Assembly: GCA_016935565.1 (NCBI GenBank)
Contig: JAFGQS010000118.1
Location: 1 to 53,174 of the forward strand
Source: Deltaproteobacteria bacterium
GTDB taxonomy: Bacteria > Desulfobacterota > Syntrophia > Syntrophales > UBA6807
Length of the DNA stretch: 53,174 nt
Direction: 5' to 3'
This document shows positions 1 through 53,174 of this stretch, in pieces. Every line of letters starts with the position of its first letter. The first letter of the stretch is position 1. The notes beneath the pieces are model-generated. The model worked only from the letters and a program-made list of their open reading frames with translations. It was not told where the DNA came from and made no database searches. The position numbers and the translations under genes are program-made.

Positions 1-88
1 GTCATTCCATATTGTTTCGAGTTTCGAAATTCGATATTCGGATTTAAATTTTGCAAGAACTTTACAATTAAGGGACTAAAGAGTTTGC

Positions 89-1753
89 CTACATCCGTTC
101 GGGGGCTGAAACACCTAGTAAATGAAGGGCATTTCTCAAGATAATGCCTATACACTTAACCAGAAAAAGTCTTGCATGTGTCAGTTCCGCATCATCCGAG
201 ATAACCCTGTTTTTATTGTAGTAACTATGAAAGGCAGAGGCAAGATCGTTAATGTAAAAGGTGATCCGATGGGGTTCACCGGCCTTTGCACTTCCCTCGA
301 TCAATTCCGGAAATCTGTCGATGGCCTTTATAATGTTGAACTCTTCCGGGAGACTCAGTAGACTCGGATTCACGTCATGGTAGCCCGGAATTGTATGGCC
401 CCGCTCAACGGCCGTTCGCATAATGCTGCAGATTCGAGCATGGGCATATTGAACGTAGTACACGGGATTTTCATTGGATTGTTCCTTAACGAGTTCCAGA
501 TCGAAATCAAGGTGGCTATTGGATCGCCGCAGAAGAAAATTATATCGTGCGGCGTCTTTTCCCACCTCGTCGACCACTTCACGGAGCGTTACAAATTCAC
601 CTGCCCGTGTGGACATTGCTATCGGTTTCCCGCCACGTAAGAGATTTACTAACTGTACCAGGATAACATCCAGAGCTTCTTTTTTCTTGCCGAGCGCCTG
701 AATGCCTGCATACATTCTGGGTACATAACCATGATGATCGGCACCCCAGACGTCAATAACAGTATCGAAACCTCTCTCATATTTATTTTTGTGGTATGCA
801 ATATCCGCGGCAAAATAGGTGGGTTCACCGTTGTCTCTGACAACGACCCTGTCCTTTTCATCACCGAAGTCGGTTGTTCTGAACCAGAGAGTGTTACCTT
901 CCCGGTAAATGTATTGCTTTTCCTGGAGTTCCCGTAACAACGTCTCGACACCGTCATCCTTATAAAGTTCTCTTTCACTGAAGAAACAGTCGAAAACGAC
1001 CCCGAAGGCCTCAAGGTCATTTTTTATTCCTTCGAGGATGGATCCGGCGGCGTAGTCCGTAAAGAGGGAGATAACCTCTTCTTCTACTTCCGATTGATGC
1101 CGATCACCGTCTTTTGTAAGAATCTCGGAAGCCAGATTATTGATGTAGTGTCCCTGATAACATTCATCGGGATAATCGATTTCTTCTCCCAGTAACTGCC
1201 GATATCTGTACAGAACGGATCTTCCCAGGTTGTTCATTTGATTGCCGGCATCATTAATGTAATATTCTCTGGATACGGAATATCCCGATGCCTGCAGGAT
1301 ATTGGCGACAACATCTCCAATGACGGCACCTCTGGCATGTCCGACATGGAGTGGGCCCGTGGGATTGGCACTGACAAATTCAACCTGTACCCGCTTTCCC
1401 TTTCCAATCTCGGATTCTCCATACCGATCGTCCTTTTCATCCACTTCCGCTAAAAGGGTAGCCCAGATAGTGTCCTTGATAAAAAAATTAATAAAACCGG
1501 GGCCGGCGATTTCCACTTTTTCCAGTATATTGTCTCCGTCCTCGATATTTTCTATGATCCGGGTTGCTATTGTGCGAGGATTCATCTTCAGTATTGATGC
1601 AAGGATCATCGCAATATTGGTCGCATAATCGCCGTGAGAGTTCTCCTTGGGAGCCTCAACCTCTATCGAAGGGACATCTTTCTTTTCGAAGATGCCTTTG
1701 TCAAAGCAGGTTTGCATTGTTTTCGAGAGTAAATCAACCAGGTTCTTATTCAT
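89..1753 (-). CDS. argS: Arginyl-tRNA synthetase
   Basis: 554 aa ORF; class I motif [12 protein letters not shown] and KMSKS-like MSTR; ArgS C-terminal anticodon-binding domain pattern. Confidence 0.97.
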
Positions 1754-1865
1754 GAGTCACCTTTTCGTGTCGAAAAATGAAAAGGTTGGCTCGTAAGCCA
1801 ACCGCTTGTCTTTTATATTTATATCATGTCGAAGTCAAGGAGTTTTAGACACTATCCAAAAAAAT

Positions 1866-1894
1866 GCCCCTTCTTCTGTACGTGATGAAGGGGC
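1866..1894 (-). terminator. Rho-independent terminator of the pilus operon (downstream of pilY1)
   Basis: Inverted repeat GCCCCTTC...GAAGGGGC; on the minus strand it is followed by ATTTTTTT. Confidence 0.7.
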
Positions 1895-1935
1895 GGTAAT
1901 GATATTCGATGTTGTGTGATTGTTTAACCTTTTCC

Positions 1936-4900
1936 TTACTGTAAACGATAATCTTTCCAGAAAAGCATATTGGTTCTGTTCGCAAGGGTCGGTGGTTCAA
2001 AGGCTACCCGTATTGTCTTGGCACCGCCACCGCCACCGCCGGCACTCAAGGTGACGTAGAGATCCGGTGATAATGCCGCTCCGGGTTTCAACGAGATAAC
2101 CGGTGCTGTTGCTACTCCGCTCCCGATGAGCATGCTTCTGTCGCCTTGCGGTGTTAATACCCCCGCACCGGTAACGTGATTGACTCCGTATAACATTGCA
2201 TCTCCGCCGTACGCGCAGGGATCTCCTGACTGATCGGGAATGAATGACGTGAAGTAAACGACTCCTCCGAAAACGGTGGGAGACGACAGGATCTTTTCAC
2301 CCGATCCTGCAAGGTTAATATACCAGCCCTCTTTTACTGCACTGTATGTGCCTGATGTGATGTTTTCCAGATCACTGAGCTCTCGTGTTGTTGTGAGATC
2401 GTTATCTTTGACTGCGTAGAATTTTTCCTGTACAATCACCGATGTCGGGTCTTGCTTGTCTCCCGTTCCCCAGTAAACCCACAGGTTACTTGCTAAATCC
2501 CGGGCGATGGCAGGAGTTGTGTAAATCGGCCTTATTTCCCCCGTTGAAGAGTCCATTAAGAGACTGCCGGTCCAATCGGTCGTTTTACACCCGGCCCCAT
2601 CGGATGCTCGACAGAACTTGAATCTCCACATATTGTTTCCTAAATCACCGACGTACACAGTGTCGATGAAACTGTCATTGTCCGTATCGACAATTGCCGG
2701 TGGTGCAGGCATGCTGTAATCCATATCGAGGCCGTCAACGGTTGCATCCGCCCGGGTGTAACTCCAGAGTATGTCACCGTCGGCCAGATCGATGACATAG
2801 AATCCTTTACCCCTCGTGTCACAGCCACCTCCCCCTGCGCAGTCTGAGGCATTAAATCCGGCTCCCATGAATCCGACCCATTTTTCCTTTCCTTCTATGA
2901 CGACTCGTCCGGGAAGTATCCTGGACCACGGATCACCCAGGTAAGGTGCTTCCGCGACGGTGGGATTGATCCGCCATTTATAGACAGGATTGAGCGGATC
3001 GGTAATGTCGAAGCAATAGTAACCGCCGTAGTAAGGATAGTTTACCGCATCATAGATAGCACTGAAACCTGAATCGCATGACGATGAAGAGCTCCAGAGG
3101 TTCGGATTGCCGCCCCTTCCTTCACCGAACATCATCAGCGTTTTCCATTCTGTGTGGGCTTTATCGGTGCCATCTTTATTAGGGTTGGCGGCGGGGGCAA
3201 ACCATACGTCGGCAACGGTTATGGTTCCATCCACAAAGTATTGGTGGCTGAGACCGGTGGGGTGAGTGGTATGGGCCAGATCCTTGAGCTTCGGCATTAA
3301 ATTGGGCGGGATAAAGCTCCAGCTCTCTTCACCCGAACCGGCTACAATCGCACGAAGTTGTCCGTCATTGGCGCCGACGACGACCACCCGTTGTCCGTTG
3401 GCTGATGTTCTTTCATGGTTTAGCCTAAAGGTGGCGAAGGCATTATTTACATCCCTTGCATCATAAAAATAGTCGGAAGGAGTTCCCACGGTTATAGGTG
3501 GACTGTGGAACATATCACCAAACTTCCAGTTGTCGGGATTGTAAACGGCCTCTCCGCGAATATATCCGACGATGGCATCTCGTTCTGTGTCGGTTGCAAC
3601 GTCGAGATCTTCTTTGGTAATATTGGCGGTGGTAAAAGCTGTTATTGAGCCGCCTTTATAGGTGTAAATTGTTCTTGTAGCCGGATCTTTCGCCTGCAAT
3701 TGATCTCCGGCATCCCATATCATGTTTCCGACTGTTCCATCTGCATTGATGTCGTATTTTTTAAGATGGCCGATCCAGAAGGGATCCTCGTCTGTCGGTT
3801 GAAATGATGCCTCGTACATGTAGTTTTCATCGGCCACTCTCGATGATGAGACGGATGTCGATGCAAATGAATAACTGTGCTCTACAATGTCTTGGAGGAT
3901 TCGACTTAGGTTTGAGGTCAATTGAGCGATATCGTCTGCATAGTATGCATGACCCTCGACCGCCGTACCTCCGTGGACGGCCATGGTATCCAGCTTTGTC
4001 TTCGCCTCCGTCGTCAGACCCAGACCGATCACGTACGTCTTGAGATCAAAATCATAGTCTGTGCCACTGAGATTCTTCGTAATGCTTCGTAAGGCATCGA
4101 TCTTCGTGAGTACGGCAGGCATTAATGCATCGGCGGTACCACCCGTTCCGGTTTCATCAACACTCGGCAACCCGTCAGTCACATAGACGATAAAGTTTTT
4201 CTGACACCATTCCGTTATGGGACTCTGAGCTCCCGTGAAATAATTATATGCCGACTGAAGTGTTCCGGCAGTCGGCGTCAGGCCTGCGTTGACGATATAG
4301 GCACATTGATTCGGATCGCCCGTGTTCGTACAGCTCATGTAGCCCGTTTCGTTATTTTCTTTCATGTCCAACTTTGCGAGGAGAGCATTTTTATGAACAT
4401 CGGCGCCATCATTATCTGCACATCCTCTATGCAGATAACCGTCACCGGGAGATCCGTTGGCAAACCATGTTCGACCTGTGTAATACCAGGCCAGTCTCCG
4501 GCCGAAATCACCGAACCCTAACGCCCAGTCTTCATCGGTGGGATTGAAGCCCCAAGTATTAAAATAATTGGAGTAACCGGTAAAAGTATCCGATGTTCCT
4601 GTTTTTGTATTGTAAAGGGCATAGTTGTCTTTATTACCTTCGTATGAGTTGTAGGACGATGTATAGCCGAATTTCGTACCGTAGTTGCTGCCGGCATAGA
4701 ACGTGCCCGGTTTGTTATAATAGACATAGTTTCCGGGGTCGGTGGGATTTTCATATTGATTTCTTTTCGGATAAACGAGATCGCAGTAGCGGTTCCTCTG
4801 CTCTGTCCCGACGCCGTAGCTGGTGAAAATCTCGTCCATATAGGTCGCATCAAAGGATGCATTCTGTGCGAAACACGATGCCTGACATATGGCAAGCTTT

Positions 4901-5343
4901 GCCGCATCTCCCGTTTTGCAGTATTCTTCGCACTCTGCGGGCGGGTTTGGGCAGTATGATTTCGGTTCATATGAAGCAAAATATACGGCGTTATGGAGTC
5001 GGTATTTACTTGATGCAGGTAGTTTGTATGTCATCAAGCCGATCCGCATCTGGTTGACATAGGTGTTGATCAGGCTGATCAATGCCCGTCTTCCTTCGAC
5101 GGACCTGCTGCCCGTTGCCCATGAACAGACACAGTTTCCGATGAAGTCCTCATCCATACTGTTGGAATTGTCGAGAATAAACAGTACATTCGGTGGTGCT
5201 TTGATGGTAAAAAGGTCCGTCTCATCAGCCGAAGCAGGCTGTATGCCCACCAGTATGACAGTTGAAATAAATGCGCTCCATATAATAGTTGTTAGAATGT
5301 TTCTCATTATCGTGCCCATATTTTCCTCCGTTAACATCGCCAT
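1936..5343 (-). CDS. pilY1: PilY1/PilC-type type IV pilus tip adhesin/assembly protein
   Basis: 1135 aa; signal peptide, VWA-like MIDAS DNSNSMD near N-terminus, C-terminal beta-propeller region with Ca-binding-loop-like DTDNDSFIDTVYVGDLGNNMWRF; located in a minor pilin operon. Confidence 0.9.
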   Translation of the reverse strand: MAMLTEENMGTIMRNILTTIIWSAFISTVILVGIQPASADETDLFTIKAPPNVLFILDNSNSMDEDFIGNCVCSWATGSRSVEGRRALISLINTYVNQMRIGLMTYKLPASSKYRLHNAVYFASYEPKSYCPNPPAECEEYCKTGDAAKLAICQASCFAQNASFDATYMDEIFTSYGVGTEQRNRYCDLVYPKRNQYENPTDPGNYVYYNKPGTFYAGSNYGTKFGYTSSYNSYEGNKDNYALYNTKTGTSDTFTGYSNYFNTWGFNPTDEDWALGFGDFGRRLAWYYTGRTWFANGSPGDGYLHRGCADNDGADVHKNALLAKLDMKENNETGYMSCTNTGDPNQCAYIVNAGLTPTAGTLQSAYNYFTGAQSPITEWCQKNFIVYVTDGLPSVDETGTGGTADALMPAVLTKIDALRSITKNLSGTDYDFDLKTYVIGLGLTTEAKTKLDTMAVHGGTAVEGHAYYADDIAQLTSNLSRILQDIVEHSYSFASTSVSSSRVADENYMYEASFQPTDEDPFWIGHLKKYDINADGTVGNMIWDAGDQLQAKDPATRTIYTYKGGSITAFTTANITKEDLDVATDTERDAIVGYIRGEAVYNPDNWKFGDMFHSPPITVGTPSDYFYDARDVNNAFATFRLNHERTSANGQRVVVVGANDGQLRAIVAGSGEESWSFIPPNLMPKLKDLAHTTHPTGLSHQYFVDGTITVADVWFAPAANPNKDGTDKAHTEWKTLMMFGEGRGGNPNLWSSSSSCDSGFSAIYDAVNYPYYGGYYCFDITDPLNPVYKWRINPTVAEAPYLGDPWSRILPGRVVIEGKEKWVGFMGAGFNASDCAGGGGCDTRGKGFYVIDLADGDILWSYTRADATVDGLDMDYSMPAPPAIVDTDNDSFIDTVYVGDLGNNMWRFKFCRASDGAGCKTTDWTGSLLMDSSTGEIRPIYTTPAIARDLASNLWVYWGTGDKQDPTSVIVQEKFYAVKDNDLTTTRELSDLENITSGTYSAVKEGWYINLAGSGEKILSSPTVFGGVVYFTSFIPDQSGDPCAYGGDAMLYGVNHVTGAGVLTPQGDRSMLIGSGVATAPVISLKPGAALSPDLYVTLSAGGGGGGAKTIRVAFEPPTLANRTNMLFWKDYRLQ

Positions 5344-5352
5344 TAAAAATGA

Positions 5353-5688
5353 TCAGCGAATGGTAACCACTTTTAACGTACCATTGATAAAGGTCATCTC
5401 AACGATTGTCTTTTCTCTTGAAAAACGTCCACCACCGGTAAAATCCAGCACTTTTACTCCTCGGAGGTCATATGTCTGATTGTTATTCAGATATAAGGTG
5501 TGATCGTCGATCTTTTTCAATGTTGCCGTAACTTTTTTTATCCTTTTTTCATGGAGCGAGGTTGACGTGCCGACTCTTTTCGTTTTGCTCCCGCTGGTGG
5601 GGGTTATTGCATAACATGTTGATATCATGAATATAAGAGTAAACACCGCCACAAATATTGTTGTCTTTACCGTTGACATTGTGCACAC
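5353..5688 (-). CDS. Small secreted protein in pilus operon, possible PilY2-like
   Basis: 111 aa with N-terminal signal peptide, lies between pilX-like and pilY1 genes; small beta-rich C-terminal part. Confidence 0.55.
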   Translation of the reverse strand: MCTMSTVKTTIFVAVFTLIFMISTCYAITPTSGSKTKRVGTSTSLHEKRIKKVTATLKKIDDHTLYLNNNQTYDLRGVKVLDFTGGGRFSREKTIVEMTFINGTLKVVTIR

Positions 5689-5701
5689 CTCATTTTTTGT
5701 C

Positions 5702-6223
5702 TTACCTCGATATTGTGGTGATCTCTATAGGGCCATAGCCCATACCCACGCCAACCTGTACCCGGCTGTTATAGGCCGTATTCATTCCCGTTACAACTAC
5801 TTCATACATGGTCTGCCCCCACATCTGACCACCGCCGATGGAATAACCTGCCAGGGGTATTACTCCCGGGCCACCACCGGGACGATCGGGTAATCCGATA
5901 GTGTAACGGGAGGCCGGATCGGTGGCAGGATCAACTTGAATATCGGCAAGTTGAGAACCTGCAAGGTTTGCGGGATTAAAATTAAGCATCAGACTGTGAA
6001 TGCCGGATTCACAGGCAGACAGAGCCTTCTTTTCTCCAACGACCCGGGAACTGATCGTGACATCCCTGCCGGACATGTTGAGAGCAAGAATGCCCAGGGC
6101 CATGAGCACGGCAATGCCGAGGATGGCCAAAACGAGGACAAATCCCCTTTCCGACCAGTCATCGGTGACGTTACGCTGTGAATATTTTTTAATAAACTGC
6201 TGCATGATTCCTCGGTATAACAC
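5702..6223 (-). CDS. pilX: PilX-like type IV pilus minor pilin assembly protein
   Basis: 173 aa; ERGFVLVLAILGIAVLMALGILALNMSGRDVTISSRVVGEKKALSACESG typical of the PilX N-terminal domain. Confidence 0.8.
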   Translation of the reverse strand: MLYRGIMQQFIKKYSQRNVTDDWSERGFVLVLAILGIAVLMALGILALNMSGRDVTISSRVVGEKKALSACESGIHSLMLNFNPANLAGSQLADIQVDPATDPASRYTIGLPDRPGGGPGVIPLAGYSIGGGQMWGQTMYEVVVTGMNTAYNSRVQVGVGMGYGPIEITTISR

Positions 6224-6923
6224 TTGTTGAATGTATGGTCCTTCTTCTTCTCTGTAAGCTTGAGTCTACGGCCGCCGTATCGACAACGAGCGTAATGTCG
6301 ATTCTCCTGATGCTCGGTATCATCAGGGGGAGATTGGCCTGTGCAATCTGTGCTCCGGTCCCGTCGTAATATTTGAATATGGGTATACCTACCGAACTAT
6401 TGACGACCCGTACATCTCGTTGACCAAGATTCGCCATCGTCGGTCCTAAAAAAGCGTCCGCATTCCCGCAATTCGTACTTCGGGTTATTCTCTGATTCGC
6501 AACATCATAATTATAGCGGATGATCTCATTGGCATTACCGGCACCTCCAATGGTAGAATTTTCATTAATATCCATCTCTACGGTTATTGAATCAGCCCCG
6601 GCTTCCTGAATGCCCTTGTATCCCTGATTGGGACTTGGGTTGCCGCAGTTGGGGTTACTGGGGCCTTCTGTCCATATCCCAGCGGAATAATTGGAATTAT
6701 ATGATGCCATGCGGATTTCAAGTGCCATGATGTCCAGAGCGGCCCGTGCATCCTGCTGGGCGATAACCTTTCTCTCGACAGCAACGGATGATCGCTGTCC
6801 CATTTCCGTTGCAGCGTAAAGAGCAATCATTACAACCAATCCGGCAGCCATGGCAATCATGAGTTCGACAAGTGTGATTCCTCTCTGCGTCATTATCCGT
6901 TCCTTGCGGCTTTTCTCGTTCAT
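6189..6923 (-). CDS. pilW: PilW-like minor pilin
   Basis: RGITLVELMIAMAAGLVVMIALYAA prepilin N-methylation motif; operon position. Confidence 0.8.
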   Translation of the reverse strand: MNEKSRKERIMTQRGITLVELMIAMAAGLVVMIALYAATEMGQRSSVAVERKVIAQQDARAALDIMALEIRMASYNSNYSAGIWTEGPSNPNCGNPSPNQGYKGIQEAGADSITVEMDINENSTIGGAGNANEIIRYNYDVANQRITRSTNCGNADAFLGPTMANLGQRDVRVVNSSVGIPIFKYYDGTGAQIAQANLPLMIPSIRRIDITLVVDTAAVDSSLQRRRRTIHSTSVIPRNHAAVY

Positions 6924-6949
6924 GGTGATATATTTTTAATCCGGTCTGC

Positions 6950-7366
6950 TTACATCCGGAAACTTTCCTGCCGTGAAACAATGAGACTTTCCGAAATGCC
7001 TCTATTATTGCCGGACCATGTAACCTTCACTGTAACAGTCCACGAGCTGCCCGCGTTAACAATGTTTGTCTGAACTGTATACGCTACATCCCCTGTCTGC
7101 TGGAGTGCTCCCATACCGCTGGCATACACCGTTTTTGTGCCGCCTGCGGGTATTACATTGTTCGGGTTCATGATAATGAGTTCCGTTGCTTCCAATTCCT
7201 GTTCCAGCATTCCCGCAGCCCTGCCTAAGAGATCTGATTTTTCGGCTGTCTGCCATGACAGCGGCTGCATTGACATGAGTGCGATAATGCCGACTGAAAC
7301 TATGAACATGGCAATGAGAACTTCTACCATGGTAAAGCCTTTATTATTGCATGTTGTACGCAACAT
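6950..7366 (-). CDS. pilV: PilV-like minor pilin
   Basis: KGFTMVEVLIAMFIVSVGIIALMSMQ prepilin motif; PilV-like size and position. Confidence 0.8.
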   Translation of the reverse strand: MLRTTCNNKGFTMVEVLIAMFIVSVGIIALMSMQPLSWQTAEKSDLLGRAAGMLEQELEATELIIMNPNNVIPAGGTKTVYASGMGALQQTGDVAYTVQTNIVNAGSSWTVTVKVTWSGNNRGISESLIVSRQESFRM

Positions 7367-7811
7367 AAGTTCTTCCTGTAATGTTGATTGTTATCGTTGC
7401 TGTTGATCCCCTGTTGTTTGTCAGCGTTAGGGTGCCCATTGATGCAGTTCCCCTTGTCTGAAACGTAATCGTATTGGCTCCAAAGGTTGTTCCTGTTATA
7501 TCAATGTTACTGCCGAACGATTTAAGCAACTTTGTCTGTTGATTCGTCCAGCCTCCACCGCCGGCAATTTCTTCTTGAAGGGTGTACGATTCGCTTCCAG
7601 TATTAAATACAATTTTCTGTTCTAAATTACGTGATATCGCCTGCTCTTTCTGCCTCAGAATATCCGAAGAAACCTCTCTCACAGCCGATTTCAGGTTTGC
7701 GTTTGCCGTGTATCGTAGAAAAGCCGGTACCGTTATAAGACTCAGTACGGCGATTATCGCACAGACGATAAGCATTTCTATGAGAGAAAAGCCTTTTCGG
7801 CATTGGATCAT
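7344..7811 (-). CDS. GspH/FimT family pseudopilin
   Basis: KGFSLIEMLIVCAIIAVLSLITVPAF prepilin motif; FimT/GspH-like. Confidence 0.8.
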   Translation of the reverse strand: MIQCRKGFSLIEMLIVCAIIAVLSLITVPAFLRYTANANLKSAVREVSSDILRQKEQAISRNLEQKIVFNTGSESYTLQEEIAGGGGWTNQQTKLLKSFGSNIDITGTTFGANTITFQTRGTASMGTLTLTNNRGSTATITINITGRTYVAYNMQ

Positions 7812-7914
7812 GTATGTCTCCTGCCTGATTCACGTAATCTTTTCTCCGCTACCATATTTCACTGTAATCGTTCGTCACGGAGCAGATCTCAATTATTTAA
7901 CAACTTAATTAAAT

Positions 7915-7930
7915 AGCAACAACTATGCCA
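7915..7930 (-). promoter_or_regulatory. Candidate sigma-54 promoter (-24/-12) for the minor pilin operon
   Basis: Minus strand reads TGGCATAGTTGTTGCT, matching TGGCACRNNNNTTGCW with one substitution and correct GG-GC spacing; about 105 bp upstream of the first pilin start. Confidence 0.6.
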
Positions 7931-8215
7931 GGTTGTGTGTTCAATCTCCTTAAACATTCTATAGTATGAAAACCTTCAATAATAACACCGTGCAAACACC
8001 GGCTGCGCCGATAATCGGGTGTAGTATATGTCGTAGTGATAAGTCCGGCTATTTCCCCAAAATTTCTGTAATTTTCACCGAATACGGAAACTCGATGTCC
8101 GGCGATACATTTTTTCACGGGCACCATATGCGGTATTCTTTTGCTATATCCACATTCTTATTACACGTTATGCCGGCCCGGTACTCGTATAAACGTTAAT
8201 CGTCATTATGGATTA

Positions 8216-8995
8216 CTATCTTAAAAACAATAACCGTGTTACATGTTCACCCATAAATAAATAAGCGACAGCTGCAATAGAAAGAAAAGGGCCAAAAGGA
8301 ACTGCATATTTCATGTCTTTACCTTGATAAAGAATAACGGAGATGCCAACGATAGCGCCGAGTATCGAACTGAAAAGGAGTATAAACCACAAGGACTGCC
8401 ATCCCAGAAAAGCCCCCATCATTGCCATGAGCTTGATATCTCCTCCGCCCATTCCTTCCGTTTTTCGCAACAACTTATATCCGAAAGCAATCAGATAAAA
8501 ACACCCGCCGCCGAGGACGATTCCCAGAAGTGAGTCGAGAAGTCGTACATTCATAATCAATATGGCCGACAGAAAAAAGATTGGAATCCCTGGCAGTGTA
8601 ATAACATCGGGGATAATCTGATGCTCCAGGTCGATGAACGTTATTATGATAAGAGCACAGGTAAATACAAATGTTAAGAGATATTGAAGCGATAAACCGT
8701 ATCGTAAGAAAAGCATGAGTGACATAAGTGCAGTGAGAAATTCAACGGCCGGATATACGGGGGATATTGTTGTATTACAATGTCGGCATCTCCCTCGTAA
8801 TATGAAAAAACTGATAATCGGTATATTATCATAAAACCGAATGGGTTGTTGACAGGTAACACAGTGAGAACCGGGTAGTACGATAGATTTCCCTGTGGGA
8901 ATTCGAAATATGCACACATTGAGAAAACTTCCCACAACGCTGCCGAAGACTACCGAAACAATCATGACAAAATATTCTATCGGAGATGCTGGCAT
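8216..8995 (-). CDS. pilD: Prepilin peptidase (A24 family)
   Basis: 259 aa; CxxC..CxxC pairs (CVTCQQ, CRHCNT), FxDLEHQIIPD and GGGDIK/MMG aspartate motifs. Confidence 0.93.
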   Translation of the reverse strand: MPASPIEYFVMIVSVVFGSVVGSFLNVCIFRIPTGKSIVLPGSHCVTCQQPIRFYDNIPIISFFILRGRCRHCNTTISPVYPAVEFLTALMSLMLFLRYGLSLQYLLTFVFTCALIIITFIDLEHQIIPDVITLPGIPIFFLSAILIMNVRLLDSLLGIVLGGGCFYLIAFGYKLLRKTEGMGGGDIKLMAMMGAFLGWQSLWFILLFSSILGAIVGISVILYQGKDMKYAVPFGPFLSIAAVAYLFMGEHVTRLLFLR

Positions 8996-9248
8996 GGTAC
9001 CCTGTTTTATATATGAGAAAAAGAAATCGTTACAGTTATTTTGTTATGATCGCTTTCGAATCGTTTCCGTTCCTTCTTGTTCCGCCGGCGTTATTTCATC
9101 TTTCCTGTGACTTGTCAGTAGATCGTCATGAACGATTAACCAGCTTTTTTTATGAGAAAAAACAATTTGAGGGAACTATACGCGAGATGATTAATGAACA
9201 CAATGAAGTGTTTCATACTTTTGGTGTGAAATATGTCACATAATTCAG

Positions 9249-9947
9249 TTACAAATGGGCACGCCTTTTGAGACGTTCCACGTCGAGAATTTGAATCATA
9301 TTTCCTGTGGTGCTTACCATGCTTTTTTCCCGTAAAACCCGCAATTCCTTATTGATGCTTTCTCTCGTAACTCCGACCATGCTGGCAAGATCACTCTGTG
9401 TCAGACGCAAATCAATCTGTATCGGACCGTCTTCCTCCTCGCGGTGACCATAATCGTTGGCCAGCTCAACAAGTCTTCTTGCAAGCCTGGTAGAGATATT
9501 AAGAAAGCATACATCTTCCAAGAGATCGTCGGTCTTACGTAACCGCATGGATAAAAAAGAAAAAATGGCACGAATTGCCTGTTCGTTATTCGTAAGAAAC
9601 GACAGAAAGTCATTTCGTTTCAGGGCGTATAGTTCGGTTGGTTCAAGTGCTACCGCATCGGCTGAACGTGGCATTCCGTCCAACAGTGCCATTTCACCGA
9701 AGAAATCTCCTTCGGCGAGAAGTGCCGGCGAAACCTCATCTCCCGTTTTTGATGGGAGAACAATCTTGATAATTCCCGATCTCACTATATAGAGTGAACT
9801 TCCTTCATCACCCTTACGGAAAAGCACCTCACCCTTCTTTAGAGACCGATGCCTCATCGATGCGGCAAGTTGCTCGCTGTCATCAGCACTGAGGGAGTGA
9901 AATAACGGGACTCCTTTTAAAAATTTCTCTGCCTTCATAATGTTCAA
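9249..9947 (-). CDS. Crp/Fnr family transcriptional regulator
   Basis: cNMP-binding domain (GDFFGEMALLDGMPRSADAVA) plus HTH (LTQSDLASMVGVTRESINKELRVL). Confidence 0.93.
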   Translation of the reverse strand: MNIMKAEKFLKGVPLFHSLSADDSEQLAASMRHRSLKKGEVLFRKGDEGSSLYIVRSGIIKIVLPSKTGDEVSPALLAEGDFFGEMALLDGMPRSADAVALEPTELYALKRNDFLSFLTNNEQAIRAIFSFLSMRLRKTDDLLEDVCFLNISTRLARRLVELANDYGHREEEDGPIQIDLRLTQSDLASMVGVTRESINKELRVLREKSMVSTTGNMIQILDVERLKRRAHL

Positions 9948-10064
9948 CTACTCGTTTTGCCGTTACGGTACATTGAAAAATATGACTCCGTGAATTATAA
10001 TACATGGAATATAGCCTATGACGCGATTTAAGTCAAAAAATATTCTATATTATGAGGGTGTCCA

Positions 10065-10463
10065 ATGAAACAATTTACCGTCCGAACGAAGTCACAGTTT
10101 GAAATGATAGACATTACAAATCAGGTCAGGACCGCTTTACGAGAAAATAACGTGAAAAGCGGGATTTGTTATGTCTTTGTACCCCATACAACTGCTGCAG
10201 TCACGATTAATGAAAATGCAGATCCAAGCGTGCCGCTGGATATCATTATGGAACTGGATAAAGTGATTCCTCTCCATGATAATTACAGACATCTGGAAGG
10301 GAATTCTGCCGCCCATATCAAATCGTCTCTGATCGGTTCGTCGGAGGCTGTTTTTATTGAAGACGGACATCTTATCCTTGGTACATGGCAGTCTCTTTTT
10401 TTCTGTGAATTCGATGGTCCGAGGACAAGAAAGTTCTTCGTTAAATTAATCGCGGCCACGTAG
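10065..10463 (+). CDS. YjbQ family protein (secondary thiamine-phosphate synthase-like)
   Basis: 132 aa; GICYVFVPHTTAAVTINENADPSV and LGTWQSLFFCEFDGPRTRKF motifs. Confidence 0.9.
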   Translation: MKQFTVRTKSQFEMIDITNQVRTALRENNVKSGICYVFVPHTTAAVTINENADPSVPLDIIMELDKVIPLHDNYRHLEGNSAAHIKSSLIGSSEAVFIEDGHLILGTWQSLFFCEFDGPRTRKFFVKLIAAT

Positions 10464-10489
10464 CATATACATAATTTCAATATTGCACT

Positions 10490-11320
10490 ATGAAAAACGT
10501 GAAGATTACTATACTTGGATCAGGGACGTGTGTACCTTCCTTAAAGCGAAGTTCTCCTTCGGTATTGGTGAGGCTAGGAAATGACACGATCCTGTTAGAT
10601 GTGGGTGCCGGAACAATTCGAAGGCTTCTCGAAGCAGGAGGATCCATTTATGATGTTTCACATGTGTTATTCAGCCATCTTCATCCGGACCATACCGGTG
10701 AGTTTGTGCCGTTTCTTTTTGCTACGAAATATCCCGAAACGTATCGTCGAAGAAATCCCTTTATTGTAGCGGGATGCCGTGGACTGAGTGATTTTTACGA
10801 TCGCCTTACGGTGGTCTACGGACAATGGATTCAGCTTGATCGAGGATTGTTAAACCTGGTCGAAGTCGATAACGCGAAGGAGGATCATGTACATTTTGAT
10901 TCGTTTGATATTAAGACCCTGCCGCTTGACCACATAGAGACCAGTATCGGTTTTCGTATTATCATGGCTGATGGAACATCTATTGTGTACACGGGAGATA
11001 CCGATTTTTGTGGGAATGCGATAACACTTGCTGATGACGCAGATATACTTATCTGTGAATCTGCCATGCCCGATGCATTAAAGGTTCCGGGACACCTTAC
11101 ACCTTCACTTGCGGGAAAAATTGCATCGGAAGCAAAGGTAAAACACCTTGTCCTGACACATTTTTATCCCGAATGCGACACCGTGGATGTAACAGCTCAG
11201 TGTCGGAAAACATATGACGGTCCACTCATCCTTGCCCAGGATCTCATGGAGATAGAAATCGAAGGAGCCGAAGTTAGAGTAAAGAAAACAGGAGCCAGGA
11301 GTCAGGAGTCAAAATCTTGA
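10490..11320 (+). CDS. MBL-fold metallo-hydrolase, ribonuclease Z-like
   Basis: SHLHPDHTGE metal-binding motif, TGDTDFC, LTHFYPE; C-terminal GARSQESKS encoded by repeat DNA. Confidence 0.85.
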   Translation: MKNVKITILGSGTCVPSLKRSSPSVLVRLGNDTILLDVGAGTIRRLLEAGGSIYDVSHVLFSHLHPDHTGEFVPFLFATKYPETYRRRNPFIVAGCRGLSDFYDRLTVVYGQWIQLDRGLLNLVEVDNAKEDHVHFDSFDIKTLPLDHIETSIGFRIIMADGTSIVYTGDTDFCGNAITLADDADILICESAMPDALKVPGHLTPSLAGKIASEAKVKHLVLTHFYPECDTVDVTAQCRKTYDGPLILAQDLMEIEIEGAEVRVKKTGARSQESKS

Positions 11321-11390
11321 AGTCAGGATGAGGAGATTGATGAACGTATTTTTTTCTGAATTCTGAATTCTGTCTCCTGACTTCTGACTG
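11288..11390. repeat. Degenerate 7-bp-periodic repeat array with inverted arms
   Basis: AGGAGCC AGGAGTC AGGAGTC ... TTCTGAA TTCTGAA TTCTGTC TCCTGAC TTCTGAC; GAAGTCAGGA (11319-11328) is the exact reverse complement of TCCTGACTTC (11375-11384). Confidence 0.75.
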
Positions 11391-11436
11391 GTGGGTATTC
11401 TTGACACCATGTCGGGAGTCCTGTAAGAGATGTGAC

Positions 11437-12879
11437 ATGAAAAAAAGGATAACAGTCTACCTTCAATATTGCGGTAAATTGCCACTGCGTATTCTCACCG
11501 ATGCTATACGTGCTTTTTTCGAAGACAATTGTTTCCATTTGTCGGCTGCGGTAGCTTTTTATTCGATCATATCGGTTATTCCCATCCTGTACCTCATTTT
11601 TTATGTGAGTGGATTCGTATTAGGATCGTCGGAAACTGCGTATGTAGCTGTTGTAGATTTTATCAAGGACCTCAATCCGTACGTTGAAGAAAAATTAATC
11701 TTCGAAGTAAAAAAATTGTCGGATGTCAGCGGGTTCGTCGGGTGGATAGCATTTGCATTTCTTTTGTGGATTTCAACCATGTTTGTAACGTCTCTGGAGA
11801 CGGCCTTCACAGCCATATTCAGAGTGGAGAATAAACGACACCTCTTTCGATCTTTATTTATGGGTGTCGCAGTTATCCCGGCAGGACTTATTATGATCCT
11901 ATTTTCCATAGTGGTAAATACAGGGGAGAGCATTATCGGAAAATGGGAGGTCGGATATTTTTTACTTAACAGCACGCTTCTTCGATATGTTATTCCCCTT
12001 TCAATCATTGTTTTGTTTTTTACCCTCATATATATGATAATACCCAATAAGAAGGTGTCCCTTATCAATGCCTTGATCGGTGGCACCGTCAGTACAATAC
12101 TTCTCGAAGTTGCAAAACAACTCTTCAACGTATATTTATCACTTGGCGGGAATCCTGCCGGTTTTGTTTACGGTTCACTGAAAGCTCTTGTATATGTCGT
12201 GATCTGGGTGTTCTATCTGGCTACAATAACGTTGTTTACGGCAGAGATTGTGTCTGTTTTAGAACGGAGGAAAGGGGATATATCATTGATTAAAACTGGG
12301 CCGTTAATACTGGCATCAGCTTCACCGCGGCGACAGGAACTCCTGAGGGTGCTGGGCATAGAGTTTGATGTCATCCCGAGTGATGTCGATGAAGAGTTTT
12401 TAAATGGAGAAACTCCGAGAAACCATGTTTTGCGACTTGCTCGAGAAAAAAGTACGTCTGTTTCTCACGATAACCCCGCTGCATGGGTATTAGGTGCAGA
12501 CACCGTGGTGGTAATCGAAGACGAAGTGCTTGGCAAACCGGAGACGCAGAAAGAAGCAAGATCAATGCTGACGAAACTCAGTGGCCGGTCCCATCACGTT
12601 TTAACGGGCTTTTCCATAGTCAAAGACGGAAAGCTTTTGATACATGATGTTATTGAATCGACCGTCATGTTTAAAGAGATTCATGAAGACGAGATAGAGT
12701 GGTATGTCAGTACAAAGGAACCGTATGATAAGGCGGGAGGATATGCCGTGCAGGGTATGGCTGCATTTTTCGTCAAGGAAATTCATGGTTCATATGCAAA
12801 TGTCGTCGGTCTTCCGTTGACGGAAGTTGTAACGGCATTGAAACATGTTGGTGCCATAGCATTTGAAGGGGGAGCGTGA
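11437..12879 (+). CDS. Fusion protein: YihY/BrkB-family membrane protein plus Maf nucleotide pyrophosphatase
   Basis: N-terminal polytopic YihY-like domain (HLSAAVAFYSIISVIPILYL) in-frame with Maf domain (LILASASPRRQELLRVLG, LGADTVVV, EPYDKAGGYAVQG). ATG at 11437 preferred over the TTG at 11401. Confidence 0.88.
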   Translation: MKKRITVYLQYCGKLPLRILTDAIRAFFEDNCFHLSAAVAFYSIISVIPILYLIFYVSGFVLGSSETAYVAVVDFIKDLNPYVEEKLIFEVKKLSDVSGFVGWIAFAFLLWISTMFVTSLETAFTAIFRVENKRHLFRSLFMGVAVIPAGLIMILFSIVVNTGESIIGKWEVGYFLLNSTLLRYVIPLSIIVLFFTLIYMIIPNKKVSLINALIGGTVSTILLEVAKQLFNVYLSLGGNPAGFVYGSLKALVYVVIWVFYLATITLFTAEIVSVLERRKGDISLIKTGPLILASASPRRQELLRVLGIEFDVIPSDVDEEFLNGETPRNHVLRLAREKSTSVSHDNPAAWVLGADTVVVIEDEVLGKPETQKEARSMLTKLSGRSHHVLTGFSIVKDGKLLIHDVIESTVMFKEIHEDEIEWYVSTKEPYDKAGGYAVQGMAAFFVKEIHGSYANVVGLPLTEVVTALKHVGAIAFEGGA

Positions 12880-13571
12880 TGTCAACAATACGAGAAAATA
12901 TTGAAAAGATACGGGAGAACATTGCAGAAGCGGCCGTGCGAGCCGGCAGGAACGTATCGGATATCAGGCTTATGGGTGTGACAAAGACCGTTGATGATGC
13001 AAGGATCATGGAGGCGATCGAGGCAGGTATAGACATTATCGGTGAAAACTATGTCCAGGAGGGGAAGCGGAAGATTGAAAAGATGGGGAAAACTCTCGAA
13101 TGGCATATGATCGGCCACCTCCAATCAAATAAATCAAAATATGCCATCAAACTGTTTGATCTTATTCATTCTGTTGACAGAATGAGTCTCGCCCGGGAAC
13201 TGGACAAACGGTCGGGAAATGCGGGTCTCAAAACCAAGATTCTCGTCGAGGTGAATGTCAGTGGAGAAGAGACGAAAAGCGGTGTTCGAAAAGAGAATGC
13301 TCTTTCCCTTATTAAAGAGATTGCGGGCCTTCGAAACCTTGCCGTTCAGGGACTTATGACCATGCCTCCGTGGTTCGATAATCAGGAGGATGCCAGGCCC
13401 TTTTTTGTGGCCCTCAGAGAATTACGGGACAGGATCATTGAAGAGGATCTACCGGACGTTGTGATGAAAGAACTGTCTATGGGCATGTCCGGTGACTATC
13501 GTGTTGCCGTTGAAGAGGGTGCAACTATCGTGAGAATCGGTACGGCAATCTTTGGTGAAAGAGTGTATTAA
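12879..13571 (+). CDS. YggS family pyridoxal phosphate-binding protein
   Basis: LMGVTKTV, GENYVQE, WHMIGHLQSNK, LSMGMSGDYRVAVEEGATIVRIGTAIFG. Confidence 0.95.
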   Translation: MSTIRENIEKIRENIAEAAVRAGRNVSDIRLMGVTKTVDDARIMEAIEAGIDIIGENYVQEGKRKIEKMGKTLEWHMIGHLQSNKSKYAIKLFDLIHSVDRMSLARELDKRSGNAGLKTKILVEVNVSGEETKSGVRKENALSLIKEIAGLRNLAVQGLMTMPPWFDNQEDARPFFVALRELRDRIIEEDLPDVVMKELSMGMSGDYRVAVEEGATIVRIGTAIFGERVY

Positions 13572-13739
13572 AAATTTTGGTTTTTTGCAATTTAGTTGGA
13601 GAAGAGGGGCCAAGGATTCCAGGCCCGCCCTGTCGCAACGCGGTGATTACTAAAAGTATAAGCTAAGCTTCATAATGATGACAAATTATTGACAATCTAG
13701 TAAGGTTGATCGGTCTGGGCCAGGGGGTCAAGGGTTCAA

Positions 13740-13804
13740 GGCGGTGTCGATGATCGGATTTGGGAAATCGGGAACATGGTACCTGAAACCTGATTCCTTT
13801 TGCC
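13740..13804. repeat. Dispersed intergenic repeat copy A (7-bp-periodic family)
   Basis: 65 bp matching 41208-41272 at 56/65 positions without gaps by hand alignment; ends 2 bp before the stop codon of the 13807..14766 gene. Confidence 0.85.
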
Positions 13805-13806
13805 GT

Positions 13807-14766
13807 TTATTCATCCGATCCTTTGTATATAAATCGTTCGAAGAGCCGATGGTACGGTGTCCAGTGCGATTCGTCGTCGTTCGAGCTATCGATAAATCCC
13901 TGGAAAGCATTTATCTTTGCGTCAAGATCATCGATCATATTAACAAGCAGCGCTTCCGGTGTTTTGGGACGTTTAGGCGACCCGAATTCGAGAACTCCAT
14001 GGTGACTTAATAATATATGCCTGAGTTCCAGGGCGAGTTGCTCGGGAAAATCATCAAGAGCAGCGATTTTTTGATCGATAATTTCTACTCCGATAACGAT
14101 ATGTCCAATCAACCTTCCCTTATCAGTGTAGTCAATCATTTTTGCAAAGGACAGCTCATATATTTTTCCGATATCGTGAAGTATCCCACCGGCTATCATA
14201 AGATCCCTGTTAACAGTTCGGTAGTGGTGAGCGGCCATGTCAAGAAGTCGTGTGACCGAAAGCGTGTGTTCCAGAAGACCGCCGATGTAGCAATGATGAA
14301 GTCCCTTTGCTGCCGGCGCCCGTTTAAAGGCAGTGAGAATGTGGTCATCATGAAAAATGGCATTGAGCAATTCCCGCAAGGGGGGACTTTTAATTCCCTC
14401 TATATATGACATCAATTCTTCAAACATATCATCGATATTGAATGATGTCGCAGGAGAATAATCGGCGGGGTCGATTAAGGAATCGTCAACTTTCTCTATA
14501 TGTGAAATAGAGAGTTGCATGACATTTCTGTAGTTGACAGCCCGGGATCGTATTGCGATGATGTCTCCCTTTTGAAATAATCTATTGAATTCCTTTGCGT
14601 TATCCCACACCCGTCCGTCAATTTCTCCCGTTTTATCTCTCAGGCGGAGGTTCAGGTATGGTGATCCCTTCTGGGAGACTGCCAGGTTTTTTTCGGTAAC
14701 AAGAAACATACCGTTAATCTTGTTACCAGCTTCAATATCCGTCACATATAAATCTTTTGTTGTCAA
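13807..14766 (-). CDS. YhaM-like 3'-5' exoribonuclease (OB-fold plus HD domain)
   Basis: N-terminal OB-fold (NLRLRDKTGEIDGRVWD), HD motifs HHCYIGGLLEHTLSV, GGILHDIGKIYEL, LSHHGVLEFGSPKRPKTPEA. Confidence 0.88.
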   Translation of the reverse strand: MTTKDLYVTDIEAGNKINGMFLVTEKNLAVSQKGSPYLNLRLRDKTGEIDGRVWDNAKEFNRLFQKGDIIAIRSRAVNYRNVMQLSISHIEKVDDSLIDPADYSPATSFNIDDMFEELMSYIEGIKSPPLRELLNAIFHDDHILTAFKRAPAAKGLHHCYIGGLLEHTLSVTRLLDMAAHHYRTVNRDLMIAGGILHDIGKIYELSFAKMIDYTDKGRLIGHIVIGVEIIDQKIAALDDFPEQLALELRHILLSHHGVLEFGSPKRPKTPEALLVNMIDDLDAKINAFQGFIDSSNDDESHWTPYHRLFERFIYKGSDE

Positions 14767-15539
14767 AATATCACCCGTTCCCTGTGTGAATACACAGTCA
14801 TTTTTCCGTTCCTCATGTATCCGATGATTGTGATTCCCGCTTCATTTCCCATCATGATGGCCTGAGAGGTGGGGACCGCATGTGAGAGAATGACAGGTAT
14901 GCCCAACTTCCAGACTTTTGATGCAATTTCCGATGAAACCCGCCCCGTCGTTGCGATAATTTTTTTCGAACAATCAACGGCATTGAGTAAGATGTATCCC
15001 CCGATCATATCAAGGGTATTATGCCTTCCGATGTCTTCTCGTGAAACGATTAAACGGCCTTCGCCATCGGCCAGCGATGAGCAATGTGTTCCGTGTGTTG
15101 CCTTATGAATCACTGTTGCGTTGAGATGATCGTCCATAAGACGAAGGGCATTCGTCACCGATACCTTCATATCAGACGTGATTGTCTTTCCCATCTGCTC
15201 TGATCCGGTTTCACGGGCACCGCTCGAAAGAATAGATCTGTCGTGAAGGAGCTGTTTCCTGTCTATTGTACTCGCATGGATTTGTGATCCTCCATGGGAC
15301 ACTGTTATCCCGTAAAGGTCTTGACGTGATCTGATAATGCCTTCGGATTTGAGAAAACCGGCGGCTAACTCTTCAAGATGAATTCCGGCACAGGCTATTG
15401 TTATTACTTTATCACCGTTCAGGTAGAGTTCGACGGGGACTTCCCGTATAATACGATCCGTTATAGCGGATAGTTTCCCCCCGTCATACAATTGAACATC
15501 CCATACTTCGATGGGTATTTTTGTGTTATCAGCTTCCAT
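14763..15539 (-). CDS. fdhD: FdhD-like formate dehydrogenase accessory sulfurtransferase
   Basis: 258 aa; DIGRHNTLDMIGG, TGRVSSEIASKVWKLGIPVILSHAVPTSQAI motifs; canonical SSGC/CxxC cysteine appears absent (SSGARETG). Confidence 0.85.
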   Translation of the reverse strand: MEADNTKIPIEVWDVQLYDGGKLSAITDRIIREVPVELYLNGDKVITIACAGIHLEELAAGFLKSEGIIRSRQDLYGITVSHGGSQIHASTIDRKQLLHDRSILSSGARETGSEQMGKTITSDMKVSVTNALRLMDDHLNATVIHKATHGTHCSSLADGEGRLIVSREDIGRHNTLDMIGGYILLNAVDCSKKIIATTGRVSSEIASKVWKLGIPVILSHAVPTSQAIMMGNEAGITIIGYMRNGKMTVYSHRERVIF

Positions 15540-17454
15540 TCTCTTTTCGTTCCCGGAGGACCCGATGGTCTTCGACGCGGATCGTCAATTTCGTTTTGTC
15601 AAAATATTCCATAAGTGGAATTGCGTATTTTCGGGAGAGACCTGTCAGGTCTCGAAACGTTGACGGCGTCGCTTTCTCATGCTTGACAAGAAATTCCCTG
15701 TAATCATTTTTCAGTGCAGCAACAGCATCTTTATGAAAGTACATATCCTCATTGATCTTTACCAGGATTCCTTCTGTAAGCATCACCGTAAGCACGTTCG
15801 CCGTTTCTTTTTTCTTTTCGGAGAAGCGTGCCATGATTTCCTTGGTTGATGGGGGTGTCAAATGTGCTTTGAGGTAAATGGCGCCAATATTGTCACGCAG
15901 ATGTTCCAGTTCTCCCTGGAGGTGAACGCGATGGTCAGGTTGACGGACATTTTCTTTTTCAACCACGATCATGCCTTCACGTTCCAGATCCCTTATTACC
16001 CTGTTAAAGAGTTTGGAGTCTATGTATTCTCCCACAGTAATTCTGAGTTCCTCCTTGGGATATCCTTCGCGTAAGGAAAATCTTTTGTGATAGTTTGCTA
16101 TGGTATTTACTATGGTGTTCTGTAAGGTTCCGTAGGAAGAGAAAGCGACCACTTTGAGTTCGTCCCTGTCCAACAGAAGTGCCTCTTTTTTTGAAAACAT
16201 TTCTTCCAAAATCTTGGTTTGTTTTTCTAAGGACACTCCTGTTCTTACAGAGAGGTGTCTGCCCGATATGCCTTCAAGGCCGGCGCGTTCCAAGATAATC
16301 TTTGTTCTCTCCGTGATATCATTACTGTTCAGTCCCTTCAGTTGATCACCGGTATTGTCTGTGTGCCTTTTTAACTTTTTTGCGAGGGGATCGAGGATGC
16401 GACCGCCCCCGATGGTATTGATGGGAGAATAACTTCGAATGACAAATCGATCTCCCCCTATTGCAATGGTTGGTGATTCCAACATGACCTGTGCATACAC
16501 CGTTTCACCGGGACTTATTTCGTTTTTATCAAAAAGGATAATTCGTGCGATTATTTCACTCGTTCCGGTATGAAATCGGACGGGAGTTCTATTTTTCAGT
16601 TTTTTCCCCGTATTCGGCAGGTATTGTAACAATACATCCATACGGACGGAGGATTCGAAGGTGTTGGGAGATGAGAGAATATTGCCTCTTTGTATGGTTT
16701 CTTTGCCGATGCCCTGGAGGTTCATGGCAGTTCGCTGGCCGGATACCGCTCCTTCAGCCGCTTCATTATGTATCTGAATGCCCCTGATCTTTGCCTTCAT
16801 CTGTTGAGGCATTATTTGTACCGTATCACCAACCTTTGCCGAACCCGACAGCAAGGTTCCCGTTACGACCGTACCGAATCCCCTCATGGTAAAGACTCTA
16901 TCAATGGGAAGTCTGAAAAAGCCGGGATCAGCTCGCTCCTCGGTTTCGGCGATAATTTTTTCAAGAGCTGAAAGAAACTCCGGAAGACCTGTCCCCGTGA
17001 CGGCTGAAAGCGGCACAATGGGGCATCCTTCAAGGAATGTTCCCGTGAGAAAATCACGGATGTCTTCTTTTACAAGACCACGCCATTCCTCATCGACAAG
17101 ATCTGTTTTTGTGAGGGCCACGATCCCTTTCCTGATGGCGAGAAGCTGGCATATATCAAGGTGTTCCCTTGTCTGCGGCATAACGCCCTCATCGGCCGCT
17201 ATCACCAATGCAACGACATCAATCCCACCGGCTCCGGCAACCATATTCTTGACAAATCTTTCATGGCCCGGGACATCGACGATCCCGATTTTTTGCCCAT
17301 TGTTAAGGGTTAATTGGGCAAAGCCGAGTTCAATGGTGATCCCCCGTTCCTTTTCTTCTTTGAGCCTGTCTGTGTCAATGCCGGTGAGGGCCTTGATGAG
17401 GGCGGTTTTTCCGTGGTCGACATGGCCGGCGGTACCCAGGATGATGTGCTTCAT
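15529..17454 (-). CDS. selB: Selenocysteine-specific translation elongation factor SelB
   Basis: GTPase motifs GTAGHVDHGKTALIKALTG, DVPGHERFVKNM, TKTDL; 641 aa with C-terminal winged-helix region. Confidence 0.95.
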   Translation of the reverse strand: MKHIILGTAGHVDHGKTALIKALTGIDTDRLKEEKERGITIELGFAQLTLNNGQKIGIVDVPGHERFVKNMVAGAGGIDVVALVIAADEGVMPQTREHLDICQLLAIRKGIVALTKTDLVDEEWRGLVKEDIRDFLTGTFLEGCPIVPLSAVTGTGLPEFLSALEKIIAETEERADPGFFRLPIDRVFTMRGFGTVVTGTLLSGSAKVGDTVQIMPQQMKAKIRGIQIHNEAAEGAVSGQRTAMNLQGIGKETIQRGNILSSPNTFESSVRMDVLLQYLPNTGKKLKNRTPVRFHTGTSEIIARIILFDKNEISPGETVYAQVMLESPTIAIGGDRFVIRSYSPINTIGGGRILDPLAKKLKRHTDNTGDQLKGLNSNDITERTKIILERAGLEGISGRHLSVRTGVSLEKQTKILEEMFSKKEALLLDRDELKVVAFSSYGTLQNTIVNTIANYHKRFSLREGYPKEELRITVGEYIDSKLFNRVIRDLEREGMIVVEKENVRQPDHRVHLQGELEHLRDNIGAIYLKAHLTPPSTKEIMARFSEKKKETANVLTVMLTEGILVKINEDMYFHKDAVAALKNDYREFLVKHEKATPSTFRDLTGLSRKYAIPLMEYFDKTKLTIRVEDHRVLRERKENGS

Positions 17455-17688
17455 GGAATAGTTCTTTCTGTTTGAAATCCTGTCTGCAAACCCGTGGTCT
17501 CAAGCATGTTTCGTACAGGAATGCACTGTGACCATCTGTTCCGAGGATACAGATTAATTATAAAAGAAATAACAGAATCCCCCAGTTTGTCAATAATAAA
17601 AAGATTTTCTCATTTTCGCTCAATGAAAATTATATTGATAAGAAGGATACTGATATGTTAGTTTCCGAACCTCACAAGGGGTATTGTC

Positions 17689-18111
17689 ATGAGGATACTG
17701 GGCATTGATTATGGAAGTAAACGATTGGGGCTTGCAGTGTGTGACGAACTGGGGCTGACTGCCCAGGGACTTACCACCATCACAAGAAAAAATCGGGAAA
17801 GGGATTTAGAAGAAATAGAAACGGTTATCAAACAGTATCATGTCGAAAAAATCGTCGTGGGATTTCCTTTGCGATTGGATGGTACGGAAGGTATCCAGTG
17901 CGAAAAAGTTAACAGGTTTGTCGACATCCTTGAATCGAGATTTTTGTTACCGATCGTAAAATGGGACGAAACACTGTCCACAAGAGAAGCGGAACAAATC
18001 CTGATCGAGGCAAATATGAGCCGGAAGAAGAGGAAGGGCGTCGTAGATAAACTCGCTGCTGCTATTATACTTCAGGGCTATCTGGATTACGTTAATCGAA
18101 CGAAGGATTAA
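17689..18111 (+). CDS. ruvX: YqgF/RuvX family Holliday junction resolvase-like / pre-16S rRNA nuclease
   Basis: MRILGIDYGSKRLGLAVCDELG, VVGFPLRLDGTEG, WDETLSTREAE. Confidence 0.93.
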   Translation: MRILGIDYGSKRLGLAVCDELGLTAQGLTTITRKNRERDLEEIETVIKQYHVEKIVVGFPLRLDGTEGIQCEKVNRFVDILESRFLLPIVKWDETLSTREAEQILIEANMSRKKRKGVVDKLAAAIILQGYLDYVNRTKD

Positions 18112-18115
18112 CTGT

Positions 18116-19147
18116 ATGGATATGAAGGGAAAGAAAAAACCTGCAACTCCTTTAATCCTCATCATATGGGCTGTCGCACTATCATTGGTGGTGTTCTATA
18201 CAGGGTATGTTTATTATGTGGATAGTCCTGTCAGTACGGAACCTCAGCAAGAATCAATAACCGTTGAAATTTCCAAAGGAGACAGCTTTACTGCCGTGAT
18301 GAATGCCTTGGAAGAAGTCGGTTTAATTAAGCACAGGAGATCATTCTATTTGTTGGCAATTCTCAGGGGAGCACCGAAACACATCAGGGCCGGTGAGTAT
18401 GAACTTGATACTTCAATGACTCCCAGAGAAATACTCGATAAATTCCTGAAAGGTGAAATTAAAGGGTATCGCATACCTATCCCGGAGGGATTTACGGTGC
18501 GCCAAATTGCCTCGCGTCTATCTCATTGGAGACTTGTGGACGAGGAAGCATTCACGGAACGTGCGTATAATAAAGATTTCCTGGCATCACTCTATATACC
18601 CGGTGACAGCATTGAAGGATATCTTTTCCCGGATACCTATATATTGACACGATCGATGGGAGAAGAAGAAATAATGAGATTTATGGTCAGGCGCTTCCGA
18701 CAGAAGGTTACATCGGCAATGATGCAACGAGCAGGCGAACTTGGATTCACCTTTGAAGAGATTCTGATCCTTGCATCCATCATTGAAAAGGAGGGAGGAT
18801 TAAATGAAAACAAACCGTTGATAGCGGCAGTTTTTCACAACAGGTTGAAAAAAGGAATGAGACTGCAAAGCGATCCGACCGTCATTTACGGCATTGAAAA
18901 ATTCAATGGTAACCTGACAAAAAAACATTTGAAAAAAACAACGCTCTACAATACATACCGGATTGAAGGACTGCCACCCGGGCCGATCTGCAATCCGGGA
19001 ATCGATTCGATCATGGCCGCTCTTTATCCCGCACCGGTAAACTACCTTTTTTTTGTGTCAAAAAATGATGGGTCCCACCACTTTTCGGCCGATCTGGCCA
19101 ACCACAATAAAGCGGTCATAAAGTATCAGATTAAAAGAAGAAGATAA
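18116..19147 (+). CDS. mltG: Endolytic murein transglycosylase MltG
   Basis: One TM helix, YceG-like domain: PEGFTVRQIA, EGYLFPDTY, ILASIIEKEGG, LQSDPTVIYGI, YNTYRIEGLPPGPICNPG. Confidence 0.95.
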   Translation: MDMKGKKKPATPLILIIWAVALSLVVFYTGYVYYVDSPVSTEPQQESITVEISKGDSFTAVMNALEEVGLIKHRRSFYLLAILRGAPKHIRAGEYELDTSMTPREILDKFLKGEIKGYRIPIPEGFTVRQIASRLSHWRLVDEEAFTERAYNKDFLASLYIPGDSIEGYLFPDTYILTRSMGEEEIMRFMVRRFRQKVTSAMMQRAGELGFTFEEILILASIIEKEGGLNENKPLIAAVFHNRLKKGMRLQSDPTVIYGIEKFNGNLTKKHLKKTTLYNTYRIEGLPPGPICNPGIDSIMAALYPAPVNYLFFVSKNDGSHHFSADLANHNKAVIKYQIKRRR

Positions 19148-19157
19148 TAAATTTTCC

Positions 19158-19186
19158 TTGACAAAAGAAATGGACACCTCTATATT
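19158..19186 (+). promoter_or_regulatory. Sigma-70-type promoter of mraZ / dcw cluster
   Basis: TTGACA (19158-19163), 17-bp spacer, TATATT (19181-19186). Confidence 0.75.
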
Positions 19187-19194
19187 CACATCTA

Positions 19195-19220
19195 GTGGAG
19201 CAAAGTGGATGATTGTGGAG
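19195..19220 (+). promoter_or_regulatory. Candidate MraZ operator: three direct GTGGA(G/T) repeats at 10-bp spacing
   Basis: GTGGAG 19195, GTGGAT 19205, GTGGAG 19215; directly upstream of mraZ. Confidence 0.65.
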
Positions 19221-19231
19221 GGGGTTATCCG

Positions 19232-19678
19232 TTGTCAGTATTCAGGGGCAGATATTACCACACCATTGATGGAAAAGGCAGAATTATTTTTCCAGCCAAG
19301 CTGCGAGAGATCTTTGCGCAAAAATACGACAACAGAATGGTCATAACGAATTGGGATAGCTACCTTCTTGTTTTCCCGTACGAGGAGTGGACCGTTATTG
19401 AGCAAAAGATCTTTCAACAGTCTATTATCAGAAGGGAGGTGCGGGCATTCCAGCGTCTTTTCATGTCGGGTGCTGTAGACTGTACCTTTGATTCACAGAG
19501 AAGGGTTCTCGTACCACCCGCACTGAGGGAATATGCACAACTTGAAAAAGAGATAGTCATGGCGGGAATGGGTCGGAGTATCGAAATCTGGAACAAAGAA
19601 CGATTTGAGGCAGAGCTGGACAAATCGAGTCAGGATATTGAGATCTACAGCGATTATATGGCTGATTTAGGAATATAA
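19232..19678 (+). CDS. mraZ: Transcriptional regulator MraZ
   Basis: FRGRYYHTIDGKGRIIFPAKLRE and SQRRVLVPPALREYAQLEKE double AbrB-like repeats; TTG at 19232 with GGAGGGGG 7 nt upstream is a better start than 19205. Confidence 0.9.
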   Translation: MSVFRGRYYHTIDGKGRIIFPAKLREIFAQKYDNRMVITNWDSYLLVFPYEEWTVIEQKIFQQSIIRREVRAFQRLFMSGAVDCTFDSQRRVLVPPALREYAQLEKEIVMAGMGRSIEIWNKERFEAELDKSSQDIEIYSDYMADLGI

Positions 19679-20616
19679 TGGGGTCATCCTTTCACACACC
19701 TGTCATGCTGAAAGAGGCAGTCGATTCTCTCAACTGCCGATCGGGGGGTATTATTCTGGATGGAACTATCGGCGGTGGCGGACATGCCTGTGAAATATTA
19801 AAACGAACAGACCCGGACGGGGTTCTTGTCGGGATTGACCTGGATGACGATGCCCTTCGTGAATCGCGACGAAAATTGGAACCGTTCAGTGAAAGAGTCT
19901 TCTTAAAGCAGGGTAATTTTGCCGATATGAAAACGATCCTGTCAAGCTTGAATATAAAAGCAGTCGATGGCATTCTTTTGGATCTGGGGGTTTCTTCTCA
20001 CCAGCTTGAAACGGCGACAAGGGGTTTCACCTTTTCCTCAGAGGCACCTCTCGACATGAGGATGAATCAAATGAGTGGCTTCAGCGCCTACGATCTCGTC
20101 AACACTGCCTCGGAACGAGAGCTGGAACTGATTCTCCGCGATTATGGAGAGGAATTCAGGGCCCGGAGAATAGTTGCGGCAATATCGACACAAAGAAAAT
20201 CGGCACCGATACGAACAACGCGTGAGCTTGCCGAAATTATTGTTCATGCCATGCCTCGTCCGGTCAAACGAAGAAGAGTTCACCCGGCAACAAAGACCTT
20301 TCAGGCCCTCCGAATTGCCGTAAATGACGAGCTGGCAAACCTTCACAAGTCACTTAATGACGGCATTGATCTCCTCAGAAAGAGTGGCAGGGTTTCCGTT
20401 ATTTCATTTCATTCTCTCGAAGACAGAATAGTGAAGAATGTATTTCGTTCCTGGGAAAAAGGGTGTGTCTGTCCTCCTGATTTTCCGGTGTGTTCCTGCA
20501 ATAGAAAGAAGAAGCTTAAAGTGATAACGAAAAAACCGATCACTCCCGGCGAGGCTGAAATAAATTTCAATCCACGGGCACGAAGTGCCCGTCTCAGGAC
20601 AGCGGAAAGAGTCTGA
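19678..20616 (+). CDS. rsmH: 16S rRNA (cytosine(1402)-N4)-methyltransferase
   Basis: HTPVMLKEAVDSL, DGTIGGGGHA, LLDLGVSSHQLE, VISFHSLEDRIVKN. Confidence 0.97.
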   Translation: MGSSFHTPVMLKEAVDSLNCRSGGIILDGTIGGGGHACEILKRTDPDGVLVGIDLDDDALRESRRKLEPFSERVFLKQGNFADMKTILSSLNIKAVDGILLDLGVSSHQLETATRGFTFSSEAPLDMRMNQMSGFSAYDLVNTASERELELILRDYGEEFRARRIVAAISTQRKSAPIRTTRELAEIIVHAMPRPVKRRRVHPATKTFQALRIAVNDELANLHKSLNDGIDLLRKSGRVSVISFHSLEDRIVKNVFRSWEKGCVCPPDFPVCSCNRKKKLKVITKKPITPGEAEINFNPRARSARLRTAERV

Positions 20617-20617
20617 C

Positions 20618-20920
20618 ATGACACGGGCAAGGACGGTAAAAATTTCAGAACGTATCGGCATTCGATGCTCATCATTTATATGGATTGCGCTGGTGTTGAT
20701 GGTTATCTTTCTTGTCTATGTTTGGTGTCATATCAATATTACCGGGCTTAACTATGACATAGCAGAAGAAGTGAAATTCAAGGACAGGCTCTTAAAAGAA
20801 AACAGCGAGTTAAAAATGGAAATACAGATGTTGAAATCTCCCGGCCGTGTTGAGGCATTTGCGAGGGATCAATTGGGGATGCATTATCCGGACAAAGAGC
20901 AGGTGATAGTTATAAAATGA
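20618..20920 (+). CDS. ftsL: FtsL-like cell division protein
   Basis: Small bitopic protein with coiled coil (LLKENSELKMEIQMLKSPGRVEAFARDQLGMHYP) between rsmH and ftsI. Confidence 0.8.
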   Translation: MTRARTVKISERIGIRCSSFIWIALVLMVIFLVYVWCHINITGLNYDIAEEVKFKDRLLKENSELKMEIQMLKSPGRVEAFARDQLGMHYPDKEQVIVIK

Positions 20921-22887
20921 CCAATCAAGCGAGAAAGTGGCTCAGATTCAGGATTGTAACGGTATTGATCTTCTTCTCAATACTGTTTGTTGCTCTTGTG
21001 TCGCGGGCATTCCAGCTCCAGATCTTATCCCGGGATGCCTTGAAGGCAAAGGCCGAAAAGCAGCATACAAGAATCCTGAAGATTCAAACAGAGCGGGGTC
21101 ATATATTCGATCGGAACGGAAAGGTTCTTGCGGCAAGCTTTGTGGTTGATTCCGTTTACGCCGATCCCTCACAGATCAAGGATCATAAAGGTGTTTCAGT
21201 GAAGCTTGCATCGGCCCTTGGTTTGAAAAAAAGAAACGTGATGGAGAAACTCTCAAAGGATAAAAAATTTTGCTGGATTGCGAGAAAGATTTCTCCGAAA
21301 CAATCGCAGGCGATAAAAAAGCTGAACGTGGATGGTATCTATCTTATAAAGGAGCCGAAGCGTTATTACACCAATAAGGGGTTGGCCGGCCATCTTCTCG
21401 GATTTGTAGGGATGGATTCGGAGGGACTGGCAGGACTCGAACTCAAATACAACGAATACCTGAAAGGTGCATCGAAACGAGTGTCATGGGGAAAAGATGC
21501 TCGAGGACATAGATTTTATCTGGAGGATGGTGACGGAAGCAAAGAAGTCGGCGGAAGTTGCAACCTGATACTAACAATCGACAGCAGAATCCAACATATT
21601 GTTGAAGTTCAATTGCAGAAAGCAGTTGAAGAAACCGGTTCTAAAGGGGGTATTACCGTTGTTATGGATCCCCGAACGGGAGAAATCCTTGCAATGGCAT
21701 GTGAACCGGGATTTAATCCTACCGTCTTTTCCGACTATTCAAGTGATATAAGGCGTAACAAAGCAATCGCCGATTGTTTTGACCCCGGTTCAGTTTTCAA
21801 ACCGTTTGTTGTCGCGGCCGCATTGGAAGAAGGCGTTGTAGAATATGATGAACTGTTTGATTGTGAAAATGGAGCGTTTGTAGTCGGAAGAAAGGTTATC
21901 CATGAAGCGGAAGGTGAGAAATACGGACTTCTCACATTACGTGAAATCCTCAAACATTCCAGCAATATCGGTTCTGCCAAAGTTGCACAAAAGCTTGGGA
22001 AAGAAAGGCTCTATCAGTATGTGAGAAAGTTTGGATTTGGTACCCGGACAGCCATTGATTTGCCAGGTGAAGCTGCCGGTATTATAAGGAACCCTCAACA
22101 CTGGACGGACGTTGATTTTGCCACGATAGCCTTTGGACAGGGTGTATCGGTGACGGCAATACAAACGATCACGGCTATGTCTGCCATTGCAAATCAGGGT
22201 GTTATGATAAAACCGTATGTCGTCCGTGGTTTAGTGGATAAGAATGGGAAGGTCATAAAGGAATTTACACCGACTGTCGTGGGGAGAACTGTTTCACCTC
22301 TTACGGCCCACAGAATTACGTCGTTTTTAACGGGGGTTGTCAGTGATGACGATGGTACCGGCCAGAATGCTCGCATTGAAAACGTGGCAGTAGCGGGTAA
22401 AACGGGGACCTCTCAGAAATTTGATTTTGATGCCGGTTTCTATTCATCTGATAAGGTCAAGGCTTCATTTCTCGGATTTTTTCCGGCTGAAGACCCCCAG
22501 ATAACGATTCTCGTCATTCTCGATGAGCCCCAGACGAAAAAGTGGGGAGGCCAGGCAGCAGCGCCCGTTTTTAAAACTATTTCGGAACAAATATTACGGC
22601 GATTCCATCGAAACGTAGGCGAACAGGAACTTATTGCGGATGAAGAAAATAGAGAACTAAAGAAGATTTCAAGCTCTGAAGCGCCCAACGGTCAGAAAGA
22701 TATGGATGAATCGGTCATGCCTGATTTCAGAGGTATGTCAATGAGGGAAATTGTTACAATCGCCCGTGAACGGGACTTGAATCTTGAAATTATCGGCAGC
22801 GGTTGGGCTGTAAACCAGAAGCCGATTCCAGGATCGCCCATTATGAACCAGCTGTATTGTAAAATTTTGATGAGCCCCGGTTATTGA
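20917..22887 (+). CDS. ftsI: Penicillin-binding protein FtsI/PBP3 type with C-terminal PASTA domain
   Basis: Transpeptidase motifs (PGSVFKPF SxxK, SSN, KTGTS); C-terminal MPDFRGMSMREIVTIARERDLNLEIIGSG. Confidence 0.95.
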   Translation: MTNQARKWLRFRIVTVLIFFSILFVALVSRAFQLQILSRDALKAKAEKQHTRILKIQTERGHIFDRNGKVLAASFVVDSVYADPSQIKDHKGVSVKLASALGLKKRNVMEKLSKDKKFCWIARKISPKQSQAIKKLNVDGIYLIKEPKRYYTNKGLAGHLLGFVGMDSEGLAGLELKYNEYLKGASKRVSWGKDARGHRFYLEDGDGSKEVGGSCNLILTIDSRIQHIVEVQLQKAVEETGSKGGITVVMDPRTGEILAMACEPGFNPTVFSDYSSDIRRNKAIADCFDPGSVFKPFVVAAALEEGVVEYDELFDCENGAFVVGRKVIHEAEGEKYGLLTLREILKHSSNIGSAKVAQKLGKERLYQYVRKFGFGTRTAIDLPGEAAGIIRNPQHWTDVDFATIAFGQGVSVTAIQTITAMSAIANQGVMIKPYVVRGLVDKNGKVIKEFTPTVVGRTVSPLTAHRITSFLTGVVSDDDGTGQNARIENVAVAGKTGTSQKFDFDAGFYSSDKVKASFLGFFPAEDPQITILVILDEPQTKKWGGQAAAPVFKTISEQILRRFHRNVGEQELIADEENRELKKISSSEAPNGQKDMDESVMPDFRGMSMREIVTIARERDLNLEIIGSGWAVNQKPIPGSPIMNQLYCKILMSPGY

Positions 22888-22897
22888 AGAGGTTATT

Positions 22898-24418
22898 GTG
22901 GAACTTTCAGAACTGATCAGAGAACTGGATGTCATAACTATCTCGGGAGAAGAAGCAGGCACTGTTTCGGATATCTGCTATGACTCGCGAAAGTGTGAAA
23001 GAGACTCACTGTTTGTGGCCGTACCGGGGCTTAAATATGACGGTCACAATTATATTTCCGAAGCAATCAGGAGGGGAGCACGCTCTATAATTCATGAGAA
23101 GGACGTTCCCCCCAATCCGGGTGTTTCATTCATCAGGGTGGAGAACAGTCGACGGGTTCTGGGAAAGCTTGCAAAAAAATTTTTTCACAATCCGACGTCT
23201 GAACTATGTTTGATCGGAGTTACGGGAACGAACGGAAAAACGACGGTTACCTATTTGCTGGAGTCGATTCTCGAGGCAGCCGGTTTTCATGTCGGCGTTA
23301 TCGGCACAATCAACTATAGATTTGGCGGTGACACATTTGAGACCAGCATCACGACACCCGAGTCCCTCGATTTGCAGAGAATTTTCAGAAATATGGTCGA
23401 CGCCGGCATTACACATGTCATCATGGAAGTTTCATCCCATGCCCTTGATCTCGGTCGGGTTGACGATTGTGAATATGATATTGGAATATTTACGAATCTT
23501 TCTCAGGATCATCTCGATTACCACTATACGTTTGATAATTACTTTCTCGCAAAGAGACGATTCTTCAGCGATATCCTGAAAGAGGGGAAAAAGATGATTA
23601 TAAACGTTGATGATTCGTGGGGAAGACGGTTGTTTGAAGAAATGGATGACTCGGTGTTGACCTTTGGCATCAAACATCAAACCCATGTATCTTCGGATGA
23701 CTATACTCTCTCCCTGAACGGCATCAATGCAACGGTAAAAACGCCGAGAGGAAACATCTCCATAACGTCTCCCATGATAGGAAAGTTCAATTTGTATAAT
23801 ATTCTTGCATCAGCGGCAGCGGCGACAGTCATTCAAATACCGGAAAAATACATCCAGGCTGGAATCAAAGGACTGGAAAGTGTTCCCGGTCGCCTTGAAA
23901 AAGTGAGCGAAAGTGATGAGCCTGCTATTTTTGTCGATTATGCCCATACGGAAGATGCTCTCAAAAGCGTCCTTGAGAATCTATCTGAATTTAAAACAAA
24001 GAAAATCATTACCGTTTTCGGCTGCGGCGGTGACAGAGATCGAGGGAAAAGGCCCCTTATGGGGAGAGCGGCGGCGGAATTCAGTGATCTTGCCATTGTC
24101 ACATCGGACAATCCACGAACGGAAAACCCACTTGCCATCATTGACGAGATAGAAAAGGGAGTACGATCCGACACGATGAGAAAATATCGTTCTCAGGATT
24201 ATCATAGCGGCTTTGATGAGAAGGGATATATCGTTATTCCTGATCGTACGGAAGCCATAAATCTGGCCATACGTATTGCCGAACAGGACGATATTGTACT
24301 TATAGCCGGTAAGGGACATGAGGATTATCAAATCATAGGCGAAACAAAAATATGGTTTGACGATACAGTGGTTGCCCGAAAGGCTCTCGAACAACGTCGT
24401 TCCGGGAGGGCAGGGTGA
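22898..24418 (+). CDS. murE: UDP-MurNAc-L-Ala-D-Glu ligase
   Basis: GVTGTNGKTTVTYL; DNPRTENP motif typical of meso-Dap-adding MurE; dcw position. Confidence 0.96.
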   Translation: MELSELIRELDVITISGEEAGTVSDICYDSRKCERDSLFVAVPGLKYDGHNYISEAIRRGARSIIHEKDVPPNPGVSFIRVENSRRVLGKLAKKFFHNPTSELCLIGVTGTNGKTTVTYLLESILEAAGFHVGVIGTINYRFGGDTFETSITTPESLDLQRIFRNMVDAGITHVIMEVSSHALDLGRVDDCEYDIGIFTNLSQDHLDYHYTFDNYFLAKRRFFSDILKEGKKMIINVDDSWGRRLFEEMDDSVLTFGIKHQTHVSSDDYTLSLNGINATVKTPRGNISITSPMIGKFNLYNILASAAAATVIQIPEKYIQAGIKGLESVPGRLEKVSESDEPAIFVDYAHTEDALKSVLENLSEFKTKKIITVFGCGGDRDRGKRPLMGRAAAEFSDLAIVTSDNPRTENPLAIIDEIEKGVRSDTMRKYRSQDYHSGFDEKGYIVIPDRTEAINLAIRIAEQDDIVLIAGKGHEDYQIIGETKIWFDDTVVARKALEQRRSGRAG

Positions 24419-25872
24419 AAGAAAAGCAGCGTCCGGCTTTCACGGTCGAGGAAATTATCAAAGCGACGGGCGGGAGTCTCATTCGAGGGAGAGTGGAGCA
24501 GTGTGTAGCGGGAATATCGACGGATTCAAGAACTGTGAGCAAAGATAATCTTTTCATTCCTCTCGCGGGAGAACGATATGACGGACACGCTTTTATCAAC
24601 AACGCTGTCAATAAAGGAGCAACGGGCATCCTCGTTCAACGGGGGAGGGAGGGAGATACCATTGGTATTCCCGGTCATATTTGCATCATTTCCGTTGATG
24701 ATACGCTGAATGCATACGGAGATATTGCCGGTTCATGGAGGAATCGGTTTGACATACCGGTCATTGCCGTTACGGGAAGTTCGGGAAAGACAACCACAAA
24801 GGAGATGATAGCGGCCACAACAGGATTGTCGAAGACCGTATTAAAGAACAGGGGTAACCTTAATAATCTCGTTGGGCTTCCATTAACCTTGCTGGAGATG
24901 AATTCGGATCACCAGGTAGCGGTTCTTGAAATGGGAACGAACAGGCCGGGAGAAATTGCACGACTGACAGAAATAGCACGGCCTTATGTCGGTGTTATTA
25001 CCAATGTCGGACCGGCTCACTTAGCGGGTCTGAAATCGCTTGAAGGGGTTCGCGAAGAAAAAGGGACTCTCTTTTCCACGATGGAACAAGAGGGTGTGGC
25101 AGTTGTTAATTATGACGATCAGGCGGTAGTGACGGCGGCACAATCGTGGAGGGGTAAACGTATTACGTTCGGCACGCACAGAGATGCATATGTCCGTGCA
25201 GAGGAGGTTACACAAAAGGGGGCTTCAGGATTACATTTTATCCTTATAATCGGTGAAGAACGGAGAGAGGTTTCCCTGCCGGTCCTTGGTGTACACAATG
25301 TGCATAATGCACTGGCTGCCGCAGCCTGTTCGTGGTCATTAGACATTGATATTGATGATATCTGCCGGGGCTTGGCGACGGTTGCACAGGTTGATGGACG
25401 AATGGAATTTCATTCATTAATGAACGGCACATATCTCATCGATGACACCTATAACGCCAATCCATCATCGGTACGAGAAGCACTGAGGTCTTTAAAAGAA
25501 CTGAAAGGAATATACAGGAGCATCATGATTTTCGGTGACATGCTTGAACTGGGAGATGATGCAGAGGAGATACATGAAGATATCGGGAGATATATGGCAG
25601 ACACCGGTGTCGATATGATCTTCCTGAGAGGAAAATTCTCACAAAGAGTGGCATCGGGTGCGAAAAAACACGGGTTCCCCGGCGATCGGATATTCTTTAT
25701 TGATGATCCTGCGGAAGCAGCGGTTCGTGTGAAGACGTATCTGAAGGAAGGTGACTGGGTATTAATCAAGGGATCTCGAAAGATGAAGATGGAAGAAGTC
25801 TCGGCTTCAATTATAGCTATATGTGGTGAGAAACGGGGACAGAAAAATCCGCATACGAGGATCAAGTCGTGA
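24415..25872 (+). CDS. murF: UDP-MurNAc-tripeptide D-Ala-D-Ala ligase
   Basis: [37 protein letters not shown]. Confidence 0.96.
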
Positions 25873-26948
25873 TTTATCATCTCTTATATCCACTGAGTGA
25901 TACAATTTCTTACTTTAACGTATTTCGTTACATAACGTTCCGGACGATCTATGCAACGATAACGGCTCTGGTGATATGTTTTTTCCTCGGCCCCTGGATT
26001 ATTCGTAAACTTGAGGCACTGCGAGTCGGTCAGCCCATCAGAGACGATGGTCCCGATTCTCATCTCTCAAAAAAGGGAACACCTACCATGGGTGGTCTCC
26101 TTATTATCTTCTCTGTTGTCATATCGACACTTCTCTGGGCAAAACTCACGGTGGATTATGTGTGGTTTGTTCTCATGATAACGGTGGGATATGGTCTGAT
26201 TGGTTTTTCAGACGATTACCGGAAGCTGACAACTGAGAGCAGTAAAGGAATACCGGGAAAGGTAAGGCTTATGGGCGAAATCATCCTGGCCCTTGTTGTC
26301 GGTCTTTTCCTGTATGTGAAGCCGGGATTTAACTCACATGTGACCATACCGTTTTTTAAGACCATTTTACCGGACCTGGGGTGGGGATATATCATTTTTT
26401 CAGCGTTCATTATTGTCGGTACAGCCAATGCGGTAAATCTGACGGATGGACTGGACGGCCTTGCCATCGGACCGGCGACAATCTGTTTTGCCACCTATCT
26501 CCTGTTTGCCTATCTTGCAGGTAATATAAAAATATCGGCATATTTGCAGATACCCTATGTGGCAGGAACAGGAGAATTAGCCGTCTTTTGCGGGGCTATG
26601 GTGGGCTCAGGGATTGGATTTCTCTGGTATAACACATATCCCGCGCAGATTTTCATGGGTGATGTGGGTTCGCTTTCCCTGGGCGGTGCCCTTGGAACCG
26701 TTGCCGTTCTGACAAAACAGGAAGTCCTTCTGGCAATCGTTGGGGGGATATTCGTTGTTGAGACAATTTCCGTCATATTCCAGGTAGGGTGGTTTAAAGT
26801 ATCAAACGGAAAACGCATATTTAAGATGGCTCCCATTCATCATCACTTTGAGCTGAAAGGGTGGGCGGAACCAAAGGTGATTGTGCGTTTCTGGATTATA
26901 TCACTGATTCTTGCACTCGTTGCCATGAGTACATTGAAGTTACGATAA
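25869..26948 (+). CDS. mraY: Phospho-N-acetylmuramoyl-pentapeptide transferase
   Basis: [48 protein letters not shown]. Confidence 0.98.
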
Positions 26949-26961
26949 GGAGAGAGGCTCT

Positions 26962-28335
26962 GTGGTTCTTGACGGTAGCAGGGTATTAATCATCGGTTTG
27001 GGGAAGACAGGGATAGCGACGGCGAGGTTTCTTGCGGGAAAAGGATCCCACGTTCTGATAACCGATGAAAAACCGGCTTCCGAACTGGAAAGTGCAATTC
27101 ATGCGCTCGGAGATCTGGCAGTAGACTTAGAATTGGGAAAACAGGCCCCCCACATTCTATCCGCCGTCGATTTTATTGTGCCGTCTCCGGGCGTTCCCCC
27201 TTTTAATTATTTACTTACGGAGGCACGGACAAAAGAAATACCGATTGTAAGTGAGATCGAACTTGCATACCGATATTTACAAAAGCCGATTATTGCCATC
27301 ACCGGTACGAACGGAAAGACAACGACAACAAGACTGATCGGTGAGATCCTCACTCATGGGGGGAAAAAGATTTTTGTGGGAGGGAATATCGGCAATCCCC
27401 TCATCGAATTTGCAGACAGTAGTCAGGACGCCGATTTGCTTGTGGTTGAGGTGAGCAGTTTTCAACTGCAGTGGATTAATCTGTTTCATCCTCGCATTTC
27501 GGTTCTTTTGAATATTACCCATGACCATCTCGACTATCACATGAGTTTTGAAGAATATCGATCGGCTAAGGAACGGATCTTTGCAAATCAGATTGTTGAT
27601 GATTGTGCGGTTCTTAATGCCGATGATCCCAGTACCGGCTCTCTTTCGGAGAAGATTAGGGCTGATATCATGTACTTCAGTTCTTCCAGAATACTGAATG
27701 AAGGAATTTTTATTGATAATGATAGTGTGCACTGGCGAGACCGGCAGGGGAGAGACGAGAAGTATCCCGTTGATACCGTACAGTTGCAGGGAAAACATAA
27801 CCTTGAAAATATAATGGCGTCGATACTCGTTGCGAGGCACTGCGGATGTCCGCCGGATGCGGTGAGAGAGGCATTGGAGGCATTCGTCGGCCTTCCCCAC
27901 AGGATGGAATTTGTCGGTGAACGGAACGGTGTACAATTTTACAACGATTCGAAAGGAACCAATGTTGGTGCGGTTATAAGAGCCCTGGAGACATTTTCCA
28001 GACCGGTCATCCTCCTGTTAGGGGGGCGGGATAAGGGTGGGGATTTCACGATACTGTCCGATCTTCTCAGGGAACGGGTAAAAGAATTGATTTTATTCGG
28101 GGAAGCGCGGAAAGAAATATACGATCATGTCGGAGGGATTATCAAAACTCACACGGTTGAGGGCCTTGAAGCGTCAACGTTTATGGCATGGAAACTATCG
28201 TCTGACGGGGATGTTGTACTGCTTTCACCGGGATGTGCCAGTTTTGATGAGTTCACCAGCTATGCGGAACGGGGCGATTATTTTAAGAAGTGGGTGAAGC
28301 GGATAATCGATCGAGGAAAAGAAGGAATAGAGTGA
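26962..28335 (+). CDS. murD: UDP-MurNAc-L-alanine:D-glutamate ligase
   Basis: AITGTNGKTTTTRLIGE, EVSSFQLQ, FYNDSKGTN, LSPGCASFDEFTSYAERGDYF. Confidence 0.97.
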   Translation: MVLDGSRVLIIGLGKTGIATARFLAGKGSHVLITDEKPASELESAIHALGDLAVDLELGKQAPHILSAVDFIVPSPGVPPFNYLLTEARTKEIPIVSEIELAYRYLQKPIIAITGTNGKTTTTRLIGEILTHGGKKIFVGGNIGNPLIEFADSSQDADLLVVEVSSFQLQWINLFHPRISVLLNITHDHLDYHMSFEEYRSAKERIFANQIVDDCAVLNADDPSTGSLSEKIRADIMYFSSSRILNEGIFIDNDSVHWRDRQGRDEKYPVDTVQLQGKHNLENIMASILVARHCGCPPDAVREALEAFVGLPHRMEFVGERNGVQFYNDSKGTNVGAVIRALETFSRPVILLLGGRDKGGDFTILSDLLRERVKELILFGEARKEIYDHVGGIIKTHTVEGLEASTFMAWKLSSDGDVVLLSPGCASFDEFTSYAERGDYFKKWVKRIIDRGKEGIE

Positions 28336-28339
28336 GAAG

Positions 28340-28395
28340 CAAGGGGTCAAGTAACAGAAGTCAGGAGTCAGGAGTCAGGAGCCGGAAGGAGAAAT
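28340..28395. repeat. Heptameric GTCAGGA repeat array between murD and ftsW
   Basis: ...AGTCAGGAGTCAGGAGTCAGGAGCCGGAAGG; three consecutive GTCAGGA units plus degenerate flanks. Confidence 0.8.
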
Positions 28396-28401
28396 AGTCC
28401 T

Positions 28402-29529
28402 GTGGATGAGAAGAGATACGATCTCACAATTTTACTCGTTACCCTGATTTTAGTGACCATGGGTACCGTTATGATATACAGCGCCAGTTCAATCATTGCG
28501 ATGGAACGGTTTAAGGATGGTTACTTTTTCTTAAAAAAACAAATGATATTCGTCTTCCTGGGACTGGGTGCGATGGTTATTATGTCCAAGATACCTTATT
28601 ATTACCTGAGAAAATGTGCCTACCTGGGTATTTTTCTTTCGATTGTTCTTCTCATTTTACTGCTTGTTCCCGGCTTTGGTGTCAAGGTCGGCGGAGCTAA
28701 ACGATGGCTGAGGATCGGAGGACTCACCTTTCAGGTAACGGAACTGGTCAAGGTTGCCATGGTTCTGTTTTTGGCACATTTTCTTACAAAGAAACATGAA
28801 CGTATCAAAGAATTTTTCAGAATCTTTCTTGTGCCGTTGACCATATGCTTTGTCATGGTCGGTCTTATACTCGGGCAGCCGGATTTCGGTACATCCGTTG
28901 TCATCGTTATCGTTATGATGTTCATGTTCTATTTTGCGGGATGTCGGGTTATTCACATGGCAGGACTTGCAGCAGTGTTTGTTCCTGCCGCAGTTGCTCT
29001 CATCATGCATAAAAGTTATCGGCTGGAAAGATTTCTTTCGTTTCTCGATCCATGGAAAGATCCTACCGATTCAGGGTTTCAGATTATACAGTCATTTATT
29101 TCATTTGGTTCGGGTGGCGCTTTTGGCGTCGGTCTTGGAAATAGTCTTCAGAAGTTATTTTATCTTCCCGAACCGCATACGGATTTCATCCTATCAGTGA
29201 TTGCCGAGGAAGGCGGCTTTTTGATGGTTACCATTGTTATCGGTTTGTTTATCCTCTTAATAATTCGGGGATTTATGATTTCCATCCATTCTTCTGATCT
29301 GTTCGGTACACTGATGGCCGGCGGGTTGACCATTATTCTTGCAATGGAGGCTTTCATAAATATGGCCTGCGTTATGGGTTTGGTTCCGACAAAAGGTCTG
29401 ACACTTCCTTTTGTGAGTTATGGTGGAACGTCGTTAATTATGAGTATGGCAATCATTGGGATATTGTTGAATATATCGTCGTATATCCACCATGACGAGA
29501 GAGAAACAGAAAAGGCCTTTGAATCATGA
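28402..29529 (+). CDS. ftsW: Peptidoglycan polymerase/lipid II flippase-type protein FtsW
   Basis: SEDS family: 10 TM-like segments, FSSGGAFGVGLGNS-like loop, LPFVSYGGTSL. Confidence 0.95.
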   Translation: MDEKRYDLTILLVTLILVTMGTVMIYSASSIIAMERFKDGYFFLKKQMIFVFLGLGAMVIMSKIPYYYLRKCAYLGIFLSIVLLILLLVPGFGVKVGGAKRWLRIGGLTFQVTELVKVAMVLFLAHFLTKKHERIKEFFRIFLVPLTICFVMVGLILGQPDFGTSVVIVIVMMFMFYFAGCRVIHMAGLAAVFVPAAVALIMHKSYRLERFLSFLDPWKDPTDSGFQIIQSFISFGSGGAFGVGLGNSLQKLFYLPEPHTDFILSVIAEEGGFLMVTIVIGLFILLIIRGFMISIHSSDLFGTLMAGGLTIILAMEAFINMACVMGLVPTKGLTLPFVSYGGTSLIMSMAIIGILLNISSYIHHDERETEKAFES

Positions 29530-30641
29530 TGGAAAAAAGAAAGAGCCTGAACATTATGATTGCCGGCGGAGGCACCGGCGGACATTTATTTCCCGGAGTA
29601 GCAATAGCAGAGGAATTCATCAAGAGAGATCATAAAACGACGATTCTTTTCATAGGGACCGAGAAGGGGCTGGAACAAAGAATATTGAAAGATCTGGGAT
29701 ATGTGCTCCATACCATCGATGTGGAGGGAATACGGGGTAAGGGACTGATCAAATCAGCGGGCGGCATAGTAAAAATTCCCGCGAGTATGATTCAATGCTA
29801 TCCGGTTATCCGTGATTTCAATCCCGATCTGGTTATCGGTGTCGGGGGTTACGCATCGGGACCTGCCGTTATTATGGCTTATTGCATGGGGAAAAAGACT
29901 GCAATAGCAGAGCAGAATGCAATGCCCGGTCTTACCAACAGGATTCTCGGAAGGTTTGTGGACAGGGTATTTATAACCTTTGCCGTAACGGAAAAGTGGT
30001 TTTCGAAGAAAAAGACAGCCGTCACGGGAAACCCCGTACGGGCCGGATTCGTTCAAGAGGACAAGAAGCAGAGGGAAGAAAGAGAATCGTTTACTCTTCT
30101 CATATACGGAGGAAGTCAGGGTGCAGCCGGAATCAACAGTGCCGTCATAGAATCACTCCCATATCTTGAAAACATGAGGGACGGATTGAAGATTATGCAT
30201 CAGACGGGAAACAGGGATGTAGATCGAGTATCAAAGGCTTACGAGGATTATCACATGGATGCCCACGTATGTAGCTTCATCAAAGACATGGCAGGTGCAT
30301 ACGATGCAGCGGACTTACTGATATGCAGAGCGGGGGCAACAACGATTGCAGAAATTACGGCACGGGGAAAGGCGGCACTCTTTATACCGTTTCCCTATGC
30401 GGTCGGTGATCATCAGAGGTTGAATGCCAAGGTACTCGTCGATGCAGGTGCAGCAGAGATGATACTTGAACGGGATATCAATGGAGAAAAGCTTGCCCGG
30501 GTTGTTGAAGAACTGTGTCATGACCGGACCCGAATAAAAAAGATGGAGGATGAATCCCGAGCCCTTGGAAACGGGAGGGCCGCTGCTCATATTGTTGACG
30601 AGTGTATGAAACTCATTCACGGAGAAAAGATTTTAAACTGA
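29526..30641 (+). CDS. murG: UDP-GlcNAc:lipid I GlcNAc transferase
   Basis: AGGGTGGHLFPGVAIAEE, GVGGYASGPAV, GGSQGA, CRAGATTIAEI. Confidence 0.97.
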   Translation: MMEKRKSLNIMIAGGGTGGHLFPGVAIAEEFIKRDHKTTILFIGTEKGLEQRILKDLGYVLHTIDVEGIRGKGLIKSAGGIVKIPASMIQCYPVIRDFNPDLVIGVGGYASGPAVIMAYCMGKKTAIAEQNAMPGLTNRILGRFVDRVFITFAVTEKWFSKKKTAVTGNPVRAGFVQEDKKQREERESFTLLIYGGSQGAAGINSAVIESLPYLENMRDGLKIMHQTGNRDVDRVSKAYEDYHMDAHVCSFIKDMAGAYDAADLLICRAGATTIAEITARGKAALFIPFPYAVGDHQRLNAKVLVDAGAAEMILERDINGEKLARVVEELCHDRTRIKKMEDESRALGNGRAAAHIVDECMKLIHGEKILN

Positions 30642-30683
30642 TACCTCAAACAACATTTCCCCGGGGAAATTGAAGAGGTATCA
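30639..30683 (+). other. Long near-perfect RNA hairpin between murG and murC
   Basis: TGATACCTC (30639-30647) pairs with GAGGTATCA (30675-30683); inner ATTTCCCCGGGGAAAT palindrome (30655-30670). Confidence 0.75.
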
Positions 30684-30697
30684 CAAGGAGAACTTGA

Positions 30698-32068
30698 ATG
30701 CGAAGGAAGGTAAAACATATCCATTTTGTCGGTATCGGCGGTATCGGTATGAGTGGAATAGCAGAAGTGCTGCTGAATCTCGGCTATACAATCAGTGGTT
30801 CCGATATCAGTAAATCTGATATTACGGAGCGCTTGTCATCAATGGGGGCCACGATTTCTTATAAACACGATTCGTCAAATCTGGGCAATGTCGATGTGGT
30901 GGTCACTTCAACGGCAGTAAGAGAAGACAATCCTGAGGTAATAGAAGCACACAAACGTCACGTTCCCGTTATTCCGCGGGCAGAAATGCTTGCCGAATTG
31001 TTGAAAATGAAAGTTTCCGTTGCCGTCTCGGGTACACACGGAAAAACAACGACAACATCGATGGCTTCAGCGACCCTCGCACACGGAGGCCTTGATCCGA
31101 CGATGGTTATAGGAGGAAAACTGGACAGCATAGGAAGTAATGCCCGGTTGGGCGGCGGAGAAGTCATTGTTGCCGAGGCCGACGAGAGTGATGGTTCTTT
31201 TCTGAAATTGTCTCCCTATATTGCAGTGATTACCAATATCGAACGTGAGCATCTCGATCACTTTGCCGGCATCGATGAGATAAAGGAGGCTTTTTTACAG
31301 TTCGCCAATCTCGTTCCTTTTTACGGTACCACCATACTCTGTTACGATGATGAGAACGTACGAGACATAATGCCGTACATTAAACGAAGGATCGTTACCT
31401 ATGGTCTTTCCGAGGGGGCAGACTATCGGGCTCATGAAATATCTTTCAACGGACCGTCAACAAAGTTTTCACTTTCCTTTCAGGGGAAACGTCTGGGGAA
31501 TATTTCATTGAACGTTCCCGGTGTATTCAATGTGTGCAATGCAATGGCAGCGATCGCCGTAGCCCGTGAGCTTAATATGGCATTTCCGGTCATAGCTGAA
31601 GGTATTGAGACATTTACCGGAGTCCATCGTCGATTGGAAACAAAAGGGGAAAAAGCGGGAGTTACCGTTATTGATGATTATGGTCATCATCCTACTGAGA
31701 TCAAAGCTACTCTTCGTGCGGCACGGCAGGTATGGGGGGACAGACGAGTCATTGTCGTGTTTCAACCTCACCGTTACACCCGCACGAAGGCCCTCTTCGA
31801 AGAGTTTTTAGGTGCTTTTCATGATGCCGATGTCCTCATTATTACCGATATCTATGCGGCGAGTGAACGAGAGATAGAAGGTGTCAACTCGGAAAATCTT
31901 TATCGCGGTATCCGTGATTCCGGACATGGCGATGTTATGTATATCCCTGGTTTTGATGTGATCGTATCCCATTTAAACTCGATAGCTCGCAGTGGGGATG
32001 TGATTATGACGCTTGGGGCAGGAAACGTATGGAAGATAGGGGAAGATTTCCTGAAATTCAGATCGTAG
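30698..32068 (+). CDS. murC: UDP-MurNAc-L-alanine ligase
   Basis: HFVGIGGIGMSGIAEVL, SGTHGKTTTTSM, DDYGHHPTEI, FQPHRYTRT. Confidence 0.97.
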   Translation: MRRKVKHIHFVGIGGIGMSGIAEVLLNLGYTISGSDISKSDITERLSSMGATISYKHDSSNLGNVDVVVTSTAVREDNPEVIEAHKRHVPVIPRAEMLAELLKMKVSVAVSGTHGKTTTTSMASATLAHGGLDPTMVIGGKLDSIGSNARLGGGEVIVAEADESDGSFLKLSPYIAVITNIEREHLDHFAGIDEIKEAFLQFANLVPFYGTTILCYDDENVRDIMPYIKRRIVTYGLSEGADYRAHEISFNGPSTKFSLSFQGKRLGNISLNVPGVFNVCNAMAAIAVARELNMAFPVIAEGIETFTGVHRRLETKGEKAGVTVIDDYGHHPTEIKATLRAARQVWGDRRVIVVFQPHRYTRTKALFEEFLGAFHDADVLIITDIYAASEREIEGVNSENLYRGIRDSGHGDVMYIPGFDVIVSHLNSIARSGDVIMTLGAGNVWKIGEDFLKFRS

Positions 32069-32077
32069 GAAAACAAT

Positions 32078-33004
32078 GTGATGATAAGCCGGGATTTGAA
32101 AGAGACCATTAAACGTATTGTTTCGGGATCTGTGCTTTTTGACGAACCCATGAACCGTCATACGTCCATGGGGGTGGGAGGCACGGCAGATATTTTTATG
32201 TCTCCCGTCACGATCGAAGAACTGCAAACCACTGTTTCCTGTCTCTCGGATGAAAAAGTTCCTTTCGTTCCGGTGGGAAATTGTACGAATCTTATTGTCA
32301 GGGATGGCGGATACAGGGGTGCCCTCATATCATTGAAAGGACTCGAAACGGTTGAAGTGTCTAAAGAAGAAGGAGACTCTGTTTTTCTCAGTGCCCAGAC
32401 CGGTGCCCATCTTTCAAGGCTGGTCGAGTTATCGGTACGGAAATCACTAACGGGTATGGAATTCTGTGCCGGCATTCCGGGCAGTGTCGGTGGCGGAGTC
32501 AAGATGAACGCCGGTGCATACGGAAAGGAATTAAAGGATGTGGTTGAGTTTGTATCCCTGATCACAAGAGAGGGAATCATCATAGATGTTGCCCGTGACG
32601 ATCTCCGGTTTGAATACAGAAACTTTGTTTTAGCTGAAGGAACTGTCATTGTCAGTGCCGTCTTTGGCCTTCGTAAAGGGTCACAGACGAATATCCGGGA
32701 AAGAATTTCATACATCATGAATATGAGAAAAAAGAAACATCCCCTTGCGTATCGCAGTGCCGGATCGGTTTTCAAAAATCCTCCGGATGAACCGGCTGGT
32801 AGAATTATCGATGAGGTTGGTCTGAAGGGATTAAGGATTGGTGATGCAATGGTATCGAAAATCCATGGGAATTTCATCGTGAATCTTGGAAAGGCAACGG
32901 CGAAGGACATAACTCTTTTAATGGACACAGTTCAGAACAAGGTACTGGAAGAGAGAGGGATACTTCTGGAACCGGAGATCAAGATCATTGGAGATGAGTT
33001 ATGA
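32078..33004 (+). CDS. murB: UDP-N-acetylenolpyruvoylglucosamine reductase
   Basis: HTSMGVGGTAD, GMEFCAGIPGSVGGGVKMNAGAYG, YRSAGSVFKNP. Confidence 0.96.
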   Translation: MMISRDLKETIKRIVSGSVLFDEPMNRHTSMGVGGTADIFMSPVTIEELQTTVSCLSDEKVPFVPVGNCTNLIVRDGGYRGALISLKGLETVEVSKEEGDSVFLSAQTGAHLSRLVELSVRKSLTGMEFCAGIPGSVGGGVKMNAGAYGKELKDVVEFVSLITREGIIIDVARDDLRFEYRNFVLAEGTVIVSAVFGLRKGSQTNIRERISYIMNMRKKKHPLAYRSAGSVFKNPPDEPAGRIIDEVGLKGLRIGDAMVSKIHGNFIVNLGKATAKDITLLMDTVQNKVLEERGILLEPEIKIIGDEL

Positions 33005-33837
33005 CGCGATCTCTCAAATCAGTCGTTGAGACGAAAAAAAACAAACTTAAACGGCGTTCGGGGAAGATTTTCCGGGAGATTGCAAAAGCGTTTACGCTGA
33101 TAATAACCATCGGTTTCATAGCCTTTGTCATGGTCTACGTATACAATTGTATTATTACGACATCCTATTTCGAATTGAAGGGTATCACGGTCAGGGGGAA
33201 TGAAAGGGTCACAGAAAAAGAGGTTCTGGCTTTAGCTGATATTGAACCTCAGAGCAACATTTTAACGCTGAATTTAAAAGATATATCGAGAAGCATAGAA
33301 ACAAACCCATGGGTTAAAGATACAGCAATCGGTCGGGAATTTCCGGACAGATTGGTTATAGAAGTGAGAGAACGAGATCCGGCGGCTTTAGTCCTTGTCG
33401 ATGGAAATCTTTATATTATGGATTGGGATGGGGCTGTATTCAAGAAATTCTCAAACAATGACAATGTTCATCTGCCGATCCTCAACGGTATTTACAAAGG
33501 TGGAACTGTCAAGAGGGATCTGATGAAAAAAGCTCTGGTTCTGTTGAATTTTATTTCTGCCAATAGGAATTTCCCCGGAATGGAACACGTTTCTGAAATA
33601 TATGGAGATGAGATTTATGGCTTTTCACTTTTTGCACAGGGTGGGTTATGCCTGCAATTAGGTTTTGAGAACTATGGACGGAAACTTGAAAGATTAAAAC
33701 CGGTATTGATGGATTTGGGCCGGAAAAATCTGGCCACCGTATATTTAAGTATCGATCTCACTGATCATAACAACATTGTTGTAAAGCGAAACGATGTCTT
33801 TAATCGCCGTAATAAGGCAGCGGGGTACAATACATGA
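33001..33837 (+). CDS. ftsQ: Cell division protein FtsQ (POTRA domain)
   Basis: N-terminal TM, POTRA-like FELKGITVRGNERVTEKEVLALADIEPQSNIL; dcw position. Confidence 0.92.
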   Translation: MTRSLKSVVETKKNKLKRRSGKIFREIAKAFTLIITIGFIAFVMVYVYNCIITTSYFELKGITVRGNERVTEKEVLALADIEPQSNILTLNLKDISRSIETNPWVKDTAIGREFPDRLVIEVRERDPAALVLVDGNLYIMDWDGAVFKKFSNNDNVHLPILNGIYKGGTVKRDLMKKALVLLNFISANRNFPGMEHVSEIYGDEIYGFSLFAQGGLCLQLGFENYGRKLERLKPVLMDLGRKNLATVYLSIDLTDHNNIVVKRNDVFNRRNKAAGYNT

Positions 33838-33897
33838 CAGTGAAGCAATGTTTACCATATGGGGTTACGCACTAATCCATGAAAGGCGGAGAGATGC

Positions 33898-35124
33898 ATG
33901 GCGAAACGCAGCAACGTGATTGTAGGATTGGATATAGGAACAACAAAGACATGCGCCATTGTTGGTGAGGTAACCGATACAGGAATTGATATTATCGGTA
34001 TAGGTTCTCATCCATCGCACGGTTTGAGAAAAGGCGTCGTTGTCAATATCGATAGTACTGTTGATTCAATCAAACGGGCCGTTGAAGAGGCTGAGCTGAT
34101 GTCCGGGACTGAGATAGGTTCCGTATTTACCGGTATCGCGGGGGGGCATATCGAAGGTGTAAACAGTCTTGGAATTGTAGCAGTGAAAGGACGTGAGGTT
34201 GATGAAGATGCTGTCCAAAGATCAATTGAGGCGGCAAAAGCAGTGGCAATACCCCTTGACAGAGAAATTCTCCATATATTGCCGCAATATTTCATCGTCG
34301 ATAACCAGGATGGCGTCAAAGATCCCATCGGGATGTCAGGTGTCCGATTAGAAGCAAAGGTACATATCGTTATCGGAGCAGTCACATCGATTCAAAACAT
34401 TATAAAGTCCGTCAACCGTGTTGGACTCAATGTGAACGGTGTTGTTCTGGAACAGCTGGCATCAAGCGAGGCCGTTCTCAGTCAGGACGAAAAGGAACTG
34501 GGTGTTGCCATAATAGATATAGGTGGGGGAACAACTGATATTGCCGTATTTGCCGAGGGGAGCATCAAGCATACAGCGGTTTTGTCACTTGGCGGCAATT
34601 ATCTGACCAATGATATAGCTGTCGGTTTAAGAACACCGACGAATGAGGCTGAAAAAATTAAGATAAAATACGGGTGTGCCTATACCCCCTTAATACCGAC
34701 TGATGACACCATAGAAGTTCCCAGTGTTGGTGGACGGAATCCGAGAAAAGTTGCCCGACAGATTCTCGGAGAAATTATTGAACCGCGTGTGGAGGAAATT
34801 CTCCGCTTGGCTCACAGGGAGATTATTAAATCAGGCTATGAAGATCTCCTGGCCGCTGGGATCGTCTTAACGGGAGGAACCGCAATATTAGAAGGTATTA
34901 CGGAACTGAGCGAACAGATTTTCAACATGCCGGTGCGGAGAGGATTCCCCATCGGTATCGGGGGTCTGACGGACGTGGTTAACAGTCCCCTGTATGCGAC
35001 CGGTGTGGGTCTTGTTCTTTACGGTCTTAAAAACGGACCTGAGCGTCTGTTTAAAAAGAGTGAGGGAAGTGTCATAAGTAGAATAGTTCGCAAAATTAAA
35101 AAATGGTTTCTTGAATTTTTTTAG
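33898..35124 (+). CDS. ftsA: Cell division protein FtsA
   Basis: [29 protein letters not shown]-terminal amphipathic [14 protein letters not shown]. Confidence 0.97.
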
Positions 35125-35140
35125 AAGGGAGGGGTTGTAC

Positions 35141-36292
35141 ATGTTTGAATTGTTTGAAGGAGGCGGTGAGAATTCAGCAAAAATCAAGGTTGTGGGTGTC
35201 GGCGGCGGCGGCGGCAACGCCATTAATATGATGATTTCTTATAATCTTAATGGCGTTGACTTCATTGTTGCAAATACGGATGCACAGGCCCTGGCAGCAT
35301 CGAAATCACCGATGAAGATTCAGCTGGGGCGTGAGATTACGAAAGGTCTCGGTGCAGGATCAGATCCCGATGTGGGAAAACGATCAGCTCTTGAAGCCAG
35401 AGATATACTCAGGGATAATCTTGCCGGAGCCGACATGGTTTTTATTACTGCCGGATTCGGAGGGGGCACGGGAACGGGGGGCGCACCGGTTGTGGCGGAA
35501 ATCGCCAAAGACCTGGGAGCACTTACCGTTGCGGTAGTCACAAAGCCATTCCTTTTTGAAGGAAAGAAAAGGGAAAGGCAGGCCGAAGAGGGAATTGCAG
35601 AATTAAAAGAAAGTGTTGATACACTCATTGTTATTCCCAATCAGAGACTCTTGAGTCTGGGTGGGCGGAATATGCCGTTGCTGGATGCTTTCAAAAAAGC
35701 AGATGACATTCTTTATTATGCAGTGAAGGGGATTTCCGATCTCATAATGGTTCCCGGCCTAATAAATCTTGACTTTGCCGATGTGAGAAATGTTATGTCT
35801 GAAATGGGTCTGGCGTTGATGGGCACCGGAATTGCCAGCGGAGAAGATAGAGCTGTCGAGGCGGCACAAAAAGCGGTATCGTCGCCATTACTGGAAGACA
35901 ACACTATTCAGGGGGCCCGTGGTGTCCTTCTCAACATAACCGGCGGGCCTGACATGACCCTGTATGAAATCAACGAGGCATCGAGTCTTGTACAGGCCGA
36001 AGCTCATGACGATGCCAATATTATTTTTGGTACGGTCATCGACGAAACCATCGGGGATGAAATACGCATCACGGTTATTGCAACGGGATTCGATAAAAAA
36101 GAGCAGAAAAAACGCGATATCCCGACTGTTTCAAATTATGTCAGTTACAAGAGAGAAGATTTATCAACGCCGACATTTATCAGGAAAGAAAAGAGTGCCG
36201 ATAAACCCGTTGTCGTGAAGATGGGAATGATCGATGATGACGGTACGACTGATTTTGAAATTCCCGCATTTCTAAGAAGGCAGGCGGATTAA
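35141..36292 (+). CDS. ftsZ: Cell division protein FtsZ
   Basis: [19 protein letters not shown] tubulin signature; C-terminal conserved peptide [11 protein letters not shown]. Confidence 0.98.
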
Positions 36293-36618
36293 CAGCCTTT
36301 ATTATACGGTCATGATCTTTTCGTCAAGGATCGAGAGATGAAAAGATTTGTGTCTGTGAACAGGTACCGTCCGGATTGAAAGAGAGTGCAGTACCGTACA
36401 TCTGGTTTGTGAAACGGGATACCGTAAAATGGTGGTATTCATATGCTTAAAGAAATATGAACCTTATGAGCCTCGATCAATCAAAAAACCCCCTCCCTTC
36501 AATGGGTTACTATGTGAGAGGGGCTCTGTTGCGCTCGACTGCAGTTACAACTGATATTGAAATTATCATGATTGTTGCGTGAATAGTTGATGCACGTGCT
36601 TTCAGTCCGGATTAAGAA

Positions 36619-36644
36619 AAGCCCCAGGAAACATCTTGGGGCTT
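36619..36644 (-). terminator. Bidirectional-looking hairpin terminator
   Basis: AAGCCCCAGG aaacat CTTGGGGCTT; minus-strand continuation TTCTTAATCC. Confidence 0.6.
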
Positions 36645-36670
36645 ATTTCTGTATCAGAATATTCAATACG

Positions 36671-37918
36671 CTACATTCTTTCCTTTTTGACGGCACACAT
36701 CAAGAGAAATGCAATTCCTGCCATTATTGTATTGATCAAAAAAGCCTGATCATAGACACCATTGCTGTCTCGCAGAATTCCACCTGTCCAGTGTGCGAGG
36801 ATGGCACCGAGACCGTAAAAGGGTGTCCAAATACCGATAACGGTTCCCATCAGCTCCTTCGGAAAGTAGTCACCGGCGCACGCTCCATAAGTAGGCCAGG
36901 TAGCGCCGTGAAAAACGGCCATAATTCCCACAAGGACGAAGATCATCGTAGATGATTGTCCGACGAACAGGATACTCCCCATGGTAACGGTAATAAAAAT
37001 ATTGGAAAGGATGAGCGTCTTTTTTCGTCCAAGATAATCAGAAAGGGGAAGAATCGTCAATACACCGATAATCTGGCAGATACCATGCACGGTGGCCAGG
37101 AGGCTGGCCGTTTCCAAGGGCAAACCTATCTGGGATTCGGCATAATCAACCATAAACGTTGTGAATCCGTAAAGACAGTATGAAATAGAAAAATAAGAAA
37201 ATCCGATGAACCAGAATGTCTTTGTCTTGAAAACCGCCTTGATGAGGGCGCCATGGGAACGGACCTGTCTATCGTTGATGCTGTCATGTGTCTGTTCCTG
37301 CTGACCCCAGGGAGCATAGCCGGCGGATTCAGGGGTGCTCTTTATAAAAAGACCATTGATAAAAATCATTACGAGTGCACCGGTTCCCAGAAAATACCAG
37401 GCATAGCGCCAGCTTAAGTAGTGGACAATAAAAGGGAACGCTACTCCCATTGTGGCAAAACCGAGACCATATCCTGTCGACAGTATCCCGAGAGCCATAC
37501 CTCTTCGATCAACGGCATACCACCGTTGGGCAACCGTAATAACGGGAGTCCACATCCCGGTAGAACCCACGCCGGCAACGGCATAGAATAAACAGGCCAT
37601 TCCAAGATTGGTGACTGTCCCCATCAGAAGAACACCGACGGCAAGGATCAGGGCGCAGATTGTAATGACGATACGGGCGCCAATGCGGTCTGTCAAATAA
37701 CCCGTAAGAGGGGTCAGCGCAATGTAGGAGAATAGATACGCATTATAGATGGACCCCGCTTCCGTCCGACTAAAACCCAGATCCCTGATCATTTCCGGAA
37801 GGACAACGCCATAGCCGAGTCGAATGGAATAATTAATAAAAAGATTTATAAAGCAGATTGCCAGGATAACCCAGGCCCAGTGGAGTGGAGCTTTCGTTTC
37901 CGTTGAGTTTTTCATCAT
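36671..37918 (-). CDS. MFS transporter
   Basis: 12 TM-like segments; SIYNAYLFSYIALTPLTGYLTDRIGARI MFS loop. Confidence 0.9.
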   Translation of the reverse strand: MMKNSTETKAPLHWAWVILAICFINLFINYSIRLGYGVVLPEMIRDLGFSRTEAGSIYNAYLFSYIALTPLTGYLTDRIGARIVITICALILAVGVLLMGTVTNLGMACLFYAVAGVGSTGMWTPVITVAQRWYAVDRRGMALGILSTGYGLGFATMGVAFPFIVHYLSWRYAWYFLGTGALVMIFINGLFIKSTPESAGYAPWGQQEQTHDSINDRQVRSHGALIKAVFKTKTFWFIGFSYFSISYCLYGFTTFMVDYAESQIGLPLETASLLATVHGICQIIGVLTILPLSDYLGRKKTLILSNIFITVTMGSILFVGQSSTMIFVLVGIMAVFHGATWPTYGACAGDYFPKELMGTVIGIWTPFYGLGAILAHWTGGILRDSNGVYDQAFLINTIMAGIAFLLMCAVKKERM

Positions 37919-37978
37919 AATACGGTTGCTTTCCCTGTGTTCCGTTTTTCGTTAAGGCGGATTCAGCTATGAACAATG

Positions 37979-39268
37979 TCAAGATGTTATCCACCGCAAA
38001 ACCCCGAAATAGATGATTCCTGAGATGAGAAGACAAAAGCATGGCAGCCACAGATGCCTGTAAACCGCGTTGAGCGTCGTACCGAAATATTGATTTGAAA
38101 GAAGGAGACATAAATGGAGAGGAGAAAGCAACACTCCGATAAAACCACTCGTCATGGCGAGCATGATATAGGCAAGCATGTACGTGGTTTCACCGAATGT
38201 GGAAATGAGGAGAATGAGAATGGGAAATGTGCTACCCACGAAAGCAATCGTAATTCCGACAACGCCGCCGACCAGAAAGGGAAGAATTATCGTTACCAGA
38301 ATGAGAGGTACATGAAGGTGACTTAATTCGCGACTGATCGCTTCAACAGCATGACTGTCTTCCATCATTCCTTTAAAAACCAGGATGGATAGTACCAAAT
38401 ATATCATGCTCAGGAGATGAGGGTCGGTCATGATCTTACGTATCAGCAGTCTGTCCGATCTGTTTATGTGCCACGTCCAGAATATTCCCAGAATGAGGGC
38501 AAAGCAGAGGCCTACTTCCTTTGAAATCGCGCAGGTGGGAAACACAGAGGACAGTAGTATGCCCAATGGCATGCCCACACAGATCACGATAAGAATTGGA
38601 GACAACTCTCTGAAGAAGGGTTTCAAGGGAGGGCGCCTGTCATCGTTATATTGATGTGAGGCATGAGGGACCTTTTTAATAGGCAGGTAACCGCTGATGA
38701 TGGCAACGATAGTCAGGGGACACATCATTGCCACAAATGCCCATACATTGATATTTGCCAGGGTTGTTGTCAGAAGAACCCCGGGATATAATGGCCACCA
38801 GTACTCCCATATATGGCGATACCAGTAATTGATGTAACTCAGCCGATCAGGACCAAAGGATGAAGAATGTCCCAGTTCCTTGACCATCGGTGCTGAAAAC
38901 ACAGCACCTCCCGGCATGGGTAGCAGTCCTATCAAAGCAGGAAATATAACAAGATTCAACCGGGAACTGGAAACCAGACCTTGAAAATTGAAAAGAAGTC
39001 GTTTCATCTGGCCTCCTTCTTCCATACTGCTGCTGAGAATAAGGATGAGAGAAACAATAACGGCGAGGGATAGTGTCTTCGGATCAAAAACGGACGCTAC
39101 GGCAGATCGAAACATGGTTGTAAATCCCATACCGAAAAGGAGTGCGAGTGATATGGCTCCAAGGAGAAATGCGTTTCCCATGGACAACTTTTTCCTGATA
39201 CAAATAAGTACCAGGATAAAGACTAGAAATACTCGTATGATTGCTGGGACCTGTTCTATTACCGGCAT
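37979..39268 (-). CDS. DUF401 family integral membrane protein (putative permease)
   Basis: 429 aa polytopic; LLPMPGGAVFSAPMVKELG and TSGFIGVLLSPLHLCLLLSNQYF pattern characteristic of DUF401. Confidence 0.8.
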   Translation of the reverse strand: MPVIEQVPAIIRVFLVFILVLICIRKKLSMGNAFLLGAISLALLFGMGFTTMFRSAVASVFDPKTLSLAVIVSLILILSSSMEEGGQMKRLLFNFQGLVSSSRLNLVIFPALIGLLPMPGGAVFSAPMVKELGHSSSFGPDRLSYINYWYRHIWEYWWPLYPGVLLTTTLANINVWAFVAMMCPLTIVAIISGYLPIKKVPHASHQYNDDRRPPLKPFFRELSPILIVICVGMPLGILLSSVFPTCAISKEVGLCFALILGIFWTWHINRSDRLLIRKIMTDPHLLSMIYLVLSILVFKGMMEDSHAVEAISRELSHLHVPLILVTIILPFLVGGVVGITIAFVGSTFPILILLISTFGETTYMLAYIMLAMTSGFIGVLLSPLHLCLLLSNQYFGTTLNAVYRHLWLPCFCLLISGIIYFGVLRWITS

Positions 39269-39368
39269 ACGACAGCTCTGTATCAGAATATTTACACTAA
39301 GAAATCAGGGGAATCATATAGTCGGACCATGGTGTGGAGCACGTTTCGATTTCGTAACGAACATGGAC

Positions 39369-39851
39369 TTATGCTTCTTCAAAACGATTTGTTTTGAGGT
39401 TTTTTCTAACCCTGTCCGGCGTAAAGATGCGACCGTTCATGGCGATGTATGTGCCGTGGGGAAGGGTCTGTACGGCGGCAACTGCGGTGCCGATGTTAAA
39501 AACCGCGTCGGATGATTTAAAACCTGCCGGTTCGATTGCTCCCGTAAGGACAATTACTTTATCCGGTATCATCTGCAGCTTTTGAGAGGTCTGAATCATC
39601 GTATCCGTACCATGAGTAACAATAATGTGTTGATGCTTGTCCGATGATATTGTATCGAAAATTAATTGACGGTCAGCATCGGTCAGGTCGAGACTGTCTT
39701 TCTTTAGTATGGATTCGAATTCATATTCAAAGGCAACATTCATTTCATGAATGATGTTCTTGGTAATTGGATCACCCACCTGATAGTCGCTTTTTTTATC
39801 AAAATATACCTTGTCGATCGTTCCCCCCGTGGTGAAAAATTTGATCCTCAT
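39369..39851 (-). CDS. Single-domain asparaginase-like protein (N-terminal domain only)
   Basis: 160 aa; TTGGTIDK and VTHGTDTM asparaginase motifs, lacks the C-terminal domain. Confidence 0.8.
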   Translation of the reverse strand: MRIKFFTTGGTIDKVYFDKKSDYQVGDPITKNIIHEMNVAFEYEFESILKKDSLDLTDADRQLIFDTISSDKHQHIIVTHGTDTMIQTSQKLQMIPDKVIVLTGAIEPAGFKSSDAVFNIGTAVAAVQTLPHGTYIAMNGRIFTPDRVRKNLKTNRFEEA

Positions 39852-39963
39852 TTTTTTGACCTCCGTGTCGGCGAATGATTGAGATCACATAATTGGACAC
39901 CTGACCGTCTGATTTGCATAATTGATCCGGGAATCACATCATGTCCGGGAAGAACCATTGACC

Positions 39964-41004
39964 TTACAGGGCACGACGACGGCTTTTTTGTTTTTTGGCT
40001 TTATGGAGTCTCTTGTCAGCTTTCGACAAAAGGGCAGCGGGGTTATCGACACCGGCGTCTTCCGTTGATGCTATTCCACAGCTCATGGAAATGGGAATAG
40101 TCGTATTGCCGTATTTCATCGATTGATCTTGAAATAGATCATTCAACCGTTGAGATACCATCAGCGCATTATCTGAGGTCTGATTGGGTAATATGATGAC
40201 GAACTCATCTCCCCCGAAGCGGGCAACGACATCTTCTTTTCTCACGACTTTTTTTATTTGTGACGCCACATATTTCAGATATGTATCCCCACAGCTGTGG
40301 CCGTGCGTGTCATTTACCATTTTGAATCCATCAAAGTCTATGAAGATTAAGGCCAATGGAATATTGTAACGATTGGAACGACTGAATTCTCGTTCAAGGG
40401 TATTTTCCATCTCCCGTCGGGTCATGAGTGATGTCAGGGGATCACGTGTTGCCAGCTGTTTGAGTTTCTCCCGTACGGATACATTTGAAAGGCAGATGGA
40501 AATTTTTACGGAAAGTTGTGAAAGGAAATACGTATCCATGTTTGGTTCAAACCGGGATCCGGAATAGTCGCCCAGGTTCAGACTGCCGATTATTGTTCCG
40601 TCAAGCACGAGGGGGGCGAGGGCCAGTGACTTTACAAAATACTTTTGCCTTTTCGGAAGGAGTTTGTAATAAGATTTCAACCCTTCATTGACCAGAACGG
40701 GGGTTTTTTCATCTTTGATAAGTTCCAGGAATGTATTTTTTCCGATCAGATTCAAGCGCTTACTGAGGAGTTCCGATGATTCTACCGCTTCGAGAATACG
40801 GGAGACTTCACTGCCGTTGATAATGGAAATCCACACATGGGGAATTCCGAATTTCTCTTCTATGGATAACAACAATTTTTCGAAAAGATCTTTTAAATTG
40901 TTAATAGCAAGAATACCGACTTCGATCTCAAAGAATTTCCTGGCAATTTCCTCATTAACTTTAATGTTTTCCAGTGCAACTATCGGTTTCCGGTCCTCGG
41001 TCAT
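39964..41004 (-). CDS. Diguanylate cyclase, DUF484/GAF-like sensor plus GGDEF
   Basis: Intact RFGGDEF with upstream RKED (RxxD I-site); N-terminal DUF484-like domain. Confidence 0.88.
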   Translation of the reverse strand: MTEDRKPIVALENIKVNEEIARKFFEIEVGILAINNLKDLFEKLLLSIEEKFGIPHVWISIINGSEVSRILEAVESSELLSKRLNLIGKNTFLELIKDEKTPVLVNEGLKSYYKLLPKRQKYFVKSLALAPLVLDGTIIGSLNLGDYSGSRFEPNMDTYFLSQLSVKISICLSNVSVREKLKQLATRDPLTSLMTRREMENTLEREFSRSNRYNIPLALIFIDFDGFKMVNDTHGHSCGDTYLKYVASQIKKVVRKEDVVARFGGDEFVIILPNQTSDNALMVSQRLNDLFQDQSMKYGNTTIPISMSCGIASTEDAGVDNPAALLSKADKRLHKAKKQKSRRRAL

Positions 41005-41207
41005 AGCCTATTCCTCACTTGTATGTGTCATGATCTTCTTGGTGTTGATTTGCTGCGTATAGGAGAGGAGAGAGTATTTATCATATTGAAAATTCTCAAT
41101 CTTCACGACAGCATAATAGAGCTTTTATTCACAACAACTGCGTTTTTTGCGCAGATTTTGGTGCCGGGGAAATGATAACGGTAAAAGGCTAAAGGCAAAT
41201 GGCTCAA

Positions 41208-41272
41208 GGCAGTATCGATTATCGGATTTGGGAAATCGGTAACCTGGTACCTGGAACTTGGTTCCTGTTGCC
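41208..41272. repeat. Dispersed intergenic repeat copy B (7-bp-periodic family)
   Basis: 56/65 ungapped match to 13740-13804; embedded in a 7-bp-periodic stretch from about 41180 to 41290 next to the stop codon of the PilZ gene. Confidence 0.85.
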
Positions 41273-41290
41273 TTGTGCCTTTCGTCTTTG

Positions 41291-41977
41291 CTATGGAAAC
41301 ATTTCCTTGAAACGTTGTTCTCTTTCAATTTGTCCGACTTTCTTTCCCAAGAGATTGTCCAACTTTTTGTCCATGTTAAAGAACTGCATGGCGGCGTATC
41401 TCAAATTTGCGTCTTTCTGGGTACCGGGCGCATCCCATGCTCGTAAAACTTTCGCTTGATAACTAAAAACGTTCCCGTCGATACTGATCTTTCCTTCGAC
41501 TATTTTCCTGGGTTCGATGCCGAGATTTTTTGAGAACGATATCTTTGCTCCTCCGATCGAAATATCGATAATATTGACGGAACTTCCCAACGCAGACAGT
41601 GTGATACCACTGTCTATACCCGGTTTGATCCGGAAATGCATCCTCACATTGAACTCTGTGATATCCGTTTTCTGTTCAACGACGATAGCAGCAACGGTAT
41701 CAGATGAAGACAACTCATATTCCGAGATAAATTCAACAATCTTCCCATAAAATCCGTACCGAGCCGCATCATCTTCATTCTTTATTAAATAGGTTACAGC
41801 AACTTTGCTGCCAATATATCTATTTGCGAGGGGTGGATTCGGTTGGGATAAAATGACACATTTTTCGATGACATCGTATATAAACGCCCGTCTGACATCA
41901 ATCCTCTCTTGTGAGAAATCGACGTCTACAATTATATCAGAAGTTGATCCCGGTCTTGCACCCGGAAACTCAGCCAT
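41291..41977 (-). CDS. PilZ domain protein (YcgR-like)
   Basis: RMHFR (RxxxR) and DISIGG (DxSxxG) c-di-GMP-binding motifs. Confidence 0.75.
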   Translation of the reverse strand: MAEFPGARPGSTSDIIVDVDFSQERIDVRRAFIYDVIEKCVILSQPNPPLANRYIGSKVAVTYLIKNEDDAARYGFYGKIVEFISEYELSSSDTVAAIVVEQKTDITEFNVRMHFRIKPGIDSGITLSALGSSVNIIDISIGGAKISFSKNLGIEPRKIVEGKISIDGNVFSYQAKVLRAWDAPGTQKDANLRYAAMQFFNMDKKLDNLLGKKVGQIEREQRFKEMFP

Positions 41978-42194
41978 CGAAAAAGCTCCCGTTTAGATTC
42001 TTTATCGAGAGAAGAGAAAATCGCTCCTACACTTTGTTGAACATTATTACCTTCATATCCTTACTGCTGTCAAGACCGAATATAGAAGATTGTCTAGTAT
42101 GTCAGCAGTTACGAAAACGCATTCAACTGTTACGATGATTAAAAAGCGATCTGAGTATGTAGAGATATGTGAAAATCAACAATAGCAAGATCTA

Positions 42195-42275
42195 ACGTGG
42201 CAAAGCAGCAAAGGCAAAAGGTCGTAGACTCATGGCCAAAGGTACAAGGCAACAGGAATCAGGTGCCAGTGTTCT
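42195..42275. repeat. Degenerate 7-bp-periodic repeat array
   Basis: GGCAAAG CAGCAAA GGCAAAA GGTCGTA GACTCAT GGCCAAA GGTACAA GGCAACA GGAATCA GGTGCCA. Confidence 0.65.
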
Positions 42276-42279
42276 AAAA

Positions 42280-42329
42280 AAGGATAAGAACATGATATAT
42301 GATGGTAAATATATCATGGCCCTATCCTT
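42280..42329. other. Two-part hairpin downstream of the carbonic anhydrase gene
   Basis: AAGGATA...TATCCTT enclosing CATGATATAT...ATATATCATG. Confidence 0.6.
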
Positions 42330-42444
42330 ATTAATGTGTGCCGCTATACTGTATTGTGTTCCTGCTGATTATACGTGATATAAAGGCTCCATCGTAGCCG
42401 GGTGATCCATGACTCTCTTACATCTTATAAGAACTGATGTGCCT

Positions 42445-43232
42445 TCACTTCGTATGATGCTGATGTTCGCCCTCATGGGCAGACACTTTGTCTCCGTATT
42501 CTGCCATCAATTTATTCTGTTTCGGATGTGGGCCGAGCCATGCTACTTTGCCGCTTTCGATATCGTAGATTGCACCGACGACTTTGAGATTTCCCCTTTT
42601 AATCCTTTTTACCGTAGTCGGACTTATTTTGAACAGGTCTTCAATAGCGTGCCAGACATTGAATATAACCGCTTCTTGAATCAGTGCATCGCCGTGTAAC
42701 TGAGGGTGTTTTTCTTTGGCTTTTATAACAGCAGGAATTATATTGTCAACCAAGGGCGGAATCTTACCATGTAATTTTTCTTCATGAACAACGGCCGTTA
42801 CAGCTCCGCAATGAGTATGGCCGAGTATTCCCAGAACAGGTGTTGCAAGGTGATCTACGCCATATTCGATAGAACCCGCTTCATCGATATCGACAACGTT
42901 GCCTGCCACGCGGATAACAAAAATGTCACCAATCCCTCTGTCAAAGAGAATTTCCACAGGAACCCTTGAATCGGAACAGGTTAAGACCGTAGCAAACGGA
43001 TGCTGTCCCTTTGAGGATGTCAGGTTCCTTCTTCTTTGATTTTGATTGGGATATTCGGATTTGTTGGCGACATAGCGATTATTTCCCTCAGTGAGGATCG
43101 TTATAGCCTCATCCGGAGAAAGCTCTGATCCTCTGATCCTATGATGTCTGAAATCTGAATGCTTTTCTGTGCTATAAATAAAATAGCATATACTGCGATG
43201 ATAACTGCAAAAAAAGCATACACCTTTTTCAT
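42445..43232 (-). pseudogene. Secreted beta-class carbonic anhydrase, interrupted by an 8-bp tandem duplication frameshift
   Basis: Frame 1 from ATG 43232 with AGGAGGT SD encodes MKKVYAFFAVIIAVYAILFIAQKSIQISDIIGSEDQ...; a second frame encodes ELSPDEAITILTEGNNRYVANKSEYP...GQHPFATVLTCSDSRVPVEILFDRGIGDIFVIRVAGNV...GHTHCGAV. The frames meet at a perfect 8-bp tandem repeat (43123-43140); deleting one copy gives one ORF of 259 aa. Confidence 0.9.
43123..43140. repeat. CTCTGATC x 2.25 tandem repeat causing the frameshift
   Basis: ctctgatc ctctgatc ct read directly. Confidence 0.95.
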
Positions 43233-43607
43233 GTACCGACCTCCTGTTTAGCGGCTTGTTATCTATTGATTATTCAAAAACCGACGGTAGGATGTAGCAT
43301 AAAATTGCAATCCAACTTTTACGAGCACTGTCCTGTCTATCCACAATGATTATTGTCAAACAGATTGCTACTGAACATATGATTACGGTGACGATGTATA
43401 CGTTGAGAAAGACATGTTGTCAAACCTTTTACGACCAGTACCGACGGATGCTTGGACAATGAGATGCACTGACCACATCCGTATAATAATTCAAAAATAT
43501 AATCAAAGACATAGCAGATTTTTACTTTCTTTTCCTTATGTTTAAGTATAAAATAAAGATCAGTTATTACGACGTTCCATATAAGCGGAACGAGAAAGCG
43601 AACCCAT

Positions 43608-44009
43608 ATGGAACATATGAAAGTTATCGTACGATATACCGATGGCAGGATGATAAAAGGCTACACGGGAGATTTCTTCCCCCATAAGGACCGCTTTCAT
43701 GTATATCCGGTGGATAAAAGCGATGGCGATACAATTGAAATATTTATGAATGCCCTTAAGGCAGTATTTTTCGTTCGGGATTTTGTCGGGAACGCTACAT
43801 TTGATGAGCGTAAAAAATATGTTGAAGGAGAAGACCTTTCCGGTCAAAAAGTAAAAGTGACATTTGTGGATGATGAAGTAATGGTTGGGTCAACCCTGGG
43901 CTTTGATCAGAGCCGACCCGGTTTTTTCCTTTTTCCTGCAGACTCCAAGAGCAATAATATCAGAGTGTACATACTGTCATCTGCCGTAAAAAAAATGCAA
44001 TTCTTCTGA
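43608..44009 (+). CDS. Conserved hypothetical protein, DUF6982-like
   Basis: 133 aa with KVIVRYTDGRMIKGYTGDFFPHKDRFHVYP and KVKVTFVDDEVMVGSTLGFDQSRPGFFLFPAD internal duplication. Confidence 0.7.
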   Translation: MEHMKVIVRYTDGRMIKGYTGDFFPHKDRFHVYPVDKSDGDTIEIFMNALKAVFFVRDFVGNATFDERKKYVEGEDLSGQKVKVTFVDDEVMVGSTLGFDQSRPGFFLFPADSKSNNIRVYILSSAVKKMQFF

Positions 44010-44169
44010 TAAATGTATTTTTTTGATCGAACTCCGCAGAAAGTGGCAATGAATCGAGAAATTTTCATTTTTGTAGTAAATATTATTGTTCTTCTGTTTT
44101 AAAAATAATAAGAGTATTTGATTCTAACAGATTGATTTTGTGGTATAATTGTCAGCATGTTATCAAACT

Positions 44170-44209
44170 CCCCCTGCCATTCCCTTAACTCAAAGGGAAC
44201 GGGAGGGGG
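44170..44209. other. Strong imperfect hairpin, possible terminator or small RNA
   Basis: CCCCCTGCCATTCCCTT / AAGGGAACGGGAGGGGG: 15 of 17 positions pair; TATAAT at 44144-44149 on + strand. Confidence 0.5.
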
Positions 44210-44351
44210 AATATTCCGTGTAACAAGCAATGTATTGAGGCTGTCAATGTAAGTATGAGAGAGAGCAAATAATGTATTTCCCCCTGTTTGTTCACTTTTA
44301 TTGCAAGGTTTTACTCTCTCTTCCGTTAATGAATTTATAGCTTCATTTGCG

Positions 44352-45005
44352 TTATTCCGCGGGTTTCGGCTCTTCGGTTTTTCCTTCATCTTCTGCTTCA
44401 GCCGGTGGTGTCCCCTGATCTTTCGTTTCATCGGCAGGCGGTTCTGAAACTGTTTTGTCCGTTTCAGCGACATCCGATGTCATCCCTCCGATTTTCTCTT
44501 CCTGTTCTTTGATCTGTTGGGTCAGATCGTTGATCTTTCTTTCTGCAATGGAAACCTTGGCTTCGATATTAATCCGATCACCTTCAGATTCATGTTTCTT
44601 GGTTTTCAGCTTTGCTATATTTTTGATATTTTTTTCCTTTTCTCCTAGTTCCGCTCTATCGATTGCTTCGAGTTTCACAATATCGAGATTTAAGGAAGCA
44701 GCTTTAAAATCCTTTTCGGCCAGATCTTGCTTATAACCAGCAGATTCCTTCCGGGCTGAGGCTAGATCCTTTTTGAGTTCGGCAAGTTTTAACTTCTCTT
44801 CCAACAGTTTCATGTCGGATTCCGCTTTTTGAACTCCTTCCCGCTGATCCTCTGGAACCCGGGCATATAATTCCGGATCGACATCAGATGTGAACGAAGT
44901 TACTGTTGTTGTTATGGAACTCTTCAACGTTTGTGTTGTTTGACATCCGACCAGCAAAAGAAATGCTGATACAAGTATCAGGCTGACGAAGAAGAAGCGC
45001 TTCAT
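44352..45005 (-). CDS. Lipoprotein with long coiled-coil and acidic/Pro-rich C-terminus
   Basis: LLLVGC lipobox; extended Lys/Glu-rich helical region; PPAEAEDEGKTEEPKPAE tail. Confidence 0.8.
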   Translation of the reverse strand: MKRFFFVSLILVSAFLLLVGCQTTQTLKSSITTTVTSFTSDVDPELYARVPEDQREGVQKAESDMKLLEEKLKLAELKKDLASARKESAGYKQDLAEKDFKAASLNLDIVKLEAIDRAELGEKEKNIKNIAKLKTKKHESEGDRINIEAKVSIAERKINDLTQQIKEQEEKIGGMTSDVAETDKTVSEPPADETKDQGTPPAEAEDEGKTEEPKPAE

Positions 45006-45279
45006 AATTTTCCCTCCCTTTATGATCCTAAAATTTCTTACAAATTATCCCATATTGTGATATATTCCCTATCGTTATACGTTTGCGTTAAGCTATCATG
45101 AAAAATTACAGTGGTAAAGGTTTAATTAATAGTCAATGGAAGATAATGAAAATTTTTCAATGACAGTATGAAGATATGGGAGCATATGCCTCCTTTATGG
45201 TCTTCAATAGTGCGTGATCGAAAGTTTATTATGAAATTTGTGTGAAAGAAAACAGATTTTCTATTATATGTGTCAATCA

Positions 45280-45383
45280 GTGATGTCTTATAATGGTAAC
45301 GGAGATTCGATAAACTGAGAAGGACTAGTCAAGCGGTGCGGTCACACCTGAACGCGAGACGGCACGGGATGAGAGGACATCAC
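45280..45383 (+). ncRNA. Candidate structured RNA / leader upstream of the MinD-like gene
   Basis: Ends close through GTGATGTC (45280-45287) / GACATCAC (45376-45383); internal GGTGcggtcaCACC hairpin. Confidence 0.4.
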
Positions 45384-45474
45384 CTGTAAATAAGTATGAG
45401 TATGGGGAACAAATAAAACAGTCGTAGCGGTATCGTGTAAATACCCTATTCAACAATCGAGCCCGGGTAGACTC

Positions 45475-46416
45475 ATGCAACACATATGGCCAATAGGCGG
45501 GGGCAAAGGGGGGTCCGGAAAGAGCTTTCTGGTCAGTAATCTCGGTGTATGGCTGGCTATGCAGGGAAAGAAAACTCTCATGGTTGATGTTGATTTAGGT
45601 GCGGCCAATCTGCATACATTGGTAAACATACCGTATCCTGAGAAATGTCTTTCGGACTTTATAAATAAGAAGGTTGACACGCTTGATGAGACGATTATTG
45701 AGACATCAACGGACAATCTTTATCTCATCAGCGGAGCTAATAACAACCTGGATGCTTCAAATCTCGTCTATTCACAGAAAATAAGGGTTTTGAGGGCCAT
45801 CACCAAATTACCCTACGAGTATATTCTGTTGGACGTTGGAGCAGGCACTTCATTTAATACGATAGACTTTTACATGATTTCGGATTACGGTGTTTTTGTA
45901 AGTACGCCTGAGCCAACCTCTATCGAAAACGTATACCGCCTCATTCGGTCAGTTTATTTTCGTAAGATCAGACAGATGTTAAACCAGCAGGATTTCAAAA
46001 GCATCATTGAACAGGCTGGTGTTCTGTGTAAGGAGTCGTCAATAGATTATCTGTCCGCCATTCCTTTTTTAATAAAAGACCGGGAACCCGAGACAGGAAA
46101 AATCATCGAGCTGATGCTGCAAAATATTCAGTACAGGTTAGTCCTCAATCAACACCGAAAGCGGGATAATCCGAATCTCGGTTTCTTGATGTGCAAAATG
46201 GTTAAGAAATACCTTGGCATCAAGATGGAATTTGTAGGGAATATACACTTCGACGAGAGGATTCATGATGCCGTGCGAAAGAAGGTTTCTTTTATTTCTC
46301 GATACCCCTACACGCAGGCCGCATCGGATATCAGGGAATTGTGCAACAAAATGCTTTTAATAAGCAGTCAAGATTCCATTGCGGGTGATGAACATGTTCA
46401 GGTGCATCACTTGTAG
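45475..46416 (+). CDS. MinD/ParA-family ATPase (FlhG-like)
   Basis: Deviant Walker A GGGKGGSGKSFLVSNLG, VDVDLGAANLHTL, LLDVGAGTS. Confidence 0.9.
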   Translation: MQHIWPIGGGKGGSGKSFLVSNLGVWLAMQGKKTLMVDVDLGAANLHTLVNIPYPEKCLSDFINKKVDTLDETIIETSTDNLYLISGANNNLDASNLVYSQKIRVLRAITKLPYEYILLDVGAGTSFNTIDFYMISDYGVFVSTPEPTSIENVYRLIRSVYFRKIRQMLNQQDFKSIIEQAGVLCKESSIDYLSAIPFLIKDREPETGKIIELMLQNIQYRLVLNQHRKRDNPNLGFLMCKMVKKYLGIKMEFVGNIHFDERIHDAVRKKVSFISRYPYTQAASDIRELCNKMLLISSQDSIAGDEHVQVHHL

Positions 46417-46443
46417 CGAGGATTGTCAGGTTAATTCGATTGT

Positions 46444-47085
46444 ATGAAGCCATTAGAGAAGCAGAACTATTACGAAATCCTTGAGATTTCTCCCAATGCG
46501 ACACAGTTTGAGATTCGTAGTGCCTATAAAACGGCATTATACATCTATGACAATGGTTCACCGGTGAGCTATTCGTTTTTTTCGAAAGATGAGCGAAAAA
46601 ATATTCTTGTCTTGCTGGAGGAAGCTTTTTTAACGCTGATCAATGATCAAACCAGATCGGAATATAACCGGAAGCTTGTTGAAGAAGGGGTTTTGGATGA
46701 AGAAACGTTATATGGGGATGATTATAAAAAACCGATTCCGATAATTGATTTAAAACGTTCCAAGGTGTCAACAAGCAGAAAAACCACGTCCGGTAGCATT
46801 GAGTCAGGGAGAGAATCACATCACATTATGAGTAAACTTCTCGCACTGGATGTTATAACGGGAAGTGATCTGAGAAAGATGAGAATGTTATTGGGAGTGC
46901 CTCTGGAACATATCGCCGAGTATACCAAAGTGCGTATTAACCTGCTCCGTTGCATAGAAGAGGATAGGTTTGAAGAGCTTCCTTCAATGTTTCACTTGAA
47001 AAGCTTTCTGAGATCTTACATTGATTATTTCAAGCTTGATCCGGGACCCTTCGTCGATCGATACATGAAGAGAATAATCGACTGA
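46444..47085 (+). CDS. Degenerate J-domain plus RodZ-like HTH fusion protein
   Basis: YYEILEISPNATQFEIRSAYKTAL...AFLTLINDQTRSEYNRKL J-like fold without HPD; C-terminal LRKMRMLLGVPLEHIAEYTKVRINLLRCIEEDRFEELPSMFHLKSFLRSYIDYFKLDP (HTH_25). Confidence 0.8.
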   Translation: MKPLEKQNYYEILEISPNATQFEIRSAYKTALYIYDNGSPVSYSFFSKDERKNILVLLEEAFLTLINDQTRSEYNRKLVEEGVLDEETLYGDDYKKPIPIIDLKRSKVSTSRKTTSGSIESGRESHHIMSKLLALDVITGSDLRKMRMLLGVPLEHIAEYTKVRINLLRCIEEDRFEELPSMFHLKSFLRSYIDYFKLDPGPFVDRYMKRIID

Positions 47086-47222
47086 AAACGTTTGTGAAAT
47101 TGTAAACGTGAATACTCCGTTTTGTAAACGGGGTGATTCACTGATTATTCAAAAAACTATTGCTTCATCATTCGTGCCTTTCGTACATGAACTCATCATC
47201 TCATGTTTATCAATCGGTTGAT

Positions 47223-47477
47223 TTATCCGTATCTGAACTTCATCATAACGATATACATCGAAAAGATAAAACCGACAGCATTTCCGATAATGACAGGAAT
47301 CGCTCGTATCAATATGCCATAGATGAGCCATAAAAAAAGACCCCCTGCAAGGACAGAAAAAGCCCAGAGAGACAGATCTCCCGTTTTTTTTGTGCGGTAG
47401 ACCTTTAAAACTTGCGGTGCCATGGAAACTGCAGACAATAAAGCAGCAGAAAAACCGATAACATTTACCAGATCCAT
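47223..47477 (-). CDS. SemiSWEET/PQ-loop family transporter
   Basis: 84 aa, three TM segments, SMAPQVLKVYRTKKTGDLSLWAF PQ motif. Confidence 0.9.
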   Translation of the reverse strand: MDLVNVIGFSAALLSAVSMAPQVLKVYRTKKTGDLSLWAFSVLAGGLFLWLIYGILIRAIPVIIGNAVGFIFSMYIVMMKFRYG

Positions 47478-47582
47478 GATGTCTCTTCTTTCATTACTTA
47501 GAAATGTTTCTCTTCGAACGTAACAGACTAATAAAAATCAACAATGATACGATTGTATTACTGATTGCCGGGATCTGTAACG

Positions 47583-48653
47583 TTACAGGTATTCCTTCAT
47601 ATTTTCTTTTTCCAGTATTTCAACTACCTTTTTTATATCTTGTGAACGGCCTTTATGACAGATGAGAAGGGAATCTTCCGTTTCAACAACGATAAGATCT
47701 TGGATTCCCACGAGAGCAACGAGTTTGTTGGGACTGTAAACCAGAGAATTCGATGCATCGACGGCTATAACAGATCCTTTCACAGCATTACCCATCTGAT
47801 TTCTTTCAAAAATGTCATAGAGGGCATTCCAGTCGCCGATATCATTCCAGCCAAAGCTACCCTTTATGAGCAGCGTTCCTTGAACCCTTTCCATTACTCC
47901 ATAATCTATGGAAATCGGGTCAGTTTTTTCATATACCTCGCGAATAACTTCTTTTTCTTTTTCTGTACTGAGAGATTTTTCTATCGTTTCAAGTCCTTGA
48001 TAAAGATTCGGAAGTAAATTTTGTATTGCGGAAAGTATTGTTGATGCCTTCCATACGAATATTCCGCTGTTCCAGAAAAATCTTCCACTGTCGACGAATT
48101 CAGATGCCTGTTGCAGATCGGGCTTTTCGCGGAATGAAGCAACTCTAAATATATCATTGCCACCTATGGAAGCAAGAATGTCTCCCTGTTCGATGTATCC
48201 GTAACCTGTTGCAGGCTCAGTCGGTTCTACGCCAATCGTTATCAGATGATTTCCTCGTTGTGCCATTTCGCCGGCGGTCATCAGTGCCTCGCGAAAACGA
48301 TCTTCCTCGGTAATCATATGGTCAGCGGGAAGCACTACCATGACGGCTTCGGGATCTCTCCGCTTAATGTACAGTGCCGCAAGGCCGATACAGGGGGCTG
48401 TATTCCTTCCCACCGGTTCGGCAACGATATTCTTCTCCGGTACAAGAGAACACTGTCGTATAATTTCATCGCAATGACTTTCACCGGTTACAATATACAT
48501 GTTATCCTGGGGTATCAGTGGTCGTATCCTTTCAATGGTTTTTTGGATAACTGTCTGACTGCCGGTAATACTCAGCAAATGTTTTGGTTTTTTTTCTCTA
48601 CTGAGCGGCCAGAATCTGGTACCCCGGCCACCTGCCATGATAACAGCATACAT
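47583..48653 (-). CDS. manC: Mannose-1-phosphate guanylyltransferase
   Basis: MAGGRGTRFWPLSREKKPKHLL, FREKPD, FFWNSGIFVW, DYGVMER, GWNDIGDW; single-domain form. Confidence 0.92.
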   Translation of the reverse strand: MYAVIMAGGRGTRFWPLSREKKPKHLLSITGSQTVIQKTIERIRPLIPQDNMYIVTGESHCDEIIRQCSLVPEKNIVAEPVGRNTAPCIGLAALYIKRRDPEAVMVVLPADHMITEEDRFREALMTAGEMAQRGNHLITIGVEPTEPATGYGYIEQGDILASIGGNDIFRVASFREKPDLQQASEFVDSGRFFWNSGIFVWKASTILSAIQNLLPNLYQGLETIEKSLSTEKEKEVIREVYEKTDPISIDYGVMERVQGTLLIKGSFGWNDIGDWNALYDIFERNQMGNAVKGSVIAVDASNSLVYSPNKLVALVGIQDLIVVETEDSLLICHKGRSQDIKKVVEILEKENMKEYL

Positions 48654-48803
48654 GCAATTCACCTTTCAAGAGACGTTATGATATGAGGCGCAGCAAAATG
48701 ATGTGTGCTCCTCATGTGTAATGACCGATGACAAAATTTAATATCGTATATAATCTGAAAAGATAACAGCGAGGACCGTTATTGTTTCATTTTGTCGGAT
48801 CTA

Positions 48804-50738
48804 TTACCCATGCCCGGGTGCACGTGACACATCGGACGTAAACGGTATGGTCAGTTCGTAAACTCCTTCACTGACGAGGGCCTGTACCGGAAACGGAGCT
48901 TTTTCAAAGACTTTCATCATTGCATTGTTTGCCGTCAGAACATCAGCCTTGAATCCCTTGATGCCCCGTTTTTGCGCTGTCTGTATTAATAACTCAAAAA
49001 GAAATGTTGCCATACCCCTGCCTTGAAACGCTTCATCGACAATGAATGCTGTATCGGCAAGGGGTCCGTCATCTGAGACAACATATCTTCCTTCGGCAAT
49101 AATTCTTTCTACTCCTGATTCTTCAATTACTCCCACAATTGACATGATTCTTTTATAGTCCACATTGACATATTCCTGCATTTTCATATGAGGCATTGTT
49201 TTAATGGGACTGAAATATCGGTAATAGACGGCTTGATCAGAAAATCGGTAAAATAATCTTCTCATATCACCTTCATCGGATGGTCGAATTGCCCGGAAAC
49301 GGACGGTTACGTTATCCCTGAAGGTATGTGTTCGGGCAAGTTCTTCAGGATACAGATGACCCGATTCAGTGAGATAGATCTGATCACGATATAAAATATT
49401 CGCCTCTTTAGCCTGTTGAACCAGAGAACCTCGATCATCGGGATGAGCAACATCGATTAATGCAAGGGCACGCTCACGCACGGTCCGACCTGCCAGGTAT
49501 GCCACACCATATTCCGTGACGATCATATCGAGAGATTCACTGTTAGAAAATTGACTGGAATAATCTTCGATGGACAGTAAAATATTGGGTTCGTCTTCGT
49601 TGCCTCGGCTCGGGAGGGCAAAAATGATACGACCGCCGCGTGACTGTGTTGCGCCGGCTAATAATTCCTGAACTTCGCCCGGGCCGGCAGTCACATTTCC
49701 TTTGCCCCCGTGGAGTGCAATCCCTCCGGTGACATCGACCTTTCGTGCCGGTATGATTGCCATAAAACCATGGTTTAAGCCTATGCTTCTGGGATCGGTA
49801 ACGACATCGATCCCCTGAAACTCAACCAACGGATTGTTGTCCAGCCATTTCATGAGCTCCGGCGTTCCCTGAGCGTAGGCTACCAGACTCTTACCCCTGA
49901 AACTTATTTTATGCCGGTTCGTTATAGCTCCGCTTTTGATGAGGTCCATCAATGCGTCGGTCATCATGACGGAATGAACACCGAGGTCCCGCTTTCGATT
50001 CAACTGCTTTCCGAGAGCTTCGAAAAGAAACCCGGGAAAGAAGGAAATGCAGCTGCCATCTTCGATTACCGACGCAATATTCAGAGCTATTTTTTCATAG
50101 ACCTCGGGTGCAGGACAACGTGGGAAATAAAGGAGTTTTTCCGTAGAATTAACCAGATAATCAAAATCACTAATGTGAACAAAGGTGTCTCCCAACGTTC
50201 GGGGCATTTCCGTATTGATAACGCCGGCGACTAACGACGCCTGTTCCATTGCGAGTTTGGTGACATCGACTGCCGTACCGAGGCTGCAGAAACCTGCTTC
50301 GTCAGGCGGTGTTATCTGGATGAATGCAGCGTCGACCTTGATGGCACCCGTTCTGAAAAGTCTGGGAATCCGAGAAAATCGACAGGGTATCAGATCAATT
50401 GTTCCGGCTGTAATAGCATCGCTTGCACTCCATCCGGAGAAAAAGGTCTTCAGTCTGAATTTTTGTGAATATCGTTCATCGAGGGGAATGGCATCTCCAA
50501 GGCTTATCAGCTGGATCAGTTCAAGATCTTTCAAATTGCTCTTGTCTGACGTCATAAGGTGCTTGATAAGCGTGCGTGGTTCAGCGACACCGGTACTCAG
50601 AAAAATACTCATCCCCGGTTCGATTTTTTCGAGCACGTCCTCGGGAACAACAATTTTCTTTTGCCAATCGGTAGAATTGGTCACTGATAGAGGAGAACCC
50701 TTCTTTTTTGCTTTGCGATGGTTTAATATATTAAACAT
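48804..50738 (-). CDS. Acetyl-CoA hydrolase/CoA-transferase family protein fused to GNAT acetyltransferase domain
   Basis: N-terminal 4-hydroxybutyrate CoA-transferase-like (MIVTEYGVAYLAGRTVRERALALIDVAHPDDR), C-terminal GNAT (VDEAFQGRGMATFLFELLIQTAQKRGIKGFKADVLTANNAMMKVFEK). Confidence 0.9.
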   Translation of the reverse strand: MFNILNHRKAKKKGSPLSVTNSTDWQKKIVVPEDVLEKIEPGMSIFLSTGVAEPRTLIKHLMTSDKSNLKDLELIQLISLGDAIPLDERYSQKFRLKTFFSGWSASDAITAGTIDLIPCRFSRIPRLFRTGAIKVDAAFIQITPPDEAGFCSLGTAVDVTKLAMEQASLVAGVINTEMPRTLGDTFVHISDFDYLVNSTEKLLYFPRCPAPEVYEKIALNIASVIEDGSCISFFPGFLFEALGKQLNRKRDLGVHSVMMTDALMDLIKSGAITNRHKISFRGKSLVAYAQGTPELMKWLDNNPLVEFQGIDVVTDPRSIGLNHGFMAIIPARKVDVTGGIALHGGKGNVTAGPGEVQELLAGATQSRGGRIIFALPSRGNEDEPNILLSIEDYSSQFSNSESLDMIVTEYGVAYLAGRTVRERALALIDVAHPDDRGSLVQQAKEANILYRDQIYLTESGHLYPEELARTHTFRDNVTVRFRAIRPSDEGDMRRLFYRFSDQAVYYRYFSPIKTMPHMKMQEYVNVDYKRIMSIVGVIEESGVERIIAEGRYVVSDDGPLADTAFIVDEAFQGRGMATFLFELLIQTAQKRGIKGFKADVLTANNAMMKVFEKAPFPVQALVSEGVYELTIPFTSDVSRAPGHG

Positions 50739-51164
50739 TGCGGGATTATATCAGTTTATTATTGAATATCAAGAAGAAGATGACCTGCACATACGAAGAA
50801 CGTAAAATGAAAAGGTAACTGAATGGGCGACAGAGCAGTGCGTTTTGTCAGGAATGACCGTATCTACCAAATGTTTGAACACGGCTGTGTCGCCGTTTGA
50901 TTTAGAAGAAATATCCTTTAAAATCAACAGATCAATTTACTCCAACTTGCATGTGAAGATGTAAATAACATTTCTAAAGCATAAAGGCAGACAATCATTA
51001 TTGATATCCACACTTTTCTTCTTGACCTTACCAACGTTCTACGATTAAACTGGAATAAATATTGGTTGGTATGAGTATAACAATTTATAAGTATTTCATA
51101 CTGTTACGATGTTGGAAAGATTGTCGGATGACGTGAAACGAAAACGAGAAAGGAGGCACTGACC

Positions 51165-51452
51165 ATGACAAGGTTCTTTATGTTTGGTACATACTCGCAC
51201 GATGCAGTAAAGGGGATCAGCGCAGGTCGGACGGAAAAGGCGATGGTCCTGATCAAAAAGTACGGCGGAGAAATACAGTCCATGTATACGCTGCTCGGGC
51301 AATACGACTTGATTATTATCGTCGATTTTCCCGGATTAGAGCAGGCGCTGCAAGCATCGGTTGCCCTGTACAAATTAACAGGCATTTCATTTGCGACGTC
51401 ACCCGTCGTCGAAGTGGCGGAGTTTGACAAGCTGGTTGATGAAGATCAATAA
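51165..51452 (+). CDS. GYD domain protein
   Basis: 95 aa; YGGEIQSMYTLLGQYDLIIIVDFP. Confidence 0.88.
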   Translation: MTRFFMFGTYSHDAVKGISAGRTEKAMVLIKKYGGEIQSMYTLLGQYDLIIIVDFPGLEQALQASVALYKLTGISFATSPVVEVAEFDKLVDEDQ

Positions 51453-51538
51453 GGCTGGTTACCTGACATTTTGAAGTATTCTGTCAGCAATCACTATGTG
51501 CGGGGTTATGATATCTCGATTTTCATACGTGTTCCACT

Positions 51539-51574
51539 CAATATCAGATAGATGTTACTATCTATCTGATATTG
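51539..51574. repeat. Perfect 15-bp inverted repeat with 6-nt loop
   Basis: CAATATCAGATAGAT gttact ATCTATCTGATATTG, no mismatches. Confidence 0.9.
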
Positions 51575-51883
51575 GGTATATATGTCAGAATGTTTTCTGT
51601 TTATCCTGAAACAACAAGAGAGTCATTCTATAAGTAAGCCATAATTATTTTCTGTGTTACGTACAGTATGGCAACTATCATCATTTTACCGTAAAAATCA
51701 TTGTATATAAGATATTGGGTCTCTGCCTGGTTCTGTCTGATAAAAAATCCTTACTTCTTCAAGAAAATTTATCTTGCGCCCTTTATTTCGGCAGGGTTAT
51801 CGTAAAACTACCCGACATATTTTTTATGCGTTATGGCTGCATTCGGCATTCTATTGAGGGATTATGATTTATTGCTTAGATTG

Positions 51884-51907
51884 AAAAAACCCACCTCTGG
51901 AAGGCGG
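51884..51907 (-). terminator. Rho-independent terminator downstream of the PEP-CTERM remnant
   Basis: Minus strand CCGCCTTCCAGAGGTGGGTTTTTTC. Confidence 0.65.
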
Positions 51908-51950
51908 CCTTCTTTCAATACATGGGTCTGATGTTAAGATGCTTAAGGAG

Positions 51951-52109
51951 TTACACTCTTTTTCTGCGGACAAAAACAAGCCCGAACAGACCTGCACCGA
52001 ACAAGGCAAGTGTGGCAGGTTCGGGTGCACCCGTGACTACTGTGTTGAATGTAAGATCATCAAGGCTGTAACCGTAATCGCAGGTGCAATCCATCTCGAC
52101 AGCCTGCAT
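51951..52109 (-). pseudogene. C-terminal remnant of a PEP-CTERM sorting-signal protein
   Basis: MQAVEMDCTCDYGYSLDDLTFNTVVTGAPEPATLALFGAGLFGLVFVRRKRV*: classic PEP-TM-Arg tail; upstream coding sense disrupted by a TGA and a frame change. Absent from the supplied ORF list. Confidence 0.8.
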
Positions 52110-52288
52110 ATGAATTCACCAATCCCCGCAGATTGCGTCACACAATATCGTAAAAGAGATATTACCGTCTTTTATAACTCTTCTGCACAGCATTATCAAT
52201 CTGACGCGAATGAAGGGCCTTCGATTATTTGTCTTGTTCAGATCAGCATAATATATTAATAGTATAGTATCGTGCAGAGGGGTTGAAG

Positions 52289-52900
52289 ATGAGAGTTATG
52301 AAGGTAGTAATGATTGTCGTGGTGGTAAGTTTCGTGCTTCCCTGGAATTCAGCCGTTGCATATGGCGGCGGAGGTGGAAGCGGCGGCGTCTCACAGGCGG
52401 GAGACAGTTCTTTTGGCGGTGGTGCCGTCAGCTGGTCGTCGAATCCCAACGGACTCGATGTCATGGGATCGTCCATCTGGCACGGTCGGCCCGAGAACCT
52501 GGAAAAAGGACCTTATCAGCCCGGCAAGGCGGTTGAAGATGCCGAACAGGATCTCCTGAACGGCTTCAAGCGCGGGGAATATACGAAAGAGGAAGTGAAA
52601 GAAAACCTTCTGTGGGCAAAAAAAGCAGGAATACATATCTCGAATGAGGCGCAGAAGGTTCTTGATGGGCTTTCCACAACAACCGGTTCTGCTGGAGGCC
52701 AATCACGAACAGGGAGAACCTCATACAGCGATCCTTCGCTTTATTCACATACTAACTGGACTGGTGACTCGGTTCCTGACGTAACGGCAGTCGTTCTCAT
52801 TTTGCTCGCTGCCATCACTCCTGATAGCAAGATGAATTCAAAGGAAGCTTTAGCGTTCCTCATTGTTTTTTCATTAGCAGCCAGAGGATACATTTTTTAA
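52289..52900 (+). CDS. Hypothetical secreted protein with Gly-rich N-terminus
   Basis: Signal peptide (VVMIVVVVSFVLPWNSAVA) followed by YGGGGGSGGVSQAGDSSFGGGAVS; C-terminal hydrophobic stretches. Confidence 0.65.
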   Translation: MRVMKVVMIVVVVSFVLPWNSAVAYGGGGGSGGVSQAGDSSFGGGAVSWSSNPNGLDVMGSSIWHGRPENLEKGPYQPGKAVEDAEQDLLNGFKRGEYTKEEVKENLLWAKKAGIHISNEAQKVLDGLSTTTGSAGGQSRTGRTSYSDPSLYSHTNWTGDSVPDVTAVVLILLAAITPDSKMNSKEALAFLIVFSLAARGYIF

Positions 52901-52952
52901 CACGACTATCGAGTGTGGAGGCTTCTGAATCTTAACAGCCCCCGAGGTTTCT

Positions 52953-53174
52953 TTATTTACCGACTACCTGAATCGTTCTGATCGCTCCCGGTTCCAGATT
53001 GACAAACTCCGGGGCGACGCATGCCAGATCCTCAGCACCGAACCGTGAGAGAAGTACCGGGGGGCTGTCGTAGCCGTTTTCGTCGATATGGGTGATAAAC
53101 AACTCCGTATAGGGGGTGTTTGTCTTGGAACTGAACACCAGCCACCGGCTGTTGGGCGACCAGCTGTGCCAGGA
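52953..53174 (-). CDS. C-terminal part of a WD40/PD40 (TolB-like) repeat protein, truncated by window end
   Basis: Minus strand reads ...SWSPNSRWLVFSSKTNTPYTELFITHIDENGYDSPPVLLSRF..., open to the window edge. Confidence 0.65.
   Translation of the reverse strand, partial: SWHSWSPNSRWLVFSSKTNTPYTELFITHIDENGYDSPPVLLSRFGAEDLACVAPEFVNLEPGAIRTIQVVGK

Follow-up and report, generated by a model that had tools for sequence, protein, structure and literature searches.

On the minus strand of the window (the whole stretch analysed, 53,174 nt of contig JAFGQS010000118.1), a start codon and a hydrophobic leader are followed by a carbonic anhydrase that is read in a different frame. The question raised by this locus is whether an exact 8-bp tandem repeat between the two parts represents a recent loss-of-function mutation, a switch that cells can reverse, an error of the assembly, or a shift that is overcome during gene expression.

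Leader, repeat and catalytic frame

The features of the gene, from 5′ to 3′ on the minus strand, are as follows.

43240..43245, minus strand: Shine-Dalgarno sequence AGGAGG, 7 nt 5′ of ATG 43232, from the sequence
43101..43232, minus strand: leader ORF from ATG 43232 to TAA 43101, 43 aa, MKKVYAFFAVIIAVYAILFIAQKSIQISDIIGSEDQSFLRMRL*, by translation
43209..43215, minus strand: heptamer T TTT TTT within the leader, in the right phase for slipping by -1 into the mature frame, given low weight
43139..43145, minus strand: imperfect copy ATCATAG, 6/7 matches to ATCAGAG, from Tandem Repeats Finder
43123..43140, minus strand: exact 8-bp tandem duplication and frame break, two copies of CTCTGATC plus CT on the plus strand, two copies of GATCAGAG on the minus strand
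42445..43122, minus strand: mature beta-carbonic anhydrase frame, 225 aa and a stop, with the CSDSR and GHTHCG motifs
42445..42957, minus strand: GTG-started fragment reported by the ORF caller, 170 aa, lacking CSDSR

The first-pass annotation, which was made from the sequence alone, had described a good start with a Shine-Dalgarno sequence, an exact 8-bp tandem, a full mature carbonic anhydrase in another frame, and an ORF caller that sees a 170-aa fragment of it; all of these elements were recovered. Translation of the leader ORF gives the initiating ATG, a hydrophobic signal or anchor segment, and then an out-of-frame tail ending at the TAA. The tract with an exact period of 8 spans 18 nt, that is, two full copies of the unit and 2 nt, and was stretched to 43145 by Tandem Repeats Finder (2.9 copies, 93%). 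The heptamer ATCATAG at that end codes for a conserved I-I-G, the leaders of relatives having I-I-G or V-I-G, and, as an older imperfect copy, could be the seed of slippage. The mature part continues in the -1 frame relative to the leader, in an ORF open from stop to stop over 274 codons (43269..42445). No ATG, GTG or TTG occurs in this frame ahead of GTG 42957, beyond CSDSR, so that an independent start of the mature frame was ruled out. The 170-aa fragment starting at this GTG is probably inactive because the first zinc-ligand motif, CSDSR, is missing from it. The window allele contains no complete beta-carbonic anhydrase ORF that could be expressed, and the locus is better annotated as a frameshifted beta-carbonic anhydrase than as a 170-aa protein.

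The mature frame generated a hit on Pro_CA (PF00484) in Pfam with 131.7 bits (cut-off 25.7), covering positions 1-156 of the 156-position profile. The zinc ligands and the Asp-Arg dyad (CxDxR ... HxxC) are present, CSDSR and GHTHCG lining up with those of relatives. The nearest solved chains were 2a5v and 1ym3 (E about 1e-30), which we take to be Mycobacterium-type enzymes. Judged from these matches, the gene product is a beta-class carbonic anhydrase. In the leader, VYAFFAVIIAVYAILFIA, no signal-peptidase site is apparent, and the segment may act either as a signal peptide or as an anchor that stays in the membrane uncleaved. The proposed secreted or periplasmic location is plausible, but membrane anchoring may apply instead. 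Export signals are known on some Gram-negative beta-carbonic anhydrases (PMC5746736). The window gene is like beta-carbonic anhydrases with an N-terminal export signal in its Pfam match, its CSDSR...GHTHCG motifs and a hydrophobic leader shared with its relatives, but the window allele differs from them in being frame-broken.

No other beta-carbonic anhydrase and no alpha-carbonic anhydrase was found in the window's genome (G000); hexapeptide-repeat proteins, which may include gamma-carbonic anhydrases, occur there. As the beta-carbonic anhydrase is patchy in the order (found in 9 of the 60 relatives searched), its loss is apparently tolerated in this lineage. The Rfam search generated nothing credible close to the gene, and the sigma-70 scan detected no minus-strand site upstream of it. 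A TTGACA-17-TATACA arrangement at 43423-43395 was seen by eye only.

Orthologues and the age of the break

The repeat alone is weak evidence because similar tandems are expected by chance: under a Markov model, about 0.7 exact 8-bp tandems of at least 16 nt, and 0.07 of at least 18 nt, are expected in 53 kb. We therefore rely on the closest relatives, which belong to the same family and another genus, namely G003 (loci L003/L011, 74% identical) and G005 (L004/L012, 70%). In both, the leader and the mature part lie in one frame and the repeat is absent, and their leaders (MKKFYVFFAVIIGLYIIMFAAQKSVRTVDIIGS and MKKMYIFFAVIIGIYIIMFAAQESVRTVQVIGS) are homologous in frame to the window leader. DNA alignment with three sequences from these two relatives opened an 8-nt gap precisely where the repeat lies, and the 8-nt unit is the only indel at the leader/mature junction. 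The position of the repeat exactly at this alignment gap against two intact orthologues proves the frame break, and as the intact one-frame relatives lack the repeat, the additional 8 bp arose by insertion on the branch leading to the window. In a set of 46 homologous loci, an upstream start codon in the mature frame was missing from the window alone. The comparison of related genomes that the first-pass annotation had proposed thus bears out its prediction that a one-copy form joins the two frames; homologues with a different start and a separately translated mature frame, which it had named as contrary evidence, were not seen in the two closest relatives, whose genes show the joined frame. 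The combination of intact orthologues at the same locus and an indel private to the window is that expected of a recent-frameshift pseudogene. Internal stops had been flagged in the G003 and G005 genes; direct translation identified them as the genes' own terminal stops just past the matched part.

The gene order ftsA-ftsZ, asparaginase-like, GGDEF, PilZ and carbonic anhydrase is common to the window and its relatives. The other syntenic window genes align over nearly their full length, which indicates that the break is specific to the carbonic anhydrase gene.

The rest of the mature frame was described from the outset as intact, and this holds. It has no internal stop in 225 codons, keeps its catalytic motifs, and retains 70 of the 71 residues that are invariant in seven other homologues. 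Against L011, dN was 0.18 and dS was saturated. In relative-rate comparisons with L005 as the outgroup, unique changes numbered 11 vs 10 with L011 and 13 vs 14 with L012, so the window gene is not accelerated. As about 25 new stops are expected per neutral substitution per site and none is present, neutral divergence since the break would be at most about 0.12 substitutions per site, with which a younger event is also compatible. The event appears to be recent because the downstream frame carries no stop, keeps the catalytic motifs and has not evolved faster. Stated in full, the preserved frame means one of three things: the break is recent, some cells continue to express the gene, or the genome does not truly carry the duplication.

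Origin of the duplication

We consider a private and recent 8-bp duplication, that is, a sporadic null mutation and no evolved contingency switch, to be the best explanation, with a probability of roughly 0.7. The ancestral state would be a chromosomal gene for a beta-carbonic anhydrase that carries a signal for export or anchoring at its N-terminus. During replication, the growing strand would have slipped back 8 nt onto the older imperfect repeat ATCATAG-GATCAGAG, in which ATCATAG matches ATCAGAG at 6 of 7 positions at offset 8. Renewed copying would duplicate GATCAGAG and yield ATCATAG-GATCAGAG-GATCAGAG, exactly the observed sequence, so that a single event would suffice. Slippage at the older imperfect repeat probably made the insertion, judging from the sequence. 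Ribosomes starting at 43232 would then halt at 43101 after 43 residues, and with the catalytic part lacking a usable start, cells bearing the two-copy allele would make no active enzyme. The two parts would return to a single frame upon exact deletion of one copy, at low frequency, as for any short tandem duplication. The recent slipped-strand event suggested in the first-pass annotation is thus upheld by the joined orthologues, the 8-nt gap at the repeat and the undecayed mature frame. This is an ordinary, familiar kind of mutation in a new instance, and would provide a clean example of how an exported carbonic anhydrase can be lost in one step, seen here before any decay and in a lineage with a patchy distribution of the gene. 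Against the null mutation, it can be said that the duplication comes from a single assembled genome and may be a mistake of the assembly or a minority allele, and that an undecayed gene is equally compatible with expression in some cells or with recoding.

The first of these objections amounts to a consensus error or minority variant in a genome that is truly one-copy and has a working gene. The assembly is a single fragmented one (196 contigs, contamination 3.39%), and the gene is without any decay, as an intact gene would be. However, the compared syntenic neighbours show no other frameshift, the slippage model yields the observed sequence exactly, and short-read assemblers seldom generate an exact 8-bp duplication. 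We regard this explanation as unlikely, though as the most serious competitor of the null mutation.

A reversible phase switch, as the first-pass annotation had also suggested, would require the 8-bp unit to be gained and lost often, giving ON and OFF cells of the exported carbonic anhydrase under selection. The exact tandem unit is not a multiple of three, lies between the export signal and the catalytic part, and is followed by an intact mature frame, which speaks for such a switch. Nevertheless, there is one extra unit only. Loci of the contingency type with simple sequence repeats, i.e., multi-copy tracts of tetra- to octamers, likewise carry within the coding sequence a unit that is not a multiple of three, whereas the window has two exact 8-bp copies, unconserved in orthologues, in a gene that is not surface-antigen-like. 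A CO2-hydrating enzyme is not a typical contingency gene. Neither a conserved nor a length-variable repeat tract occurs in the orthologues of the two closest relatives, so that a conserved switch in homologues was ruled out, and a search of the G000 assembly for a second allele found one allele only. Taken together, these observations speak against the switch, which we consider improbable.

The nearest precedent is in pneumococcus, where tandem duplications in capsule genes reportedly govern phase variation (Waite et al. 2001, 2003, as cited in PMC4022640). The expected reversion of insertions of up to 9 bp is given there as at most about 1e-5 (PMC4022640), which is a further argument against frequent switching at the window locus. 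The two cases are alike in that a short exact tandem duplication breaks the frame and precise loss of a copy could restore it; they differ in that reversion and high-frequency variation were reportedly measured in the capsule genes, while the window offers a sequence with a unit of 8 bp. The pneumococcal duplications are reportedly mostly longer than 8 bp. Literature searches on 8-bp bacterial duplications and on carbonic anhydrase in sulfate reducers found nothing closer. It is slightly less probable still that a natural population switches the export of its only beta-carbonic anhydrase by one 8-bp unit, as a metabolic rather than a surface contingency locus of an uncultured deltaproteobacterial lineage; if reads showed mixed alleles, the locus would be a rare metabolic example of this kind.

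Least probable of all is recoding, in which a -1 slip or transcript slippage at T TTT TTT would enter the mature frame, open without a stop from 43269 through the leader, at a correctly phased heptamer missing from the two closest relatives, and give a cytoplasmic enzyme without its export signal; such a product would lose a hydrophobic leader that relatives conserve, the leader is conserved right up to the repeat, no stimulatory structure stands out downstream of the heptamer (z -1.0), and an open stretch of 49 codons arises by chance at about 10%.

Surrounding genes and other repeats

Divergent from the carbonic anhydrase gene, the window encodes a DUF6982 protein (PF22478; 43608-44009, plus strand), which was not found at the corresponding place in G005. 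An asparaginase-like gene (39369-39851, minus strand) encodes a 160-aa protein in which only the N-terminal asparaginase domain (PF00710) was matched; as the g4 relatives align over its whole length, it probably belongs to a genuine family of short proteins instead of being truncated.

The family's two g3 genomes (G002 and G004) carry the GGDEF protein nearest to that of the window (67-68%), with no detectable carbonic anhydrase, PilZ or lipoprotein neighbours (L078 at the start of G002:C55 and L077 at the end of G004:C26). Because both contigs end just past the GGDEF gene, carbonic anhydrase loss in g3 is not assignable to this locus, and the absent neighbours reflect either block loss or an assembly gap.

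The Magnetococcales homologue L017 carries an exact 8-bp tandem, two copies of GGCTTTGG, in its leader, some 72 nt upstream of the point where the mature match begins. It is the one homologue with such a leader tandem, its ORF is open despite the repeat, and the tandem is probably due to chance.

Exact 7-bp tandem repeats are in excess across the window (11 seen vs 3.4 expected), with sites at 11289-11311, 11354-11389, 28355-28381 and 41184-41267, and the arrays are mostly intergenic. Two distant sites carry CAGGAGT and a third carries a related array of TTCTGAC type, and the 7-bp arrays possibly constitute a dispersed heptamer family.
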